Source of the DNA: an uncultured Lentisphaerota bacterium
Lineage (GTDB): Bacteria > Verrucomicrobiota > Kiritimatiellia > CAIQIC01
Length of the DNA: 64,000 nucleotides
Assembly: GCA_903889245.1 (NCBI GenBank)
Contig: CAISWQ010000029.1
Location: 1-64,000, forward strand
Direction of reading: 5' to 3'
Each line of letters opens with the position of its first letter. Position 1 is the stretch's first letter. The notes under the pieces are model-generated. The model saw only the letters and a program-made list of their open reading frames with translations, did not search any database and was not told where the DNA came from. The position numbers and the translations under genes were made by a program. Shown here piece by piece: positions 1 through 64,000 of this stretch.

Positions 1-4
1 CGCC

Positions 5-31
5 ATGATACCTAGAACTACTAGGTATCAT
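5..31. promoter_or_regulatory. 27-bp inverted repeat, possible operator
   Basis: A perfect 11-bp inverted repeat (ATGATACCTAG and its complement) surrounds the 5-base centre AACTA, about 100 bp before menH. It has no T-tract, so a regulator-binding site is a better fit than a terminator. The gene on its other side lies outside the window, so the target is unknown. It shares the start ATGATAC with the palindrome near position 21,470. Confidence 0.5.
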
Positions 32-86
32 CGCCTGCCTCGGGTCTTTCTTGCTGTGGGAGGGCGAGCGTACTCGCGAGCCGTCC

Positions 87-115
87 TTGTATGGAGGTGG
101 GGGCTGTGTTAGGAA
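87..115 (+). promoter_or_regulatory. possible promoter for the men operon
   Basis: TTGTAT and TAGGAA are separated by 17 bases and lie about 20 bases before the proposed menH start. The match to the sigma-70 consensus is only fair, so this is a weak call. Confidence 0.3.
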
Positions 116-134
116 GCGGCACGATGATGGCTGC

Positions 135-953
135 ATGAAAAAGTCCGCCCCCATGGTTCAGCTTCCCCTGCGCGTTTGCGGTCGGCGGAATGCGCCGCCG
201 GCGCTTTTGTTGCACGGCTTCCTCGGTTCCTCGCGCGATTGGTTGCCGGTGGCGCGCAGGTTGCAGGCCGGACATCGCTGTCTGCTGCCGGATCTGCCCG
301 GTCATGGGCGCGCGCACTTCCCAACACGGCCAGAACTTTATTCCTTCACTGGCGCAGCGGAGGCCGTACTCGCCTGCGCGACGGAGCCGGTGCATCTGGT
401 CGGCTACTCGCTGGGCGGGCGGCTGGCGCTCCAGTTGGCGGCGCGGCATCCGGAGAAAATTCTTTCGCTCACGCTGCTCTCGTCATCGCCGGGCTTGCCG
501 TCCGCCGCCGGGCGCGCCGCGCGGCGGCGGGCCGATGACGCGCTCGCAACGGACCTGGAAACGCGCGGGCTGAAGGCGTTCCTGCCGTCGTGGTATGCTC
601 TCGCCCTGTTCGGCGGGTTGCGCCGTAAGCCGGAGCTGTTCCGGCGGCTGCTGGCGCGGCGGCGGCAGAACGATGCGGCCGCACTGGCGCGGGCGTTGCG
701 CGGCTGTAGCGTGGGCCGTCAGCGGTCGCTGTGGCTGCAGTTGCCGAAGTTGAACATGCCGGTGCTGCTGATCGCCGGGCGCAGCGATGAAAAATATGTG
801 CGGCTGATGCGACTGATGCAGCGGCAGATTCCCGGCGCGCGATTTTGTGTGGTGCCGGGCGCGGCGCACGCGGTCGTGGAAGAGCAGCCGGCGCGCGTGG
901 CGCGGCTGCTGGAAAAATTCTGGCGCGAGGGCAGCGGGAGAAAACCGATATGA
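135..953 (+). CDS. menH: 2-succinyl-6-hydroxy-2,4-cyclohexadiene-1-carboxylate synthase (MenH)
   Basis: This 272-residue alpha/beta hydrolase should eliminate pyruvate from SEPHCHC to give SHCHC in the cytoplasmic menaquinone pathway. Family marks are the oxyanion LLHGF at about residues 25-29, DLPGHG near 53, the nucleophile elbow GYSLGG with Ser92, an Asp in AGRSDE and a late His in PGAAH. It is followed by menB with a 4-base ATGA overlap, which strengthens the MenH reading over a generic hydrolase. The start is uncertain: the reading frame is open upstream to an ATG at 51, and Met at 153 is also possible. I chose 135 because homology-like sequence begins just after it. Confidence 0.85.
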
Positions 954-1771
954 GCGACATCAAATGGCGGAAGTGCGGGAAGTTCACCGACATCCTCTTC
1001 CACAAGGCGGAGGGCATCGCGAAGCTCACCATCAACCGGCCCGAGGTGCGCAACGCCTTCCGGCCGCAGACGGTGACCGAGATGATGCGCGCGCTCGACG
1101 AGGCGCGGCACGATGAGCGGATCGGCGTCATCATCCTGACCGGCGCGGGCGAAAAGGCGTTCTGCTCCGGCGGCGATCAGCGCATCCGCGGCGAGGCCGG
1201 CTATGCCGACGCCAAGGGCCAGCACCACTTGAACGTCCTCGATTTCCAGCGGCAGATCCGCACGTGCCCGAAGCCGGTGCTCGCGATGGTCGCCGGCTAC
1301 GCGATCGGCGGCGGCCACGTGTTGCACCTGCTGTGCGACCTGACGATCGCCGCCGATAACGCCGTCTTCGGCCAGACCGGCCCGAAGGTCGGCTCGTTCG
1401 ATGGCGGCTACGGCGCCTCCTATATGGCGCGCATCGTCGGCCAGAAAAAGGCGCGCGAAATCTGGTTCCTCTGCCGGCAGTACAACGCGCAGCAGGCGCT
1501 GGACATGGGGCTGGTGAACACGGTGGTGCCGCTCGCCGAGCTCGAGGTCGAGACGGTCCGCTGGTGCCGCGAGATTCTCGCCAAGTCGCCGCTCTCGCTC
1601 CGCTGCCTCAAGGCCGCGCTCAACGCCGACTGCGATGGCGAGGCCGGCCTGCAGGAGCTCGCCGGCAACGCGACGCTGCTCTACTACATGACCGAGGAGG
1701 CGCAGGAGGGCAAACGCGCATTCCTCGAAAAGCGCGCGCCCAACTTCGCGCGGTTCCCCAAGCGGCCATGA
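950..1771 (+). CDS. menB: 1,4-dihydroxy-2-naphthoyl-CoA synthase (MenB)
   Basis: A crotonase-fold enzyme of 273 residues that closes the second ring of menaquinone, turning o-succinylbenzoyl-CoA into DHNA-CoA. Diagnostic segments are CSGGDQ (oxyanion region, about residue 78), [11 protein letters not shown] and the MenB signature [16 protein letters not shown]. The C-terminal segment with [16 protein letters not shown] and FPKRP is typical of MenB rather than of beta-oxidation hydratases. Its start overlaps the menH stop and its stop overlaps the menA start, consistent with translational coupling in one operon. Confidence 0.96.
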
Positions 1772-2640
1772 CCTCGCCCGCGATATGGTGGCAGGCGGCC
1801 CGGCCCAAGACGCTGGGCGCGGCGGTCGGCCCGGTGCTGGTCGGCACCGCGCTGGCCGCACGCGATGGCGCTTCGCACGTGCCCGCCGCCGCCGCCGCGC
1901 TCGCCGGCGCGCTGCTGATCCAGGTGGGCACGAACTTCTGCAACGACTACGGCGACGCGGTCCGCGGCGCTGACGCCCACGGGCGCAAGGGCCCCGTGCG
2001 CGCGACGCAGGCCGGCCTCGTCTCGCCGCGCGCGATGATCGCGGCGACGGCGCTGGCGTTCCTCGCCGCAGCGTTATGCGGCCTCTACCTCGTCACGCGC
2101 GGCGGCTGGCCGATCGCGCTCACCGGTGCCATCTGCATCCTCTGCGGCATCCTCTACACCGCCGGCCCGTGGCCGCTGGCCTACGTCGGGCTCGGCGATC
2201 TCTTCGTCTTGATTTTCTTCGGGCCCGTCGCGGTCGGCGGCACCTACTTCGTACAGGCGCAGCACCTGACCGGCGCGGCCGTGCTCGCCGGCCTCGCGCC
2301 CGGCCTGCTCTCTGTGGCGATCCTCACGGTGAACAACCTGCGCGACGTTGAGCAGGACCGGTCGAACCATAAGCGCACGCTCGCGGTGCGCTTCGGCGCG
2401 GGTTTCGCGCGCTGGGAATATGTCGCGTGCCTCGTCGGCGCGGCGCTGGTTCCGGTCGCGCTCTGGATCGCCCGCGGCTGCAGCGGCTGGGCATGGCTCG
2501 CCAGCTTCGCGCTGCTACCCGCGCTGCCGCTCGTGCAGATCGTCTTCCAGCAACCCGACCGGCTCAATCCCGTGCTCGGCAAAACCAGCGGCCTCCTGCT
2601 GCTCTACAGCGCCACCTTCGCGTGCAGTTGGCTCCTATGA
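1768..2640 (+). CDS. menA: 1,4-dihydroxy-2-naphthoate polyprenyltransferase (MenA)
   Basis: A 290-residue polytopic UbiA-family prenyltransferase that attaches the isoprenoid tail to DHNA in the inner membrane. The first aspartate-rich prenyl-diphosphate site is visible as [11 protein letters not shown] (about residues 58-68). The second loop reads [22 protein letters not shown], a typical MenA pattern. Seven to nine hydrophobic segments are apparent. The start overlaps menB by four bases and the stop overlaps menC by four bases. Confidence 0.94.
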
Positions 2641-3605
2641 TCACGCTCTACCGCTATACGCTGCCGTTCGTGCGTCCCGTGGCCACACGTCACGGCGTGC
2701 TTGCGACGCGCACCGGCCTGCTCGTGCGCGAGGGCGACGCGTGGGGCGAGGCCGCGCCGTGGCCCGGGCTGAGCCGCGAGAGTCTCAAAGAAGCCGAAGC
2801 CGGGTTGAAAATTTGGCGTAACGATCCACAAAGCGATCGTATTTTGACGCCACGACTTTCGTCCGTTGTTTCCGCCGTAGAGTCTGTGCGCTGGGTTCCC
2901 GATCCTGCATCACCCATCAAAATTCCCATCAACGGCCTGCTCTCCGATGAACCTCTCGACTCCGCACTCCCCGCATTGCGGACCGCCGGCTTCCGAACCG
3001 TGAAGATCAAGGTTGGTCGCCAATCCCTTCGCGCCGATGTGGAACGCGTTTGCGAGGTCTACGAACAGCTCGGCCCGGACATCAAATTGCGGCTCGACGC
3101 CAACCGTGCGTGGACGCTTTCTGAGGCGCTCGACTTTGCGAGGCGCATCGACGGCATATCACTCGAATATATTGAGGAGCCACTGCAAAACCCCGCCGAG
3201 TTGGCGCAATTTCACAACCGCAGCGGGTTGCCTGTTGCGGTGGACGAATCCTACTGGACGCGCCCGATCACCGACTTCACCAATGGTTGTTTTGTTCATG
3301 CCTTGATCATCAAACCTACCATTATAGGAGGATTGATCACAGCTGAACGCGTAGCTGAATTTGTGAGGCACTTTGGCTGGCAGCCGGTGTTTAGCGCGGT
3401 CTACGAGAGCGGCGTCGGCATTCGCGCGTTGGCGCGGCTCGCCGCGCGCTGCGGTACGCCCGGCGTGGCAATGGGCTACGATACCTACCGCTGCCTCGCC
3501 GACGATGTCCTCCAGCCGCGCCTCGCCTTCCGCGATGGTGCACTTGATCTGGCGGAGGCGGAGCGCGCAGAAGTCTGCGTCGAAAAATTGCAGGAGCTTG
3601 CGTGA
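2637..3605 (+). CDS. menC: o-succinylbenzoate synthase (MenC)
   Basis: This 322-residue enolase-superfamily enzyme dehydrates SHCHC to o-succinylbenzoate. The catalytic set is recognisable: KIKVG (base lysines), the metal ligands in RLDANRAW, YIEEPL and AVDESYW, and the second lysine in IIKPTIIGG. Start and stop each overlap a neighbour by four bases. The middle of the gene, roughly 2,800-3,390, is visibly richer in A and T than its ends and its neighbours, which may mark a recombined segment. Confidence 0.93.
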   Translation: MITLYRYTLPFVRPVATRHGVLATRTGLLVREGDAWGEAAPWPGLSRESLKEAEAGLKIWRNDPQSDRILTPRLSSVVSAVESVRWVPDPASPIKIPINGLLSDEPLDSALPALRTAGFRTVKIKVGRQSLRADVERVCEVYEQLGPDIKLRLDANRAWTLSEALDFARRIDGISLEYIEEPLQNPAELAQFHNRSGLPVAVDESYWTRPITDFTNGCFVHALIIKPTIIGGLITAERVAEFVRHFGWQPVFSAVYESGVGIRALARLAARCGTPGVAMGYDTYRCLADDVLQPRLAFRDGALDLAEAERAEVCVEKLQELA

Positions 3606-4987
3606 AGACGGTGCTTTGTCCCGTTGCCGCCGGCGCGCGCCGCTGGCCGCTGGCGGAGGCACTGATCACGCCACAGCGGACGTGGACCTACCGTGAACTC
3701 GATGACGCCGTCGCGCTGACGGTGGAGCAACTCCGCAGTCGGGGTGTGAAGCGCGGCGAACTGATCGCCGTGCATCTGCCGAATGGCTGGCGTTATCCGG
3801 TCGTGCTTTTCGCGCTGCTGCGCCTCGGCGCGTGCGCTGTGCTCACCAACCTGCGCCTGCCGCCGGCGGCTGTAGCCAAGCAACTGCGTGATGCTGGTGT
3901 TCGCCGTGCCATCGTCGCTGCTGGAAGCAAGTTGACTGGCATTCATCGCATCAGCGTTGATGACATTACGGCGCCAAGTCGGATTGCGGCTGGTGGTGCG
4001 AAGAACATTTCGCTCAACGCTCCGGCGGTAGTGCTCTTCACCTCCGCGAGCACGGGCGCGGCGAAGGCGGTGGCACTCTCGTTCGGCAATCTGCACGCGA
4101 ACGCGCGCGGCTCCAACCGGAACATCCGGCTGCGGCGCGGCGACCGCTGGCAGCTCGCACTGCCGCTCTATCACGTCAGCGGGCTCGGTGTGCTGCTGCG
4201 CGCGTGGCTCGCGGGCGCGGCGGTGGTGATCGGCCCGCGCGACGACGCGTTGGAGAACGCCACGCATATTTCGCTGGTCCCGACGCAATTGCGGCGCCTG
4301 CTCACCCAGCCGCGCAGCGCGCAGCAACTGCGGCGGATGAAGGCCATCCTGCTCGGCGGCGCGGCGGCCGATGCGCGCCTGATCGCAAAGGCGCGCGCCG
4401 CAGGCATCCGCGTGCTGACCACCTACGGCATGACCGAGATGGCGTCGCAGGTTTGCACGTTGCCTCCAACTGCGCCATCAGGAAAATGGTTCACGTCCGG
4501 CCGCGTGCTGCCGCAACGCGAACTGAAACTCTCCAGCGCCGGCGAAATTCTCGTGCGCGGGCCCTGTCGTTTTCTTGGTTACCTTGTGCGTGGCCGACTG
4601 CAGCGGCTGCCGCCGAAGCGCTGGTTTGCCACGGGCGATCTCGGCGCGCTCGACCGCGCCGGCTACCTGACCGTGCTGGGGCGCAAGGACAACCTGTTCA
4701 TCTCCGGCGGCGAGAACATCCAGCCGGAGGAGATCGAACAGGCGTTGCTCGCGCTGCCGGGCATCAGCGCCGCTGTGATCGTGCCGCGTGCCGATGCCGA
4801 GTTCGGCGCGCGGCCGGTCGCCTTCGTCGGGAGTGCGCGGAAAATTCCGGCGGAAAAGCTGCGTGCTTCGTTACAAAAGAAACTGCCCGCCTACAAAGTG
4901 CCGGTGGAGTTTTTGCCGTGGCCCAAAGATGTTCCGGCGGGACTGAAGCTCAGCCGGCCGTTTTTTGCGGCGTGCCTGCCGCGATGA
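3602..4987 (+). CDS. menE: o-succinylbenzoate--CoA ligase (MenE)
   Basis: An ANL-superfamily acyl-CoA synthetase of 461 residues that activates o-succinylbenzoate with ATP and CoA. Motifs in order: P-loop LFTSASTGAAKAV (about 146-158), TTYGMTEM, TGDLGALDRAGYLTVLGRKD, then FISGGENIQPEEIE in the mobile C-terminal domain and a late lysine in GLKLSR. The start is GTG, overlapping the menC stop as GTGA. Its last 38 bases overlap the 3' end of the convergent thioesterase gene. menF and menD are not in the window and may lie upstream or elsewhere. Confidence 0.95.
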   Translation: MKTVLCPVAAGARRWPLAEALITPQRTWTYRELDDAVALTVEQLRSRGVKRGELIAVHLPNGWRYPVVLFALLRLGACAVLTNLRLPPAAVAKQLRDAGVRRAIVAAGSKLTGIHRISVDDITAPSRIAAGGAKNISLNAPAVVLFTSASTGAAKAVALSFGNLHANARGSNRNIRLRRGDRWQLALPLYHVSGLGVLLRAWLAGAAVVIGPRDDALENATHISLVPTQLRRLLTQPRSAQQLRRMKAILLGGAAADARLIAKARAAGIRVLTTYGMTEMASQVCTLPPTAPSGKWFTSGRVLPQRELKLSSAGEILVRGPCRFLGYLVRGRLQRLPPKRWFATGDLGALDRAGYLTVLGRKDNLFISGGENIQPEEIEQALLALPGISAAVIVPRADAEFGARPVAFVGSARKIPAEKLRASLQKKLPAYKVPVEFLPWPKDVPAGLKLSRPFFAACLPR

Positions 4988-5363
4988 GCGCCGCGCGCAG
5001 TTTCGGCGGCACGCGCATCGGGCGGCCGGTCTTGCCGTTGATCGCAACGTGTACCGTGTTCACCATCCCTGCCACCTTGCCGGCGCTGTTGCGCAGCGTG
5101 TAGCGCATCGCAAAAGAAGTGGTTCCCACACGGCCCGGCCGCACTTCAATTGTCACGGCGTTGCCCCAGCGCAGCGGAGCGGCGTAGTCGGCCTCGGCGT
5201 GGACCACCGGGAACAGCAGCGCGGCGGGACCTTTGGCAAGGATGCCGGTCGTGGCGAGGAACGCCTCGCAGGCGTCGTGCGCGAGGCGGAACTGCGCGGC
5301 GAAGAACAGTGCGCCGGAGGCGTCGGTGTCGTAGAGTTTGACCGTGGTTTGATAGCGAAACAT
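4950..5363 (-). CDS. menI: hotdog thioesterase, probable DHNA-CoA hydrolase (MenI)
   Basis: A 137-residue single-domain hotdog thioesterase of the 4-hydroxybenzoyl-CoA type, with the active-site motif YDTDASGALFF (Asp14) near the N-terminus. DHNA-CoA must be hydrolysed between MenB and MenA, and this gene overlaps the menE end on the opposite strand, so MenI is the natural assignment. By sequence alone it could be another small acyl-CoA thioesterase. Its upstream DNA holds two copies of the 19-bp palindrome, one placed as a possible -35 element. Confidence 0.75.
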   Translation of the reverse strand: MFRYQTTVKLYDTDASGALFFAAQFRLAHDACEAFLATTGILAKGPAALLFPVVHAEADYAAPLRWGNAVTIEVRPGRVGTTSFAMRYTLRNSAGKVAGMVNTVHVAINGKTGRPMRVPPKLRAALIAAGTPQKTAG

Positions 5364-5369
5364 GGGCGG

Positions 5370-5398
5370 AAACTAGCACGCTTGGCGCGGCTTTCCAA
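5370..5398 (-). promoter_or_regulatory. possible menI promoter built on the 19-bp palindrome
   Basis: On the minus strand TTGGAA, the right half of the palindrome, is followed after exactly 17 bases by TAGTTT. The -10-like element ends only 6 bases before the ATG, so the transcript would be nearly leaderless. The -10 match is weak (three of six). Confidence 0.35.
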
Positions 5399-5440
5399 GG
5401 CTTGGAAAAAACCGCGCGGATTTTTCCAAGCCTTGGAAAA
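5391..5440. repeat. 19-bp palindrome cluster, 2 copies
   Basis: Two near-perfect copies of TTTTCCAAG(G/C)CTTGGAAAA lie 30 bp apart, separated by ACCGCGCGGA, itself nearly palindromic. They occupy the gap between the menI start and the 3' end of the FHA gene. Confidence 0.95.
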
Positions 5441-5456
5441 CCGGCGTCCCGCCGCA

Positions 5457-7076
5457 TCACTCGGTCGGGATGAGTTGGGCCGGTTGATCGCGCCGGTCTT
5501 GCAGTTCGCCATGGCTGATCAGTTCCACGCGATAGCCAAAGTAGCGGCGGCGCTCGCCCATCTGTTGCAGTTCCTGTTGCCGGAAGCCGCGCGGGACGAG
5601 GTAGCTGGCGCTGAATTCCAACGGCGCGCCGGGCACAGGTTGCGGCGCCGCGTGCAACGCCGCCCCCGGTACGACCACGCGCGAGGGCGCGACCAGCCCG
5701 CTCTTTTCTCCGCGGTCGAAGAAGGTCACGAAGAGTTCCAACACCGCCGGATCCCAGGGGGCCGCGCCGACGGGTGCCACGGTGACCCGCAGCAGGCGCA
5801 TCTCGTCAAATTTCTCACCGCCAAGCAGCTTCTGCGCCTCGACCTGCGTGATTCGCGCCACCGGCTGTGCTGCCAGCGCGAGCTTGGCGCGGGAGGCAAC
5901 AACCTTCCCCGGCGGCTTCACGACGCCGACGTCCGACCGCGGTTCCCGGTCTGCGGGTTTTTCCGGACTGACTGCTGCCGGCTGGCTTCTGGTCTCCGGC
6001 TTCCGGGGCGGCGGTTCCGCCATGCGTTTTTGGAGACCGGCCAGTTCCTCACCGGCGCGCGCCTTCAGGTCGGCGTTGGTGCCGGCGAGCATCTGCACAC
6101 GCTTCCACTGGTCCAAGGCCTCGGCCAGCCGGCCGTGCTGCTGCAGGCGCTGTGCGCGCTCGATATAGGGCGGTAGGAAATCCGGGGCCATGTTCTGGAT
6201 GGTCGCCAGTTCCCCATCGAGCTCGTCGGCTTCCAGTTGCGCAGCGCGCTCCAGCGCCTTCTTGAACATCTTGCGTGCCTGCGTCACCACGAGATCGTCG
6301 GCCGATAGATCCGCCGGCGCGGGTTGGGTCATGGGCGCGGGCGGCGGCACATTGGGCGCGACCACGAGGTTGGTGATGACCGCCGGCTGCGGGGGCGGCA
6401 GAGCTTGCACCTCCTGGTGCAGCCTGGCCAACTCCGCCTGCATCTGTTGCAGTTCATTCGAGAACGCCGTGTGCGTCGGCGGTGACGCTGTGGCCGCCAC
6501 GCGGATGGGCGTAGTGGTTGGTACACTGACAACAGGCGGGGGCAGTGGCGTGGCGACGGGCGCGACGGTCCGGGTTGCCACAGCCACCACCGCTGTTGAG
6601 GTCGGCGTGGCGAGCACCGGCGCATTTGTGGGCGTGGCCCTCGTGGCCGCCGATTGCTGTGGCGCGAGCGAGATGACAAACAGGAAAAGCATCTGCCCCA
6701 CCAGCAGGATGCCAACGGCGAGCAGCGTCACCAGTTGCAGCAGCCCCAGCCGCCGTTTGGAGGGCGCACTCGCACTGTCCGTGGCCGTACCGGTGCTGAA
6801 CTGTACGCCATGTGGGCCGAACTCAATGAGATCGCCATGGTGCAGAGCGGCCGTCTCCACCTCCTGGTGGTTGACTCGCACCGGCGCGCCGGCTGTCAGA
6901 CGGCGGAGGCGTACCCCGCCGCCGGGTTGGTCCTCCAGCAGGAGATGCTGGAGCGCCACTTCCGGCTCCGGCAGGCGCAGCGTCACATCCGGATGGCGGC
7001 CGATCATCACCGGCCCCTGCCGGATGGCAACCCGGCGGCCCTGTTGCGGCCCTTTTTGGAATAGCAGGCGATACAT
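5457..7076 (-). CDS. FHA-domain single-pass membrane protein
   Basis: A 539-residue protein. The N-terminal FHA domain (about residues 1-95) has GRHPD at 26-30 and the conserved His near 44, features of phosphothreonine-binding modules. A basic patch (KRR) and one transmembrane helix at about 112-137 follow, then a long Pro/Thr/Ala-rich stretch with a coiled-coil-like Gln/Leu segment. The C-terminal domain of roughly 130 residues I do not recognise. It probably binds phosphoproteins at the cytoplasmic face and could read out the Ser/Thr kinase encoded at 23.7-26.1 kb; that link is inference. The start at MYRLLF was chosen because the FHA strand begins there; the frame is open further upstream. 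Confidence 0.8.
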   Translation of the reverse strand: MYRLLFQKGPQQGRRVAIRQGPVMIGRHPDVTLRLPEPEVALQHLLLEDQPGGGVRLRRLTAGAPVRVNHQEVETAALHHGDLIEFGPHGVQFSTGTATDSASAPSKRRLGLLQLVTLLAVGILLVGQMLFLFVISLAPQQSAATRATPTNAPVLATPTSTAVVAVATRTVAPVATPLPPPVVSVPTTTPIRVAATASPPTHTAFSNELQQMQAELARLHQEVQALPPPQPAVITNLVVAPNVPPPAPMTQPAPADLSADDLVVTQARKMFKKALERAAQLEADELDGELATIQNMAPDFLPPYIERAQRLQQHGRLAEALDQWKRVQMLAGTNADLKARAGEELAGLQKRMAEPPPRKPETRSQPAAVSPEKPADREPRSDVGVVKPPGKVVASRAKLALAAQPVARITQVEAQKLLGGEKFDEMRLLRVTVAPVGAAPWDPAVLELFVTFFDRGEKSGLVAPSRVVVPGAALHAAPQPVPGAPLEFSASYLVPRGFRQQELQQMGERRRYFGYRVELISHGELQDRRDQPAQLIPTE

Positions 7077-7210
7077 GATGAAGCGGGCGGAGTTTCTGCG
7101 AGGTCCTGCGGCTGGGCAAGCATAAATCCGCCGCGCCGTTTCTTCAGCTTGCGGGGGGCGGGGCGCGGGAGTAGGCTCGCGCGCGTGCAAAGCTACTGGC
7201 GGAGGCGGAT

Positions 7211-7870
7211 GTGAACGGCTTCAATGCGGTGGATATCGTGGCGCTGGTGTGGTTGCTGATCGGCGTCTGGCGCGGCCTGCGCCAGGGGCTGGCCGGCGCG
7301 CTGCTGCGGTTGCTCGCGGTCGCGGTCGCGGTTGGGGTGGGCCTGCTTGGCTACGCCTGGCTCGGCGAAAAGATGTCCGGCGGCGGCCGCTTGGCGGGCG
7401 CGGCGGGCGATCTGCTGGCCTTTGCCCTGATCACCGTGGCGGTCTATGTGGGGTTGCGCTTGATCGGGCTGCTGCTCAAGAACACGATCACCTTCACCTT
7501 CAAGGGCAAGCTGGAGCCACTGGGTGGCGGCTGCGTTGGCCTGCTCGTTTCGCTCGGCGTTATGATTACCGTGGTGCTGCTGGCGGGCCTGTGGCCGCAT
7601 CCGTTGATGAAGAAGTGGTTCGTGGAGGAATCGTGGTTGGGCAGCGTGGTGCATGCGCAACTGGGACCGGCGTGGCAGCGGCTGGAGAAGCGCTATCCTG
7701 CCCTCAAGCTGCCGGACGAGTCCGGCCCGGAGCGTCTCGAAAATACGCTCAAGGATGTCAAAGAGGAAGCGGTGAAGACTGTCGAGCAAACGGAACAGGC
7801 CGCGGAGAAAAAGGTGAAGCAGGCCAAGAAGCGCGTGAGCGACGCGGTGGTGGAAGGGACGAAGAAGTAG
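7211..7870 (+). CDS. CvpA-family membrane protein
   Basis: A 219-residue protein with four hydrophobic segments in the first 130 residues. It begins FNAVDIVALVWLLIGVWRGLRQG, the typical opening of the CvpA family (named for colicin V production; true role unclear, linked to envelope integrity). The C-terminus is a charged, lysine-rich probable coiled coil (EKKVKQAKKRVSDAV), unusually long for the family. The start is GTG with GGAGG five bases upstream. It lies in the same direction as dnaG, 82 bases ahead of it. Confidence 0.8.
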   Translation: MNGFNAVDIVALVWLLIGVWRGLRQGLAGALLRLLAVAVAVGVGLLGYAWLGEKMSGGGRLAGAAGDLLAFALITVAVYVGLRLIGLLLKNTITFTFKGKLEPLGGGCVGLLVSLGVMITVVLLAGLWPHPLMKKWFVEESWLGSVVHAQLGPAWQRLEKRYPALKLPDESGPERLENTLKDVKEEAVKTVEQTEQAAEKKVKQAKKRVSDAVVEGTKK

Positions 7871-7874
7871 GTTT

Positions 7875-7899
7875 GAAAGCGGAAAGCGGAAAGCGGAAA
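7875..7899. repeat. 7-bp tandem array (GAAAGCG, 3.5 units)
   Basis: Three exact copies of GAAAGCG and a partial fourth follow the CvpA-like stop. This is one of several short heptamer arrays in intergenic DNA of the window. Confidence 0.8.
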
Positions 7900-7952
7900 C
7901 CTAAGGTTGGAATGCGGGTGTTGTAGGTCCGCTAAAGGGCTGGGCGTTTCTG

Positions 7953-9758
7953 ATGGGTGGGATTATTCCAAAAAACCTGCTGGAGGACATCCGGTCGCGC
8001 TGCGATGTCGTGGACGTGATCGGCGCCTACCTCCAGCTCAAGCGCGCGGGCAGCACGTTCCGCGCGCTCTGCCCGTTCCACAAGGAGAAGACGCCCTCGT
8101 TCCACGTCAATCCGCAGCGCCAGATCTTCCACTGCTTCGGCTGCGGCAAGGGCGGCGACGTGTTCAAGTTCGTGATGGAGTACGAGAACGTGGACTTCGG
8201 CGCGGCGGCGCGCATCCTCGCGCAGCGCGCCGGCGTGCACCTGGAATTCGAGGAGTCGGGCCGCGAGCGCAGCCCCGGCGGCATCGAGAAGGACGCGCTG
8301 CTGCGGCTGCACGAGGACGTCGCCCAGCTCTATCACCGCTGCCTGCTCGACGACAAGCATGGCGCGGCGGCGCGCGACTACCTCGCCGGCCGCGCGTTGA
8401 GCCTGGAGGTCGCCAAGGATTTCCTGATCGGTTACGCGCCCGACCGCTGGGACACGTTGCTGCTCTGGGCCGAGAAGAAGAAAATCCCCGTCAAGCTGCT
8501 CGAGGCCGCCGGGCTGGTGCTGGCGAAGGACGCGGGCGGCTATTATGACCGCTTCCGCAACCGCCTGATGTTCTCGATCCGCGACGAGCTCGGCCGCGTC
8601 GTCGCCTTCAGCGGCCGCGTGATGAACCCCGACGAGAAGACGGCCAAGTACGTCAACAGCCCGGAGACGTTGCTGTTCAAGAAGGGGCGCATCCTCTTCG
8701 CGCTCGACCGCGCGCGCCGCGCGATCGCCGACGCGCGGCAGGCGATCCTGTGCGAGGGCCAGATTGACTGCATCCGCTGCCACCTCGCGGGCTTCACTAC
8801 CGTCGTCGCCTCGCAGGGGACGGCGCTGACCGAGGACCACGCGCGGCTGCTCAAGCGCTATGCCGATGAAATCCTGATCGTGCTCGACGCCGACACCGCC
8901 GGGCAGAACGCCGCGTTGCGCGCCGCCGAGGTCTTGCTCGGCGCGGGCTTGAGCATCCGCATCGCCGCGCTGCCGAAGGGTGAGGACCCCGACTCGCTGA
9001 TCCGTAAGCAGGGGCGCGAGGGTTTCGAGCGCGTACTCGCCGGCGCGGTCAGCACGCTGGAATTCCAGGCGGCGCTGCTCGGCGCGCGCGGCGAGCTGGC
9101 CAGCGAGGCCGGCAAGACCCGCAGCGCGCGCGCGATGCTGGAGCTGATCGCCCGCGCGCCGACCGCCGTACAGCGCGACCTGCTGCTGCACCAGGCCGCG
9201 GAACTGCTGGGCGTCTCCGAGGACGCCCTGCGCCAGGACGCGCGCCGCCTGCAGCGCGCGCCGGCGCGCGAGACCGCCGAGGCGCCGCCGGAAAAGCCGA
9301 TGGTCCACCCCACGGAGGAAATCCGCCTGCTCGAACTGCTCGTGCACAACCCGGACCTCGCCGGTGTGGTGGGCGGGCACCTCCCGGAAACACTGCTGAC
9401 CGATGCCGATTGCCGCGTGCTCTATCGCCTCTTGCTCGCCGCGCCGCCTGACCTCAACGCCGCCGTGAGTGAGGAGGGCGCCGAGTGCCAGCGGCTGGCG
9501 GCGCAGATCCAGATGGCGCCGGAGCGCGTCGGCGGCGCGGAATATACGCCGCGCGAAGCCGCGCAGGACCTGATCATCGTCATTGCCCGCGGCGTTTTGG
9601 AGCGGCAGCGCGCCGAAAAACAGAAACAGCGCGCCACCGCGCAGGGCGCGACCTTCGAGCGCCTGACGCAGGAGATCGCGCAACTCACGCTGGACCTGCG
9701 CAACCTGCGGCTGGACTGGCCGCAGGCCGAACTGGTCCTGCTGAGCCTGGCTGACTAG
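7953..9758 (+). CDS. dnaG: DNA primase (DnaG)
   Basis: A 601-residue primase that makes RNA primers at the replication fork. The N-terminal zinc-binding domain shows CPFH at residues 40-43 and CFGC at 61-64. The catalytic core and Toprim domain follow, with ILCEGQIDC, a VASQGTALT stretch and the acidic DADTAGQ. The C-terminal helicase-binding domain is present, ending in a Glu/Gln-rich helix. Length and order match the family. It converges on purN, with 80 bases between them that hold a hairpin. Confidence 0.96.
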   Translation: MGGIIPKNLLEDIRSRCDVVDVIGAYLQLKRAGSTFRALCPFHKEKTPSFHVNPQRQIFHCFGCGKGGDVFKFVMEYENVDFGAAARILAQRAGVHLEFEESGRERSPGGIEKDALLRLHEDVAQLYHRCLLDDKHGAAARDYLAGRALSLEVAKDFLIGYAPDRWDTLLLWAEKKKIPVKLLEAAGLVLAKDAGGYYDRFRNRLMFSIRDELGRVVAFSGRVMNPDEKTAKYVNSPETLLFKKGRILFALDRARRAIADARQAILCEGQIDCIRCHLAGFTTVVASQGTALTEDHARLLKRYADEILIVLDADTAGQNAALRAAEVLLGAGLSIRIAALPKGEDPDSLIRKQGREGFERVLAGAVSTLEFQAALLGARGELASEAGKTRSARAMLELIARAPTAVQRDLLLHQAAELLGVSEDALRQDARRLQRAPARETAEAPPEKPMVHPTEEIRLLELLVHNPDLAGVVGGHLPETLLTDADCRVLYRLLLAAPPDLNAAVSEEGAECQRLAAQIQMAPERVGGAEYTPREAAQDLIIVIARGVLERQRAEKQKQRATAQGATFERLTQEIAQLTLDLRNLRLDWPQAELVLLSLAD

Positions 9759-9811
9759 GCCGTCGCAAAGGTTGTGTCTTTCCACATAGACCGATACTCC
9801 CAAGCCATGGG

Positions 9812-9835
9812 GGAAGGGCCTTGGCCTTCCTACAG
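9812..9835. repeat. REP-like hairpin with CTACAG foot
   Basis: A GGAAGGGCC/GGCCTTCC stem with one bulged base is followed by TACAG, i.e. a GTAG-footed hairpin in reverse orientation. It sits between the convergent dnaG and purN ends and might also stop transcription, though no T-tract follows. Confidence 0.55.
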
Positions 9836-9838
9836 GGT

Positions 9839-10447
9839 TTAGCTCGCGAGGACGCGGCGGCCGGCGAGGCGCAACTTGCCGGAAGCGATCAGGCGCAGCG
9901 CGGCGGGGTAGGCCTCGTGCTCCTCCACCTGGATGCGCGCGTGCAGTGTCGCGGGCGTATCGCCATCGAGCACGGGCACGGCGCGCTGGACGATGATCGG
10001 GCCGGTATCGGTCCCGGCATCCACGAAGTGCACGGTGCAGCCGGCGACCTTGACGCCATAGTCGAGCGCCTGCTGCCACGAGGCGAGGCCGGGGAACGCG
10101 GGCAGCAGGGCGGGATGGATGTTGATGATGCGGCCGGCGTAGGCCCCAAGCAGGCCGGCCTTGATGATGCGCATGAAGCCGGCGAGCACGATGACGTCGG
10201 CTTGGTACGCACGCAGGATCTCGATCACGCGCTGCTCGGCGGCACCGTCGAGCTTGGTCTTGAAAGGGGCGCAGTCCACGTGCAGCGCCGGGAGGCCGTG
10301 CTGGCGGGCGCGCTCCAAAAGGAAAGCGTCGGCCACGTCGGAGATGACGCAGACAATGCGCGCGTCGAGTGTCCGGGCGGCGATGGCCTCGATGATCGCC
10401 TGCGCGTTGCTGCCCTTGCCGGAGCCGAGTATCGCGATGTTCAGCAT
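9839..10447 (-). CDS. purN: phosphoribosylglycinamide formyltransferase (PurN)
   Basis: A 202-residue folate-dependent GAR transformylase, the third step of purine synthesis. Visible are the phosphate loop GSGKGSN, GFMRIIKAGLL, the catalytic NIHPALLPAFPG (Asn and His) and GCTVHFVDAGTDTGPIIVQ with the catalytic Asp. The start MLNIAILGSG is preceded by an AGGAAA-type ribosome site. The reading frame extends upstream without homology, so the short start is preferred. It is divergent from the secreted-protein gene at 10.6 kb. Confidence 0.96.
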   Translation of the reverse strand: MLNIAILGSGKGSNAQAIIEAIAARTLDARIVCVISDVADAFLLERARQHGLPALHVDCAPFKTKLDGAAEQRVIEILRAYQADVIVLAGFMRIIKAGLLGAYAGRIINIHPALLPAFPGLASWQQALDYGVKVAGCTVHFVDAGTDTGPIIVQRAVPVLDGDTPATLHARIQVEEHEAYPAALRLIASGKLRLAGRRVLAS

Positions 10448-10570
10448 GATGGGTTTCCTGGCGCGGAGTATGCCAAGCGATCGGCTGAAAACAAGGTGTA
10501 ACCTTCCCGCGGGGCGCGGCGTAGGGACAGGTGAAGGCGGCGCCGGGATGGCGCGGCCCCAGGAGACATC

Positions 10571-11503
10571 ATGAAACATAGCGTGTTGTGGTTGGCGGTG
10601 GCGCTCGCGGCGGTCGGCGCGCGGGCGGCGGAACTGAAAATCGCGGAAGTGCCGGCGCAGGCGAAGTGGGTCGCGCACCTCGACGCCGAGAAGTTGCGCG
10701 CGTCGCAGGTCGGCCAGAAGCTGCTCGCGGAAATCCAGGCCGATGCCAAGGCGACCGCGCAGTTGAACGCGGTCCAGAATGCCGTCGGTGTGGACCTGCG
10801 CAAGGATATCAGCGACCTGACGCTTGGCGGGGGCGACGACAAGAAGAACCACGGCGTCATGATCGTTCGCGGCCCGTTCAACACGGAGAAGCTGCTCGTG
10901 GCGCTGCGCGCCAACCCGCAGCACGAGGAACTGGCCGAGGGCGACGCCTCCTATCACAAGTGGTTTGACAAGGGCCACGACAACTTCGGCGCCTTTCTCC
11001 CCGGCGGCCGCTGCGTCTTCAGCGAGAACCGCGAGGCCGCCAAGACGACGGCCGATGTCATCCGCACCGGCCAGGGTGGCCTCACGCCCGAGAGCGCGCT
11101 TGGCAGGCTTGCCAAGGAAGGGGCCGGTTGCATCATCTTTGCCGCGGTGGATGGCGGCGAAGGCCTGCCCGGCGATAAGCAGCCGCAGGCCGCCGTGCTG
11201 CGCAAGATCACCGCCGCCGCGCTGCGCGTGACGGAAAACGCCGGCCGCGTGCAGGGCGAGCTCGCCGTACAGGTGGCCACCGCCGAGGACGCCGTGCGTA
11301 TCGCCGAGATCGTGCGCGGCCTGATCGCGCTGGGCCTGCTCAACGAGGACATGCCGCCGGCCGTCGCCCGCCTGGCGCAGACCGCGCAGGTGAAGCAGGA
11401 CGGCCAGAAGATCAAGGTGCTGGTCAGTTGTCCGCCCGAGGATGTGTTACAATTCCTCAAGAACAAACGTGGACAACCCAAGGACCAGACCAGCGCCTTC
11501 TGA
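10571..11503 (+). CDS. secreted protein of unknown function, upstream of ECF sigma factor
   Basis: A 310-residue protein with a clear signal peptide (MKHSVLWLAVALAAVGARA, cleavage near residue 19-20). The mature part is mixed alpha/beta without cysteine clusters or enzyme motifs I recognise. It resembles DUF3352-like secreted proteins only loosely. An AGGAG ribosome site precedes the ATG. Its 3' end overlaps the proposed start of the sigma-factor gene, so the protein may belong to the same signalling unit, for instance as a target or sensor; that is inference. Confidence 0.7.
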   Translation: MKHSVLWLAVALAAVGARAAELKIAEVPAQAKWVAHLDAEKLRASQVGQKLLAEIQADAKATAQLNAVQNAVGVDLRKDISDLTLGGGDDKKNHGVMIVRGPFNTEKLLVALRANPQHEELAEGDASYHKWFDKGHDNFGAFLPGGRCVFSENREAAKTTADVIRTGQGGLTPESALGRLAKEGAGCIIFAAVDGGEGLPGDKQPQAAVLRKITAAALRVTENAGRVQGELAVQVATAEDAVRIAEIVRGLIALGLLNEDMPPAVARLAQTAQVKQDGQKIKVLVSCPPEDVLQFLKNKRGQPKDQTSAF

Positions 11504-12086
11504 TGGTGCGGTGGACGAGGGCCTGCTTGTGCAGCGTGCGCAGGCCGGCTGCGCCGCGAGTTTTGCGCAGCTTGTCGCGCTGTTTACGCCGCGGCTGCTG
11601 CGGTTTCTCGAACGCCGCACCGGCCGCCGCCACGACGCCGAGGACCTGGTGCAGGAGACGTGGGTACGCGCCTACCGCTACCTGCACCGTTTCCAGCGCG
11701 GTCGCAGTTTCGCTGCGTGGCTGTGGACGATCGCCGCACGGCTCAATGCCAGCCGCCGCCGGAAAAAGGCGCTGCCGCTCGCCGAGTGGAACGACGACAT
11801 CGCCGCCGCGGGGCCCGATGCCGCGCAGCAGCTCGCCGCGGCGGAAAGCGGCGCGGGCCTGTGGGCGCTGGCGGCGCGCGTGTTGCGGCCGGCGCAGCGT
11901 GAGGCGCTGTGGTTGTTCTATGTCGAGGAACTGTCCGTGAAAGAAACCGCGAAAATCCTGGGACTGACGACCATCGGCGCCAAGGTGCTGCTGCACCGCG
12001 CGCGCCGCCGGCTCGGCGTCGCCCTGCGGCAGCAGGCCGGGGGCGAGGCGCCGCTGCTCGCCTGGCAGGAAGGAGCGCGCCCATGA
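11442..12086 (+). CDS. ECF-family RNA polymerase sigma factor
   Basis: A sigma-70 family regulator of extracytoplasmic-function type. Region 2 reads RRTGRRHDAEDLVQETWVRAYRYLHRFQRGRSFAAWLWTIA in pieces: DAEDLVQETW and FAAWLWTIA are diagnostic. Region 4 shows LRPAQREALWLFYVEELSVKETA followed by the helix-turn-helix. Start candidates are ATG 11,442, GTG 11,469 and GTG 11,511; the family usually begins just before DEGLLVQRAQAG, so a shorter protein is possible. The stop overlaps the anti-sigma start by four bases. Confidence 0.9.
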   Translation: MCYNSSRTNVDNPRTRPAPSDGAVDEGLLVQRAQAGCAASFAQLVALFTPRLLRFLERRTGRRHDAEDLVQETWVRAYRYLHRFQRGRSFAAWLWTIAARLNASRRRKKALPLAEWNDDIAAAGPDAAQQLAAAESGAGLWALAARVLRPAQREALWLFYVEELSVKETAKILGLTTIGAKVLLHRARRRLGVALRQQAGGEAPLLAWQEGARP

Positions 12087-12667
12087 TCTGCTGGTATCAC
12101 CGCTGGCAACTCTCCCGCGCCGCCGATGCGCGCCGCGCCGCGCCGCCCGCCACGCAGGCGCACCTCGCCGGGTGCGAGGCCTGCCGCGATTACGCCGCGC
12201 TCTGTACGCGCCTGCCGCGCGCCCTCGCCGTGCCCGCGCCGCCGGACACCGCCTGGCTCGAACAAAAAATTCTTTCGCAGACCACCCGCGCGCCGGCCAC
12301 TTCCGAGGCTTGGAAAAACCGCGCGGAAATTTTCCAGGGCGTGGGAAAAAATCCGTGGGCTTTTCCAAGTCTTGGAAAAACCGCCGGAATTTTTTCCAAG
12401 CCTTGGAAATCCGCGCTGGCCGCCGCCGTGCTGCTGCTCCTTGCGGCCTTCGGCTGGCAGCAATGGCGCGCCGCGCAGGTGGAGCAGCGGCTCGCCGCCC
12501 TCCAGACGATGCGGAAGATCTACGACTCCGCCGCCGCGGTGGTCAGCCCGGCGGCGCTCCAAAACCAGGTTTCCTCCCAGGCGCAGCAACTCGCGGAAGA
12601 GGCCGCCGCCACCGTGAAGGCGCTCGGCAGTTTGCTGCCCAGCGCCGCGCTGCCCAGCAGCACCTGA
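12083..12667 (+). CDS. zf-HC2 anti-sigma factor with palindrome-derived insert
   Basis: A 194-residue probable anti-sigma factor, coupled to the sigma gene by an ATGA overlap. It carries the zinc-binding anti-sigma motif HxxxCxxC (His27, Cys31, Cys34), one transmembrane helix at about 110-125 and a periplasmic, helix-rich tail. Between the zinc domain and the membrane helix, residues 74-110 are encoded entirely by four copies of the 19-bp palindrome. Copies are read in different frames, as SEAWK, IFQGVGK, FPSLGK and FSKPWK. The insert adds lysines on the expected cytoplasmic side. No stop or frameshift results, so the gene appears functional. Confidence 0.8.
   Translation: MICWYHRWQLSRAADARRAAPPATQAHLAGCEACRDYAALCTRLPRALAVPAPPDTAWLEQKILSQTTRAPATSEAWKNRAEIFQGVGKNPWAFPSLGKTAGIFSKPWKSALAAAVLLLLAAFGWQQWRAAQVEQRLAALQTMRKIYDSAAAVVSPAALQNQVSSQAQQLAEEAAATVKALGSLLPSAALPSST
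12299..12410. repeat. 19-bp palindrome cluster inside the anti-sigma gene, 4 copies
   Basis: Four copies at about 30-bp spacing. The third (TTTTCCAAGTCTTGGAAAA) and fourth are nearly perfect. The second, with GGGCGTGGG in the centre, carries an extra base. All are translated in the host gene without interrupting it. Confidence 0.95.
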
Positions 12668-12715
12668 ACGGGCTGGCGTCGTCAGCGCAACAGCGGGTTT
12701 GGCTCCAGCGCTTTA

Positions 12716-14494
12716 TCATGGCACCGGACGCAAAACCAACTCGTGCCTGCCGGGTGGGACGGCGTCGGCCACGTTACCCAGCACGGGTTTGCCATCGAGC
12801 AGCAACATAGCCTTGGGTTTGGCGGGCAGGACGATGCGAGCGGTTGAAGTCGCTGGCAGGTCCACGGTCAGGCGGAACTCGTTACCATTGTCGCAGCGCA
12901 GGGTCACGGGGCCGCGTGGCGTGGGGATACGGCCCTCGGCCCACTTCAGGTGGCCGAGGCGCGGCTGGATGTGCAGCTTTGTCCAGCCAGGTGCGAGTGG
13001 CGCCACGCCGAGCAGCTTACGCGGCAGAACGCTCGCCGGTGCCGCGCCCCACGCGTGGTTCCAGTCCTGGTTGGGCTTGTACTTCGTGTCCCACGCCTCC
13101 AGTGCGATGGTCGTGCCGATGTCCTCGACCATGTGCCGCCAACTCCGGTCGCCGGGCGCGAGCATCAGCGCCAGCGCGTGGCTGGCCTGGTCGTGATCGA
13201 ACAGCGCGTCCATCAGAAACTGCGCGGCATAGACGCTGCAGGCCATGCCACGGCCGCGTACAAAAGCCACCACGCGCGCGCGGCGCTCCTCTGGCACGAG
13301 GCCGAACGCGAGCGGGAACAGGTTCGCGTGCTGCGAACTGTGCTGGCTGCCCAGGCCATCCACATAGAGGCCCGTAGCGGTGTCCACGAGCTTCTCGTTC
13401 AGCGCGCGTATCACCTGGGCGGCGGCGGCGCGGTAGTTCTTTTCATCCGCCGGCTTGCCGAGCACGGCGGCGATGTCCGCCATCTGCCGCAGGGCCTGCG
13501 CGTGGAAGGCATTGACGACCGTGTTCACGGGCAACATTTCGCAGCCATCGCGTTCGCCGGCGGGCCAGTCCACGATGTCGCGGATGGACTTGATGTGGAT
13601 CGCCTTGCCCACCGCGTCCGGCAATTTTTTGGGGGTAGAGATCAGGCCCTCCGGCCCGGCGAGCGCCAGCAGCGTCTTGGCCTGCAGGTCGGGATAGAAC
13701 GCGCGCAGACTCGTGGCGTCGCCACTGAAGAGATAATCCTCCCACGCGATGAGCACGGAGAAGAGAATCCACTCCGTCGGCCACGTGGGATGCTGGATCA
13801 AGTATTCGTGCGTGTAACGCGGCAGGGTCGCCTCGCCGGCGGTGTAATACCAGCCGAGCTGGTTGAGGTAGGCATCGGCCTCGTAAGGCTTGCGCTCGCG
13901 GTCGCCATCCACGAAGACGCCGCCGAAGCTCGTCGCTTTCATCGTGTGCTTGCACAGCTCCCAGATCGCATTCAGTTTGGGCTCGGAGCAGTTGAAATAG
14001 GCCGCCGTGTCATCAAAGGGATACTGCGCCGCGAGCTGGCGCACGTGCGTGGCCTGGAGCCCCGGCGGCGCCTGCTCGATCTCCACATAGCGGAACGGCA
14101 TCACCGGCCCGAGCTCCGGCGGCATCAGCCGCGCGTCTGCTGGCTTTAACGGCACGACGTAGCGCGACTGCCCGGCGGCGAGCGTTACCTCGGTTTTGTG
14201 ATAACGCACCGAGCCGCCCGGCTGGCGGTGGAGGCTGCGCGGCGCGGCGAGCCGCTCACCGAGGTGCACGATCAGTTTGTGGCCCGCCGCGGGGGCCGGG
14301 ATGTGCAACTCCAATCCCGCGAACGCCGCGCGGCCGAAGTCCACGAACACATGGCCCGCGCCGAGGGCGGTGAATTCAACCGGTGCGACGGGTGTCTGCT
14401 GCCGTGGCAGCGGCTTGAGCGTGTACCGATCTTCGGCCGCGATGGCGGTGATCGCCAGGCCGGTGACCAAGACGGACAAGGTGTAAAGTTTCAT
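12716..14494 (-). CDS. alpha-L-rhamnosidase-like glycoside hydrolase (GH78 type), secreted
   Basis: A 592-residue protein with an N-terminal signal peptide (cleavage after ITAIAA). A beta-sandwich region is followed by an (alpha/alpha)6 barrel holding GGVFVDGDRERKPYEAD, a GH78-like acidic motif, and later DWNHAWGAAP near the C-terminal beta domain (LGVAPLAPGW). It should release terminal rhamnose or a related deoxysugar in the periplasm. It is the last gene of a minus-strand run with KDPG aldolase and KDG kinase, only 29 bases after kdgK, so it may feed that catabolic route. The exact substrate cannot be read from sequence. Confidence 0.8.
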   Translation of the reverse strand: MKLYTLSVLVTGLAITAIAAEDRYTLKPLPRQQTPVAPVEFTALGAGHVFVDFGRAAFAGLELHIPAPAAGHKLIVHLGERLAAPRSLHRQPGGSVRYHKTEVTLAAGQSRYVVPLKPADARLMPPELGPVMPFRYVEIEQAPPGLQATHVRQLAAQYPFDDTAAYFNCSEPKLNAIWELCKHTMKATSFGGVFVDGDRERKPYEADAYLNQLGWYYTAGEATLPRYTHEYLIQHPTWPTEWILFSVLIAWEDYLFSGDATSLRAFYPDLQAKTLLALAGPEGLISTPKKLPDAVGKAIHIKSIRDIVDWPAGERDGCEMLPVNTVVNAFHAQALRQMADIAAVLGKPADEKNYRAAAAQVIRALNEKLVDTATGLYVDGLGSQHSSQHANLFPLAFGLVPEERRARVVAFVRGRGMACSVYAAQFLMDALFDHDQASHALALMLAPGDRSWRHMVEDIGTTIALEAWDTKYKPNQDWNHAWGAAPASVLPRKLLGVAPLAPGWTKLHIQPRLGHLKWAEGRIPTPRGPVTLRCDNGNEFRLTVDLPATSTARIVLPAKPKAMLLLDGKPVLGNVADAVPPGRHELVLRPVP

Positions 14495-14523
14495 GCGCCT
14501 ATCTTCCCAAGCCCCTCAAATTC

Positions 14524-15615
14524 CTAACGTACGACGCGGCCGGAGACGGACCCCCCCATCAGCGCCTCGACCTCGGCGCGGCTGGAGAAGTTATAGTCGC
14601 CGAGGATGGAGTGCGCGAGGCACGAGGCCGCCGCCGCAAACGCGACCGCGGTTGGCGGCGTGGCCAGTTCCGGCGTCAGCCTTGCGAAAATCAGCCCGGC
14701 GGCAAACGCATCGCCGCCGCCGACGCGGTCCACGATGTGCGTGATCTGATAGGGTTGGTAGTGCCCCTCGCGCAGCGGCGCGTAGTGGGCGCGGTCGGCC
14801 GCGGCGTCGTAGAGCATCGCGCCCCAGTTGTTGTGCGAGGCCGAGAAGCTCTCGCGCAGCGTGACCGCCACCAGCCTGACCTGCGGGAACTGGGCGACGA
14901 TCTGGCGCGCGACGTCGGGATACTTGTCGGTCGCGAGCCGGCCCGACTGCACGTCGGTATCGCGCGCGTGGATGCCGAGCACCTCGCCGGCGTCCTCCTC
15001 GTTGCCGATCACCACATCCACGAACGGCAGCAGTTGCCGCAGCGTGCGCTGGGCGAGCGCCTGCGGTTCGACCGCCGGATCCCAACTCCAGAGCTTGCGG
15101 CGGAAATTCAGGTCGCACGAGACGATCACGCCCTGCGCCTTGGCCGCCTGGGCCGCCGCCTGCGCGGCCTGGCTGGCTAGCGCGGAGATGGCCGGCGTGA
15201 TGCCGGAGAGGTGGAACCAGCTCGCGCCCTTGAAAATCTCCGCCCACGGATAGCTCTCCGGCGGCGTCAACGAAATCGCCGACCCGTCGCGGTCATAGAT
15301 GACGTTGCTCGGTCGTTGGTTCGCGCCGGTTTCGAGGAAGTAGAGCCCGAGCCGGCCGCGCTTCGTGCGCTGGATGTGCCGCGTGTCCACGCCCATCGCC
15401 TTCAAATTCGCCACGCAGGCGTCGCCGATGGCGTTCGCGGGCAGGGCGGTGACGAACGCGGCCTCGCCGCCGAGATAGGCGACCGAGGCGGCGACCGTCG
15501 CCTCCGCGCCGGCGAACGTGAAGTCGAGGCTGCCCGGCATGGCCTGCCGGAAGCGCAGGAAGCCGCGCGGTGCAACGCGGCCCATGATCTCGCCAAATGT
15601 GATGACGCGTTTCAT
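14524..15615 (-). CDS. kdgK: 2-keto-3-deoxygluconate kinase (PfkB family)
   Basis: A 363-residue ribokinase-family sugar kinase. It starts MKRVITFGEIMGRVAP, a typical KDG-kinase opening, and has the C-terminal signature DRVGGGDAFAAGL with the catalytic Asp. It overlaps the upstream KDPG aldolase gene by four bases. The pair forms the last two steps of hexuronate or related sugar-acid breakdown: KDG to KDPG, then to pyruvate and glyceraldehyde 3-phosphate. Specificity is inferred from the neighbour; the fold alone would fit other PfkB kinases. Confidence 0.85.
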   Translation of the reverse strand: MKRVITFGEIMGRVAPRGFLRFRQAMPGSLDFTFAGAEATVAASVAYLGGEAAFVTALPANAIGDACVANLKAMGVDTRHIQRTKRGRLGLYFLETGANQRPSNVIYDRDGSAISLTPPESYPWAEIFKGASWFHLSGITPAISALASQAAQAAAQAAKAQGVIVSCDLNFRRKLWSWDPAVEPQALAQRTLRQLLPFVDVVIGNEEDAGEVLGIHARDTDVQSGRLATDKYPDVARQIVAQFPQVRLVAVTLRESFSASHNNWGAMLYDAAADRAHYAPLREGHYQPYQITHIVDRVGGGDAFAAGLIFARLTPELATPPTAVAFAAAASCLAHSILGDYNFSSRAEVEALMGGSVSGRVVR

Positions 15616-16286
15616 CTCGTGCCACCCGCGCGGGCGCGCTTGACGATGTCGGTGGCCTCACGGGCATTTTTGGTGATCGCCGCCCAGTCGCGCTTCTGGA
15701 TCGCCTCGCGCGGCGCGAGCCACGAGCCGCCGAGCGCGTGGATCAGCGGCTCGCGCGTGTAGGTCTCCGCGTTCGCGGCGCTGACGCCGCCGAGCGGGAT
15801 GTAGCGGACGCCGAGGTGCGCGAACGGCGTGGCGATGCTGCGCAGGTAGGCCAGCCCGCCGCAGGGCTCTGACGGGAAAAACTTCAGCAGCCGGCAGCCG
15901 AGTTCGAGCGCGTGCTCGATGTCGCTCGGCGTGCAGATACCGGGCGCGAACGGCAAGCCGACCGCCTGCGCCGCCTGCACGGTGCGCGGGTTCAGGCCGG
16001 GTGCGACGCCGAACGCCGCGCCGGCCGCGGCGGCCTCCTTGACCTGCTCCGGCGTCAGGATCGTGCCGACACCGACGAGCATCTGTGGCACGCCGGCGCG
16101 GATGCGGCGTACGCACTCCAACGCGGCTGGCGTGCGCAGCGTCAGCTCGATGCAGTCCACGCCACCGGCGAGCAGCGCCTGCGCGAGCGGGACGGCAGCC
16201 TCGGCGTCGTCGAGTACGAGCACGGCAATCATGCCGGTCTGGCGGATGCGGGCCGAAAGTTCATCGGGAAAGATTTTCGCGCTCAT
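15612..16286 (-). CDS. eda: KDPG/KHG aldolase
   Basis: A 224-residue class I aldolase. The glutamate is in CIELTLRT, the Schiff-base lysine in LLKFFPSE, and the phosphate site in RYIPLGGVSAANAETY. The second of two tandem ATG codons is chosen because AGGAG lies five bases before it; starting three bases earlier is possible. The upstream promoter appears to use one copy of the 19-bp palindrome as its -35 region. Confidence 0.92.
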   Translation of the reverse strand: MSAKIFPDELSARIRQTGMIAVLVLDDAEAAVPLAQALLAGGVDCIELTLRTPAALECVRRIRAGVPQMLVGVGTILTPEQVKEAAAAGAAFGVAPGLNPRTVQAAQAVGLPFAPGICTPSDIEHALELGCRLLKFFPSEPCGGLAYLRSIATPFAHLGVRYIPLGGVSAANAETYTREPLIHALGGSWLAPREAIQKRDWAAITKNAREATDIVKRARAGGTR

Positions 16287-16318
16287 CATGGCTCCTGATT
16301 GGGTTGTTGCGTGGCGCG

Positions 16319-16347
16319 CTTATAGCCCGCGCGCGCCGGTTTTCCAA
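16319..16347 (-). promoter_or_regulatory. probable promoter of eda-kdgK-GH78, -35 inside the palindrome
   Basis: On the minus strand TTGGAA, the right half of a perfect palindrome copy, is separated by exactly 17 bases from TATAAG. TATAAG matches the -10 consensus at five of six positions and TTGGAA matches the -35 at four. The predicted start leaves a leader of about 25 bases with a ribosome site. Confidence 0.5.
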
Positions 16348-16446
16348 GCCTTGGAAAAGCCGCGCGCTGAATTTCCAAGGATGGGAAGGTTTCACGGCGG
16401 ACTTTTCCAAGGCTTGGAAAAAATTGGTGCATGGTTTCCAAGGTGC
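16340..16446. repeat. 19-bp palindrome cluster, 3 copies and a half site
   Basis: Perfect copies begin at 16,340 and 16,403. A degenerate copy (TTTCCAAGGATGGGAAGG) starts near 16,371 and a half site (GGTTTCCAAGG) near 16,434. Spacing is about 31 bp. The cluster fills the DNA between eda and the SRP RNA gene. Confidence 0.9.
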
Positions 16447-16460
16447 GGACATCTTCGCCG

Positions 16461-16489
16461 TTGCCAAGGTGGGCGGGCGGCGGTATCGT
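16461..16489 (+). promoter_or_regulatory. probable SRP RNA promoter
   Basis: TTGCCA and TATCGT are separated by 17 bases. The predicted start falls at or within a few bases of the 5' end of the SRP RNA stem. Confidence 0.5.
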
Positions 16490-16493
16490 CCCC

Positions 16494-16764
<271 letters not shown>

Positions 16765-16779
16765 GATTTGAGGAATGTC

Positions 16780-18426
16780 ATGGCATACGAAGTTCTGGCC
16801 CGCAAGTGGCGGCCGCAACAGTTCGAGGATGTGGTCGGGCAGACGCACGTCACGCAGACGTTGCACAACGCGATCACGAGCGACCGCGTGGCGCACGCCT
16901 ACATCTTCGTCGGCCCGCGCGGCACGGGCAAGACGACCACGGCGCGTATCCTCGCCAAGGCACTCAACTGCCAGAAGGGTGGCCCAACCGTTACGCCGTG
17001 CGACACGTGTGACTCGTGCAGGGAAATCATGTCCGGTAGCAGCCTCGACGTGATCGAGATTGACGGCGCGAGCAACAACAGCGTGGAGCAGGTACGCGAC
17101 CTGCGCGAGGGCGTCGCCTTTGCCCCGGCACGCGGGCCGTTCAAAATCTACATCATTGACGAAGTTCACATGCTCTCCCTCTCCGCGTTCAACGCGCTGC
17201 TCAAGACGCTGGAGGAGCCGCCGAAGCACGTGAAGTTTTTGTTCGCCACCACCGATCCGCAGAAGGTGCCGACGACCATCCTCTCGCGCTGCCAGCGGTT
17301 CGATCTGCGCCGGATTTCGCTGCGCGAGATCGTTGCCCAGCTCGAGAAGATCGCCAAGGCCGAGAAGATCGAGCTCGCGCCCGATGCGCTCCTCGCGATC
17401 GCGCGCGGCGCCGAGGGCGGCCTGCGCGACGCGACCGGCGCGCTCGACCAACTCGTTTCCTTCCGCGGTAAAAAAATCGCCGAGAGCGATGTGCTCGCCG
17501 TCTTCGGTCTCGTGTCGCACCAGACGCTGGAGGCGCTCGCGCAGGCCGTGGTGCAGGGCGAGGTTTCGGCCGCGCTCCGGATCGTCGCCGAGCTGGACAC
17601 GAACGGAAAAGATTTGCAACGGCTTGTCGTCGAACTGCTCGGCTACTTCCGCGACCTGCTCGTGTGCCGTTACGCCGGCGACGCCGCCGCGCTGCCGGAC
17701 CTGACCGATGACCAGATCGGACGGCTCAAGCAGGCCGCCGCGCAAGTGGATCCCGACCGCCTGCTGCGCATCGTGGAACTGCTCGTCGAGGCCGATACGC
17801 GGATGCGCTACGCGCTCTCGCGCCGCACGCTGCTGGAGATCGCGCTCGTCCGCGGCTGCCGCGCCGCCCGCATTGCCTCGCTCGACGAGGTGCTCAAGGG
17901 CGTCCAGGCCGCACGCGCCGAGCTGGCCGCGGGCGGTGGCACCGCCCCGGCCGAGGAAGCGCCGCCGATGGTCGCGGAGGAACCGGCCGAGTACGCCGCC
18001 GAGCCCGCGCCGGCCGCGGCGCGTCCGCCGCCAGCGGCCAGCGACGAGGTGGCCAGGCTGAACCAGCAGTGGCCCAAGCTCGTCGAGCAGGTGGGCAACG
18101 CCGTGCTGCTGGCGAAGAAATATCTCGTGGACGCCCGGCCGGTGAGCGTCGCCGGCAACCACGTCGTCATTGGCTTTGATCCCGAGTTCGCCAGCGAAAT
18201 GGGCAACGTCCAGAATGTGCGGACGCAGAAGGTGGTCCAGCGCGTCATCAGCGACGCGCTCGGGCGCGAGGTGACGGTGGAATTCAAGGTGCGTACCGCG
18301 ACGGCGGCTGCGCCGGAGGCCGCCGCGCCGCGCCCGACCTCGAAGGAAAAGCGCGAGTGGCACAAGCACCCGGCGGTCAACAACGTCCTGGAAGCCTTCA
18401 ATGGCGACATTGGCGAAGTCCGCTGA
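16780..18426 (+). CDS. dnaX: DNA polymerase III subunit gamma/tau
   Basis: A 548-residue clamp-loader ATPase. Visible are Walker A GPRGTGKT (45-52), the zinc-binding cysteines Cys64, Cys74, Cys77 and Cys80, the DEVH Walker B box at 127-130, and the arginine-finger region TTILSRCQRFDLRRI. The tau-like C-terminal part has a Pro/Ala-rich linker followed by a conserved domain. The start MAYEVLARKWRP is standard, with GAGGA upstream. dnaX, ebfC and recR run in one direction with short gaps, a widely conserved DNA-maintenance operon. Confidence 0.96.
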   Translation: MAYEVLARKWRPQQFEDVVGQTHVTQTLHNAITSDRVAHAYIFVGPRGTGKTTTARILAKALNCQKGGPTVTPCDTCDSCREIMSGSSLDVIEIDGASNNSVEQVRDLREGVAFAPARGPFKIYIIDEVHMLSLSAFNALLKTLEEPPKHVKFLFATTDPQKVPTTILSRCQRFDLRRISLREIVAQLEKIAKAEKIELAPDALLAIARGAEGGLRDATGALDQLVSFRGKKIAESDVLAVFGLVSHQTLEALAQAVVQGEVSAALRIVAELDTNGKDLQRLVVELLGYFRDLLVCRYAGDAAALPDLTDDQIGRLKQAAAQVDPDRLLRIVELLVEADTRMRYALSRRTLLEIALVRGCRAARIASLDEVLKGVQAARAELAAGGGTAPAEEAPPMVAEEPAEYAAEPAPAAARPPPAASDEVARLNQQWPKLVEQVGNAVLLAKKYLVDARPVSVAGNHVVIGFDPEFASEMGNVQNVRTQKVVQRVISDALGREVTVEFKVRTATAAAPEAAAPRPTSKEKREWHKHPAVNNVLEAFNGDIGEVR

Positions 18427-18451
18427 AGTAAATTTCAACAGGAGAAAGAAC

Positions 18452-18763
18452 ATGCCGAACTTCATGAAGATGATGAAACAGGCCGCCTCGATCCAGAAGG
18501 ACATGGAACGCGTCCAAGGCGAACTGGCCCAGAAGACCATCGAGTTTTCCGCGGGCGGCGGCGCCGTGACGGCGACCGCGCGCGGCGATGGCTCGCTGGC
18601 CGGCATCAAGATTGACCCCAAGGTCGTCAACCCCGCCGAGGTGGACCTGCTCGAGGACCTCGTCACCGCTGCCGTCGAGGGCGCGCTCGGCGCCGCCAAA
18701 GAGATGGCCGCGAAGGAGCTCGGCAAAGTCACCGCCGGCCTCGGCATCCCCGGCCTCGGCTGA
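18452..18763 (+). CDS. ebfC: YbaB/EbfC nucleoid-associated protein
   Basis: A 103-residue dimeric DNA-binding protein of the YbaB/EbfC family. It opens MPNFMKMMKQAASIQKDMERVQ, has the family segment GGGAVTATARGDG and a glycine-rich C-terminus. AGGAG lies nine bases upstream of the chosen ATG. The position between dnaX and recR is typical. Confidence 0.92.
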   Translation: MPNFMKMMKQAASIQKDMERVQGELAQKTIEFSAGGGAVTATARGDGSLAGIKIDPKVVNPAEVDLLEDLVTAAVEGALGAAKEMAAKELGKVTAGLGIPGLG

Positions 18764-18776
18764 GTGCTGTTTCCAT

Positions 18777-18811
18777 CTGCCGACCGCTAACCGCTGAAAG
18801 CTGATCGCTTT
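18777..18811. repeat. degenerate 7-bp tandem array
   Basis: Five heptamers can be lined up (CTGCCGA, CCGCTAA, CCGCTGA, AAGCTGA, TCGCTTT) in the ebfC-recR gap. The period is kept although the units diverge. Confidence 0.5.
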
Positions 18812-18812
18812 T

Positions 18813-19418
18813 ATGAACCGCATCGAACCAGTAGAGAAGTTGATGGCGGTGCTGGCGCGGCTGCCGGGGGTGGGGCGGCGGACGGCCGAGCGTATGGCGG
18901 TCAAACTCGCGCGCGATCCGCAGGGGCTGACGCGCGAACTTGGCGCGGCGCTGGCCGATCTCTCCGCCCGCGTCGCCATCTGCTCCAAGTGCGGCGACCT
19001 CACGCTGCGCGGCACCGATCCGTGCGCGCTTTGCACCAGCCCGCGGCGCGACGTACGCGTGCTGTGCGTGGTCGAGGAACCCGGCGACATCCAGCAGATC
19101 GAAGCCTCCGGCGCGTTTCAGGGCCGCTACCATGCGCTGTTTGGCAGGCTCTCGCCGATGCGCGGCGAAGGTCCCGGCCATCTGCGGCTGGAGGCGCTGC
19201 TCAAGCGTATCGAGGCGGAAAATATGGCCGAGGTGATCCTTGCTTTGAGTCCCGATGTCGAGGGCGACTCCACCGCCGCCTTCATCCGCCATCTGCTGGA
19301 AGGCCGGCCGGGCCTGAAGATCACGCGCCTCGCGCTCGGCGTCCCCGCCGGCAGCGCGATCGCCTACGCCGATCCGCTGACGCTCGCCCGCGCCTTGCAA
19401 GGCCGGCAGAACATGTGA
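18813..19418 (+). CDS. recR: recombination mediator protein RecR
   Basis: A 201-residue protein that helps load RecA on gapped DNA together with RecO and RecF. The N-terminal helix-hairpin-helix reads RLPGVGRRTAERMA. A C4 zinc finger (CSKC then CALC) starts near residue 57, and a Toprim domain follows with CVVEEPGDI and ALSPDVEGDST. The length is normal. The ribosome site is weak, so coupling to ebfC is possible. Confidence 0.95.
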   Translation: MNRIEPVEKLMAVLARLPGVGRRTAERMAVKLARDPQGLTRELGAALADLSARVAICSKCGDLTLRGTDPCALCTSPRRDVRVLCVVEEPGDIQQIEASGAFQGRYHALFGRLSPMRGEGPGHLRLEALLKRIEAENMAEVILALSPDVEGDSTAAFIRHLLEGRPGLKITRLALGVPAGSAIAYADPLTLARALQGRQNM

Positions 19419-19500
19419 TGACAAAGTCCGACGAACGCCGAGTCGGAAACCCGGCGAAACAGTTTTGCTACATGACGGAATGCTGGAATCAAAGGAGCAC

Positions 19501-20367
19501 ATGGTGAAGAAACAAATGCGTTTGTGTGGCTGCGCGGTGTTGCTGGCGAGCGCCCTGGCCCAAGGGCAGCTCGTGAAGAGCGGCGAGAAGATCGCTTTCC
19601 TCGGCGATTCCATCACGCAGCAAGGCGCCGGCGGGCCGGGCGGCTACGTGCGGCTCGTCATCAGTGGGCTCGAAGCCAACGGCGTGCAGGCCGAGGCGGT
19701 CCCTGCGGGCATCAGCGGCCACAAATCCAACCAGATGCTCGAACGGCTCGAACGCGATGTACTCGCCAAGAAGCCCAACTGGATGACCTTGAGTTGCGGC
19801 GTCAACGATGTCTGGCACGGCGCGCGTGGCGTGCCACTCGACCAGTACAAGCAGAACATCACGAAGATCGTGGAGCGTTGCCAGACCGCCGGCATCAAGG
19901 TGATGATCCTGACCGCGACGATGATCACCGAGGACCAGCAGGCCGAGAACAACCAGAAACTGATCCCCTATAACGCTTTTCTGCGCCAGTTGGCCGCCGA
20001 GAAGAAATGCGCGCTGGCCGACCTGAACGCCGATATGCAGGCGGCCATCGCGCAGGCGAAAAAAAACCAACCGCGACCCGCGAAGGGCAACTTCCTGACC
20101 AGCGACGGCGTCCACATGGGTCCGGCGGGCAATCAGATGATGGCGCTGGGTGTGCTCAAGGGCTTTGGCTTGGCCGAACCGCAGTTGGCCAAGGCGCGCG
20201 ACCACTGGCTGGACATCCCCGGCACCTGCGAAGTCGGCGCGAAGTTGAAACTGACCCAGCGGCAGATGCAGCAACTGACCGCGCTCGCCGCGCAGAAGAA
20301 ATGTTCCGTGGATAGCCTCGTTAGCGAAGCGCTGACACAGAGCGTGGAAACGCTGCTGAAAAAATGA
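19501..20367 (+). CDS. secreted SGNH/GDSL-family hydrolase
   Basis: A 288-residue SGNH esterase with an N-terminal export signal (MRLCGCAVLLASALAQG). Block I is FLGDSIT with the catalytic Ser, block III is GVND, and the C-terminal catalytic pair is in SDGVHMGPAG. Such enzymes deacetylate carbohydrates or hydrolyse small esters in the periplasm. AGGAG six bases upstream fixes the start although the frame is open a little further. A C-terminal extension of about 70 residues is basic and unassigned. Confidence 0.85.
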   Translation: MVKKQMRLCGCAVLLASALAQGQLVKSGEKIAFLGDSITQQGAGGPGGYVRLVISGLEANGVQAEAVPAGISGHKSNQMLERLERDVLAKKPNWMTLSCGVNDVWHGARGVPLDQYKQNITKIVERCQTAGIKVMILTATMITEDQQAENNQKLIPYNAFLRQLAAEKKCALADLNADMQAAIAQAKKNQPRPAKGNFLTSDGVHMGPAGNQMMALGVLKGFGLAEPQLAKARDHWLDIPGTCEVGAKLKLTQRQMQQLTALAAQKKCSVDSLVSEALTQSVETLLKK

Positions 20368-20373
20368 CGGCCT

Positions 20374-20424
20374 CTGTAGCGGCGGCCTGTGGCCGCCGAC
20401 GGCGACCGCAGGTCGCCGCTACAG
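20374..20424. repeat. paired REP-like hairpins closing a three-way junction
   Basis: Outer arms CTGTAGCGGCG and CGCCGCTACAG are perfect complements and enclose two further hairpins (GGCGGCC-TGT-GGCCGCC and GGCGACC-GCA-GGTCGCC). This equals two GTAG-footed hairpin units in opposite orientation, the arrangement of a bacterial interspersed mosaic element. Confidence 0.8.
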
Positions 20425-20450
20425 CCAAGCTGATACTCGCTGTTGCGCAA

Positions 20451-20520
20451 GCCGGGTTTCTGACCCGGCGCACCCAGCGACGCCACCCACTCCGGGCGCA
20501 GCCAGACTGCGCCCCTACAG
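20451..20520. repeat. second REP-like hairpin pair
   Basis: GCCGGGT-TTCTG-ACCCGGC is followed 25 bases later by GGGCGCAG-CCAGA-CTGCGCCC with a CTACAG foot. Together with the adjacent pair and a heptamer array it fills the 220-bp gap between the two SGNH genes. Confidence 0.65.
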
Positions 20521-20554
20521 CGATAAGAAAGAAGTGGATGGCAGCGCTTCCGGC

Positions 20555-20589
20555 TGACCTCTGAATTCTGTCCTCTGATCTCTGCTGCT
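20555..20589. repeat. degenerate 7-bp tandem array
   Basis: TGACCTC, TGAATTC, TGTCCTC, TGATCTC and TGCTGCT follow each other without gaps and run up to the stop codon of the minus-strand SGNH gene. The leading TG and closing C are nearly invariant. Confidence 0.7.
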
Positions 20590-21338
20590 TACTTTTTCAG
20601 CGCGGCCTGGATTTCCGGGACGATGGCCTCGGCCCAGATGGCGTAGCCCTTCGCGTTCGGGTGGAGCAGGTCGGGCATGATGTCGCGTGAGAGCGTGCCA
20701 TCGGCCTCAAGCAGCTTCGCGTTGATATCCACGAACTTGATGTTCCAGTAGCCGCTGTACTGCGCGATGATCTTGTTCACTTGGTCGTTGATCACGCGCA
20801 TCTCGTCGGTCGGCTTGGCGCTGCGCGGGAAGATCGCGAGCAGGATTTGCTGCGCGTGCGGGAAACGCTCGTGCAGCTTCGCGCAGATCGCGCCGATGCC
20901 GGCGGCGGTCTCCTCCGGCTTGTCCTTGCGGTGACCGGTGTTGTTCGTGCCGATCATGATGATGATGACCTTCGGGTTGAGCGCGCCCTCGAGGTTGCCG
21001 TGCTCGAAGCGCCAGAGCACGTGCTCGGTGCGGTCGCCGCCGATGCCGAAGTTCGCCGCCTTGAACGGCGCGATCTTCTCGTCCCAAATGGCCTTGCCGC
21101 CGCTCTCCCAGCCGTGCGTGATCGAGTCGCCGACGAAGAGCACGTCGAAGCCGCCGGCCTGTGCCAGCGCGTTGAACTTCTCGTGGCGCGGCATCGTGCC
21201 CTGGTGCGGATCGGGGACGATGGCCTTGGCCGTCTTCGGCACCACCGGAATCGGTGGCGGTTTGGCGCAGCCGGCGATCAGGGCGACCAGCGCCAGGCCC
21301 GCGGCGTGACGCATGCAACGCGGCCATGTCTGCCTCAT
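20589..21338 (-). CDS. SGNH hydrolase lipoprotein (PAF-acetylhydrolase-like)
   Basis: A 249-residue protein with a lipoprotein signal (hydrophobic run ending LIAGC). The SGNH blocks are VLFVGDSITHGW, FGIGGDRTEHVLWR (block II glycine), IGTNNTG (block III Asn) and DLLHPNAKGY (Asp-x-x-His). This is the layout of platelet-activating-factor acetylhydrolase-like esterases common in sugar-ester degraders. GAGGAG eight bases before the ATG supports the start. Its promoter region carries a separate 21-bp palindrome. Confidence 0.88.
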   Translation of the reverse strand: MRQTWPRCMRHAAGLALVALIAGCAKPPPIPVVPKTAKAIVPDPHQGTMPRHEKFNALAQAGGFDVLFVGDSITHGWESGGKAIWDEKIAPFKAANFGIGGDRTEHVLWRFEHGNLEGALNPKVIIIMIGTNNTGHRKDKPEETAAGIGAICAKLHERFPHAQQILLAIFPRSAKPTDEMRVINDQVNKIIAQYSGYWNIKFVDINAKLLEADGTLSRDIMPDLLHPNAKGYAIWAEAIVPEIQAALKK

Positions 21339-21372
21339 GTGCTTGCTCCTCGTGGTTGGAACGTGCGCGCGG

Positions 21373-21402
21373 AGCATAGTGCGCGCTGCGCGCCGGCGTC
21401 AA
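21373..21402 (-). promoter_or_regulatory. probable promoter of the SGNH lipoprotein gene
   Basis: Minus-strand TTGACG, an 18-base spacer and TATGCT lie 35-65 bases before the start codon. Both hexamers match the sigma-70 consensus at most positions. Confidence 0.55.
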
Positions 21403-21465
21403 GGATACCGGCGTGGCTCCTGCATGGTCGTCCCGCCAGCCACCCTCCCCTCCAGTCAGCCCATG

Positions 21466-21486
21466 ATACATGTTAGTAACATGTAT
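21466..21486. promoter_or_regulatory. 21-bp perfect palindrome, possible activator site
   Basis: ATACATGTTA, a single G and TAACATGTAT form a perfect odd palindrome about 64 bp upstream of the predicted -35 of the SGNH lipoprotein gene. An activator site would fit that position. It is AT-rich in very GC-rich surroundings. Confidence 0.55.
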
Positions 21487-21602
21487 TATCGCTGTCTTCG
21501 GCGGAAGGGGCCGGAGCGTGGTGCGGGTCCCGGGAGGGTGAAGGCCTTGGGGCTTGGCGCGGCGCAGTCAGAGGCAACAGATCCGCGCCCTAGGGGCCAC
21601 AC

Positions 21603-22916
21603 TTAGGGTTCGAGCGTGGCGGCGCGTGAGAGGAGCGCGGCGTAGGCGCCATCGGTCTGCTCGGCGGCGGGCAGCAGGAGGCGCTGGCGTTCGAGGCGGA
21701 ATTCGTAGTGGTTGGCGAGCCAGCGCTTGATGAGCGGCTCGTTCTCTTCCGGCTCGATGCTGCACGTGGAATAGACGAGCCGGCCGCCGGGCCGCACGAG
21801 CGCGGCGGCACCGTGCAAAATACGGAATTGCGTTTCGATGAGCTTCTTCTGCCGGTCCTCGCTGAAGCGCCAGCGCGCGTCGGGGCGGCGGCGCAGGACG
21901 CCGGTGTTCGAGCACGGCACGTCAAGCAGGAGGCCGTCGAAGTATTCACCGCGGCCCGCGGCGAGCAGCTCCTGCCGCGCGGGCTCCGGCGCGGCGGCAT
22001 CGCCCTGCACGACGCGGATCAGGCCGCCGCCGGCGCGCGCCACGTTCTCGCGCAGCCGCGCGAGGCGGTCGGCGTGCCGCTCCAGTGCGACGACGAGGCC
22101 GTTGCCTTGCAGTCGCGCAGCGATGTCGAGCGCCTTGCCACCGGGCGCGGCGCAGGCGTCGAGGATGCTCTCGCCCGGCTGCGGCGCGAGCAGGTCCACG
22201 GCGAGCGAGGTCGCGGGGTCCTGGACGGCGAACCAGCCCTCGGCATAACCGGGGACCTCGGCGACACGCACGCCGCGCGGCAGGACGCAAAAGTCGTGGC
22301 CGAGCGCGGCCAGCGGCTCGGCGGCGATGCCGGCCTGCTTGAGCTCTGCGAAAAATTTTTCGGGCGCGACGGCATTGAGGCGCAGCACGGTCGCCGCCGG
22401 CTGGTTGTTCCAGGCGCAAATGGCGAGCGCTTTCTCCTTGCCGTAGTGCTGTGTCCAGCGGTCAAAGAGCACGTCGGGATGCGAGAGGCGCAGCGCGGGT
22501 TGGAGTTGCTTGAGCTCGTTGGAGAGCGCCTCGGTCTCGCGCTGGGCGCGGCGCAGGATGGCATTGAGGAAGTTCGCGGCGCGCGCGCCGGCGAGCGTCT
22601 TCGCGGCCTCGACAGTCTCGTGGACGGCGGCGAAGGGGGCGACGTCGTCGAGGTAGAGCAGTTGATAGAGTCCGACGAGCGCGAGCGCCAGGAGTGGGCG
22701 CCCCGGCTCGCGCGCGGCGAGCTTGCGGAAGACCCACTCGAGTACGCGTCGCTGGCGGACGACGCCGAACACAATTTCCTGCACGAAGGCGCGGTCGGCC
22801 GTGACGCTCTCCAGCGCGCGGTCGGGAAATTCGCCGCGTTCGAGCCATTTGGCGAGGATGCCGGCGGCGACGCCGCGCGAGTTCAGCGGGACAGTTTGCG
22901 ATGTGTGTTTGGTCAC
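21603..22916 (-). CDS. rsmB: 16S rRNA (cytosine-967-C5)-methyltransferase (RsmB)
   Basis: A 437-residue protein. The N-terminal NusB-like RNA-binding domain (about 1-140) is followed by a Rossmann methyltransferase domain with LDACAAPGGKALDIAA. The two catalytic cysteines of the m5C family are in DVPCSNTGVLRRRPDARW and STCSIEPEEN. The RRxPDxxW segment and the NusB domain favour RsmB over related m5C enzymes. Length and order are normal. Confidence 0.94.
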   Translation of the reverse strand: MTKHTSQTVPLNSRGVAAGILAKWLERGEFPDRALESVTADRAFVQEIVFGVVRQRRVLEWVFRKLAAREPGRPLLALALVGLYQLLYLDDVAPFAAVHETVEAAKTLAGARAANFLNAILRRAQRETEALSNELKQLQPALRLSHPDVLFDRWTQHYGKEKALAICAWNNQPAATVLRLNAVAPEKFFAELKQAGIAAEPLAALGHDFCVLPRGVRVAEVPGYAEGWFAVQDPATSLAVDLLAPQPGESILDACAAPGGKALDIAARLQGNGLVVALERHADRLARLRENVARAGGGLIRVVQGDAAAPEPARQELLAAGRGEYFDGLLLDVPCSNTGVLRRRPDARWRFSEDRQKKLIETQFRILHGAAALVRPGGRLVYSTCSIEPEENEPLIKRWLANHYEFRLERQRLLLPAAEQTDGAYAALLSRAATLEP

Positions 22917-22955
22917 GGCGCGAGTCTAGCGGGAGCAGGCGCGGAAGGGAATGGC

Positions 22956-22976
22956 CGATTGAAAATTGATGATGGC
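22956..22976. repeat. short heptamer-like array
   Basis: CGATTGA, AAATTGA and TGATGGC follow each other between rsmB and the 3D-domain gene. Only three units, so a weak call. Confidence 0.35.
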
Positions 22977-23006
22977 CGCTTTGCGGTCGTGAACCTTTGG
23001 GAGTAC

Positions 23007-23025
23007 GGCGGCGCAACGCGCCGCC
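23007..23025. repeat. GC-rich hairpin in the rsmB/3D-gene divergent gap
   Basis: GGCGGCGC-AAC-GCGCCGCC is a perfect 8-bp stem between two divergent gene starts, so it is not a terminator. Flanking GGGAG and CTCC extend the symmetry. Confidence 0.6.
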
Positions 23026-23079
23026 CTCCAAGGCTCACAAAGAGTTGACGGCGGCGGCGGTGGTGCGCAGAGTGCGCGC

Positions 23080-23541
23080 GTGCGCCGGTTCGCAAAAATT
23101 TTGTCGCTGGCTGTGCTGCTGTTCGCCGCGGGGTGCACGACGACGGGCGGGGGCCGGCGCGGCAGCCCGCCCGCGGCCAACGACCCCCGCTGGCGGACGC
23201 TGGCCATGACGGTCACCGGCTACTGCCCGTGCGGCGCGTGCTGCAACTGGCGGCGGACGTGGTACGGCCGCGCGGTGATCGCCAGCGGGCCGCGCGCCGG
23301 CGAGCGCAAGGCGGTCGGCATCACCGCGAGCGGCAAGCGTGCGGGGCGCGGCATGATCGCGGCGGACCCGGACGTGCTGCCGATGCGGACGCAGCTCTTT
23401 GTGCCGGGGTACGGCTATGGCACGGTCGAGGACACCGGCGGCGCCATCCAAGGGAACAAGCTCGACCTCTTCTTCGAGACGCATACGCAGGCGCGGCAGT
23501 GGGGTGTGAAAAAACTGAACGTGCGTGTGCGGCAGCCTTGA
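23080..23541 (+). CDS. 3D-domain lipoprotein
   Basis: A 153-residue protein with a lipobox (LLFAAGC) and a 3D domain: MTVTGYCPCGACC at the start, then a VGITASGKRAGRGMIAADPDVLPM stretch in pieces, and the closing acidic set YGTVEDTGGAIQGNKLDLFF. This double-psi-beta-barrel fold is shared with MltA-type lytic transglycosylases and Rpf-linked proteins, so peptidoglycan cleavage or binding at the envelope is likely. The start is GTG; no strong ribosome site is visible. Confidence 0.85.
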   Translation: MRRFAKILSLAVLLFAAGCTTTGGGRRGSPPAANDPRWRTLAMTVTGYCPCGACCNWRRTWYGRAVIASGPRAGERKAVGITASGKRAGRGMIAADPDVLPMRTQLFVPGYGYGTVEDTGGAIQGNKLDLFFETHTQARQWGVKKLNVRVRQP

Positions 23542-23545
23542 TTCC

Positions 23546-23654
23546 TTTCCAAGCATTGGACAGCTGAGCCCGCGTTTTTCCAAGCCTTGGAAAACTTCAC
23601 GGACATATTTCCGCGACTTGGACTTTTCAGGAAATTTTTTCCGAGCCTTGGAAA
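23546..23654. repeat. 19-bp palindrome cluster, 4 copies
   Basis: Copies at about 23,546 (centre AAGCATT), 23,575 (perfect), 23,606 (degenerate, CCGCGACTTGG) and 23,635 (CCGAGCCTTGG), each about 30 bp apart. The cluster fills the space between the convergent 3D-domain and kinase genes. Confidence 0.92.
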
Positions 23655-23664
23655 CGTACCGGCG

Positions 23665-26097
23665 TCAGGGCGCGTCCACGCGCTCAAGCATCCGGGCGGC
23701 GAGGGCCTGCGGGAAGTAGAGGAAGACGCGGGCGCTGACGGCACCGAGGCCGTAGGCGGCGGCGGGGTCGTCGGTGGCGAGTTCGCAGTCGAGCCGCGCG
23801 AGGTTGCCGATGAGTGCGACGCGGTAGGCGATCTTCCAGCGGGCATTGGTCTTGGGGACGCCGCGCACGAAGTCGTAGTGCCGCCAGCGGGCCTGGAAGA
23901 GCGAAGTGGGCAGTTGGAACGCGGTGTCGGTGGGTGCCTCGTTCATCAATTGAATGGCGACGAGTTTGTCAGCACGGTCCACGATCAGCAGCAGGCGGTT
24001 GAAGCCGTTGACCAGCGGGATGGTCAGGTCGTGGACGAAGTAATGGCCGTCGGGGAACAGCGGGCTTTTGAGCGGTTGCATGCCGCCGGCGGTGGCACCG
24101 AAGGCGCGCGCGGCGGTCTCGGCGGGCGCGCCGTAGGGGATGCGTTCGTAGAGCAGCAGGTTCAGGGTGCTGGCGTCGGGATCGGGGGCATAGAGGCTGA
24201 AGAGGTCGCGGAACTCATCCATGGCGGCCGCGCGCGCGGCGGGCTTGGTCTTCCAGGCGGCGGCCAGCGCGGCCTCGTCCACGGGTGCGGGCGGGATGCC
24301 GGGCGGCGGCGCGGGCGTCACGACCTTGTTGGTGGCGACGGGCGTGGGCGTCACGACGCGCGCCGGGGTGCGCGCCAGCATGTTGCTGAAGGCCTCGGGC
24401 GGCGGCTCCGGCGGCAGGTCCATGCTCGGCAGCGGCGGCAGCGTGGCGACACTGAAGCCGGGCGGCGGCGCGACCTTGGAGGAGAGGCGCGCGTCGGCGA
24501 GCAGTTGGAAGCATTTCTGCACGCGGCGATCCACGGTGGCCGAGTCGAACTGCGCCTCCTTGGAGGCGTTGAAGTCGCTGATGGCCTGGCGCACGGCGAT
24601 CTCGACGCGCTGGACGACCGGGATGTTCATCCGGCCGGTGTAGGACTTGTAGAGGTCCACGGCGTAATTGAAGAAGCGCGCGGCGCGCTGGTAATGCGCC
24701 GAATGCACCACCTCGTTGGCGGCGGGGCGCGCGACGCCATTGGTGCGGACGGCCACGGGCGGCGGCGCGCTGGTGGTGGTGACGGTCGGCGCCACCGTTT
24801 CATGCGTGGCGACCTCCGGCGGAACGTTGGTCCGCGTGGAGGGCGGGGCGGGCACCACGACAAATTTTTCGGAACTGGTGACGTGTGCCACGGCGCCCGT
24901 CTGTCGCGGTGGTTTGGGCGGTTTCCGCACTTCGTTGGTCTTGGTCGCGGGCGGTGGCCGCAACGGCTGCGGCAACTTGTCGTTTAATAACAGGTACATG
25001 TAGGTCGCGCCGAGGCCGATGGCGATCAGGGAGGCGATGATGATGATCTGGATGATCACCAGCGTCCAGTTGCGCGGGCGGCGCGAGTTGGCCGGCGTGG
25101 TCTGCGCGGCGAGCGTCGAGCCGCCATCGAGCGCGCCGGCGGAAATCGTCAGCACATTTTTCTTGGGCGCGGTGACCTGCATCCGGTACTTGCCGGGATT
25201 GGAGGTGCGCCACGCGCCGCGCAACACGGTGCTCGCGCCGGCGGGCGGCAGGTCGCCGGGCGGCAGATAGCCCTCGCGTACTTCCTGCAGGTCGGCGATG
25301 ACCTCGGTCCACTTCACGGGCCGCAGGGTGCGGTCCTTGATCATCATGCGCTCGATCAGCGCGCCGAGCGCGGGCGTCAGGTTCGGGTTGAGGTCGAGCG
25401 GGTCGAGCAGGAAATCGGTCTGCTGGCGTTCGAGCGGCGCGGTGCCGGGCGTGTCGCCAAACGGCAGGCGGCCGGTGACCATGTGATAGAGCGTGGCGCC
25501 GAGCGCATAGATGTCGGTGGCGCAGTCGAGGTGCGCCTCGCCGCGCGCCTGCTCCGGCGAGATGTAGTTGGGCGTGCCGACGATGTAGTCGTCGTGGCCA
25601 GTGGTGCCCTGCGGACCGAGCGCGCGGGCGAGGCCGAGATCGGCGACCTTCACGGTGCCGTCGCGGTCAATCATGATGTTGTCGGGCTTGATGTCGCAAT
25701 GAATCATCTTCGCCGAATCCCACGCGTAGCTCAACGCGGCGGCGACGCCGAGGGTGATGTCGAGCGCGGTCTCCTCGTCGAGTGCGCCGCGTTTGTGGAT
25801 GCGGTGGCCGATGGTGTAGCCATCAATGAACTCCATCACGAAATAGACGGCCTCGGCGGTTTCGCCGGCGTCGAAGACCTGGATGATGCCGCTGTGCTTG
25901 AGCTTGGCCGCCGCCATCGCCTCCTTGCGAAAGCGGGCCATGGCGTCAGCATCCTGGCGCCATTCCGGCATCAGGATCTTGATCGCCACCATCCGGTCCA
26001 ATGAGACTTGACGGGCCTTCCAGACGACAGCCATGCCGCCTTCGCCCAATTTCTCCAAAATCTCATAACCCGGCAATTCAAAGCCAAGGGTACTCAT
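23665..26097 (-). CDS. transmembrane Ser/Thr protein kinase
   Basis: An 810-residue protein with an N-terminal Hanks-type kinase domain (1-280): glycine loop GEGGMAVVWK (18-27), Lys40 in VAIK, catalytic loop HCDIKPDN (133-140, HRD changed to HCD), DLG in place of DFG (153-155) and activation segment GTPNYISPEQ. A single transmembrane helix lies near 350-372. The outer region of over 400 residues starts Pro/Thr-rich and ends in an unassigned folded domain. It is probably a sensor kinase; a partner could be the FHA protein at 5.5-7.1 kb. No ribosome site is obvious at the chosen ATG, though it directly precedes the kinase domain. Confidence 0.9.
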   Translation of the reverse strand: MSTLGFELPGYEILEKLGEGGMAVVWKARQVSLDRMVAIKILMPEWRQDADAMARFRKEAMAAAKLKHSGIIQVFDAGETAEAVYFVMEFIDGYTIGHRIHKRGALDEETALDITLGVAAALSYAWDSAKMIHCDIKPDNIMIDRDGTVKVADLGLARALGPQGTTGHDDYIVGTPNYISPEQARGEAHLDCATDIYALGATLYHMVTGRLPFGDTPGTAPLERQQTDFLLDPLDLNPNLTPALGALIERMMIKDRTLRPVKWTEVIADLQEVREGYLPPGDLPPAGASTVLRGAWRTSNPGKYRMQVTAPKKNVLTISAGALDGGSTLAAQTTPANSRRPRNWTLVIIQIIIIASLIAIGLGATYMYLLLNDKLPQPLRPPPATKTNEVRKPPKPPRQTGAVAHVTSSEKFVVVPAPPSTRTNVPPEVATHETVAPTVTTTSAPPPVAVRTNGVARPAANEVVHSAHYQRAARFFNYAVDLYKSYTGRMNIPVVQRVEIAVRQAISDFNASKEAQFDSATVDRRVQKCFQLLADARLSSKVAPPPGFSVATLPPLPSMDLPPEPPPEAFSNMLARTPARVVTPTPVATNKVVTPAPPPGIPPAPVDEAALAAAWKTKPAARAAAMDEFRDLFSLYAPDPDASTLNLLLYERIPYGAPAETAARAFGATAGGMQPLKSPLFPDGHYFVHDLTIPLVNGFNRLLLIVDRADKLVAIQLMNEAPTDTAFQLPTSLFQARWRHYDFVRGVPKTNARWKIAYRVALIGNLARLDCELATDDPAAAYGLGAVSARVFLYFPQALAARMLERVDAP

Positions 26098-26286
26098 GAG
26101 TCACGCGCACCATAAACGAATTACCCGCATTGCGCAATTACTTGGTGAGGCAGGGAGCACATTTTATTCCAGCCAGCGGCGGTTTTATGGAGACGCGGAC
26201 CGGGCAGGCAGCGCGGGCGTGAAACGTCCTTGGTTTTGTGAGCCAAGAGGGGCGTTGCTCCTTGATGGTCGCGTGTGGCGGAGCGG

Positions 26287-26315
26287 TTGCTTCGGGGGGC
26301 CGGATGGGCTATAAG
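26287..26315 (+). promoter_or_regulatory. probable promoter of ctpA-tsaD
   Basis: TTGCTT, 17 bases, TATAAG, placed 37 bases before the protease start. It is the only clear promoter-like pair I see in the 255-bp gap after the kinase gene. Confidence 0.6.
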
Positions 26316-26352
26316 TCCGCCCCGCGCCGCAGGGCGCGCGAAAGAGGCGACG

Positions 26353-27651
26353 ATGCAACTGAAAAAGTTGGGGTGGGGCGTGGGCTGGGCGTTGCTGGCG
26401 GCGGCGTTGGCGGTCAACCTTGTCAGCGCCGCGCGACTCCACGCCCGTGAGAGCCGCAGCGACCGCGAGCAGGCCTACGAAAAAATGGCCCTGTTCACCA
26501 AGGTCATCGAGCAGGTCCGCGAGGCCTACGTGGAGACGAATAAGGTCGCCTACACCAACCTTATATATGGGGCGCTTCGCGGCATGCTCCAGTCGCTCGA
26601 TCCGCACAGCCAGTTCCTCGACCCGGCGACCTACCAGGACATGAAGGACGACACCAGCGGCCAGTTTGGCGGGCTCGGCATCTTCGTGGGCATGAAGGAT
26701 GGCCTGCCGACCGTGATCGCGCCGATGGAGGATACACCGGGCTTCCGCGCGGGTATCCTGCCGGGCGACAAGATCATCGAGATTGACGGCAAGACGACCG
26801 AGGGGCTCGCGCTCGACGAAGTCGTCAAGAAGATGCGCGGCCCGCCGGGCACCAAGGTGGTGCTGCGGCTGATGCGGCCGAAGACCCAGGCGCTGCGCAC
26901 GGTCGAGGTGGTTCGCGCGGAAATCAACGTGCCGAGTATCAAGGACGCGCAACTCCTCGAGGATGGCATTGGCTATATCCGCCTGCTCTCGTTCAGCGAG
27001 CACACCGCCGCGGATTTACAGAAGGCGCTCGACGAGCTGAACAAGCAGGGGCTGCGCGCGCTCGTGCTCGACATGCGCAACAACCCCGGCGGCCTGCTCT
27101 CCTCTGCGGTCGAGGTCAGCCAGAAGTTCCTGAAGAAGGGCGACCTGATCGTCTCCACCATCGGTCGCACGGAGAAGCAGTTGCTCGTCGAGAAGGCCGG
27201 CGGGCGCGTCCACTACCTCGACTTCCCTATGGCAATCCTCGTCAACGGCGGCAGCGCGAGCGCCGCGGAGATTGTCTCCGGCGCGTTGCAGGACCAGCAC
27301 CGCGCGTTCCTCGTTGGCGAGAAAACCTTCGGCAAGGGCTCCGTGCAGAGCGTCATCCCGATGGATGATGGCTCCGCGCTGAAGTTGACGACGGCGAAAT
27401 ATTACACGCCCGGCAAACGCGTCATTCACGAGCACGGCATCGAGCCGGACATCGTTGTGGCGATGCCGCCGGAGGATTTCCGCAAGCTCTGGCTCCAGCG
27501 CCAGCGCCCGAAAAATGCGACGCCCACCGACGAGGCCGAGGCCGAGGCGCGCGTCAGCGATGTGCAGCTCGACCGCGCCGTGGATGCGCTCAAGGGCGTG
27601 CTCGTCTTCGGCAAGCGCGCGCAGACGCGGCCGGCCGCCCCGAAATCCTGA
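26353..27651 (+). CDS. ctpA: carboxyl-terminal processing protease (S41, CtpA/Prc)
   Basis: A 432-residue envelope protease with an N-terminal signal or anchor. A PDZ domain is seen as GGLGIFVGMKDG and the PGDKIIEIDG segment. The S41A catalytic core follows, with serine in NGGSASAAEI and lysine in EKTFGKGSVQ, then PGKRVIHEHGIEPDI. It degrades or trims periplasmic proteins from their C-termini. The start at MQLKKLGWG is preferred because AGAGG lies just upstream and the hydrophobic segment begins there. The stop shares a base with the tsaD start. Confidence 0.93.
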   Translation: MQLKKLGWGVGWALLAAALAVNLVSAARLHARESRSDREQAYEKMALFTKVIEQVREAYVETNKVAYTNLIYGALRGMLQSLDPHSQFLDPATYQDMKDDTSGQFGGLGIFVGMKDGLPTVIAPMEDTPGFRAGILPGDKIIEIDGKTTEGLALDEVVKKMRGPPGTKVVLRLMRPKTQALRTVEVVRAEINVPSIKDAQLLEDGIGYIRLLSFSEHTAADLQKALDELNKQGLRALVLDMRNNPGGLLSSAVEVSQKFLKKGDLIVSTIGRTEKQLLVEKAGGRVHYLDFPMAILVNGGSASAAEIVSGALQDQHRAFLVGEKTFGKGSVQSVIPMDDGSALKLTTAKYYTPGKRVIHEHGIEPDIVVAMPPEDFRKLWLQRQRPKNATPTDEAEAEARVSDVQLDRAVDALKGVLVFGKRAQTRPAAPKS

Positions 27652-28697
27652 TGAACCTGCTCGCCATCGAAACCTCGTGCGACGAGACGAGCGTCGCCGT
27701 GCTCACCGCGCCCCGGCAGTTGCGCGCGAACCTGGTCTTTACGCAGATCGCCAAGCACCGCCCCTACGGCGGCGTCGTGCCGGAGATCGCCTCGCGCTGC
27801 CATGTTGAGGAATTGCCCGGCCTGTTGCGGCAGGCGGTGGCCGAGTCCGGGCTGGGCTGGGGCGATCTCGACGCCGTCGCCGTCACGCACGGGCCCGGTC
27901 TCGCGAGCGCGCTGCTCGTCGGGCTCTCCGCGGCGCAGGCGCTCGCGTTACGGCTCGCTGTGCCGCTGCTCGCGGTCAATCATCTGGAGGGGCACCTCTA
28001 CTCGCTCTTCCTCGACGAGGCCGCGCCCGCCTTTAACGACGCGTTGCCCTTTCTCGCGCTGATCGTCTCTGGCGGCCACACGCAGCTCGTTCGCGTCGAG
28101 GCGCCGGGCGTCTACCGCCTGCTCGGCCAGACGCTCGACGACGCTGCTGGCGAGGCGCTCGACAAAGGTGCGAAGCTGCTCGGCCTCGGCTATCCCGGCG
28201 GCCCGGTGATCGAGCGCGCCGCGCAGGGCGGCGACCCGCAGAGCGTCAAGTTTCCGCGCGGCCAGCCGACCGGGTGCGCGGGCGGACTCGAACCCGCGCT
28301 GTGCTTCAGCTACAGCGGGCTGAAGACCGCGCTGCTCTATCACCTCAAGGCGCAGCCCGCGGCCGCGCAGTCGCCGGAACTCGCGCACACCGCGGCGAGC
28401 TATCAGGAGGCCGTGTTCGAGGCGCTGATCGAGCGCAGCGCCCGCGCGCTGGAGCGCGAGCGCGTGAAATTTTTCGGCTGCTGCGGCGGCGTCTCGATCA
28501 ACAAGCGATTGCGCGCGAAGCTCGCGGAACTCGCCGCGCAGGTGGGCGTGCCGCTGCTGCTCGCGCCGCCGAAGTTCTGCACCGACAACGCCGCGATGAT
28601 CGCCGCCGCCGCCGCGCGGCAACTCCCGCTCGCGCCCGGCGCGGAAAAACTGCCACGGCTCGACGCGCACCCGGAGCTGCCCTTCGGCGAGGCGTGA
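27651..28697 (+). CDS. tsaD: tRNA N6-adenosine threonylcarbamoyltransferase TsaD
   Basis: A 348-residue ASKHA-fold enzyme that, with TsaB and TsaE, installs t6A37 in ANN-decoding tRNAs. The opening LLAIETSCDETSVAV, the metal histidines in VNHLEGHLYS, and SGGHTQLV, GYPGGPVIE, FSYSGLKTA and TDNAAMIA are all diagnostic. The start overlaps the ctpA stop at one base (TGATG). Confidence 0.96.
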   Translation: MNLLAIETSCDETSVAVLTAPRQLRANLVFTQIAKHRPYGGVVPEIASRCHVEELPGLLRQAVAESGLGWGDLDAVAVTHGPGLASALLVGLSAAQALALRLAVPLLAVNHLEGHLYSLFLDEAAPAFNDALPFLALIVSGGHTQLVRVEAPGVYRLLGQTLDDAAGEALDKGAKLLGLGYPGGPVIERAAQGGDPQSVKFPRGQPTGCAGGLEPALCFSYSGLKTALLYHLKAQPAAAQSPELAHTAASYQEAVFEALIERSARALERERVKFFGCCGGVSINKRLRAKLAELAAQVGVPLLLAPPKFCTDNAAMIAAAAARQLPLAPGAEKLPRLDAHPELPFGEA

Positions 28698-28727
28698 AGA
28701 GCGGGGGACGAGTGGTGAGGGGTGGCG

Positions 28728-28837
28728 TCCAAGGATTGGGGAAATTTCCCTTCGGATTTCCGAGGCTTGGAAAAGTTCGGACGTCTTTTCCCCGGGCCTT
28801 GGAAAACGGCGGCCGGTTTTTCCCCAAGGCTTGGAAC
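28728..28837. repeat. 19-bp palindrome cluster, 4 copies
   Basis: Copies begin at about 28,728, 28,757, 28,786 and 28,817, 29-31 bp apart. The last two carry extra Cs in the left arm. With the tRNA promoter they occupy the region between tsaD and tRNA-Gly; I see nothing else there. Confidence 0.9.
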
Positions 28838-28879
28838 GCGGGCTGAATTTTTTTCGTTGTGCGTGCGAGCACATCAGAC

Positions 28880-28908
28880 TTGACCCATCAACGGCCGGCG
28901 GGTTATGT
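28880..28908 (+). promoter_or_regulatory. probable promoter of tRNA-Gly
   Basis: TTGACC, 17 bases, TTATGT, ending 11 bases before the mature tRNA 5' end. Confidence 0.55.
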
Positions 28909-28919
28909 GGGCGCGGCAC

Positions 28920-28993
28920 GCGGGTGTAGCTCAACGGTAGAGCTCCAGCCTTCCAAGCTGGCTATGACGGTTCGATTCCGTTCACCCGCTCCA
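28920..28993 (+). tRNA. tRNA-Gly (anticodon TCC)
   Basis: The acceptor arms GCGGGTG and CACCCGC pair fully. The anticodon stem CCAGC/GCTGG holds the loop CTTCCAA, giving anticodon TCC. The T arm contains GTTCGATTC. The 3' CCA is encoded. Confidence 0.97.
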
Positions 28994-29062
28994 TCATCAT
29001 GCCGGGCTGGGTGCAAGACTTTGTGGGGAGGTCATTTTTTTGAGGGCCAAATGGTTTCTGTA

Positions 29063-29091
29063 TTGACGTGGATGGGGTCGCCGAATAGAGT
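29063..29091 (+). promoter_or_regulatory. probable promoter of the pilus/secretin cluster
   Basis: TTGACG, 17 bases, TAGAGT, 47 bases before the first gene of the cluster. The -35 matches the consensus at five of six positions. Confidence 0.55.
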
Positions 29092-29138
29092 CGCGCGGCT
29101 TTTGTGGGTTGTCCCAAGTGTAGCGGCGGAGGCGTATC

Positions 29139-29762
29139 ATGATGAAACGCTGGACATGGATGGTAATGTGCGGAGTGGCGTGCGCGGCGGTGGTCGCGTG
29201 GTCGGCCGTGGTGCCGGCGCCACCCCCGGCGGTCGGTCCAGGTGGTCTGCCTAAGAACGCGGTCGCGTTGAAAAAATTGGATGTGCAGCCCAAACTGTTG
29301 ACGCCGACCTACCAGGTGACACCGCTGCCGCCAGCCTCCAAGAATCCGCGCTACTGGTACCAGATGACGCTGCACTTCGACACGCATCTGGAGTGGCTCG
29401 ATGATCTGGATTTCCGTTGTTACGTGCTCCTCAAGGCGAAGCCGGGCGCCGGCGCCGGCAAGCAAATGCTGCTGCGCGGCGATACGACGCTGGTCAATGT
29501 GGCCAAGGGCAAACACAAGCTGGATTTCTTCGTGCATCCCAGCACGATGTTGCGCTATGGCGAGGTCGAGGCCGTGGCGGTGGTGCTCTCGAAAGCAGAG
29601 CAGGTGATCGGCATGATGAGTCAGCCGCCCAGCCCGAAGCGCTGGTGGGAGGATTATTCGCCGGTGCCGAACATGGTACTCAAGCGTGGCGAGACGCCGT
29701 GGGCGCTGATCAACTACGATGACTACGAGCAGGTGAAGGAACCGGCGACAGCCGCGCGGTGA
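29139..29762 (+). CDS. exported protein of pilus/secretin cluster (Amuc_1102-like)
   Basis: A 207-residue protein with a signal sequence (MVMCGVACAAVVAWSA). The mature part looks all-beta, with alternating hydrophobic strands such as RYWYQMTLHFDTHLEWL and HKLDFFVHP. It is the first gene of a five-gene cluster whose order matches Amuc_1102 to Amuc_1098 of Akkermansia as I recall it, where the first protein has an immunoglobulin-like fold. Homology is inferred from position and general character, not from alignment. GGAGG six bases upstream supports the start. Confidence 0.65.
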   Translation: MMKRWTWMVMCGVACAAVVAWSAVVPAPPPAVGPGGLPKNAVALKKLDVQPKLLTPTYQVTPLPPASKNPRYWYQMTLHFDTHLEWLDDLDFRCYVLLKAKPGAGAGKQMLLRGDTTLVNVAKGKHKLDFFVHPSTMLRYGEVEAVAVVLSKAEQVIGMMSQPPSPKRWWEDYSPVPNMVLKRGETPWALINYDDYEQVKEPATAAR

Positions 29763-29784
29763 AGCCGAGCAGGAAGCCCCCGAC

Positions 29785-31512
29785 ATGTTCAAAGCGGAAC
29801 GCATTTTGGCGCTGGATGTTGGCGCGAGCGGCCTAAAGCTGGCGGAGTTTGTCCCGCTCAAGGCCGGCGGCGTGGAGTTGGTGACGTATGCCGTGGGCGC
29901 GCTCAACCTTGATCCGCACGGCGATGCCGACCGGGGCACGGTCATCACCAGCACCCTGATGGGGATGCTCGCCGAAAGCGGCATCCAGCCGGGTCCGGTG
30001 TTGGTGTCGGTGGCGGGCCAGTCGGTCTTCTCCAAGTTCGTCAAGCTGCCGCCCACCGATCGCGACAAAATCCAGCAGATCGTGCAGTTCGAGGCCCAGC
30101 AGAATGTGCCGTTCCCAATAGATGAGGTGGTCTGGGATTATCAGCTCATTGGTCCGGCCGTGGCCGAGCTCGATGTCATGCTGGCGGCAATCAAGGCGGA
30201 CATCATCGAGCAGTTGTTTGCCGCCATTGAGGCGGCGGGGCTGGACCCGCAACTCGTGGACGTGGCCCCGATGGCGCTCTATAACGCGACGCGTTATAAT
30301 TATGCCGAGCTGCCGGCCTGCACGCTGGTGGTGGACATGGGTGCGCGCTCGACAGATTTGATTTTTATCGAGCAAGGCCGTGTGTTCAATCGCAGCATCC
30401 CCGTGGCGGGTAACGCGATCACGCAACAGATCATGCAGGAGTTCAATCTGACGTTCGCGGATGCCGAGGAGATGAAGAAGGCGCACGCCTTTGTCGCTTT
30501 TGGCGGCGCCTACGAGGGCCATAAGAGCGAGGTGGTGGACAAAGTCTCCAAGAGCGTGCGTGGCGTCATGACGCGGATGCATGCGGAGATCGTGCGCTCC
30601 ATCAATTTTTATCGCAGCCAGCAGGCGGGCGAGGCCCCGACGCTGGTGTTGCTGGCGGGCGGCACCTCGATCATTCCCTACACCGACACTTTTATGAAGG
30701 AGAAGTTGAGCGTTGAGGTTGATTATCTCAACCCGTTCAACAACGTCACCGTCCATACGAGCATTCCGGGCGAGCAGATCGGGAAGAGTGCGCATGTGCT
30801 GGGGCAGGTGGTGGGGCTGGCCTTGCGCCGTCGGATGCCGTGTCCGATTGAAATTGACCTGATGCCGCCGGCCAAATTGGCGACACGCGCCTTCCGCCGC
30901 AAGCAGCCCTTCTTCATCATGGCCATGCTGGGCGTCGTCCTGACCGTGGCCGTCTGGGCGCTCTATTTCCTTAAGATGGCGCAACTGGCGCACGCGCGGG
31001 CGCAGACACTCCAAACCAAGGTGGAGGCACTCGCCGGCGACGAGGCGCGGTTAATCGAGCAGGAAAGCCGCGTGAAGGATGTGGAAGGCAAGGTGGAGAA
31101 GCTGCTGGGGTTGACCGCGCGACGGACCCAGTGGTTGGAACTCCTCAAGCAAATTCGCAGCAGCATGCCCGATGGCATGACCTTGGTGTCCTTGGGCCCG
31201 TTGGGTGCCGCCCTGCCAGGGGGTACGGCGCCGGCGCCCGAAGCGGCCCCGCCTCCGCCGGCTCCGGGTGGGGAGGCGGCCGCGCCGACCGTGGCCGGAG
31301 AAATCAGTACGTTGGAAGCCAAGGGATTCATCTACCGCGACAAGATCAAAGACACCTCGGACGAAAAGAACCCTGTGCGTCTGTTCTGCGAAGCGTTGCG
31401 GGAGCAGCCGTTGTTCAGCAACAAGACCGAAGTTGTGAGCACGCCGATGCCCAATGATTTCGCTCAGGAATTTGTCGTGCATATTGTGCTTAAACAGCCC
31501 TTGAGGCCCTGA
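29785..31512 (+). CDS. pilM: PilM-PilN fusion (type IV pilus/type II secretion assembly)
   Basis: A 575-residue protein. Residues 1-350 form a PilM-type actin-like ATPase: LALDVGASGLKLAE, VVDMGARSTDLIFIEQG and LLAGGTSIIP. A PilN-like half follows: IEIDLMPP, then a transmembrane helix at about 375-397, a coiled coil and a periplasmic ferredoxin-like domain. In most bacteria these are two proteins joined by the conserved N-terminal PilN peptide (INLLP-like); here IDLMPP stands in that place within one chain. It would form the cytoplasmic collar and inner-membrane link of the machine. It overlaps the next gene by one base. Confidence 0.85.
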   Translation: MFKAERILALDVGASGLKLAEFVPLKAGGVELVTYAVGALNLDPHGDADRGTVITSTLMGMLAESGIQPGPVLVSVAGQSVFSKFVKLPPTDRDKIQQIVQFEAQQNVPFPIDEVVWDYQLIGPAVAELDVMLAAIKADIIEQLFAAIEAAGLDPQLVDVAPMALYNATRYNYAELPACTLVVDMGARSTDLIFIEQGRVFNRSIPVAGNAITQQIMQEFNLTFADAEEMKKAHAFVAFGGAYEGHKSEVVDKVSKSVRGVMTRMHAEIVRSINFYRSQQAGEAPTLVLLAGGTSIIPYTDTFMKEKLSVEVDYLNPFNNVTVHTSIPGEQIGKSAHVLGQVVGLALRRRMPCPIEIDLMPPAKLATRAFRRKQPFFIMAMLGVVLTVAVWALYFLKMAQLAHARAQTLQTKVEALAGDEARLIEQESRVKDVEGKVEKLLGLTARRTQWLELLKQIRSSMPDGMTLVSLGPLGAALPGGTAPAPEAAPPPPAPGGEAAAPTVAGEISTLEAKGFIYRDKIKDTSDEKNPVRLFCEALREQPLFSNKTEVVSTPMPNDFAQEFVVHIVLKQPLRP

Positions 31513-32570
31513 TGGAGTTCATCAAGCAAAATAAGCTGTTGGTGGTGGGTGGTGCGATTGCACTCGTGCTGTTCTTGGTGGCGGGTGCGTTTCTGTTCCT
31601 CAACCTCCGGCAATATGCGACGGATACCGGTGCGGCTGAGGAAAACCAGAGTCGTCTGACACAACTGGAAACCCGCCAACCGGGGCCGACGGCCGCGAAT
31701 GTGCAGACGGTTTCCAGCAATGCGGTGCTGCTGGAGAAAAGTCTGAAGCGGTTGCAAGCGGAATTGCGGCGAAACCAGATCGAGCCCGTGCATAAGCCGG
31801 GCTCGGTTTTCAATTTCTATCTCAAGACCATGATTGATCAGATCAACAAGGCGGCCGAGAAACAGAAGATGCTGGTGCCGGCCAAGTTTGATTACGGGTT
31901 CAAGGCCTATGTTGAGGGCCGGCAACCGGCCACCGGTGAGGTAGCGCGCCTCACAGTGCAAGTACAGGTGGTCAAGAGCTTGATGGATGTTTTGTTGCAG
32001 GCCAGGGTTGCGGAAATGGTCGCCATTGAGCGGCAGATGTTCGAGGAAGGCGCAACTCCGGCTGTGATTCCGGCAGCACCGGAAGGGCGGGGTGGTGAGG
32101 GGCGCGGTGGCGAAGCGCATCCTGCCGTACCGGGTGCAGCGGTTTACCCCTTGGAGCCGCCTGACGCGATGGGCCTCTACACCCGGGAGCATTTTACGTT
32201 GACGTTACGCATGACCGACGAGCGGTTGGCGGCCTTGATGAATCTCTTGACGCGGGATGTGCTCTCGGGTTCGCAACGGATGTTCGTGGCCGTTTCACGG
32301 ATCAGCTTGGGTGGGGTCGGCTTGCCGAAGGCTGGCGCGGCGGCTGAGACCGAGCCCTCGGCGGTGCGTGGCGAAGGCCGGGGAGCCGCCGTGCCTGCTC
32401 CAGAAACGCCACTCCCGGCCGAGGTTGCCGCGACTGAGAAACCCGCGCCGCCCAAACAACGCGAAGATCGTGTAGTGGCTGGCCGGGATCCCGTCACAGT
32501 GCAGTTGGATGTGGATGTGTACCGGTTCACTGCTCCCGCCGCGGTCACCAAAGAGAAGGGGGTCCCGTGA
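31512..32570 (+). CDS. PilO-like inner-membrane protein (Amuc_1100-like)
   Basis: A 352-residue protein with a short cytoplasmic tail, one transmembrane helix (about 8-32), a coiled coil and a periplasmic domain (LTVQVQVVKSLMDVLL). A second segment (FTLTLRMTDERLAALMNLL) has the same ferredoxin-like character, then a Pro/Ala/Glu-rich tail. Topology and position after PilM-PilN fit PilO or the Akkermansia protein Amuc_1100. Sequence identity cannot be judged here. The stop overlaps the next gene's GTG start. Confidence 0.7.
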   Translation: MEFIKQNKLLVVGGAIALVLFLVAGAFLFLNLRQYATDTGAAEENQSRLTQLETRQPGPTAANVQTVSSNAVLLEKSLKRLQAELRRNQIEPVHKPGSVFNFYLKTMIDQINKAAEKQKMLVPAKFDYGFKAYVEGRQPATGEVARLTVQVQVVKSLMDVLLQARVAEMVAIERQMFEEGATPAVIPAAPEGRGGEGRGGEAHPAVPGAAVYPLEPPDAMGLYTREHFTLTLRMTDERLAALMNLLTRDVLSGSQRMFVAVSRISLGGVGLPKAGAAAETEPSAVRGEGRGAAVPAPETPLPAEVAATEKPAPPKQREDRVVAGRDPVTVQLDVDVYRFTAPAAVTKEKGVP

Positions 32571-33748
32571 GCACCTCCACCCGCAAAACCAATTGGTTGA
32601 GGTTGAACTACGAGAAACTATTGCTCGTGGTGATTCTGCTGTTGCTGCTCGGTTCTGTGGTCGTGTTGGTGTTGCAGGTGCAGACGAAGAGTGAGGAGCA
32701 GGCGGTGGTGTCGCCGCCGGTACAATTTGCCCCGGCGAAGAGTGTGGATGCTGCCGAGATGGCAAAACGGCTGGAAGTCCTGCAGCAGACCAATCTTATG
32801 GAGGTGGCGCGCGGTGTGATGGGCGATGAAGTACGGGTGACCTGTATTGATGCCAAATGCAACCGGCCTATCCCGTATGACGCCACGGTGTGTCCCTTCT
32901 GTTCCACGAATCAACCAGCGGTGGTCAACTTGTTGCAGCATTCGACGGCCGAGGATGGGATTCCTGATGTTTGGAAGAAGAAATATGGGCTGGATGTCGA
33001 GAGCCAGTTGGTGGCGGCTGCGGATCCGGATGGTGATGGCTTCAGCACCTTGGAGGAGTTTCGGGCTGGAACGGACCCGCTGAAGCCCGATAGCCATCCA
33101 GATTTTGCCTCAGCTTTACGGGTCTGGGAACTCAAGGCCCGGCCTTTCAAGCTGCGCTTTATGTCGGCGATGAAACTGGGGACCAGCGAAACCTTCCAGA
33201 TCAACGTGGCCGGCAGTGCGCGCTCGCTAATGGTGAAGATTGGCGAGATCGCGGCTGACGGGTTCAAGGTCGTGGCGCACGAGCCGGCGGCGGCAGATGG
33301 TGACGTGTTAGTGCTGGATGATGGTAAGGAAAAACTGCGGTTGCCCAAGAACAAGGAACTCCAGGGGCGCGCAGAATATTCCGCTGAACTGGTCCTGTTG
33401 CTGGATCGGACGCGTTACAAGAACTTGAGCAAAGGCGGCACCTTCAAAATCCGTGACGTTGTCTACAATGTCATTGACATCACTACCAATGCCGTCACAA
33501 TACGCCGCCCGCAGTCGGGTGGCGATGTGGTCGTGCCGCTCATTACCGAAGCGGAAAAGAAAGATGTCTTAAGCGAGTCGCTGGCGCAGGAAGTTGTGGA
33601 AGAGCCAGCGGCGACAATGCCGGGGGCGGTGCAGCCGCCGTCGGTTATGCGGTCAGAAGGGTTGCCGGTGCCTGTCAGGACAGAACGGGTGCCGGGGCGC
33701 GTGCGCGGAGAAGCTCCCTTGGTTCCTCCGACGCGTCCGCGTAGTTAG
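32567..33748 (+). CDS. membrane-anchored pilus-cluster protein with zinc and calcium motifs (Amuc_1099-like)
   Basis: A 393-residue protein with an N-terminal transmembrane helix (about 16-40). It contains a four-cysteine motif (C4 type: CIDAKC then CPFC), unusual for a protein expected in the periplasm. DGIPDVWKKKYGLD and DPDGDGFSTLEEFRAGTDP follow, which are thrombospondin-type-3 or EF-hand-like calcium loops. Two beta-rich domains come after, perhaps linker domains to the secretin like PilP. The start is GTG with a 4-base overlap. The function is inferred from position. Confidence 0.7.
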   Translation: MSTSTRKTNWLRLNYEKLLLVVILLLLLGSVVVLVLQVQTKSEEQAVVSPPVQFAPAKSVDAAEMAKRLEVLQQTNLMEVARGVMGDEVRVTCIDAKCNRPIPYDATVCPFCSTNQPAVVNLLQHSTAEDGIPDVWKKKYGLDVESQLVAAADPDGDGFSTLEEFRAGTDPLKPDSHPDFASALRVWELKARPFKLRFMSAMKLGTSETFQINVAGSARSLMVKIGEIAADGFKVVAHEPAAADGDVLVLDDGKEKLRLPKNKELQGRAEYSAELVLLLDRTRYKNLSKGGTFKIRDVVYNVIDITTNAVTIRRPQSGGDVVVPLITEAEKKDVLSESLAQEVVEEPAATMPGAVQPPSVMRSEGLPVPVRTERVPGRVRGEAPLVPPTRPRS

Positions 33749-33776
33749 GCGACAATGTGATTAGAAGGAGTCATCC

Positions 33777-36710
33777 ATGACAAAGAACAGGCTGGTCCTC
33801 AAACTTACACTTGTGAGCGTCGCTTTCTGGTGCGGTATGGCCAATGCCCAGGAAGCGAACCCCAACGGACTTCTACAGGATGCGCAAAAGGCATCTAACG
33901 CAGCGGCGCCCGCGGTCACCGCGCCTGCTCCTGAAGCTCCGGCTCCAGCGCCGGCCCCTGCGCCTGCTCCGGCCCCAGCCCCGGAAGCGCCAGCGACTCC
34001 GGCCCCCGCTCCCGCTCCAACTCCTGCCCCAGAGACCCCGGCGGCGGCCCCTGCTCCCGCCCCGGCTCCCATGCCTGCACCTGAAGCGCCTGCGCCGGCC
34101 CCGGCTCCCGCACCAGCGCCCGAGACTCCGGCTCCTGCCCCGGCCCCGGCTCCAGAACCCGGTGCGGTTCCCGCCGCCCCGGCAGCACCCGCCACTCCTG
34201 CGGCTCCCGCGACGCCTGCTGCTCCAACAGCGCCGGCCGAGGAAACGGCGGTTGGTCAGCCTCCAGCAGTGCCGCCCAAGGAGCCCACGACAGCCGACGC
34301 CAAGGAATTGCAGATCCAGGAAGAACTGCGCCGCAAGGCGCTGAAACAGCAAGCCGACAAGGAAGAGAAGGCCGGCGATGCCTTCATGAAGGCCGATGAC
34401 TATCTCGAGGCGGCCAAGTCCTATGAAATGAGCCTTGCGCACATGAAGCAAGTCGGCCCTGGCGTGCAACTGGGTGGTATGTCCAACAAAATCGCTGAGG
34501 CCTATGCCTATGCGGCGGACGAGTTCAAGAAGAAAGACAACACCAAGGCCATTGCGTATGCCAACAGCGCCTTGAGTTTTAACAAGTCGGAGCGCCGCGC
34601 CTCCAAGGTGCTGGACTATGTCAACAAGGTATCTTCCCGCCCGCCCGACTTGGGCAAGTACCCACCCCTCGGTCCCACGGTGGTGATCCCGATCAAGCAG
34701 GAGCGGGATGAAATCAAGACCACGCTGTTGAAAGGGCGGCAATATTTTGAGCTCAAGAAGTATGACGATGCCGAGGTGTTGTTTGACAAGGTGCTGAGTG
34801 TGGATCCCTACAACAAGGATGCCATGCACTTCCTGCGGCGCATCGCTGATGTCAAGTTCGACCGCAGCACCACCGAGCGCGAGGCCACTATCACCGAGAT
34901 GATGAACGCCGTCCGCGACGAATGGAATCCTCACATCCGCAAGGAATCCTCCCTGGCCAAGCCGGTGGAAAACAAGCCGACCGTGGTCGAGCCAAGCGAG
35001 GTGCTGCGCACGCGCCAGAAACTCCAGAAGCTGGTCATCCCGCAGATTGAGTTCAAGCAGGCCAATATCGCCGACGTGTTGGAAATTCTCTCCAAGGCCA
35101 GCTTGGAGGCGGATACTGAAGAGAAGACTGGCGTGAATATCGTGCTGAAACTTCCGACCGCAGCCTCGCCGGATGCGAGTGCTGTGCCGCCGCCTGCCCC
35201 CGATGCGACCGGGGCCACGCCTGTGGCGGCACCGGCGGCCGCTTCTGCGACACCACCCGTTACCCTGAATTTGCGCAAGGTGAACCTGCTCGACGCCATC
35301 AAGTACATCACTGATATCGCCGGCTTGAGTTACCGCGTGGATAAGAACGTGGTTTTCGTCACGCCGCGCGGCGTGGATCCCACGCTGCTCGTGACGCGCA
35401 TGTACCCAGTCAGTCCGGCCCTGATCAGCGCCATCTCCGAGAAGGCCAGCGCGGCACCGGCGGCGGGCATGGGGGCCCCTGCCGTGGCGCCCGGCGCCGG
35501 CTCCGCCGACACCACCACCCCGAAGAGCGATCTGGGCACCTTTTTCACCGCCGCCGGTGTCCCGTTCCCGACGGGCACCTCCGTCACCTACAACGGCGCG
35601 ATCAGCAAGTTGATTGTCTCCCACACGCCGGAATACCAGGAGAAAATCGAGAGCATGCTCGCGGAACTCGATGTCGGTGCCAAGCAGGTCGAGATCGAGG
35701 CGCGCTTTGTGGACGTCAACGAGGACGCGCTCGAGGAATTTGGCTTCCAGTGGGGGCTGACCGATAACTGGGAAATTGCCAGCAACAACAAGTATGCGAA
35801 CCCCTCGCTCAACCAGCGCATCCAGATCAACAAGGATACCGGTGGCTTCACGAAGGCCCTGCGTTTCTTCAACCTGAACAACTCGCAGGTCACGCGCATG
35901 TCGAGTGCCGACGTGACAGCCGGCGCCAGCAGCAGTTCAAGTGGCTCGTCCAGTTCCATCGTGCCGCTGGGCAACCTGCTCACCTTCGCCAGCGTGCTGA
36001 CGAATCCCGAGTTGCAACTGGCGATCAACGCCATCTCGCAGAAGGGCCACGCCGATGTGTTGAGCTCGCCGCGCGTCACCACGAAGAACAACGAGCAGGC
36101 GACCATCAAGGTCATCGAGGAAATCCGCTACCCGCAGGCCTACGAGGCCAACCAGATTCAGACCTACGGCGGCCTCAACGCCACCGGCGGCGCGATCGTC
36201 AACACCCAGCCCCTCAACGTCACCGTCTTCACACCCGCGGACTTCCAGACCCGCGAAGTCGGCGTCATCCTCAACGTCACGCCGACCATTGGCCCCGACG
36301 GCTACACGATTGACCTCACGCTCGTCCCCGAAGTCTCCGAGTTGACCGAGTGGCACCAGTACGGCACGCAGAACGGCCTCAACGCCGCGCAGCCGTTCTT
36401 CTCCACTCGCACGGTCACCAGTAAGCTCGTCGTGTGGGATGGCGAGACGGTTGTCCTTGGCGGCTTGATCAAGGAAAAGTTGACCGACATGAATGACAAG
36501 ATCCCCGTGCTCGGCGATATTCCTCTGCTCGGCAAACTGTTTCAAAGTAAAGGCACCTACAGCCTCAAGCAGAACCTGATGATTTTCGTTACCGCGCGCA
36601 TCGTGGATTCCTCCGGCCGGCCGATCCACAAGAAGGAAAAGCCGACCCTGACCAGCGGCACGTCGGCGAAGAGCACGACCGCGACGACCACGCCGCCCGC
36701 CACGCCGTAA
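33777..36710 (+). CDS. secretin (GspD/PilQ family) with Pro/Ala-rich and TPR regions
   Basis: A 977-residue outer-membrane secretin with a signal peptide ending at ANAQ. Residues 40-155 are almost wholly Pro and Ala in AP and PAPAPA runs, enough to span peptidoglycan. Helical TPR-like repeats follow (about 185-350), then N-domains and the secretin core. The core includes VEIEARFVDVNEDALEEFGFQWG, SSPRVTTKNNEQATIKV, GVILNVTPTIGPDGYTIDL and the closing VLGGLIKEKLTDMNDKIPVLGDIPLLGKLF, each in pieces. AAGGAG lies before the ATG. It is the last gene of the cluster; prepilins and motor ATPases are not in this window. Confidence 0.92.
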   Translation: MTKNRLVLKLTLVSVAFWCGMANAQEANPNGLLQDAQKASNAAAPAVTAPAPEAPAPAPAPAPAPAPAPEAPATPAPAPAPTPAPETPAAAPAPAPAPMPAPEAPAPAPAPAPAPETPAPAPAPAPEPGAVPAAPAAPATPAAPATPAAPTAPAEETAVGQPPAVPPKEPTTADAKELQIQEELRRKALKQQADKEEKAGDAFMKADDYLEAAKSYEMSLAHMKQVGPGVQLGGMSNKIAEAYAYAADEFKKKDNTKAIAYANSALSFNKSERRASKVLDYVNKVSSRPPDLGKYPPLGPTVVIPIKQERDEIKTTLLKGRQYFELKKYDDAEVLFDKVLSVDPYNKDAMHFLRRIADVKFDRSTTEREATITEMMNAVRDEWNPHIRKESSLAKPVENKPTVVEPSEVLRTRQKLQKLVIPQIEFKQANIADVLEILSKASLEADTEEKTGVNIVLKLPTAASPDASAVPPPAPDATGATPVAAPAAASATPPVTLNLRKVNLLDAIKYITDIAGLSYRVDKNVVFVTPRGVDPTLLVTRMYPVSPALISAISEKASAAPAAGMGAPAVAPGAGSADTTTPKSDLGTFFTAAGVPFPTGTSVTYNGAISKLIVSHTPEYQEKIESMLAELDVGAKQVEIEARFVDVNEDALEEFGFQWGLTDNWEIASNNKYANPSLNQRIQINKDTGGFTKALRFFNLNNSQVTRMSSADVTAGASSSSSGSSSSIVPLGNLLTFASVLTNPELQLAINAISQKGHADVLSSPRVTTKNNEQATIKVIEEIRYPQAYEANQIQTYGGLNATGGAIVNTQPLNVTVFTPADFQTREVGVILNVTPTIGPDGYTIDLTLVPEVSELTEWHQYGTQNGLNAAQPFFSTRTVTSKLVVWDGETVVLGGLIKEKLTDMNDKIPVLGDIPLLGKLFQSKGTYSLKQNLMIFVTARIVDSSGRPIHKKEKPTLTSGTSAKSTTATTTPPATP

Positions 36711-36733
36711 GTGGCGGCTGACGCGCGGGTGGC

Positions 36734-36879
36734 GTTCCAAGCCTTGGCAGCCGGTACGGGCGGTTGTTCCGAGGCTTGGAACAAAAGGATGTTCCCTTTT
36801 CCAAGGCTTGGAAATTCCGGCGCGCTCTCTTTCCAAGGCTTGGAAAAACCAGCCGGATTTTTTCCAAGGCTCGGAAAAG
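36734..36879. repeat. 19-bp palindrome cluster, 5 copies
   Basis: The largest cluster. Copies begin near 36,734, 36,764 (TTGTTCCGAGGCTTGGAACAA, symmetric outward), 36,797, 36,829 and 36,858. Spacing is 29-33 bp. It lies between the secretin stop and the exonuclease start. Confidence 0.95.
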
Positions 36880-36905
36880 CCGGTGTCTGACAATCAAGTG
36901 CTTCC

Positions 36906-37838
36906 ATGTCCGCCAACATCCTCCTCTTGATGGACGGCGCCGCGATGGCCTATCGCGCCTTCTACGCCATTCAAAACCTTTCGACGCAGGCCGGCCAGCC
37001 GACCAACGCGCTCTTCGGTTTCATCCGCATGGCCGGCCAGCTCGCCGCGCGCTGGCGGCCGACGCACCGCGCCGTGGTCTTCGATGCCGGTCTGCCCGCC
37101 GCGCGCATGACCCTGCTGCCCGCCTACAAGCAGCAGCGGGAGAAGATGCCCGACGAGCTGCGCAGCCAGTTCCCGCTGATCGAGGACTACCTGCGCCGCG
37201 CCGGCATCGCCACGCTCCGCGTCGCAGGTGAGGAGGCCGATGACACGATGGCCTCGCTCGCCGCGCACGCGCTCGCGGATCAGGCCGAGACACTGCTGGC
37301 CACCAGCGACAAGGATTTGTTCCAGATGGTCGGCGAGCGCGTCGCGATCGTCTCGCCCGCCTCGGCCGGCGAGCGCATGGGGCCGGCGGAAGTACGCGCA
37401 AAGATGGGCGTGCCGCCGGGGCAGATCGTCGAGTTGCTCGCGCTGACCGGCGATAATGTGGACAACATCCCCGGCGTACCGGGCGTTGGCCCGAAGACCG
37501 CGGCGAAGTTGCTGGGGGAGTTCGGCTCGCTGGAAAAACTCTTTGCCTCGCTCGAGTCCGTCGCCGGCGAGAAGACGCGCGCCGCGCTCGCCGCCCACCG
37601 CGCCGAGGTCGAACGCAACGTTCGGCTCATCCGGCTGCGGACCGATCTGGTCGCGGGCGTGGACTGGGACGCGCTGCGCGTCCAGCCCGCCGCGGCCGGC
37701 CCGCTACGCGAATTTTTCATGGCGATGGAACTGCACTCGCTGGTCCGCGAACTGGATGCCGGCGCCGTCCCGGCGGAAGCGCCGCCGCCGCGCGCGGCCA
37801 GGCCGGCGCCGCCCGATCCACAGTTGCAGTTGTTCTGA
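36906..37838 (+). CDS. stand-alone 5'-3' exonuclease (PolA N-terminal type) with clamp-binding tail
   Basis: A 310-residue FEN-family nuclease. It has LLMDGAAMAYRAFYAI, PAYKQQREKMPDEL, AGEEADDTMASLA and TSDKDLFQMV (acidic metal sites), and the helix-3-turn-helix LTGDNVDNIPGVPGVGPKTAAKLL. It equals the N-terminal third of DNA polymerase I without the polymerase, so it should remove RNA primers and flaps. The last five residues, QLQLF, match the beta-clamp-binding pentapeptide QLxLF and follow a Pro/Ala-rich linker. Next to coaE, where polA often sits. Confidence 0.88.
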   Translation: MSANILLLMDGAAMAYRAFYAIQNLSTQAGQPTNALFGFIRMAGQLAARWRPTHRAVVFDAGLPAARMTLLPAYKQQREKMPDELRSQFPLIEDYLRRAGIATLRVAGEEADDTMASLAAHALADQAETLLATSDKDLFQMVGERVAIVSPASAGERMGPAEVRAKMGVPPGQIVELLALTGDNVDNIPGVPGVGPKTAAKLLGEFGSLEKLFASLESVAGEKTRAALAAHRAEVERNVRLIRLRTDLVAGVDWDALRVQPAAAGPLREFFMAMELHSLVRELDAGAVPAEAPPPRAARPAPPDPQLQLF

Positions 37839-37840
37839 TC

Positions 37841-39886
37841 ATGCTTCAACGGCTCACATTCTGGCTCCTGGTAACGGCGCTGCTCGCGCTGTTCGCCGCC
37901 GGCCTCGGCGCGCGCCGCTATATCCTCGACGCGCAACGCGACCTCGCCGATGGCAACCTGCCGTTCACCCTCGAGGGCGCGATTCATTTTCACCGCCTCC
38001 AGCAGTTGCTCGCCGAGGGCCGCCTGCCCGCGGTGGATCACAACCTCGAGTTCCCGCGCGGCATCCGCGTCAGCGCCACCGACACGGTGGCCGATACCTG
38101 GCTGCTCGCCGCCATGAGCAAGCTGTTCCCCGCCGCCGTGCCGCTGGCCGAGCGCGTGCGCTGGAGCGAGGTGGTCTGGTTCTGCCTGGGCATTCCGCTG
38201 CTCGCGCTCTGGCTGCGCCTGACGACGCGTTCGTGGTGGGCGGGACTCGCCGCGGCCGCGCTCTACGCGGTCTCGCTCGCGAGCGTGATCCGCTCGACCG
38301 GGCAGGAAATCTCGCACGAGAATTTCGCGCTGCCGCTGTTGCTCGCCGCGCTGGCTGCCGGCGCGTGGGCGTTGCGGGCCGGGCCGCGCGGGTCGTTCCT
38401 GCGGCGCGCGCTGCTCTCCGCCGCGCTGCTGGCGCTGGCGCAGATGACCTGGGACCTGGTCCAGTTCTTCGTCTTCCTCTGGGCGCTCTGGCTCGGCGGC
38501 CGCGCGCTCTCCGGTCGCGCCGGCCTGACGCCGGGCGAGGCGGGCCTGGCGTGGCTGCAGTTCGGCGCGCTCGTGCTGGCCGGCGCCGTGAATCCCTATT
38601 TGCGGAGTCACGGCTATCTCTATTCCCTGCCGCTGCTGCTGGCGTTCGGCGCGCTGCTGGCCGACCGCGCCCGCCAGCTTGTCCAAGGATTGGAAAACAA
38701 CGCGGCCGGTTTTTCCAAGGTTTGGAAAAGCCGCCTGCTGCTGCTGGTCATCGCGCTGGCACCCGTCGTCGTCGGCCTGCTGCTGGCGCGGACCTACGGC
38801 TCGGCCTACAGCCACTTCGGCGAGTTGCTCGTGGCCAAGCTGCGCTTCCTCAACGTCAAGCCCGAGGACCCGGCGCTGCTGACCTTCAACCAGCGCATCC
38901 TCTGGGTGCCGGCGCTGCACTCGGCGACATGGAGTTTGACATTCCATCTGTTTCCGGCCATATTCGCCGCGTCGTTGATCGCGCTGGCCTGTCTGGTCCG
39001 CCGCAAGGACGAAGACCAAAACTCCAATCTAACGCTGCTGGTGATCGGTTGTGTCGTTTCCTTCATCGGCTACTGGTTCTTCGTCCGGTTGCACGTGTTC
39101 ACCGTGCTGTTCCTGGCGGCGCTGCTGGGCGCGTGGGTCGGCTGGGCGGTGCGGCGTGGCGCCTGGGTGCGGTCGGCGGTCGGCGTGACGCTGGTGCTGA
39201 CGTTGGTGGCGGAAGCCGGGAATGCCATCCGGCGGCCGGAAGAGCAGGGGCGGTTGAGCGTGTATTACCGTGAGCTGAACGCGCTGACCGACTGGCTGCA
39301 GAAGAACGCGGCACCGGAGCCGGTGCTGGCGAACTTCGGCGTGAGCGCGGCGCTCGTCACCTACGGCCGGTGCCCGGTGCTGCTGCATCCGAAGTTCGAG
39401 ACGCCGTGGATCCGCGAGCGCGTCCGGCGGTATGCCGAGGCGCTGTTCAAGGGCACCGAGGTGGAATTCCGTGACTGGGCGGAGCTGGAAGGCGCGTCCT
39501 ACTACGTGCACTCGCTGGGCGAGTATGCCAGCGTCGGGTTGAACCAGCAGTTGCGTTACATGGTGGATGCGCTTCAGCCGCGCACCGATACGGCAGCGTG
39601 GCTGTTCGAGCGTGCGCCGCAGCAGTTGCGGCTGTTCACGCAGGTCTGGGGCAACGCCAAGTATCGCGTGTTCCGCATCCACCGCAGCGACGATGCGGAA
39701 CTGGCCAACGAACAGGCCGAGGCCGCCGAGCGCGCGCTGCAAAGCGGCCAGCTTGATCGCGCCGAGCGCCTGGCCGTCCAGGTGCTCGTGCGGGCGCCGG
39801 ATAACAGCCGCGCGCAAACCGTATTGCGGCATGTGATCTCGTTGCGTAACCAGGGTTTTGGTGCAAAGCGTGAACCGGAAAAATGA
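37841..39886 (+). CDS. polytopic GT-C/STT3-like membrane protein with palindrome-derived insert
   Basis: A 681-residue protein with about ten to twelve transmembrane helices and a C-terminal soluble domain. The first external loop (EGAIHFHRLQQLLAEGRLPAVDHNLEFPRG, in pieces) and GQEISHENFALPL recall STT3-type oligosaccharyltransferases and other GT-C enzymes. I cannot prove the catalytic DxD-type site. The C-terminus ends in a TPR-like helical pair (ANEQAEAAERALQSGQLDRAERLAVQVL). Residues 279-297 come from two palindrome copies, read LVQGLEN and FSKVWK, in the loop between two helices. It starts two bases after the exonuclease stop. Confidence 0.6.
   Translation: MLQRLTFWLLVTALLALFAAGLGARRYILDAQRDLADGNLPFTLEGAIHFHRLQQLLAEGRLPAVDHNLEFPRGIRVSATDTVADTWLLAAMSKLFPAAVPLAERVRWSEVVWFCLGIPLLALWLRLTTRSWWAGLAAAALYAVSLASVIRSTGQEISHENFALPLLLAALAAGAWALRAGPRGSFLRRALLSAALLALAQMTWDLVQFFVFLWALWLGGRALSGRAGLTPGEAGLAWLQFGALVLAGAVNPYLRSHGYLYSLPLLLAFGALLADRARQLVQGLENNAAGFSKVWKSRLLLLVIALAPVVVGLLLARTYGSAYSHFGELLVAKLRFLNVKPEDPALLTFNQRILWVPALHSATWSLTFHLFPAIFAASLIALACLVRRKDEDQNSNLTLLVIGCVVSFIGYWFFVRLHVFTVLFLAALLGAWVGWAVRRGAWVRSAVGVTLVLTLVAEAGNAIRRPEEQGRLSVYYRELNALTDWLQKNAAPEPVLANFGVSAALVTYGRCPVLLHPKFETPWIRERVRRYAEALFKGTEVEFRDWAELEGASYYVHSLGEYASVGLNQQLRYMVDALQPRTDTAAWLFERAPQQLRLFTQVWGNAKYRVFRIHRSDDAELANEQAEAAERALQSGQLDRAERLAVQVLVRAPDNSRAQTVLRHVISLRNQGFGAKREPEK
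38678..38729. repeat. 19-bp palindrome pair inside the STT3-like gene
   Basis: Two copies, TGTCCAAGGATTGGAAAA and TTTTTCCAAGGTTTGGAAAAG, 32 bp apart, both read through in frame. They lie in a predicted loop flanked by hydrophobic helices. Confidence 0.9.
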
Positions 39887-40481
39887 CAGGCCTCGGCCGT
39901 GGCGGATCGCGCTGACCGGCGGTATCGGCTGCGGCAAGACCGAAGCCGCGCGGCAGTTGCAGGCGCTCGGCGCCGCCGTGTGGGACGCCGACGAGGCGGT
40001 CCACCGGCTGTTGCGGCGCGGGACCGCCGCCTATCAGCGGATCGGCCGCGCCTTCGGGCCGGGCGTGGTCCGTGCCGGTGGCGGGCTGTGCCGCGTGGCG
40101 CTCGCGCAAGCGGTGTTCGCCGACGCGCGCCAGCGGAAGAAGCTGGAGAAGATTTTGCATCCGGCCGTCATCCGCGAGATGCGCGGCTGGCTGGCGGAGC
40201 AGCGGCGGACAGCGGTCGCCGTCGTGCCGCTGCTGTTCGAGGTCGGTTTGCAGCGCGGTTGGGACGCGGTGGTCTGCGTCGCCGCCGACGAAGCCGTGGC
40301 GTTGCGCCGGTTGCGCCGCCGCGGCGTAGCGCCCGCCGAGGCCCGCCGCCGGATGGCGGCACAGTGGCCGCTCCAGCGCAAGGTGCGGCAGTCCGATGTT
40401 GTGCTTTGGAACAATGGAACGCGGCGCCAACTCGCCGCACAGGTTAAGAAATTCTGGGCATGTTGCCCGAAGGAGAAGTGA
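39870..40481 (+). CDS. coaE: dephospho-CoA kinase
   Basis: A 203-residue P-loop kinase for the last step of CoA synthesis. It has [16 protein letters not shown] (Walker A), the [10 protein letters not shown] segment, HPAVIREM, and [19 protein letters not shown], all typical of CoaE. The start is one of TTG 39,858, GTG 39,861 or GTG 39,870; the last leaves the shortest extension before the fold and still overlaps the upstream gene's end. rho starts two bases after its stop. Confidence 0.92.
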
Positions 40482-40483
40482 AC

Positions 40484-42022
40484 ATGGAAGAGAAACCCGT
40501 CCGTCGTCGCGGCCGTCCGCCGCGTCAACCCGCCCCGCCACAAGCGCCCGTCGAGCAACAGCCCGCCGCGGTCGAACCACCGCCGCCACCGGCGCAGCCG
40601 GTGATGCCGCCGCCGCCCATGGCGGCGCCGTCCTCGCAGCCCGACCTGACACAGGCCGTCCCGATGGCTGTGGATCCGCAAGCTGCGCCGCCGACCGCGA
40701 CGCTGCCGCAGCCGCCGCCACCCGCGCCGGTCGAGGCGGTGCAGAAACAGAACGTCCGGCCGCGCGGCCAGCGCCTCGACCTGTTTGAACTCCAGCAGAA
40801 ACAGGTGCCGGAGCTCAAGGAGATGGCCGAGAGCTACGGCCTCGTCGAGCTCGGCGCGCTGCGCAAGCACGAGCTGATCTTCGAGATTCTGCGCTGGAAC
40901 GGTCGGCTCAACGGCACGATGTTCGGCCGCGGTGTCTGCGAAATCCTGCCCGACGGCTTCGGCTTCCTGCGCTCGCCGCACTACAGCTACCTGCCGTGCC
41001 CGGAAGACATCTACGTCTCGCCCTCGCAAATCCGCCGCTTCGGCCTGCGTACCGGCGACCTCGTCGAGGGCGAAATCCGCGCGCCGAAGGAGAAGGAGCG
41101 CTTCTTCGCCCTGCTGCGCGTGGACCGCATCAACGAGCAGGATCCCGAGAAGCAGCGCAATAAGATTCCGTTCGAGAACCTGACGCCGCTCTTCCCGAAC
41201 CGCCGCCTCGTGCTCGAGGTCGCACCCGGCGAAATCTCCATGCGCGTCATGGACCTGCTCACGCCCATCGGCATGGGCCAGCGCGGCCTGATCGTCGCGC
41301 CGCCGCGTACCGGCAAGACCGTCCTGATGCAGAAGATCGCCAACAGCATCAGCGCCAACAATCCCAAGGTGAAGCTCATCATCCTCCTGATTGACGAGCG
41401 CCCCGAGGAAGTCACCGACATGGAGCGCAACACCAAGGCCGAGGTTCTTTCCTCGACCTTCGATGAACCGCCCGAGCGCCATGTCCAGGTCGCCGAGATC
41501 GTCATCGAAATGGCCAAGCGTCGCGTCGAGTGCGGCCAGGACGTCGTGATTCTGCTCGACTCGATCACGCGCCTCGCCCGCGCCTACAACACCCTCCAAC
41601 CGCACTCCGGCAAGATTCTCTCCGGCGGCGTGGATGCCAACGCGCTCCACAAGCCGAAGCGCTTCTTCGGCGCCGCGCGCAACATCGAGGGCGGCGGCAG
41701 CCTGACCATTCTGGCGACCGCGCTCGTGGATACCGGCAGCCGCATGGACGAGGTCATCTTCGAGGAGTTCAAGGGCACCGGCAACATGGAGCTCGGCCTC
41801 GACCGCCGTCTGGTGGATAAACGCATCTTCCCGGCGATCAACATCGAGCAGTCCGGTACGCGCAAGGAGGAACTCCTCCTGCATCCCGACGAGCTTTCCA
41901 AGATCTGGGTGCTGCGCAAGGCGCTCAACGGCGTGCCGCCCGTCGAGGGCATGGAACTGCTCATCAACCGCCTCAAGAAGACCAAGAGCAACGTCGAGTT
42001 CCTGATGGCCTTGCAGGGCTGA
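40484..42022 (+). CDS. rho: transcription termination factor Rho
   Basis: A 512-residue hexameric RNA helicase. A Pro/Ala/Gln-rich N-terminal extension of about 100 residues precedes the Rho-N and cold-shock-like RNA-binding domains ([26 protein letters not shown]). The RecA-like motor has APPRTGKT (Walker A), [14 protein letters not shown], the [15 protein letters not shown]-loop region and the [16 protein letters not shown] stretch in pieces. The C-terminus is complete. AGGAG lies before the ATG. Three palindrome copies begin exactly at the stop codon. Confidence 0.96.
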
Positions 42023-42101
42023 TTTCCAGGCCTTGGAAAAAATCGCGTGAGATTTTCCAAGGCTTGGAAAAACCGGCGGGTGCGGTTTCCAATCTTTGGA
42101 A
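42023..42101. repeat. 19-bp palindrome cluster, 3 copies
   Basis: Copies begin at about 42,023 (touching the rho stop), 42,053 (perfect) and 42,084 (TTTCCAATCTTTGGAA), 30-31 bp apart. They fill the whole 93-bp gap to the methyltransferase start. Confidence 0.93.
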
Positions 42102-42115
42102 GCAGGCGCGCGAAC

Positions 42116-43162
42116 ATGCAGGCGCAAACGCTCTCCAATCTGCGTGGCGAGATCGAGTTCCGGCGCAAGCTGGCCGAGCAGCACGTCACCGGCCGCCTGC
42201 TGCTGCCCGACTACTACGGCAAGGAGGCCCACGACGCCATCCTGCGCGAGCGGATGGCGACGACCTTGCGCGAGATCGGCGCGCTGCGCGACCGCGGCGT
42301 GCAACTCGCGCCGTTCCTCGAGCTCGGCGCCGAGCGTGGCCAGCGCTCGCTGGTGCTCGTCAACGACCTCGGCTGCGATGGCATCGCCGCCGACCTCTCC
42401 TTCGATCAGCTCAAAACCGCCGGGCATTTTGCCCGGCTGTTCGGCAAGCCGAAGCTGCCCCTCCGCGTCTGCTGCGACGTGAACCACCTGCCATTCCGCA
42501 GTGGTTTTTTCCCCTTCGTGTTCTGCTATGAATTTCTTCACCACTTCCCGGCGCTTGCGCCCATCGTGCGGGACATTCATCGTGTCCTCGGTAACGGCGC
42601 GTTTTTCTTCAACGAGGAGCCCTATCACCGGCCGCGCCTGCCGCTCTTCCGCCAGCGGCAGAAGGTTTATGCGGCCGCCTCGTTGCGGCGCAACAAGGTG
42701 CTGCGGTATCTCGCCAAGTTCTTCACCGAGGAATGGTGTGACGAACGTGAGCACGGGATCGTCGAAAATCACGACATCCCGCTGCGCGAGTGGATCGCTG
42801 CCTCCCGGCTGTTTGACGCGCGTGAACTGACCGCCGCCAGCCTTGAAGGCCGGATCCGCTCGCGGCTCGGCGACCGCCTCGGCCCACGCAATTTACTGAA
42901 CCTCATGCTCGGCGGCGGCATCACCGGCTTCTGCCAAAAACACGCTGCCACCGCAGTGCCAACCTCATCCCATCCTCTTGAGGCGCTCATCTGCCCCGAC
43001 TGCCTGACGCAGCATCAGGCCGAGCAACGCGTACAGCCCTGTGCCGGTGGTTTACGCTGTGCTCTCTGCGGGGCCACCTTCCCGCAAGCGGATGGTGTGT
43101 ATTTCCTGCTGCCGACCGGGCTCTTGCGCGCCCTCTACCCGGATGTCTCCTTGCCAACCTGA
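42116..43162 (+). CDS. class I SAM-dependent methyltransferase with C-terminal zinc ribbon
   Basis: A 348-residue protein. The SAM-binding region reads LELGAERGQRSLVLVNDLGCDGIAADLS in pieces, with CDVNHLPFRSGFFPFVFCYEFLHHF as the post-motif of the methyltransf_11 group. Near the end, CPDC and CALC pairs form a zinc-ribbon-like segment similar to Trm112/UPF0434 proteins, within one chain. The substrate is unknown; a tRNA, lipid or quinone target is possible. The frame is open upstream through the palindrome cluster, but that part translates only repeat peptides, so the start was placed at MQAQTL. Confidence 0.75.
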   Translation: MQAQTLSNLRGEIEFRRKLAEQHVTGRLLLPDYYGKEAHDAILRERMATTLREIGALRDRGVQLAPFLELGAERGQRSLVLVNDLGCDGIAADLSFDQLKTAGHFARLFGKPKLPLRVCCDVNHLPFRSGFFPFVFCYEFLHHFPALAPIVRDIHRVLGNGAFFFNEEPYHRPRLPLFRQRQKVYAAASLRRNKVLRYLAKFFTEEWCDEREHGIVENHDIPLREWIAASRLFDARELTAASLEGRIRSRLGDRLGPRNLLNLMLGGGITGFCQKHAATAVPTSSHPLEALICPDCLTQHQAEQRVQPCAGGLRCALCGATFPQADGVYFLLPTGLLRALYPDVSLPT

Positions 43163-43223
43163 GCAATCGTGCAGTCGTGCCCACGCACCATGGCTGCTGC
43201 CGGCTGGTCTTCCGATCAGACTG

Positions 43224-43251
43224 AATTTCACACCTTGCAAGGTGTGAAATT
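43224..43251. promoter_or_regulatory. 28-bp perfect palindrome (downstream copy)
   Basis: AATTTCACACCTTG and its exact reverse complement abut without a loop, seven bases beyond the stop of the regulator gene. The same core stands before that gene's start. No loop and no T-tract argue against a terminator. Confidence 0.8.
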
Positions 43252-43258
43252 GAATCCA

Positions 43259-43885
43259 TCAAACGCGGGCGGGGACTTGGAGGGCGCGCAGGATGATCCT
43301 AAGCATGTCCCGCGGCAAGACTCCCTCCATCTGGTGTTCGAGCCGCCAGCTATCGGTTGTTTCCCCGTCGCTACGTACCACGCCGCGCCGTTTTAATTTT
43401 TCCAGATGACGGCGTGTGGCTGCCGGGGACATGTGGACAAGCTGTCCCAGTTCGAGGGCTGTGCAGTTTGTTCTTGCTGCGAGGTTTCGCAGGATGACCA
43501 AGCGACGAAGATGGGTATAGGTCGTGAACGTCCTGATCAGCTCATAGTCACGCTTTTGCTGTGACTCCGTTTGCCAGGCTCCACATGGAGTGAGGGCCTT
43601 GTGGGCCAGAGCGCGCTGTAATAGTGCGAGCACATCGCGCAGAAACGGGCTGCTTACATCGTCGGGTCTGGCGGTTTGGTGGAGCACATAGCGACCTTTG
43701 GGACGTGCGTGGATAAAATGGAAACTGCCGAGCAGTTTCAGTTGTTGAGAGGCGATGTCCGGGGGCAGGCCGACGTTCGCGGCCAACGCAGCGACATGGC
43801 TGTTCGGGTGGGTAAATACGGCCTGTAACAGATGCAGACGATGCCGGTTGGCCAACACGCGGCAGGCAGCGACAATGAGGTCCAT
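43259..43885 (-). CDS. transcriptional regulator with two ArsR-like winged-helix domains
   Basis: A 208-residue protein made of two similar winged-helix halves. The first (about 1-70) has LANRHRLHLLQAVFTHPNSHVAALA and LPPDIASQQLKLLGS. The second (about 115-195) has LRRLVILRNLAA, CTALELGQLVHMSPAATRRHLEKLKRRGVV. Each half carries a recognition helix, so one monomer might occupy both halves of a palindrome. GGAAGGAG precedes the ATG. Perfect palindromes sharing 26 bp lie on both sides of the gene, suggesting autoregulation. No effector-binding residues are evident. Confidence 0.8.
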   Translation of the reverse strand: MDLIVAACRVLANRHRLHLLQAVFTHPNSHVAALAANVGLPPDIASQQLKLLGSFHFIHARPKGRYVLHQTARPDDVSSPFLRDVLALLQRALAHKALTPCGAWQTESQQKRDYELIRTFTTYTHLRRLVILRNLAARTNCTALELGQLVHMSPAATRRHLEKLKRRGVVRSDGETTDSWRLEHQMEGVLPRDMLRIILRALQVPARV

Positions 43886-43908
43886 GCTGAACTCCTTCCT
43901 TTACATCC

Positions 43909-43934
43909 ATTTCACACCTTGCAAGGTGTGAAAT
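43909..43934. promoter_or_regulatory. 26-bp perfect palindrome (promoter copy), probable autoregulatory operator
   Basis: ATTTCACACCTTG and its complement lie 24 bases before the regulator's start codon, where a bound repressor would block transcription. It is identical over 26 bases to the copy after the gene. Confidence 0.75.
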
Positions 43935-44055
43935 TCTGGCCGGCAAAGCAAGCGTAAAAACTACTAGCACTGGGGCACGAATGGTGGAGTGCTTGACTCC
44001 AGATGTCGCTGGCAGCGCGCTTGGCCCTGCCCGGCGGTTCTGCTAGGTTGGCGAC

Positions 44056-44904
44056 GTGAGCGAGAAGGTCATACCGCGTGGCATCATGCTGCCGCCGCAG
44101 GGGCGGCCGCGCTGGATGCCGCGCGACCCCGCCGGCTGGGAACTACTTTATCTCTCGTGGGGGCTGCGCTGGATGGGTGAGCATCCCATCCCGCTCGCGC
44201 GTCACGAGGGCTGGGTCTATGCCGTCATCCTCGAAGGGTCACCCAGTGTCCTCATCAACGGGCGCGCCCGCCCGACACGACGCGGCGAGGTCCTCATCTT
44301 CCACCCCGATTGCGCCTATGGTTGGCGCGACAAGGGCCATCGCCCCAGCCGGCTCCTGACCTGGCTTTGGCGGACGCCACCGGCGCACTCGCAACTGGCG
44401 CCGGCGGCCAGTGCGTACCGGCAGTTGCGTGTCGGGGAGCAGGCTTTGCGCCGGCTGGTGACGATCAACCGCGACTGCCTGCGCGCGGTGGGCGAGGCCG
44501 GTGAGATGGCGGCGCTGGCCTTGCGCCGTGCGCGCCTCGATCTGGACCTGTGCCTCGCCGCGGAACTTGGCCGCAGCGAACCAGCCGACCGCCAGTATCG
44601 CGCCAACCTGGCGGTGCATTACCTGCGGCACAATCCCGGCGCGCTCAAGCCGGCGAAATGCCTGTGCGACTACCTGCAGGTCTCGCCCGCCTCCGTGCGC
44701 GAGCTTTTCCAGAAACATCTGGGCCGCAGCCCGCAGGCGGTCGCGCTGGAACTGCGGATGCAACACGCGCGCAACCAGCTCGCGCACGGCGCGTCGGTCA
44801 AGCAGATCGCCGCCGAGCTGGGCTACCGTCATGCCAACGACTTCAGCCGGGCCTACAAGCGTTACTTCAAGGAGAATGCTCGGGCGGCGCAGAAGGCGGG
44901 CTAG
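44056..44904 (+). CDS. AraC-family transcriptional regulator
   Basis: A 282-residue regulator. The N-terminal half has a cupin-like ligand-binding domain (VLINGRARPTRRGEVLIFHPD). The C-terminal half has the double helix-turn-helix: CLCDYLQVSPASVRELFQKHLGRSP and the second motif VKQIAAELGYRHANDFSRAYKRYF, in pieces, the classic AraC signature. The start is GTG. It lies ahead of the sugar oxidoreductase operon in the same direction and is a natural candidate for its control; that is inference from position. Confidence 0.88.
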   Translation: MSEKVIPRGIMLPPQGRPRWMPRDPAGWELLYLSWGLRWMGEHPIPLARHEGWVYAVILEGSPSVLINGRARPTRRGEVLIFHPDCAYGWRDKGHRPSRLLTWLWRTPPAHSQLAPAASAYRQLRVGEQALRRLVTINRDCLRAVGEAGEMAALALRRARLDLDLCLAAELGRSEPADRQYRANLAVHYLRHNPGALKPAKCLCDYLQVSPASVRELFQKHLGRSPQAVALELRMQHARNQLAHGASVKQIAAELGYRHANDFSRAYKRYFKENARAAQKAG

Positions 44905-44991
44905 CATTTTCGCCGCAGCCAAACCAGTGCTAGCACTTGGCTGTTTACGGCGGCGCGCGCCTGTGGCAGCATGGCCACGCTGCGGACGGGC

Positions 44992-45041
44992 GTTCCAAGG
45001 CTTGGAAAAATCCGCGTGGCAATTTCCAAGGCTTGGAAATA
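44992..45041. repeat. 19-bp palindrome pair
   Basis: GTTCCAAGGCTTGGAAAAA and AATTTCCAAGGCTTGGAAAT, 29 bp apart. The 328-bp gap between the AraC gene and the first oxidoreductase holds these, the two hairpins that follow, and nothing else I can name. Confidence 0.93.
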
Positions 45042-45089
45042 ACAGCGCACAAGTGGCAAAGCAACATGGCCATGACATACGCAAGTTTC

Positions 45090-45165
45090 GCTGGGTCGGA
45101 GACCCGGCCTACAGCAAAGGTTTGCTTTAAGGCTTCTGTAGGCCGACTCTCCGAGTCGGCGACAG
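45090..45165. repeat. inverted pair of REP-like hairpins
   Basis: GCTGGGTC-GGA-GACCCGGC with a CCTACAG foot, then CTGTAGGCCGACTC-TCC-GAGTCGGC in the opposite orientation. The feet face each other, as in mosaic REP elements. Confidence 0.65.
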
Positions 45166-45232
45166 TGTGACTCGCGGTGTGACCTTGGAAAACAACGACG
45201 GCGGCAGTGGCCAGAAAACAGGAGACAGGCAG

Positions 45233-46582
45233 ATGCACAACATGACGCGGCGTGGGTTCTTGGGCGGACTGGGTTTGGCGGCGGGTGCGGCGGCAGCGCC
45301 GCTGATTTTGCCGCAACGGCTGTTCGGTGCGGACGCGCCCAGCAAAAAGGTGACGGTGGGTTTCATCGGCTGCGGGCGACAGACCTATCACGCGAACATC
45401 CCCGGCTTCCTGAAGGTCGCCGACGCGCAATGCGTCGCGGTCTGCGACGTGGACGCGTGGCGCATGGCGCAGACGAAGCAGTACATCGAGAAGCAATACG
45501 CCAAGGAGAAGGGCGGCGACTTCAAGGGTTGCAAGACCTACAAGGATTTCCGCGAGCTGCTCGCCGACAAGACGATTGACGCGGTGATGATCTCGACACA
45601 GGACCACTGGCATGTGCCGATGGCGATCGCTGCCGTGCGCGCGGGCAAGGACGTGGCGCTGGAGAAGCCGATCACGCGCTACATTGACGAAGGTCGCCTG
45701 CTCGCGAACGAAGTGGTGAAGCATGGCCGCGTCTTCCGCGTGGATAGTGAGTTCCGCTCGCTGGAGCCGATGCATCGCGCGGCGGAGCTGGTGCGCAATG
45801 GGCGCATCGGCAAGGTGCTCGCGGTGCGCACCGGTTCGCCGAAGGAGGTTTTCCCGAACGAGGCGGAAACCATCAGCGCGCCGCCGCCGGATCTGGATTA
45901 CGACCTGTGGCTCGGGCCGGCGCCGAAGGTGGACTACATGCAGAAGCGCGTCCACACGCCCAACAATCTCAACAGCCGGCCGGGCTGGATGCGCAGCCTC
46001 GATTATTGCGACGGCATGATCACGAACTGGGGCACGCACCTCAACGACATCGGGCAGTGGGGCGCAGGTACGGAGCGCACCGGGCCGGTCGAGATCAAGG
46101 CCACCGGCAAGTTCCACGACGGCAAGGTTTGGAACGTGCTGGAGCACTTCGACGCGTGGTACAAGTTCGCCAACGGCATGGAATTCTACTATCAGATGGG
46201 CGAGCCGCACGTCCGGTTCGAGGGTGAGAAGGGCTGGATTCACGTCAACTACGCCGCCAGCAAGCTCTCGCCCGAGCGCATCAAAGCCAGCGATCCGAAA
46301 ATTCTGAAGGAAAAAATTGGGCCGGAGGAAATCCACTTCCCGCTCAAGAGCGAGAAACAGGACTTCATTGACGCGGTCCGCTCGCGCGGCAAGACGCTGG
46401 AGGACGAGGAGGTTGGGCAGCGCACGACCAGCCTCTGCCATCTGGCGCATATTGCCGTGCAACTCGGCGGTGGCAAGCTGGCGTGGGATCCCGACAAGGA
46501 AGTCTTCGTCGGCAACGCCGCCGCCAACAAGCTCGCGAAGCGCCCGCCGATGCGTGCGCCATGGACGATGGAGGGCATGTGA
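45233..46582 (+). CDS. Tat-exported Gfo/Idh/MocA oxidoreductase
   Basis: A 449-residue NAD(P)-dependent sugar dehydrogenase-like protein. A twin-arginine signal (TRRGFLGGLG, then a hydrophobic stretch) implies export with bound cofactor. The Rossmann part has VGFIGCGRQTYHANI and CDVDAW, and the family motif ALEKPIT carries the catalytic-region lysine. The C-terminal domain contains WGTHLNDIGQWG. GGAG lies before the ATG. It begins a run of five genes likely to act on oxidised sugars, and overlaps the next gene by four bases. Confidence 0.88.
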   Translation: MHNMTRRGFLGGLGLAAGAAAAPLILPQRLFGADAPSKKVTVGFIGCGRQTYHANIPGFLKVADAQCVAVCDVDAWRMAQTKQYIEKQYAKEKGGDFKGCKTYKDFRELLADKTIDAVMISTQDHWHVPMAIAAVRAGKDVALEKPITRYIDEGRLLANEVVKHGRVFRVDSEFRSLEPMHRAAELVRNGRIGKVLAVRTGSPKEVFPNEAETISAPPPDLDYDLWLGPAPKVDYMQKRVHTPNNLNSRPGWMRSLDYCDGMITNWGTHLNDIGQWGAGTERTGPVEIKATGKFHDGKVWNVLEHFDAWYKFANGMEFYYQMGEPHVRFEGEKGWIHVNYAASKLSPERIKASDPKILKEKIGPEEIHFPLKSEKQDFIDAVRSRGKTLEDEEVGQRTTSLCHLAHIAVQLGGGKLAWDPDKEVFVGNAAANKLAKRPPMRAPWTMEGM

Positions 46583-47427
46583 AAAAGGTATTGCTGGGAT
46601 TGCTGCTGTTGGCCGGTGTGGCATGGGCCGCGCCGAATCCGTTCTTTGTCTTCGACAACGGCTTGCGTGGCGAAAAGCTGAAGACGATTGAGGCGCAGCT
46701 CGACCTGGTGAAGTCGGTCGGCTTCGAGGGTTTGAGTTGGCGCACCGATACGCCGGAACGGCTGAAGGAGGTGCTCGAGGGCTGCCAGCAGCGCGGCCTC
46801 AAGCTCTACGTCATCTACGTCAACCTCGACCTCAAGGATGGCAAGCTGGTCTATGATCCGCGCATCAAGGAACTCATCGCCTTGTGCAAGGGCATCGACG
46901 TGATGATCTGGCCGAACCTGACGAGCAAGCAGTTCAAGCCCTCCGACCCGGCGGGCGACGAGATCGCCGTCGCCGGCGTGCGCGACCTCGCCGACCTTTG
47001 CGCGAGCAACGGCCTGCGCATCGCGATCTATCCGCACGTGAACATGTGGGTGCATCGCATCGAAGACGCCCTGCGACTGGTGAAGAAAGTGGACCGGAAG
47101 AATGTCGGCGTTTCGTTCAACCTCTGCCACGCGCTGCTCGATGGCGCGGAGGATCGCATCCCGGCGCTGATCGAGGAGGTCGCGCCTTATATGACGTGCG
47201 CCACCATCAACGGCGCGGATAGCGGCGCGAAGAAGGGCGAGATGGGTCGCATCATCCAGACGCTCGACAAGGGCACCTATGATGTCGCGCAGGTGCTGAA
47301 GAAGCTGAAGGCCGTTGGCTTCAAGGGGCCGATCGGGTTGCAGTGCTACAACATCAAGGGCGACCCGCAGGAGCTGTTGACCGGCTCGATGGGCGCGTGG
47401 AAGAAGATGGCCGGCGTTTTGGAATAA
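46579..47427 (+). CDS. exported TIM-barrel sugar isomerase/epimerase-like protein
   Basis: A 282-residue protein of the xylose-isomerase-like TIM-barrel (AP endonuclease 2) superfamily. It starts with a signal peptide (KKVLLGLLLLAGVAWA). Repeated beta-alpha units and metal-ligand candidates are seen in IAIYPHVNMW, VSFNLCHALLDG and GPIGLQCYN. The start is GTG overlapping the previous stop, with GGAGG five bases upstream; a slightly longer ATG start would disrupt the signal peptide. Work on related clusters suggests a 3-keto-sugar isomerase, epimerase or lyase role, but the substrate is open. Confidence 0.75.
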   Translation: MKKVLLGLLLLAGVAWAAPNPFFVFDNGLRGEKLKTIEAQLDLVKSVGFEGLSWRTDTPERLKEVLEGCQQRGLKLYVIYVNLDLKDGKLVYDPRIKELIALCKGIDVMIWPNLTSKQFKPSDPAGDEIAVAGVRDLADLCASNGLRIAIYPHVNMWVHRIEDALRLVKKVDRKNVGVSFNLCHALLDGAEDRIPALIEEVAPYMTCATINGADSGAKKGEMGRIIQTLDKGTYDVAQVLKKLKAVGFKGPIGLQCYNIKGDPQELLTGSMGAWKKMAGVLE

Positions 47428-47441
47428 GCAGGAGACAAAAC

Positions 47442-48794
47442 ATGAACCGTCGCACATTCATCCAGCAGAGTTCGCTCGCCACTGGGGCGATGTTGTGGGG
47501 CACGCAGCGCGCGTGGGCCGGCGCGAACAACCGCGTCCGCGTTGCCGTGGTCGGCATCCACGGCATGGGCCAGAACCACATCACGGAATACGCCGCGTTG
47601 CCCGATACCGAGGTCGCCGCGCTCTGCGATGTGGATGAGAACCTGTTCGCGGGCGTAATCGAGAAGCACTTCACCAAGCCGGGCCGCGCGAAACCGAAGA
47701 CCTACACCGACATCCGGCGGCTGCTGGAGGACAAGGACATTGACGCGATCTCCGTCGTGACGCCGAACCACTGGCACACGCTCGCCTCGATCTGGGGCAT
47801 CCAGGCGGGCAAGCACGTCTCGGTGGAGAAGCCGTGCTGCCACAATTTCTTCGAGGGCCGGCAACTGGTCGCGGCTTCCAAGAAGTACCGCGTGCTCGTG
47901 CAGGACGGCGCCGAGCAGCGCAGCAATCCGTGCTCGCAGACGATGGCGAAGTTCCTGCACGAGGGCGGGCTCGGCGAGGTCTATATGGCCAAGGGTACCT
48001 GTTACAAGTGGCGCAAGAACATCGGCCACTTCGAGGACGAGCCCGTACCGAAGGGCGTCCATTACGACCTCTGGCTCGGGCCCGCGCCGCAGCGGCCGTT
48101 CAACCAGAACCGCTTCCACTACAACTGGCATTGGAACTGGGACTACGGCTGCGGCGACATGGGTAACCAGGGCGTCCACGAGATGGATATCGCCCGCTGG
48201 GGGCTTGGCGTCCGGCTGCCGACGCGCGTCTGCGCGATGGGCGGCCATGTGATGTTCGATGACGACCAGCAGACGCCGAACGTGCTCCACGCCATGTTCG
48301 AGTTTCCGAATCCCGAGGGCGGCGGCGAAAAGAAAAAGTTTCTCCAGTTCGAGGTGCGCCACTGGATCACGAACAACGAGGTCATGGTCAAGGAACCCGT
48401 GAGCGATCAGACGGGCGGCTATGGGGCCACCAGCGCCGCCAATTCCGTCGGCAATCTCTTCTATGGCTCCAAGGGCTACATGGCCAAGACGGTCAGCGCG
48501 TGGCAGGCGTTCATGGGCGAGAAGCGCGAGCCGGGCGCGGCCGGCAAGGGGCTGGGCAACCACTACGCCAACTTCGTCAACGCCATCCGCGCGCCCAAGC
48601 CGGAGGAGTTCAACCGCAGCATCGAGGAGGGCTTCTACTCCTGCGCGCTGATCCACCTCGGCAACATCTCCCACCGCCTGGGCCGTTCGCTGGAATTCGA
48701 CCCCGTCGCCATGCGCTTCCCCCACGACGACGAGGCCAACCGGATGCTCACGCGCCAGTACCGCGCGCCGTTCATCGTGCCGGAGCAGGTATGA
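47442..48794 (+). CDS. second Tat-exported Gfo/Idh/MocA oxidoreductase
   Basis: A 450-residue paralogue of the enzyme two genes upstream. It has a Tat signal (NRRTFIQQSS, cleavage after RAWA), the Rossmann region VAVVGIHGMGQNH with CDVDENLF, SVEKPCCHNF in place of the EKP motif, and WDYGCGDMGNQGVHEMDIARWG in the C-terminal domain, in pieces. AGGAG precedes the ATG. It overlaps the next gene by four bases. Confidence 0.88.
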   Translation: MNRRTFIQQSSLATGAMLWGTQRAWAGANNRVRVAVVGIHGMGQNHITEYAALPDTEVAALCDVDENLFAGVIEKHFTKPGRAKPKTYTDIRRLLEDKDIDAISVVTPNHWHTLASIWGIQAGKHVSVEKPCCHNFFEGRQLVAASKKYRVLVQDGAEQRSNPCSQTMAKFLHEGGLGEVYMAKGTCYKWRKNIGHFEDEPVPKGVHYDLWLGPAPQRPFNQNRFHYNWHWNWDYGCGDMGNQGVHEMDIARWGLGVRLPTRVCAMGGHVMFDDDQQTPNVLHAMFEFPNPEGGGEKKKFLQFEVRHWITNNEVMVKEPVSDQTGGYGATSAANSVGNLFYGSKGYMAKTVSAWQAFMGEKREPGAAGKGLGNHYANFVNAIRAPKPEEFNRSIEEGFYSCALIHLGNISHRLGRSLEFDPVAMRFPHDDEANRMLTRQYRAPFIVPEQV

Positions 48795-49933
48795 CGCCAC
48801 GCGAGCGGTTGCTGACCACGCTGCGCGGCGACCTGGCCGATCGCGTCCCCGTCGCGCTCTTCGTGCAGGAGGAATATCTCGCCTGCTACTACCCGCAGAA
48901 GGCGCGCGTGGACCGCGTCATCGACGCGACCGAGCTGGCCAACGAGCTCGACTTCGACCTGATGGCGAAGCACCGCGCGCTGGAGCTGCCGCACTGGTTC
49001 CGCCGCAGCCGGCCGGGCTGGGAGCTGCGCCACACCGCGGCCACGAGCGATGGCATCGAGCGCCGGCGGCTCGAGATCGTCACGCCCGGGCGCACGTTCG
49101 TGAAGGAGGAGGCGCGGCCCTACACCGGCGCCGGCTCGGCGGGCGCGACCTTCGCGCAGACCAAGCCGCTGCTCGCGGGCCGCGAGGAAATCGAAAGCTT
49201 CTGCGCCGCGCTGCCGCCGCTCGACGACGCCGACCGCCGCGAGATCCGCGACATCGTTGCCCCGTGGAAGCAGATCATCGGCGACCGCGGCGTGCTTGCG
49301 CCGTGGGGCTTCGCCGGCGTCTTCAACTTCGCCGCCGAGCTCATCGGCATGGACAACCTCTATGCCGCGCCCTACGAGGACGAGGAGCTCTACCGCTTCC
49401 TGATGGAGCGCATCACCGACGAGATGTGCGCCTATAACCCCGTGCTCGTCGAGGCGGGCTGCGACTGCGTCGGCGTGCAGGGCCACATGGCTGGCGGCAT
49501 GACGACCGGGCCGGACTTTTTCCGGCAGTTCGTGCTGCAGTACGAGAAGCGGATGCTCGACGCGGTGCACGCCGCCGGCGGCTTCACGGTCTATCACAAC
49601 TGCGGCTTCGCGCGCTCGCTCTACAGCAACTACCGCGACCTCGGCATGACCGTCTGGGAAACCGTCTCCGAACCGCCGCGCGGCGATAACCACCTCGCCG
49701 AGGCCAAGGCGCTGCTCGGCGACAAGATCTGCCTGCTCGGCAACCTCGACCAGGTGGACTTCCTCAAGCGCGCCACGCCGCAGGAAGTTTCCGCGAAGGC
49801 GCGCGAGATTGTGGCTGTCGGCAAGCCCGGCGGGCGCTACATTTTCTCCGCGTCCGATTTTCTGGAGAAGAACACGCCGCGTGAGAACGTTATGGCCATG
49901 ATCGCGGCGGCGAAGGAAGCCGGATGGTATTGA
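48791..49933 (+). CDS. uroporphyrinogen decarboxylase-like (URO-D superfamily) protein
   Basis: A 380-residue cytoplasmic protein with the URO-D/MtaA-type barrel: MTPRERLLTTLRG at the start, GVQGHMAGGMTTGPDFF, GFTVYHNCG, NLDQVDFLKRATPQEV and GGRYIFSASDFLEKNTPREN. The N-terminal arginine pattern of true HemE (FMRQAGRY) is missing, so heme synthesis is unlikely. Relatives include corrinoid methyltransferases and enzymes of unknown role inside sugar clusters of PVC bacteria. It is coupled to the oxidoreductase by an ATGA overlap. Confidence 0.8.
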   Translation: MTPRERLLTTLRGDLADRVPVALFVQEEYLACYYPQKARVDRVIDATELANELDFDLMAKHRALELPHWFRRSRPGWELRHTAATSDGIERRRLEIVTPGRTFVKEEARPYTGAGSAGATFAQTKPLLAGREEIESFCAALPPLDDADRREIRDIVAPWKQIIGDRGVLAPWGFAGVFNFAAELIGMDNLYAAPYEDEELYRFLMERITDEMCAYNPVLVEAGCDCVGVQGHMAGGMTTGPDFFRQFVLQYEKRMLDAVHAAGGFTVYHNCGFARSLYSNYRDLGMTVWETVSEPPRGDNHLAEAKALLGDKICLLGNLDQVDFLKRATPQEVSAKAREIVAVGKPGGRYIFSASDFLEKNTPRENVMAMIAAAKEAGWY

Positions 49934-49935
49934 AG

Positions 49936-49963
49936 CGAACATCGAACATCGAACACCGAACAT
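49936..49963. repeat. 7-bp tandem array (CGAACAT, 4 units)
   Basis: CGAACAT is repeated four times with one substitution (third unit CGAACAC), directly after the stop of the URO-D-like gene. Confidence 0.85.
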
Positions 49964-49967
49964 CAAA

Positions 49968-50024
49968 GTGTAGGCCGGGTCACCTACCCGGCGAGTTCTG
50001 TAGGCCGCGTGACCTCACGCGGCG
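49968..50024. repeat. tandem REP-like hairpins, 2 copies
   Basis: TGTAG followed by GCCGGGT-CACCT-ACCCGGC, then CTGTAG followed by GCCGCGTGA-CC-TCACGCGGC, in the same orientation. The foot is conserved while the stems differ. Confidence 0.75.
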
Positions 50025-50045
50025 AAAAGCTGAAAGGAAAAACCA

Positions 50046-50759
50046 ATGAAGAAGACCTCACTGATCTTGGCGGCTGTGCTTGGATTGAGCGTGGCCACGC
50101 GGGCGGAGAATACGCTGACGGCCGATGAGCAGTCGGCGGGCTGGACGCTGCTGTTCGATGGAACCTCGCTCAAGGGCTGGCGGCCCTACGGCAAGCCGAC
50201 CGCAGGCGCCGACGCGATTGCCAGCGGCTGGAAAATTCAGGATGGCGTGTTGAAGAAACTCCCCGGCGTCAAGGGCGGCGACATCATCACCGAGAAGAAG
50301 TACACCGACTTCGAACTCGCGTGGGAATGGCGTTTGGAGAAGAACGCCAACAACGGCGTCAAGTACATGGTCACCGAGGCCCGCCCGCAGGCGCCGGGCT
50401 ACGAATACCAGATGCTCGACGACCAGTCCGACAAGTGGAAGAAGCTTCACGCCAAGGCGCTGACCGCGTCGTTCTACGAAGTGCTCCCGCCGGCCGCCGA
50501 CAAGCCCCTGAAACCCGCCGGCGAGTGGAACGCCTCGCGCATCATCGTGCAGGGCCAGCACGTTGAGCACTGGCTGAACGGCAAGAAGGTGCTCGACTAC
50601 GAACTCGGCAGCGACGCGGTCAAGGCTGGCGTCGCCGAGAGCAAGTTCAAGAAGTATCCCGACTTCGGTACCAAGCTGACCGGCCACATCATGCTGACCG
50701 ACCACAACGACGAGGCCTGGTACCGCAACCTCAAGCTTCGCGAACTGCCCGCGAAGTGA
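50046..50759 (+). CDS. secreted DUF1080 protein (3-keto-disaccharide hydrolase domain)
   Basis: A 237-residue protein with a signal peptide (cleavage after ATRA) and one concanavalin-like beta-sandwich. Family marks are GWTLLFDGTSLKGWRPYG, FELAWEWRLEKNANNGVKYM in pieces, GYEYQMLDDQ, EWNASRIIVQGQHVEHWLNG and GHIMLTDHNDEAWYRNLKLREL. Members are linked to cleavage of 3-keto-glycosides. With two exported Gfo/Idh/MocA proteins and an exported TIM-barrel protein upstream, the set could run a periplasmic oxidation-cleavage route. A GAAAGGAAA-type ribosome site precedes the ATG. Confidence 0.88.
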   Translation: MKKTSLILAAVLGLSVATRAENTLTADEQSAGWTLLFDGTSLKGWRPYGKPTAGADAIASGWKIQDGVLKKLPGVKGGDIITEKKYTDFELAWEWRLEKNANNGVKYMVTEARPQAPGYEYQMLDDQSDKWKKLHAKALTASFYEVLPPAADKPLKPAGEWNASRIIVQGQHVEHWLNGKKVLDYELGSDAVKAGVAESKFKKYPDFGTKLTGHIMLTDHNDEAWYRNLKLRELPAK

Positions 50760-50825
50760 GCCGCCGCGGGGTGGGGCACCGCGGTTTGCGGGGCTCCTGA
50801 CAAGTGTTGGGCTGCATCTCCGTCC

Positions 50826-50975
50826 GACTGGGAGCGGCGGTGTCTCACCGCCGCAGAACCAACCGCAGCTATGGCCCTTCCGCATCGCGGTGGTGTGCGT
50901 TTTCCGCCAGCTATACGAGCAGCGCTCTGGCATGAGGTTTTCCTTGCGGCGGCTGGAAAGCCGCCGCTCCCAGTC
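50826..50975. repeat. 150-bp element with 15-bp inverted ends and internal hairpins
   Basis: The ends GACTGGGAGCGGCGG and CCGCCGCTCCCAGTC are perfect complements. Just inside each is a strong hairpin (GCGGCGGTG-TCT-CACCGCCGC and GCGGCGGCT-GGAA-AGCCGCCGC). The core of about 80 bp carries no gene I can support. It resembles a small non-autonomous element or a mosaic REP and, with the following palindromes, accounts for most of the 412-bp gap before parE. Confidence 0.7.
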
Positions 50976-50992
50976 AGCCGAAGACTCCTGGC

Positions 50993-51107
50993 TTTTTCCA
51001 GGGCTTGGAAAATTTTCGGTCTGTTTTTCCAAGCCTTGGAAAAGTTGGCGCCGAAATCGTCCAATCCTTGGAAAAAACGGCCGGTCCCCATTCCAATCCC
51101 TGGAAAA
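50993..51107. repeat. 19-bp palindrome cluster, 4 copies
   Basis: Copies begin near 50,993, 51,023 (perfect), 51,059 and 51,088 (CCAATCCCTGG). Spacing is 30, 36 and 29 bp. Two copies share the same right flank, GGAAAAGTTGGCGC, as if duplicated together. Confidence 0.92.
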
Positions 51108-51130
51108 GTTGGCGCGGCGGCATTTCGCGG

Positions 51131-51158
51131 TTGTTTCCGGGGGCGGGGTTGCTACATT
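51131..51158 (+). promoter_or_regulatory. possible parE promoter
   Basis: TTGTTT, 16 bases, TACATT, ending 13 bases before the ATG, so the leader would be very short. No clear ribosome site is seen. Confidence 0.4.
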
Positions 51159-51171
51159 CACCGCCCCGAAC

Positions 51172-52989
51172 ATGAGCAAAACGCCGGCACACAACTACGA
51201 CGAGGCCAAGATCAAGAGCCTCTCGCCGCTGGAGCACATCCGCAAGCGGACGGGCATGTACATCGGCCGCGTCGGCGACGGCACCGATTTCGATGACGGC
51301 ATCTACATCCTCCTCAAGGAGGTGGTGGACAACGCCGTGGACGAGTTCATCATGGGCGCGGGCCAGCGCGTGCTGGTGACGCGCGAGGGCGCGCGCCTCA
51401 CGGTGCGCGACTTCGGCCGCGGCATCCCGCTGGGCAAGGTGGTCGAGTGCGTCTCGAAGATCAACACGGGCGCGAAATACAGCGACGAGGTGTTCCAGTT
51501 CAGCGTGGGCCTCAACGGCGTGGGCACCAAGGCGGTCAACGCGCTCTCGCATCATTTCGAGGTGCGCAGCTTCCGCGCGGGCGTGTTCGCCGGCGCGGTC
51601 TTCGAGCGCGGCAAGCTGAAGCAGGAGACCAAGGGCAAGGCGCCGGACGAGCCCGATGGCACGTTCGTCAGCTTCGAGCCGGACGCCAGGATTTTCGGCG
51701 AGGTGAAGTTCCTCGATGACCACATCACGCGGCGGCTCCAGCTCTACGCGTTCCTCAATGCCGGGCTGCGGCTGGAATATAACGGACAGGTCTTCCTCTC
51801 GCGCGACGGCCTGCGCGACCTGCTGCGCGACGAGGTCAGCGACGAGGCGCTCTACCCGCCGCTCGCGTTCCGCTCCAAGACGCTGGAGTTGGTCTTCGCG
51901 CACACGAACCGCTTCGAGGAGACGTTCCTCTCGTTCGTCAACGGCCAGTTCACGCGCGACGGCGGCACGCACCTGAGCGCGTTCCGCGAGGGGCTCGTCA
52001 AGGCGTTCAACGAATTCTCCAAGGAGAAGTTCGAGGGCGACGACATCCGCGAGGGCGTGGCCGGCGCGATCGCGGTCCGCCTGAAGGAGCCGGTCTTCGA
52101 GTCGCAGACAAAGAACAAGCTCGGCAACACCGAACTGCGCGGCGAACTGGTCGGCCAGGTGCGCGAGGTCGTCGTGGACCTGCTCCACCGCAATCCGCAG
52201 GCGGCGGAGAAGGCGCTGGTGAAGATCGCCGAGAGCGTCAAGCTGCGGAAGGAGCTGCAGTCGATCAAGAAGATGGCGAAGGAGCGCGCGCGCGCCACCT
52301 CGATCCGCGTGCCGCAGCTCAAGGACTGCAAGCTGCACTTCGACGCCGCCACCGGCGCCAACCCGGAGACGATGATCTTCCTGACCGAGGGCCAGTCGGC
52401 CGGCGGCTCGATCGTCAGTTGCCGCGACGTGGCGACGCAGGCGATCTTCACGCTGCGCGGCAAGCCGCTCAACGTCTGCGACCTCAACCGCGACGTGATG
52501 TATAAGAACGAGGAGCTCTATAACCTGATGCGCAGCCTCGATATCGAGGAAGCGCCGGAGCGGCTGCGCTACAACAAGGTCATCCTCGCCACCGATGCCG
52601 ACGTGGATGGGCTGCACATCCGCAACCTGCTGCTGACTTTCTTCCTGCGCTTCTTCGAGTCGGTGGTCCACAACGGGCATGTCCACATCCTGGAGACGCC
52701 GCTGTTCCGCGTGCGCAACGCGAAGCAGACGAACTACTGCTATACCGAGGCCGAGCGCGACGCGCTGGTCAAGGCGCTGCGCGGCGCGGAGGTCACGCGC
52801 TTCAAGGGGCTCGGCGAGATTTCGCCGGCGGAGTTCAAGCAGTTCATCGGCCCGCAGATGCGCCTGACGCCGGTGCGCGTCAGCCAGCGGCACAGCGTGC
52901 CGGCGGTGCTGAACTTCTACATGGGCCGCAACACGCCGGAGCGGCGCGGCTACATCATGAACCATCTCGTCGTGGAGGCAGACGCATGA
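51172..52989 (+). CDS. parE: DNA topoisomerase IV subunit B (ParE-type)
   Basis: A 605-residue GHKL ATPase/Toprim subunit of a type IIA topoisomerase. It opens with SPLEHIRKRTGMYIG. ATP-site motifs are EVVDNAVDE, DFGRGIP and VGLNGVGTKAVNALS; the Toprim part has LTEGQSAGG and ATDADVDGLHIRNLLLTFF. The usual EGDSA reads EGQSA; the metal-binding Glu and DxD remain. It is shorter than GyrB and sits in an operon with a ParC-like gene, overlapping by four bases, so topoisomerase IV is favoured. True gyrase genes are not in the window. Confidence 0.88.
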   Translation: MSKTPAHNYDEAKIKSLSPLEHIRKRTGMYIGRVGDGTDFDDGIYILLKEVVDNAVDEFIMGAGQRVLVTREGARLTVRDFGRGIPLGKVVECVSKINTGAKYSDEVFQFSVGLNGVGTKAVNALSHHFEVRSFRAGVFAGAVFERGKLKQETKGKAPDEPDGTFVSFEPDARIFGEVKFLDDHITRRLQLYAFLNAGLRLEYNGQVFLSRDGLRDLLRDEVSDEALYPPLAFRSKTLELVFAHTNRFEETFLSFVNGQFTRDGGTHLSAFREGLVKAFNEFSKEKFEGDDIREGVAGAIAVRLKEPVFESQTKNKLGNTELRGELVGQVREVVVDLLHRNPQAAEKALVKIAESVKLRKELQSIKKMAKERARATSIRVPQLKDCKLHFDAATGANPETMIFLTEGQSAGGSIVSCRDVATQAIFTLRGKPLNVCDLNRDVMYKNEELYNLMRSLDIEEAPERLRYNKVILATDADVDGLHIRNLLLTFFLRFFESVVHNGHVHILETPLFRVRNAKQTNYCYTEAERDALVKALRGAEVTRFKGLGEISPAEFKQFIGPQMRLTPVRVSQRHSVPAVLNFYMGRNTPERRGYIMNHLVVEADA

Positions 52990-55127
52990 GCGGCGGCGAC
53001 GAGAAAAGCCTGCCGCTGTTCAACGGCACGCCGGAGCCGGAGCTGCCGAATCTCGGCCTCGCCGGGGAGCGGCCACGACAGAGCGTGGCCCTCCAAGACT
53101 CAACACCCGACGTGGAGGGACGCGCTTCGTCGCATCCGCCTGCCGCAAGCGCCGAGGCTGCCACCGGCCTCGCCGCCACCGGCGATGGCGCGCTCAAGCA
53201 GATGATGGACGGCAACTTTCTCCAGTACGCCGCCTATGTGATCCGCGACCGCGCAATCCCGGACGTGGATGACGGCCTCAAGCCGGTCCAGCGCCGCATC
53301 CTGTTCTCGCTCCACGAAAACGACGACGGCAAGTTCATCAAGGTCGCCAACATCGCCGGCTACTGCATGCAGTTCCACCCGCACGGCGATGCCTCGATCG
53401 GCGACGCGCTCGTCACGCTGGCGAACAAGCAGTACCTGATCGAGCGGCAGGGCAACTTCGGCAATCTCTTCACGGGCGATCCCGCGGCGGCGGTGCGCTA
53501 TATCGAGTGCCGCCTGACGCCGCTCGCGCGCGAGGTGCTGTTCAACGACCCGCTGACGAAGATGGTCCCCTCCTACGACGGCCGCAAGGAGGAGCCGGTG
53601 ACGCTGCCGGCGAAGATCCCGCTGCTGCTGATGCTCGGCGCCGACGGCATCGCCGTGGGCATCGCGACGCGCATCCTGCCGCACAACTTCGCGGAGCTGC
53701 TCGAGGCGCAGATCGCCATCCTCCAGAAGAAGCCGTTCCAGGTGCTGCCGGATTTCCCGCAGGGCGGCCTGATGGATGCGCGCGCCTATGACGACGGCCG
53801 CGGCCACGTGCTGCTGCGCGCGCAGATCGAGCAGAAGGACGCGCAGACGCTCGTACTGCGCGCGCTGCCGCCGGGCGTCACCACGGATTCCGTCATGGCC
53901 TCCATCGAGGAGGCCGCGCGCAAGGGGCAGCTCAAGCTCAAGAGCCTCAACGACTACACCGCGGAGCAGGTCGAGATCGAAATCCAGTTGCCGCCGGAGC
54001 AGGACGCGGCGCGCGCGCGGGAGGCGCTCTTCGCCTTCACGCAGTGCCAGGTGCAGCTTGCCAGCCGCATCGTCGTGATCCGCGACCAGAAGCCGGTCGA
54101 GCTGACCGTGCCGGAAATCCTGCAGCACAACACCGACCGGCTGCTCGCGCTGCTGCGCGCCGAGCTGCTGCACGAGCGCCGCGAGCTGCTCGATGAACTC
54201 CACAGCCAGACGCTCATCCGCCTGTTCGTGGAGCAGCGCATCTACCAGCGCCTCGAAACCTGCGAGAGCGCCGAGGCCGTGCAGCAGGCCGTGCTCGACG
54301 GGCTCGCGCCGTTCCGCGAGCAGCTCCAGCACGACCTCACCAAGCAGGACCTGGAGATGCTGCTCGGCATCCCGATCCGGCGCATCTCGCTCTTCGATCT
54401 CGAAAAGAACCGGCTGGAGCTCGAGCGCTGCCGCGCCAAGCTGGCGGAGGTGGAGACCGACCTCGGCTCGCTCGCGCCCTATGCGATCCGCTATTTGCGC
54501 GGCCTGCTGAAGAAATTTGGCGCGGACTATCCGCGGCGCACGCAGCTCGCGCAGTTCGGCGAAATCTCCGAACGCGAGCTGACGGCCGACGCGCTCGCGA
54601 TCTGCTATGACCGCGCGAAGGGTTACCTCGGCCACAAGATTGCCGGCGAGCCGCTGCTGACCTGCTCGCCGCTCGATAAGCTCCTGCTTGTCTGGCGCGA
54701 CGGCCGCTGCACGGTGGTCGCGCCCGCCGACAAGCTGTTCGTGGATTCCTCGCTGCTCTATTGCGCCATCCTCGACCGCGAGCGCGTGCTGACCGTGGTG
54801 TTTGAACTCGACTTCTTCACCTACATCCGGCGCTGTGTCGTCGGCGGATTGATCACCAACCGCGAGTACCGGCTGGCCGCGAAAGGCTCGCAGGTCCGCT
54901 TCTTTGCCGATGAAAAGCTCGACACGCTGTTCATCCGCTACAGCGATCCCGGCAAGCCGCCGATTCACCAGCAGATCTTCGCGCTGGACGCCGTGCCCGT
55001 CCGCGACCGCGACGCGCGCGCGCCGGTGCTTTCCTCGCGCCGCATCGCCGCCATCGCCGGCGCCAAGCCCGCCGACTGGAACGATGAACTCAACGGCCCG
55101 CCCGCCCGCCTGATGCCCTTCGCCTGA
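52986..55127 (+). CDS. parC: DNA topoisomerase IV subunit A (ParC-type)
   Basis: A 713-residue DNA-cleaving subunit. The active-site pair is Arg171-Tyr172 in AAVRYIECRL. Other family segments are RAIPDVDDGLKPVQRRIL, FHPHGDASIGDALV, QGNFGNLFTGDPAA and GIAVGIATRILPHNF, then a coiled-coil gate and a divergent C-terminal domain without a clear GyrA box. Residues 27-55 (about 53,060-53,150) are encoded by two hairpin repeats, making the first 70 residues non-conserved. The start overlaps parE by four bases; an internal start after the insert cannot be excluded. Confidence 0.88.
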   Translation: MSGGDEKSLPLFNGTPEPELPNLGLAGERPRQSVALQDSTPDVEGRASSHPPAASAEAATGLAATGDGALKQMMDGNFLQYAAYVIRDRAIPDVDDGLKPVQRRILFSLHENDDGKFIKVANIAGYCMQFHPHGDASIGDALVTLANKQYLIERQGNFGNLFTGDPAAAVRYIECRLTPLAREVLFNDPLTKMVPSYDGRKEEPVTLPAKIPLLLMLGADGIAVGIATRILPHNFAELLEAQIAILQKKPFQVLPDFPQGGLMDARAYDDGRGHVLLRAQIEQKDAQTLVLRALPPGVTTDSVMASIEEAARKGQLKLKSLNDYTAEQVEIEIQLPPEQDAARAREALFAFTQCQVQLASRIVVIRDQKPVELTVPEILQHNTDRLLALLRAELLHERRELLDELHSQTLIRLFVEQRIYQRLETCESAEAVQQAVLDGLAPFREQLQHDLTKQDLEMLLGIPIRRISLFDLEKNRLELERCRAKLAEVETDLGSLAPYAIRYLRGLLKKFGADYPRRTQLAQFGEISERELTADALAICYDRAKGYLGHKIAGEPLLTCSPLDKLLLVWRDGRCTVVAPADKLFVDSSLLYCAILDRERVLTVVFELDFFTYIRRCVVGGLITNREYRLAAKGSQVRFFADEKLDTLFIRYSDPGKPPIHQQIFALDAVPVRDRDARAPVLSSRRIAAIAGAKPADWNDELNGPPARLMPFA
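53067..53139. repeat. hairpin pair inside the parC coding region
   Basis: GGAG-C-GGCCACG, loop ACAGAG, CGTGGCC-CTCC, then after 19 bases GTGGAGGGACGCG, loop CTTCGT, CGCATCC (one mismatch). The hairpins are mirrored like a mosaic REP and translate without interrupting the frame. Confidence 0.6.
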
Positions 55128-55140
55128 ACAGATCAGTTTT

Positions 55141-55160
55141 GTAGTGGCGGACTTCGCCGC
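55141..55160. repeat. short GTAG-footed hairpin after parC
   Basis: GTAG followed by TGGCG-GACTT-CGCCG. The stem is short, so this is a weaker member of the REP-like family. Confidence 0.35.
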
Positions 55161-55181
55161 GGCAAACTGGACACTGCTACC

Positions 55182-55261
55182 GTTTCCAAGGATTGGAAAG
55201 TGATACGCCCGCTTTGTCCAAGCCTTGGAAAATTTCGGGAGGGTTTTCCAAGGCTTGGAAA
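55182..55261. repeat. 19-bp palindrome cluster, 3 copies
   Basis: Copies begin near 55,182 (centre AAGGATT), 55,212 and 55,242 (perfect), spaced exactly 30 bp, between the convergent ends of parC and the EF-hand gene. Confidence 0.94.
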
Positions 55262-55272
55262 GGTAGTCGCCG

Positions 55273-57510
55273 TTATTTAGACGCCGGCGCAGGCGCCGGC
55301 GCGGGTGCGACGGTCTCATGCGCCGGCGGCGTGTAGGCTGGTGCGTTGGTGCCGAGTACGCTGGTGCTCTTGATCTGGCCGGGTAGCATGCGGTCGAGTT
55401 TGCCCATGTACCAGGAGACGAGCAGGATCAGGACTGCGGCGATCAGGGCGTACATGCCCCACGGGCGCTCGCGCTCGGCGAAGGGATCCACGAGGTCGCG
55501 CAGCGAACCCGGCGGCAGGACGACATCCTTGGTCAACGACGCGCCGAACGGGACGTTGAGCTTGGCCTTGGCATTGACCGCCCAGCCGTTGGCGTCGAGG
55601 ATCGGGCCGAGGTTGCGCTTGCGCAGCTTGAGCCACGCGATGATCATCGAGGGGATCGAGATAGCGAGCAGGATCGCGCCGATGGCCAGGGGCATTTGAA
55701 TGAGGGACAACTTGGTGAAGGCCGCGAAGATGCCGCCCAAGGCGGCCAGCAAGGTGCTCAAGACCAAGCCGAGGGCGGCGAGCAGGCCGGGGTCCACTTT
55801 CTTCTGCTGCGCGGGCGGCACCACGACCGGCGGCGGGGGCAGGCCGGTGGCCACCGTGGTTTGCAATTTGGTGTTGGCGTTCTCGGCGGCGGTGGAGGCG
55901 CGCTTGGCCACCTGCTCCTCGATCAGGCGCACGCATTTCTTGTATGGCGACCAGAAGGCCTGCCGGATGCTGATGGGATTATCCACGAGCTTGCTGATCG
56001 TAGCGTCCCAGTCGCGGCCCTTGCGGTCATAGAAGATGCCGTTGCGGCCGGCCATGAGGTTATCAGCATCGCCAGCGGTGAACGCGGCGACGATCTGCAT
56101 CTTCTCGTTGGTGCCCTTGCGCGTGCAGTCGCAATAGGCGAGGTAGGTACCGGCGAGCGCGGCCATCGCGGCATGCTTGCCCGCATCCTCCACCGTCATG
56201 CACAGCTCGCAACTGCGCTGGTCGAGGTAGAGCGTGCCGGCCTGGAAGATGGCCTTGGCCTTGCGCCCATAAAAATCGCGGAACGAAACGAAGTTGTTGC
56301 AGAGCGTGAACAGGCCGTGATGGAAACGCACCAGCCGCTCGACGGCGGTCAGCGCGTTGAACTCCGGCTCCAGCTTCTTGTCCTCCGCGACGAGCGCCGT
56401 GAGCGTGCCCTGCGCCGGGCTGGCGAGGATGTCGCGGATGCGCTTGAGGCCCAGCTTGGCGGCGAGCACGCCGCTCTTGCCGCTGGTCCAAGTCTCGTAG
56501 GGCGTCAGCTTGGCGACCAAGGTCGCCCACTCGCTCTCCGCGAGCGTGTCGCGGTCGCCGAGCAGTGGTTTGACCGCCGCGGCCTGCAGGGTGGCGAGCG
56601 CGGCCGCCCACGCCGGGTTGACGCCCTCGCGCAGCGGCAGCGGCCGGTTGGCCGCGACCTGCGCCAGCGGGAAGCCGGCGACCTCGGCGGCGGCCACGTT
56701 GAGATCCTTCGCCGCGATGGCGAGGTATTCCTTCTCCTCGCGGTTCAGCGCCGCGATGGCGCGAGGGTCGAACGCGGCCAGCCGGCAGCGGAAGAAGTAG
56801 TCGTCCACCTTGGCTTTGACCGCCTTGATGGCGGCGGCGGCGGCCGGCGTCTGCTCGCCCAGCGGCAGGATGTCCTTGTTGGTTTCGGCCTGCTGCCACC
56901 AGTCGGAACACGCCTTGGCCTCGGCGAAGAACTCGTCCACCTTGGCCTGGCTGATGCCGGGCTTGCCACTGCGGTCGGCCTCGGACCCGACACAGGCGAT
57001 GATGTCCGCGATGACGGCCTTCGTCACGTCATCGCCCGTCGCCTCGGTGGTGATGATGCCGTCGCCGTTGAATGGTTTTTGGGCGAAGATCTTTTCCGTA
57101 TCCACGGTTTCTGTAATCGAAATCTCCTTCGCGTCCGGCTTGCCAAGATGGCGCAGGATTTGGCGGGCACAGGCGAGGAGCTGTTTGCCTTCGGGCGTGG
57201 CGTCGTTGATCGCTTCCAGCGGCAGGGCGGGCGCGGCCTTCATCAGGTCGTCGGGATTCTTGAGGAGGCCGCAGGTCCACTTGCAGGCGGTAATCAGTTC
57301 CGGCGCGCGGATGCGGCCGTCCTTGTCGGTATCAATCAGGGCGAGGGTGCGCGCATCGAACTCCAGCCCGCTGGTCGGGCAGGCGAGGGCGACCCACAGC
57401 TTCTGGTCCAGCTTGTCGAGATTCGCGAGGTCGCTACCGGATTGCAGGCGGACCTGGTCGAAGCCACCCGCGCGGAAGAATTTCCAAGTATAGGCTGTTT
57501 CAGTTTTCAT
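55273..57510 (-). CDS. large EF-hand-containing membrane protein of unknown function
   Basis: A 745-residue protein I do not recognise as a named family. One canonical EF-hand loop is DTDKDGRIRAPE (60-71), and FNGDGIITTE near 135 looks like a second. A long helical region with scattered CxxC-type cysteines follows (SCELCM, YCDCTR). At the C-terminus there are two close hydrophobic segments (about 590-650) and one more near 710, then a Pro/Ala tail. The repeated use of paired helices and calcium loops suggests a calcium-responsive envelope protein, but no role can be assigned. The start at MKTETAYTW leaves out an upstream stretch that lacks such character. Confidence 0.7.
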   Translation of the reverse strand: MKTETAYTWKFFRAGGFDQVRLQSGSDLANLDKLDQKLWVALACPTSGLEFDARTLALIDTDKDGRIRAPELITACKWTCGLLKNPDDLMKAAPALPLEAINDATPEGKQLLACARQILRHLGKPDAKEISITETVDTEKIFAQKPFNGDGIITTEATGDDVTKAVIADIIACVGSEADRSGKPGISQAKVDEFFAEAKACSDWWQQAETNKDILPLGEQTPAAAAAIKAVKAKVDDYFFRCRLAAFDPRAIAALNREEKEYLAIAAKDLNVAAAEVAGFPLAQVAANRPLPLREGVNPAWAAALATLQAAAVKPLLGDRDTLAESEWATLVAKLTPYETWTSGKSGVLAAKLGLKRIRDILASPAQGTLTALVAEDKKLEPEFNALTAVERLVRFHHGLFTLCNNFVSFRDFYGRKAKAIFQAGTLYLDQRSCELCMTVEDAGKHAAMAALAGTYLAYCDCTRKGTNEKMQIVAAFTAGDADNLMAGRNGIFYDRKGRDWDATISKLVDNPISIRQAFWSPYKKCVRLIEEQVAKRASTAAENANTKLQTTVATGLPPPPVVVPPAQQKKVDPGLLAALGLVLSTLLAALGGIFAAFTKLSLIQMPLAIGAILLAISIPSMIIAWLKLRKRNLGPILDANGWAVNAKAKLNVPFGASLTKDVVLPPGSLRDLVDPFAERERPWGMYALIAAVLILLVSWYMGKLDRMLPGQIKSTSVLGTNAPAYTPPAHETVAPAPAPAPASK

Positions 57511-57651
57511 GTATCTCTTTCCCTCATCGCCGGGCGTTTCCGCCCTGGTGTTACCCTCGCCCGCTTGACGCCACCCGGCATCAGACGCCGGCTCACATAA
57601 TGCGTACTGTGGGCGGAGCGTCCGGCATGGGCAAGACTTTTTTTCGCGGGG

Positions 57652-57680
57652 CTGACAGGGGCGGGCGGGCGTGCTACACA
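57652..57680 (+). promoter_or_regulatory. probable promoter of tRNA-Leu
   Basis: CTGACA, 17 bases, TACACA, ending 13 bases before the mature 5' end. Confidence 0.5.
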
Positions 57681-57693
57681 TGCCGCGCGAACC

Positions 57694-57779
57694 GCCCGGG
57701 TGGTGGAATGGCAGACACAAGGGACTTAAAATCCCTTGACCGTAAGGTCGTGCGGGTTCGACCCCCGCCCCGGGCACCA
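57694..57779 (+). tRNA. tRNA-Leu (anticodon TAA)
   Basis: Acceptor GCCCGGG pairs with CCCGGGC. The anticodon arm AGGGA-CTTAAAA-TCCCT gives TAA. A long variable arm (TGACCGTAAGGTCG) marks a class II tRNA, and the T arm has GTTCGAC. The CCA end is encoded. Confidence 0.97.
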
Positions 57780-57791
57780 CATGAGGGACTC

Positions 57792-58301
57792 ATGAATTTT
57801 CTGGAACTGGCCACGAAACGGATCAGCGTGCGCGGTTATCACTCCACCCCGGTGGACGAGGCCGCGCTGGCGCAGGTGCTGGAGGCCGCGCGCGTCGCGC
57901 CCTCCGCCGCCAACCGCCAGCCGTGGCACATCCTCGTCATCCGCGACAAGGCGGCGCGACTGGCCTTGGGGCAGGCGTACACCCGCGACTGGTTTCAGCA
58001 GGCGCCGCTGATCCTCGCGGTCTGCGTCGAGCCGGCCAAGGCGTGGCAGCGGTTGGACGGAAAAAATTTTGCGGACGTGGATGGCGCCATCCTGATGGAC
58101 CACCTGACGCTCTGCGCCGCCGACCTCGGCCTCGGCACCTGCTGGGTGGTCGCGTTCGAGGCCGCCAGGGTGAAGGCCGCGTTGCACTTGCCGGAGGGCA
58201 TCGAGCCGCTCGCGCTCACACCCTTGGGTTATCCCGCCGATGCCGGTCGGCCGAAGACCCGCAAGGCGCTCGCTGAAATCCTCCACCACGATCAGTGGTA
58301 G
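57792..58301 (+). CDS. nitroreductase-family flavoprotein
   Basis: A 169-residue FMN-dependent oxidoreductase-like protein. Family marks are MNFLELATKRISVRGY (the RxSxR FMN-phosphate motif), APSAANRQPWHILVI, and DGAILMDHLTLCAADLGLGTCWV. The natural substrate of such enzymes is usually unknown; quinones, nitro compounds or flavin-linked reductions are typical. It starts 12 bases after the tRNA-Leu CCA end. Confidence 0.88.
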   Translation: MNFLELATKRISVRGYHSTPVDEAALAQVLEAARVAPSAANRQPWHILVIRDKAARLALGQAYTRDWFQQAPLILAVCVEPAKAWQRLDGKNFADVDGAILMDHLTLCAADLGLGTCWVVAFEAARVKAALHLPEGIEPLALTPLGYPADAGRPKTRKALAEILHHDQW

Positions 58302-58313
58302 GGGTTGGCGCGC

Positions 58314-60068
58314 TTAGGGTTTGGGTGTGCCCGCAACAGGCCAGCGGACGCGGTAGTTGAAGCGGTCGTCGGGGGCGGCGTCGCCGTGGAGCGTGAAGTC
58401 GCTCGCGTCGCCGGTCTGCTGGAGGTTGTCGGCCCACTTGAACTGGAGTTCAGTCAGCGGTGCGGTCAGGCCGAGCGCGGCGCGCGGCAGCGCCAGTTCG
58501 ATTTCCTTTTCGCCGCTGGCGCAGGGAATCTCGGCGATGAAGGTCCAGCGGTAGCCACCGCTGTTTTTCTCCAGCGCGGCCCAGCCGGGCTTGGTGCGGT
58601 TGCGGCCGATGACGAAGTCGTAGCCGAGCCAGCCGGTATCAGCGCGACCGTCAGTATCCACGAAGAGCAGCATCCAGTGCGGGTCGCTTGCCGGCGTCAG
58701 CTTGGCGGCGGTGCGGACATAAAAATAGATGCTCGCGGTGTCGGCGCTGACTTTGGCGGCGAGGATGTCGTTGCGGCCGGTCAGGTTGGTGTAAGTGCCG
58801 CTATGGCCGATGCCGGGGGCGAGGCGCGAAAGCACGTCGCCGGGTGCGTCGCGGAATTCCGGCTGCACCTTGGCCCAGTCGTCGAAGCGGCCATCCACCG
58901 CGATCGGTTGCGGCTGCACCGGCGTCACGGGCCGTGCACCCTTGTAGCCGCGGACATGGGCGACGAGCTGGTAGTAATAGTTGTCGCCGTGGCCGCCCTT
59001 CATCGGCTCGATGTCGCGGCTGAATTCGCGATTGTATTGGTCCACGAACGTGGTTTTGCCGTTGCGGAGAAAACGGCCGGCGATCCATTCGTTCCAGCCG
59101 GTGACCATGATGAAGGGCGGGTCGAGCTGGCGCGCGCGCCGCCACTGCTCCTCGCAATTCGCGCCACGGTCGAGCGCGGCGCGCGAGGCGTCCTGCTTCC
59201 CGTCGTGGAAGCCACGGCCGCGCGCGTTGCCGTCGCTCATGTTGGTCACCTTGCCATCGCTCGCGCGGAGATTTTGCGCCACGGACACATTGACCTGCTC
59301 TGGCTTGTGCGGATCGGTGGTGAAGCCGTAGGGCTGCGGATAGGCCGCCTCCCAGTGCCAGGCGTTTTCCGTGTTCACCATCTGGAACGGCCAGTGGGCG
59401 CGGCGGAGCGTGAAAAAGTTTTTCAGTTCGGCGTCGGCCTCCTTGGGGTCGTAGATCAGCAGCGGCTGGCCCTGCCACTGGAACCAGAGCTCGCGATGGA
59501 GGCCGGGTCGGTAGAGCGCCTCGTAAATTTTCCGGGCGGTCGCGCCGGCGTGGGTGTTGACCATGAAGCAAAGCTGCGGCGCGCGGACGCCGTCGCGCCG
59601 CACCTGCCCGAAGACCTCGCACAGCTTGAGAAATTCGCCATGGTAAATTTGCGCGTTGGTCGCGTCGAAGATCAGCGTATCCACACCGGCGTTGGCGAGC
59701 ATCTGGGCATGCTTGCGGAGGACCCAAACATCGTCATTGCGGTAGTAGCCGAAGAGCGGCTCGCCCCAGTAGTGCGGCACGCCCGGCGGGCCCCAGCCCG
59801 CGCCATCGGGCCGCTGCAACGCGTCGGGACGCGCGGCGAGAATCTGGCTGACATCGAACGGCCCATGTTGGGCGAACGATTGATGCCAGAGGAAGTAGAA
59901 GATGCCGACCGTGCGGTTGGTGCGCGGCGCGCCGGCCTGCTCCGCGGCCGGCAGCGCGCGGCCGAGCGCGTCGGTGGCGGCCCACGTATCGCTCATCAGG
60001 TCGCCTTGCGCCTGCGCCACACCGGCGGCCAGCAACGCACCAGCCCATCTGAAGAGGGAAATTTTCAC
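58314..60068 (-). CDS. secreted GH71/GH99-like glycoside hydrolase with C-terminal CBM9-like domain
   Basis: A 584-residue protein with a signal peptide (cleavage after GVAQA). The catalytic part opens VGIFYFLWHQS and has GYYRNDDVWVLRKHAQML, VDTLIFDATN and VTGWNEW, features of GH99-like TIM barrels. From about residue 400 a beta-sandwich follows (VDGRFDDWAKVQPEF, LLFVDTDGRADTGWLGYDF) like CBM9/DOMON sugar-binding domains. It likely attacks a polysaccharide in the periplasm or outside. It ends 12 bases from the nitroreductase stop, convergent. Confidence 0.72.
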   Translation of the reverse strand: MKISLFRWAGALLAAGVAQAQGDLMSDTWAATDALGRALPAAEQAGAPRTNRTVGIFYFLWHQSFAQHGPFDVSQILAARPDALQRPDGAGWGPPGVPHYWGEPLFGYYRNDDVWVLRKHAQMLANAGVDTLIFDATNAQIYHGEFLKLCEVFGQVRRDGVRAPQLCFMVNTHAGATARKIYEALYRPGLHRELWFQWQGQPLLIYDPKEADAELKNFFTLRRAHWPFQMVNTENAWHWEAAYPQPYGFTTDPHKPEQVNVSVAQNLRASDGKVTNMSDGNARGRGFHDGKQDASRAALDRGANCEEQWRRARQLDPPFIMVTGWNEWIAGRFLRNGKTTFVDQYNREFSRDIEPMKGGHGDNYYYQLVAHVRGYKGARPVTPVQPQPIAVDGRFDDWAKVQPEFRDAPGDVLSRLAPGIGHSGTYTNLTGRNDILAAKVSADTASIYFYVRTAAKLTPASDPHWMLLFVDTDGRADTGWLGYDFVIGRNRTKPGWAALEKNSGGYRWTFIAEIPCASGEKEIELALPRAALGLTAPLTELQFKWADNLQQTGDASDFTLHGDAAPDDRFNYRVRWPVAGTPKP

Positions 60069-60114
60069 GCGCCCATCATCAAGAGCGCAGTCACCGAGTC
60101 AAGCCGGGAAACAC

Positions 60115-60134
60115 AGGTGTCGCGCTTGACACCT
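60115..60134. promoter_or_regulatory. 7-bp inverted repeat in the divergent gap
   Basis: AGGTGTC, six bases, GACACCT lies between the divergent GH99-like and metallo-hydrolase genes and could serve as an operator for either. The right arm contains TTGACA. Confidence 0.35.
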
Positions 60135-60160
60135 CCATGCGGCTGCCGGAGAGTCGCGCC

Positions 60161-60805
60161 ATGCACATTGAGACCATCGTCACCGGCCCCTACGAGGTGA
60201 ACTGCTACATCCTCCACCAGCAGGGCGGCACGCAGGCCCTCGTGATGGATCCCGGCGCGGATACCGACGAGCTCCTGCGTTACCTGCGCGCCAAACAACT
60301 GACGCCGGCGGCCTATCTGCTGACGCACGGCCACGCCGACCACATCGGCGGACTGGGAAAAATGCTCGCGGCCGCGGCCGCGCCCGCGCCCGTCTATCTG
60401 CACGCCGCGGAGCTGCACTGGGCGTTCACGCCGCGGAACTCGCTCCCGCCCTTTTATTTTCCACCCAGCCAGCCGCCGGCTGACCTGCGCGCCGTCAGCG
60501 ATGGCGACGTCCTCGCGCTCGCCGGCCTCGTGTTCCGCGTTCTTGCCACGCCTGGTCATACCCCCGGCGGCGTCTGCTATTACGCGGAAAAGGAACAGGC
60601 GCTGTTCACCGGCGACACGCTCTTTCAAGGCACCGTGGGTCGCACCGATCTGCCCGGCGGTGATGGCCGCGTGCTCGCGCAATCGCTAAAGAAGCTCGCC
60701 GTGTTGCCGCTGGCGACGCAGGTCTATCCCGGTCACGGCTCCGCCACCACCATCGCCGAGGAACGCAGCAGCAACATCTATTTCCGCGCGCCCTCTGTGC
60801 TGTGA
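60161..60805 (+). CDS. metallo-beta-lactamase-fold hydrolase (glyoxalase II-like)
   Basis: A 214-residue dinuclear-zinc hydrolase. Ligand motifs are THGHADHIGG (HxHxDH), PGHTPGGVCYY, GDTLFQGTVGRTDLPGG and YPGHGSAT. It is the short type without the glyoxalase II C-terminal domain, so a general thioesterase or lactoylglutathione-like activity is likely. GGAGAG upstream favours this ATG over one 24 bases earlier. Confidence 0.88.
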   Translation: MHIETIVTGPYEVNCYILHQQGGTQALVMDPGADTDELLRYLRAKQLTPAAYLLTHGHADHIGGLGKMLAAAAAPAPVYLHAAELHWAFTPRNSLPPFYFPPSQPPADLRAVSDGDVLALAGLVFRVLATPGHTPGGVCYYAEKEQALFTGDTLFQGTVGRTDLPGGDGRVLAQSLKKLAVLPLATQVYPGHGSATTIAEERSSNIYFRAPSVL

Positions 60806-60872
60806 TGAAAGGGGGAGCGTGACTTCTGGGCACGCTTAAGAAACGCGCCCGGAGGTCGCGTCCCCATGGGCC

Positions 60873-60923
60873 TTTTCCAAGCCTTGGAAAAACCGGGGTC
60901 GGGGGCTTCCAATCCCTGGAAAA
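60873..60923. repeat. 19-bp palindrome pair
   Basis: TTTTCCAAGCCTTGGAAAA (perfect) and CTTCCAATCCCTGGAAAA, 32 bp apart, with GC-rich flanks ending CCGCGCGCGCGGG. Confidence 0.93.
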
Positions 60924-60989
60924 CCGCGCGCGCGGGCGGCGCTGAATTTAAGGCTGGCGGACGGCGGCGGCGTGGGTATTGTACCGCGC

Positions 60990-61193
60990 ATGTCGTCACG
61001 CGGCGCACAAGGGCCCAGCGGCTGGCAGCGTGTCCGCGCGCTGTTCGAGCTGACGCCGCCGGAGCGCCTGGTGGTCGCGGGCGTGCTGGTGGCGGCGCTG
61101 GTCGTGCTCGGCGTGCGGGCGTGGCTGTTGCAACGCGAGCAGGCGGAGGTCTATCAGCCCGCCGGCGTGATGATGGAAACAAAGAGCAAATGA
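60990..61193 (+). CDS. small single-pass membrane protein
   Basis: A 67-residue protein with one clear transmembrane helix (VVAGVLVAALVVLGVRAWLL) after a short basic, proline-containing N-terminus (FELTPPERL). No family is recognised; the LTPPERLVVAGVL segment resembles membrane anchors that precede ComEA-type domains, but no such domain follows. The stop overlaps the HIT gene start by four bases, so it is probably translated. Confidence 0.6.
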   Translation: MSSRGAQGPSGWQRVRALFELTPPERLVVAGVLVAALVVLGVRAWLLQREQAEVYQPAGVMMETKSK

Positions 61194-61609
61194 GCGCGAA
61201 CTGCATTTTCTGCAAGATTGTGGCCGGCGAGATTCCGGCGGCGAAGGTCTTTGAGGACGCCGATGTGCTGGCGTTCATGGATATCGGGCCGATCATCAAG
61301 GGCCATACGCTGGTGATCCCGAAGCAGCATTGCGATCCCATCACCGCGACGCCGGAGCCGGTGCTGGCGAAGCTGATGGTGGTGGTGAAGCGGATCGCCG
61401 CGGCGCAGATGAGCGGGCTGCGGGCCGAGGGCGTCAATGTGCTCCAAGCCAACGGCGCGGCGGCGGGGCAGGTGGTGCCGCACCTCCACTTCCACGTGAT
61501 TCCGCGCTACGCGACCGACGGCCACCGCTGGAACTGGGCGGCGAAGAAGTATGACGACCCGGCGGAAATGCACAAGCTGGCGGCGGAAATCAAGGCGGCG
61601 CTGGCATGA
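61190..61609 (+). CDS. HIT-family nucleotide-binding protein (HinT-like)
   Basis: A 139-residue histidine-triad protein. CIFCKIVAGEIPAAKVFED and the catalytic HLHFHVIPR (HxHxHxx) are diagnostic of HinT-type AMP hydrolases. Start and stop each overlap a neighbour by four bases, placing it in the middle of a four-gene operon. Confidence 0.94.
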   Translation: MSANCIFCKIVAGEIPAAKVFEDADVLAFMDIGPIIKGHTLVIPKQHCDPITATPEPVLAKLMVVVKRIAAAQMSGLRAEGVNVLQANGAAAGQVVPHLHFHVIPRYATDGHRWNWAAKKYDDPAEMHKLAAEIKAALA

Positions 61610-62037
61610 AGCAGACCGATTTCAACGAGGCGCTCCGCAAAATCCTGGAGCAGGACAACCGCTATGCGCCGGACGCCTACCTGTTCCTGCGCGAGGCACT
61701 GGATTTCACCATCAAGCTGCTGCAGAAGCCCAATACCGGGCCGGCGCGGCACGTCACCGGCGGTGAACTGCTCGATGGCATCCGGCAATTTGCGTTGCAG
61801 GAGTTCGGTCCGCTCGCGCTGCGCGTGCTGAACCACTGGGGCGTGAAGCGCTGCGAGGATTTCGGGGAGATCGTCTTCAACCTCGTCGAGTCGGGCGCGC
61901 TCGGCAAGACGGAGGAGGACCGCCGCGAGGACTTCGCGGGCGGCTACGATTTTGAACGCGCGTTCGCCGTGCCGTTCCTGCCGGAAGCGCCGGCGGCGCC
62001 GGCGCGCCGCGCGCCGCGAACCGCGAAAAAGGGATGA
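61606..62037 (+). CDS. Minf_1886-family conserved protein
   Basis: A 143-residue soluble protein of a family I know as conserved in planctomycetes and verrucomicrobia without known function. The recognisable pattern includes RYAPDAYLFLREALDFTI, HVTGGELLDGIRQFALQEFGP, LNHWGVKRCEDFGEIVFNLVE, KTEEDRREDF and GYDFERAF. A basic Ala/Pro tail closes the protein. It is coupled to the HIT gene by an ATGA overlap. Its presence is one of the best taxonomic hints in the window. Confidence 0.85.
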   Translation: MKQTDFNEALRKILEQDNRYAPDAYLFLREALDFTIKLLQKPNTGPARHVTGGELLDGIRQFALQEFGPLALRVLNHWGVKRCEDFGEIVFNLVESGALGKTEEDRREDFAGGYDFERAFAVPFLPEAPAAPARRAPRTAKKG

Positions 62038-62041
62038 CGCC

Positions 62042-64000
62042 ATGCGCAGATTGCTGGGGTTGCTGGTGCTGGGGTTGTGGAGCTGCGGCTCCACCTGGGG
62101 AGGTGACACCGTGGATGCACTCAAGGTCTTGGAACAGGCGAACGCCGGGCTCCGGCGGGTCGTGCTCGATAACGGGATGGTGCTGCTGATCAAGGAGGAT
62201 CACAGCGCGCCGGTCGCCGCGGTGCAAATCTGGGTCGGTTCCGGCGCGGTCCACGAGGACGAGTTCCTCGGCAGCGGCCTCTCGCACTTCGTCGAGCACA
62301 TGCTCTTCAAGGGCACGCCGACGCGCACGCCGGGCGACATCATGAAGCAGGCCTCCGACGCCGGCGGCAAGATCAACGCCTACACCGCGCAGGACCGCAC
62401 GGTCTATCACCTGACGCTGCCCGCCAAGCGCTGGACGACCGCGCTCGACCTGCTCGCGGACATGGTCAGGCACGCGACCTTCCCGGCCGACGAGTGGCAG
62501 CGCGAGCAGCAGGTGATCCTGCGCGAGATCGCGATGGGGCGCGACAGCCCGGAGCACCTGCTCTGGTACGCGCTCTATGAGACCGCCTTCCGCGAGCACC
62601 CCTACCGCGTGCCGGTGATCGGCTTCGAGCCGGTCTTCAAGGCGCGGACGCACGCCGACCTCGTGAGCTATTTCCGCGGCCACTATGTGCCCAACAACAT
62701 GATCGCCGTCATCGTCGGCGATGTGCAGGCCGACGAGGTCGAGGCGCAGGTGCGCAAGGCCTTCGCCGGCTTCGACCGCCGCGCGACGAAGCCGGTGTTC
62801 CTGCCGCCGGAGCCGCCGCAACTCGCGGCGCGCACACTGACGAAGACCGGCGACTTCAACGTCGGCCGGCTCGGCCTGGCGTGGCACACGGTCGCCTTGA
62901 GCCATCCCGATGCGCCGGTGCTGCATCTGCTCTCGGTGATCGTCGGGCAGGGCCGCAGCTCGCGGCTCGTCGCCGAGCTGAAGGAGCAGCGCAAGCTCGT
63001 ATTCGATATCTCGGCGTTTTCCGAGTGCCCGCAGGACCCGGGCCTATTCGGCGTGTTTGCCAAGTTCGAGCCGGCGAAGGAAAAGGAAGTGGTCGCCGCG
63101 CTGCGCGCCGAGGTCGCCAAGTGGCGCGCGGGCAAGTTCACCACCGCGGAGATCGAGAAGGCGCGGCGCGTGGTTATCGTCGGCGAGCTCAACAGCCTGC
63201 AGACGATGGATGGCCAGGCCGCCAGCCTCGGGCAGGGCGAGTTCTACGCCGGCACGCCGCACTTCAACGAGCAGTATCTGCGGCGGCTGACCAGCGTGAC
63301 CGCCGCCGAGCTGCGCGCCGCCGCGGAGAAATATCTGACCGACGACAACAGCTCGCTGATCCTGCTGCTGCCGAAGGGCGCGGCCGCCGCGGGCCCGACC
63401 GCCGCCGCCGGCGCGCTCGTCAAGGAACCGGCGAAGCTCGGCGCGGTCCACGGTGTGCCGGTACTGGTGCGCGAGGACCATCGCATCCCGATGATCTACA
63501 TCTGCGCCGTCGCCAAGGGCGGGCTGCTGACGGAGACCGAGGGCGATAACGGCATCACGCAGATGGCGGTGGAGTTGCTGACGCGCGGCACCGCCGGACG
63601 CAGCGCCGAGGCCATCGCGCGTACGACCGAGCAGCTCGGCGCGTCGCTCGGCAGCTTCGCCGGCCGCAACAGCTTCGGCCTGCAAGCCTCCGGGCTGGTG
63701 AAGGATACCGACAAGCTGGTGGAGCTGTTCAGCGACTGCCTGCTGAACTCGACCTGCCCGCCGGCGGAGATCGAGAAGCAGCGCGAGGTCCAGCTTTCCG
63801 CGATCGTCCAGCAGCGCGAGAAGCCGATCTTCATCGCCGAGGAGGCGCTGCGGCTGACGCTGTTCCCGCAACATCCCTACCGCCTGAACATCCAGGGCAC
63901 CGAGGCGAGCGTGAAGCAGTTGCGGCAGGAGGCGCTGCTCGCGCACCTCAAACGGCATCTGGTCCAGGGCAACCTCGCGCTTGCGATCTTCGGCGATGTG
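62042..64000 (+). CDS. M16-family zinc peptidase, 3' end beyond the window
   Basis: At least 653 residues, still open at the window edge. An N-terminal signal is followed by a first M16 domain with the inverted zinc motif HFVEH (about 79-83), then RTVYHLTL and QQVILREIAMGRDSPEH with the third ligand Glu. A second M16-like domain starts near residue 460 (HGVPVLVREDHRIPMIYI). This is the two-domain, processing-peptidase or pitrilysin-like layout used in periplasmic peptide degradation. It begins four bases after the Minf_1886 gene. Confidence 0.9.
   Translation, partial: MRRLLGLLVLGLWSCGSTWGGDTVDALKVLEQANAGLRRVVLDNGMVLLIKEDHSAPVAAVQIWVGSGAVHEDEFLGSGLSHFVEHMLFKGTPTRTPGDIMKQASDAGGKINAYTAQDRTVYHLTLPAKRWTTALDLLADMVRHATFPADEWQREQQVILREIAMGRDSPEHLLWYALYETAFREHPYRVPVIGFEPVFKARTHADLVSYFRGHYVPNNMIAVIVGDVQADEVEAQVRKAFAGFDRRATKPVFLPPEPPQLAARTLTKTGDFNVGRLGLAWHTVALSHPDAPVLHLLSVIVGQGRSSRLVAELKEQRKLVFDISAFSECPQDPGLFGVFAKFEPAKEKEVVAALRAEVAKWRAGKFTTAEIEKARRVVIVGELNSLQTMDGQAASLGQGEFYAGTPHFNEQYLRRLTSVTAAELRAAAEKYLTDDNSSLILLLPKGAAAAGPTAAAGALVKEPAKLGAVHGVPVLVREDHRIPMIYICAVAKGGLLTETEGDNGITQMAVELLTRGTAGRSAEAIARTTEQLGASLGSFAGRNSFGLQASGLVKDTDKLVELFSDCLLNSTCPPAEIEKQREVQLSAIVQQREKPIFIAEEALRLTLFPQHPYRLNIQGTEASVKQLRQEALLAHLKRHLVQGNLALAIFGDV

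Follow-up and report, generated by a model that had tools for sequence, protein, structure and literature searches.

Evenly spaced arrays of helically phased palindromes in a Verrucomicrobiota genome, one of them translated within an anti-sigma-like gene

The stretch of DNA analysed in this work (the window, 64,000 nucleotides) carries an ECF sigma factor gene (Pfam Sigma70_r2, E=3e-16) that overlaps by 4 bp the start of an anti-sigma-like ORF (Table 1). An earlier note on this DNA had called the product of this ORF a zf-HC2 anti-sigma factor, and this holds in part: the Pfam zf-HC2 match is sub-threshold (E=0.031, 14.8 bits), so the anti-sigma label rests on the adjacent sigma gene, an HxxxCxxC motif and a membrane helix. 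Four copies of the 17-bp palindrome TTTCCAAGNCTTGGAAA were located where that note had placed them (12300-12409, coding approximately residues 73-110), with the HxxxCxxC motif on one side and the hydrophobic helix on the other, and successive copies start at steps of 31, 31 and 31 bp. As had also been noticed, the copies are translated in different frames (SEAWK / FQGVGK / FPSLGK / FSKPWK), because 31 mod 3 = 1. The palindrome codons CCA, AGT, CTT and GGA are rare in the genome. The SEAWK...FSKPWK peptide results secondarily from the repeated DNA palindrome. Over the window as a whole, 35 matches to the palindrome at ≤3 mismatches were found versus 0.08 expected from shuffling.

Table 1. Positions of the operon genes, palindrome units and arrays in the window
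Feature	Position	Strand	Description
ECF sigma factor gene	11442..12086	+	Sigma70_r2, r4_2; 4-bp overlap with anti-sigma start
Anti-sigma-like ORF	12083..12667	+	194 aa; ATG 12083; HxxxCxxC motif, array-bearing linker, membrane helix
Palindrome unit 1	12300..12316	.	CTTCCGAGGCTTGGAAA; 2 mismatches
Palindrome unit 2	12331..12347	.	TTTCCAGGGCGTGGGAA; 3 mismatches
Palindrome unit 3	12362..12378	.	TTTCCAAGTCTTGGAAA; exact; codes FPSLGK
Palindrome unit 4	12393..12409	.	TTTCCAAGCCTTGGAAA; exact; codes FSKPWK
Intergenic array	5392..5439	.	2 units
Intergenic array	16341..16451	.	4 units, divergent gap
Intergenic array	23546..23654	.	4 units, fills convergent gap
Intergenic array	28726..28837	.	3-4 units
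Intergenic array	36734..36877	.	5 units
Intragenic array	38680..38728	.	2 units, within ORF 37841-39886
Intergenic array	42023..42102	.	3 units
Intergenic array	44992..45039	.	2 units
Intergenic array	50995..51106	.	4 units
Intergenic array	55183..55261	.	3 units, convergent gap
Intergenic array	60874..60922	.	2 units

Orthologues of the sigma/anti-sigma operon were found in two congeneric genomes, G003 and G002 (ECF sigma identity 67% / 63%), in stretches where arrays are sparse (three over 83 kb, and a single one over 21 kb), and in each of them one array lies in the anti-sigma gene at the position matching that in the window. Both orthologues carry three units at 32+31 bp versus the four at 31x3 in the window, unit 2 of which falls within a 10-codon stretch missing from both; the resulting 30-bp difference in array length is in frame, as the tolerance for spacings of 31 or 32 bp permits. 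At the palindrome bases, the window gene shares 80-82% identity with the two orthologues, versus 64% over the rest of the gene. No array-free anti-sigma orthologue was found among those located (G003 and G002), so that at this one locus the array may have originated by insertion. Peptide and palindromes occur together in both, in agreement with the derivation of the peptide from the DNA repeat proposed in the earlier note, and the observation named there as contradicting it, an orthologue keeping the peptide without the palindromes, was seen in neither.

Arrays were surveyed in a 1.56 Mb sample of the 5.26 Mb genome (125 contigs), in which genes called with a home-made codon-model caller made up 87% of the sequence. 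The sample contained 285 arrays, from which a genome total of about 900-950 was extrapolated; genome-wide, exact copies of the palindrome numbered 701, and the reversed-pattern control gave 0. Arrays comprised two units in 121 cases, three in 59, four in 60, five in 18 and six in 1, with a single recognisable unit in the remaining 26 (in the congener G001, in 42/120 arrays). Successive units were spaced by 31 bp (290 cases), 32 bp (171), 30 bp (15) or other distances (about 20), a distribution best fitted by ~10.4-10.5 bp per turn, so that 31/32 bp corresponds to three helical turns. The conserved part of an array is the 17-19-bp palindrome, with a CC/GG core 99% conserved and ~30 bits per site. 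The spacers between units are GC-rich, less self-complementary than expected and essentially unrelated across arrays; a slight excess of similar pairs among them may reflect occasional unit or array copying. The two arms of the palindrome vary independently (56 double changes versus 48 expected). Together, the unconserved spacers and independently varying arms point to dimer-binding-like sites on one face of the DNA, not to a hairpin element. In two relatives, neighbouring units with nearly identical spacers (G007:C1:94390-94466 and G009:C1:7134-7241) suggest that arrays may in some lineages grow via tandem duplication of a 31-bp unit.

Arrays of the sample were mostly intergenic (242 of 285, 85%), with 29 inside ORFs and 14 partially so. 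Occupancy was 48/132 in convergent and 37/124 in divergent gaps when all sizes were counted, and 18/23 versus 3/23 in gaps of 100-150 bp; arrays in tandem gaps lean toward the upstream stop codon, and only 3/224 occupied gaps hold two arrays. Spacing was compared with a null of random gaps matched for orientation and size (2000 draws). Array-to-array intervals of <1.5 kb made up 1.7% of those observed versus 14.6 ± 2.5% expected (0/2000 null draws); in G001 the effect was weaker (15.1% versus 26.7% expected, p=0.004). Arrays inside genes kept a greater distance from other arrays than did random intragenic points (p=0.01; multi-unit arrays p=0.002). Position is also conserved between genomes: among gaps with conserved flanking genes compared in G000 and G001, 6 carried an array in both, 1+1 were discordant and 17 carried one in neither (Fisher p=2.6e-4). 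Array-free stretches of >14 kb are mostly of lower GC, and one is a prophage; this element (contig C29:65760-80733, just past the window) is a 15-kb array-free segment of lower GC with terminase, portal, head protease and major head protein genes.

Within coding sequence, a Pfam scan of ten array-bearing ORFs placed most arrays at leader or interdomain junctions. Two sulfatase genes (L202:7799-9274 and L204:506-2149) each have a two-unit array at residues 20-37, in the segment that joins the leader peptide to the catalytic domain. Array-bearing genes were aligned to homologues of known structure, and four could be aligned across the array; a 48-bp two-unit array, if inserted, would add ~16 residues. 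An RluD-like synthase showed no gap (0 residues), an amidohydrolase a one-residue difference, CinA a three-residue difference and a GH51 arabinofuranosidase a net difference of 0-1 residue. Three other genes with intragenic arrays had no PDB relatives, and the array of NuoG lies just past the alignable part, outside the comparison. Differences of 0-3 residues in the four alignable genes indicate that arrays can form by substitution within existing codons, and this substitution-type fit counts against transposition, or an element like the Rickettsia palindromic elements, as the main route.

For a survey of the window's Verrucomicrobiota class, 346 genomes were searched for TTCCAANNNTTGGAA occurring twice at 31/32 bp with a free centre. 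Matches were found in 70/346 genomes, with up to 1103 pairs per genome, and reversed-pattern controls were all 0; where a name is given, the matches are metagenome assemblies of uncultured 'Lentisphaerae' and 'Verrucomicrobia'. The centre of the palindrome is specific to the lineage (GNC, TCA/TGA or others), and GNC-centred arrays had no match in the sampled genomes of the phylum's other classes. The TGA-centred palindrome of relatives such as G009 and G013 (TTC CAA TGA) contains a stop in one of its frames; the absence of stops from every frame, which the earlier note had reported, is thus true of the G/C-centred form in the window and not family-wide. Loss within genera is frequent (from 0 to 80 pairs within f19, and from 0 to 79 within genus g34 of f10). 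Viral contigs gave 18 exact matches, all single and none in 31/32-bp pairs; viral carriage was rejected, since by our own estimate 18 single hits is about the chance number for a collection of this size. No published description of these phased repeats was found in the open literature (subscription journals were outside the scope of the search), to which the phenomenon therefore appears to be new.

The explanation we prefer, and to which we give an even chance of being right, is that the arrays are phased docking sites for a putative sequence-specific DNA-binding protein, probably a nucleoid-organising one. Each 17-19-bp palindrome would take one protein dimer, and palindromes three helical turns apart would align the dimers on one face of the DNA, where they could oligomerise and so wrap or bridge the DNA about every 5.5 kb. 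The simplest role for such a system would be nucleoid organisation or global regulation, and palindromy, phasing and even spacing in combination favour a role of this kind. Sites would be made and maintained through point substitution, mostly in intergenic DNA away from start codons, with gene linkers and other tolerant stretches used where no good gap lies nearby; the anti-sigma linker would be one such tolerant place, its peptide following as a by-product. An Lrp/AsnC gene (e.g. G000:C71:48027-48251) is nearly universal in the class, usually in single copy, and equally present in array-free genomes, which leaves an Lrp/AsnC protein as no more than a candidate; for the same reason, Lrp was dropped as a presence/absence marker, being nearly universal and thus uninformative. 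A Noc-like ParB paralogue was rejected, as the genome has a single ParB_N hit. Several observations speak against docking sites: Lrp is found equally in array-free genomes, the arrays are patchy even within genera, which would be unusual for a core nucleoid system, a single recognisable unit makes up 42/120 arrays of G001, and their association with ComEC (see below) is not something this explanation predicts.

That association bears on the main rival account, which we regard as possible though somewhat unlikely and in which the arrays would act as DNA uptake sequences. Phased palindromes would be preferred by the competence machinery, and biased uptake followed by recombination would fix the point mutations that build sites. 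Known uptake sequences arise by point mutation and not by insertion, favour non-coding DNA and show a somewhat more regular distribution than random placement would give (PMC1626085, PMC1939737), and the arrays resemble them in all three respects; the lineage-specific centres recall dialects, the patchiness would also fit, and a prophage is among the array-free stretches. Within the window's family, ComEC was found in G000, G001 and G002 (432, 212 and 238 pairs), while G003 (45 pairs), G004 (1) and G005 (0) gave no match, although these absences come from incomplete genomes. Class-wide, ComEC frames are long (~630-900 aa) or short (~515-610 aa) by clade, and the short-form clades are array-poor. 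Among the ComEC matches listed, a frame of at least 630 aa occurs in 27/28 array-rich genomes, the frame of the single exception starting 42 bases from a contig end, and ~74 genomes with frames of at most ~610 aa are array-poor (all counts by eye); this class-wide pattern is, however, confounded by phylogeny. Moreover, many genomes with long ComEC lack arrays, G113 combines 82 pairs with no canonical ComEC hit, and DprA is retained in G003-G005, where ComEC was not found, for which reason it was dropped as a separating marker. Known uptake sequences are also short and non-palindromic single-copy motifs with no need of phased multiples (PMC1939737), whereas the arrays consist of palindromes, mostly several of them at 31/32 bp. 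In another genome of the class, G037, the ComEC match (C1:1409676-1410500) continues through TAG at three in-frame positions, and the match to DprA is divided among frames, a pattern that could possibly reflect TAG recoding or decay.

Spread as mobile repeats fares less well. We consider it improbable that the arrays are REP/BIME-like repeats dispersed by a RAYT (Y1-type) transposase: they are interspersed, intergenic and biased to gene 3' ends, and the excess of similar spacers hints at copying, but the palindrome alone is conserved, its arms do not covary, and arrays sit over conserved coding sequence without insertion. The genome has two weak Y1_Tnp matches, neither with multi-unit arrays within about 1.5 kb, and a RAYT was rejected on these grounds. 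The earlier note had likened the array to the Rickettsia palindromic elements, inserts that add a peptide to proteins, while judging its sequence unrelated to theirs; the second point is correct, and the first we now regard as highly improbable. The in-frame translation of arrays in 29 ORFs, the anti-sigma gene among them, and a unit number in that gene that varies between species by an in-frame 30 bp, would suit such an insert. Against it, conservation is confined to 17-19 bp with no conserved 100-150 bp element, most arrays are intergenic, and insertion was rejected for all four (4/4) alignable genes, which differ from their homologues by 0-3 residues and not ~16. That the arrays act at gene ends as bidirectional terminators of transcription or as RNA stability elements, to which the enrichment in convergent gaps and near stop codons might point, is very unlikely, and selection for hairpins or terminators was rejected, given the many arrays in divergent gaps and inside ORFs, the lack of compensatory changes between arms and a 31/32-bp spacing that has no role in termination.

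Across the class, we propose with about equal belief and doubt that the arrays constitute an undescribed form of genome-marking, placed every ~5 kb, that would either organise the nucleoid through an oligomerising protein, as in the docking-site explanation, or make up a third kind of DNA uptake sequence, independent and new in structure, with self-DNA recognised through helically phased dimers. If the arrays organise the chromosome, evenly spaced anchor sites could be read straight from sequence, even over genes; if they are uptake sequences, the sequence-specific uptake of Pasteurellaceae and Neisseriaceae would have re-evolved in a distant phylum with another motif design. Either way, one Verrucomicrobiota class supplies natural gains and losses, as well as dialects, with which to test why short repeats fill genomes, and annotators should treat FPSLGK / FQGLEK / FSKPWK peptides in these genomes as DNA-driven.

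Among known systems, REPs likewise form intergenic palindrome clusters close to gene ends, but they form hairpins, spread through insertion and are associated with RAYTs, whereas the arrays have independently varying arms and no insertion was seen. HIP1 of cyanobacteria is a highly iterated palindrome said to spread by substitution; unlike the arrays, it is a single 8-mer, GCGATCGC, far denser and without phased arrays. CRISPR loci differ in that the arrays have spacers of 14-15 bp and are short, dispersed and estimated in the hundreds. The Rickettsia palindromic elements, which are ~150 bp long and inserted (PMC10969869), share with the arrays the translation of palindromic DNA within unrelated proteins, and differ from their 17-19-bp units of fixed phase fitted by substitution. 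With the Haemophilus USS and Neisseria DUS, the arrays have in common hundreds of copies in coding and non-coding DNA, a point-mutation origin, regularity and dialects (PMC1626085, PMC1939737); those sequences are, however, 9-12 bp, non-palindromic and without any need of helical phasing. Non-palindromy and imperfect evenness have been given as the reasons why the Haemophilus and Neisseria sequences are unlike intracellular or chromosome-compacting sites (PMC1939737), and on both counts the present arrays are the opposite. The Lrp/AsnC clusters (Ss-LrpB, BarR, E. coli Lrp) also consist of dimer palindromes of ~15 bp with multiple sites in a row: three Ss-LrpB dimers wrap ~100 bp of DNA (PMC2995911), and BarR has as its motif a semi-palindrome of 15 bp (PMC4977709). 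By geometry alone, units of 17-19 bp at 31/32 bp likewise present dimer-size palindromes on one face of the DNA. The motifs of the Lrp/AsnC proteins, in contrast, are relaxed and their targets number between a few and some hundred, versus an extrapolated ~900 arrays with a strong consensus and even spacing.
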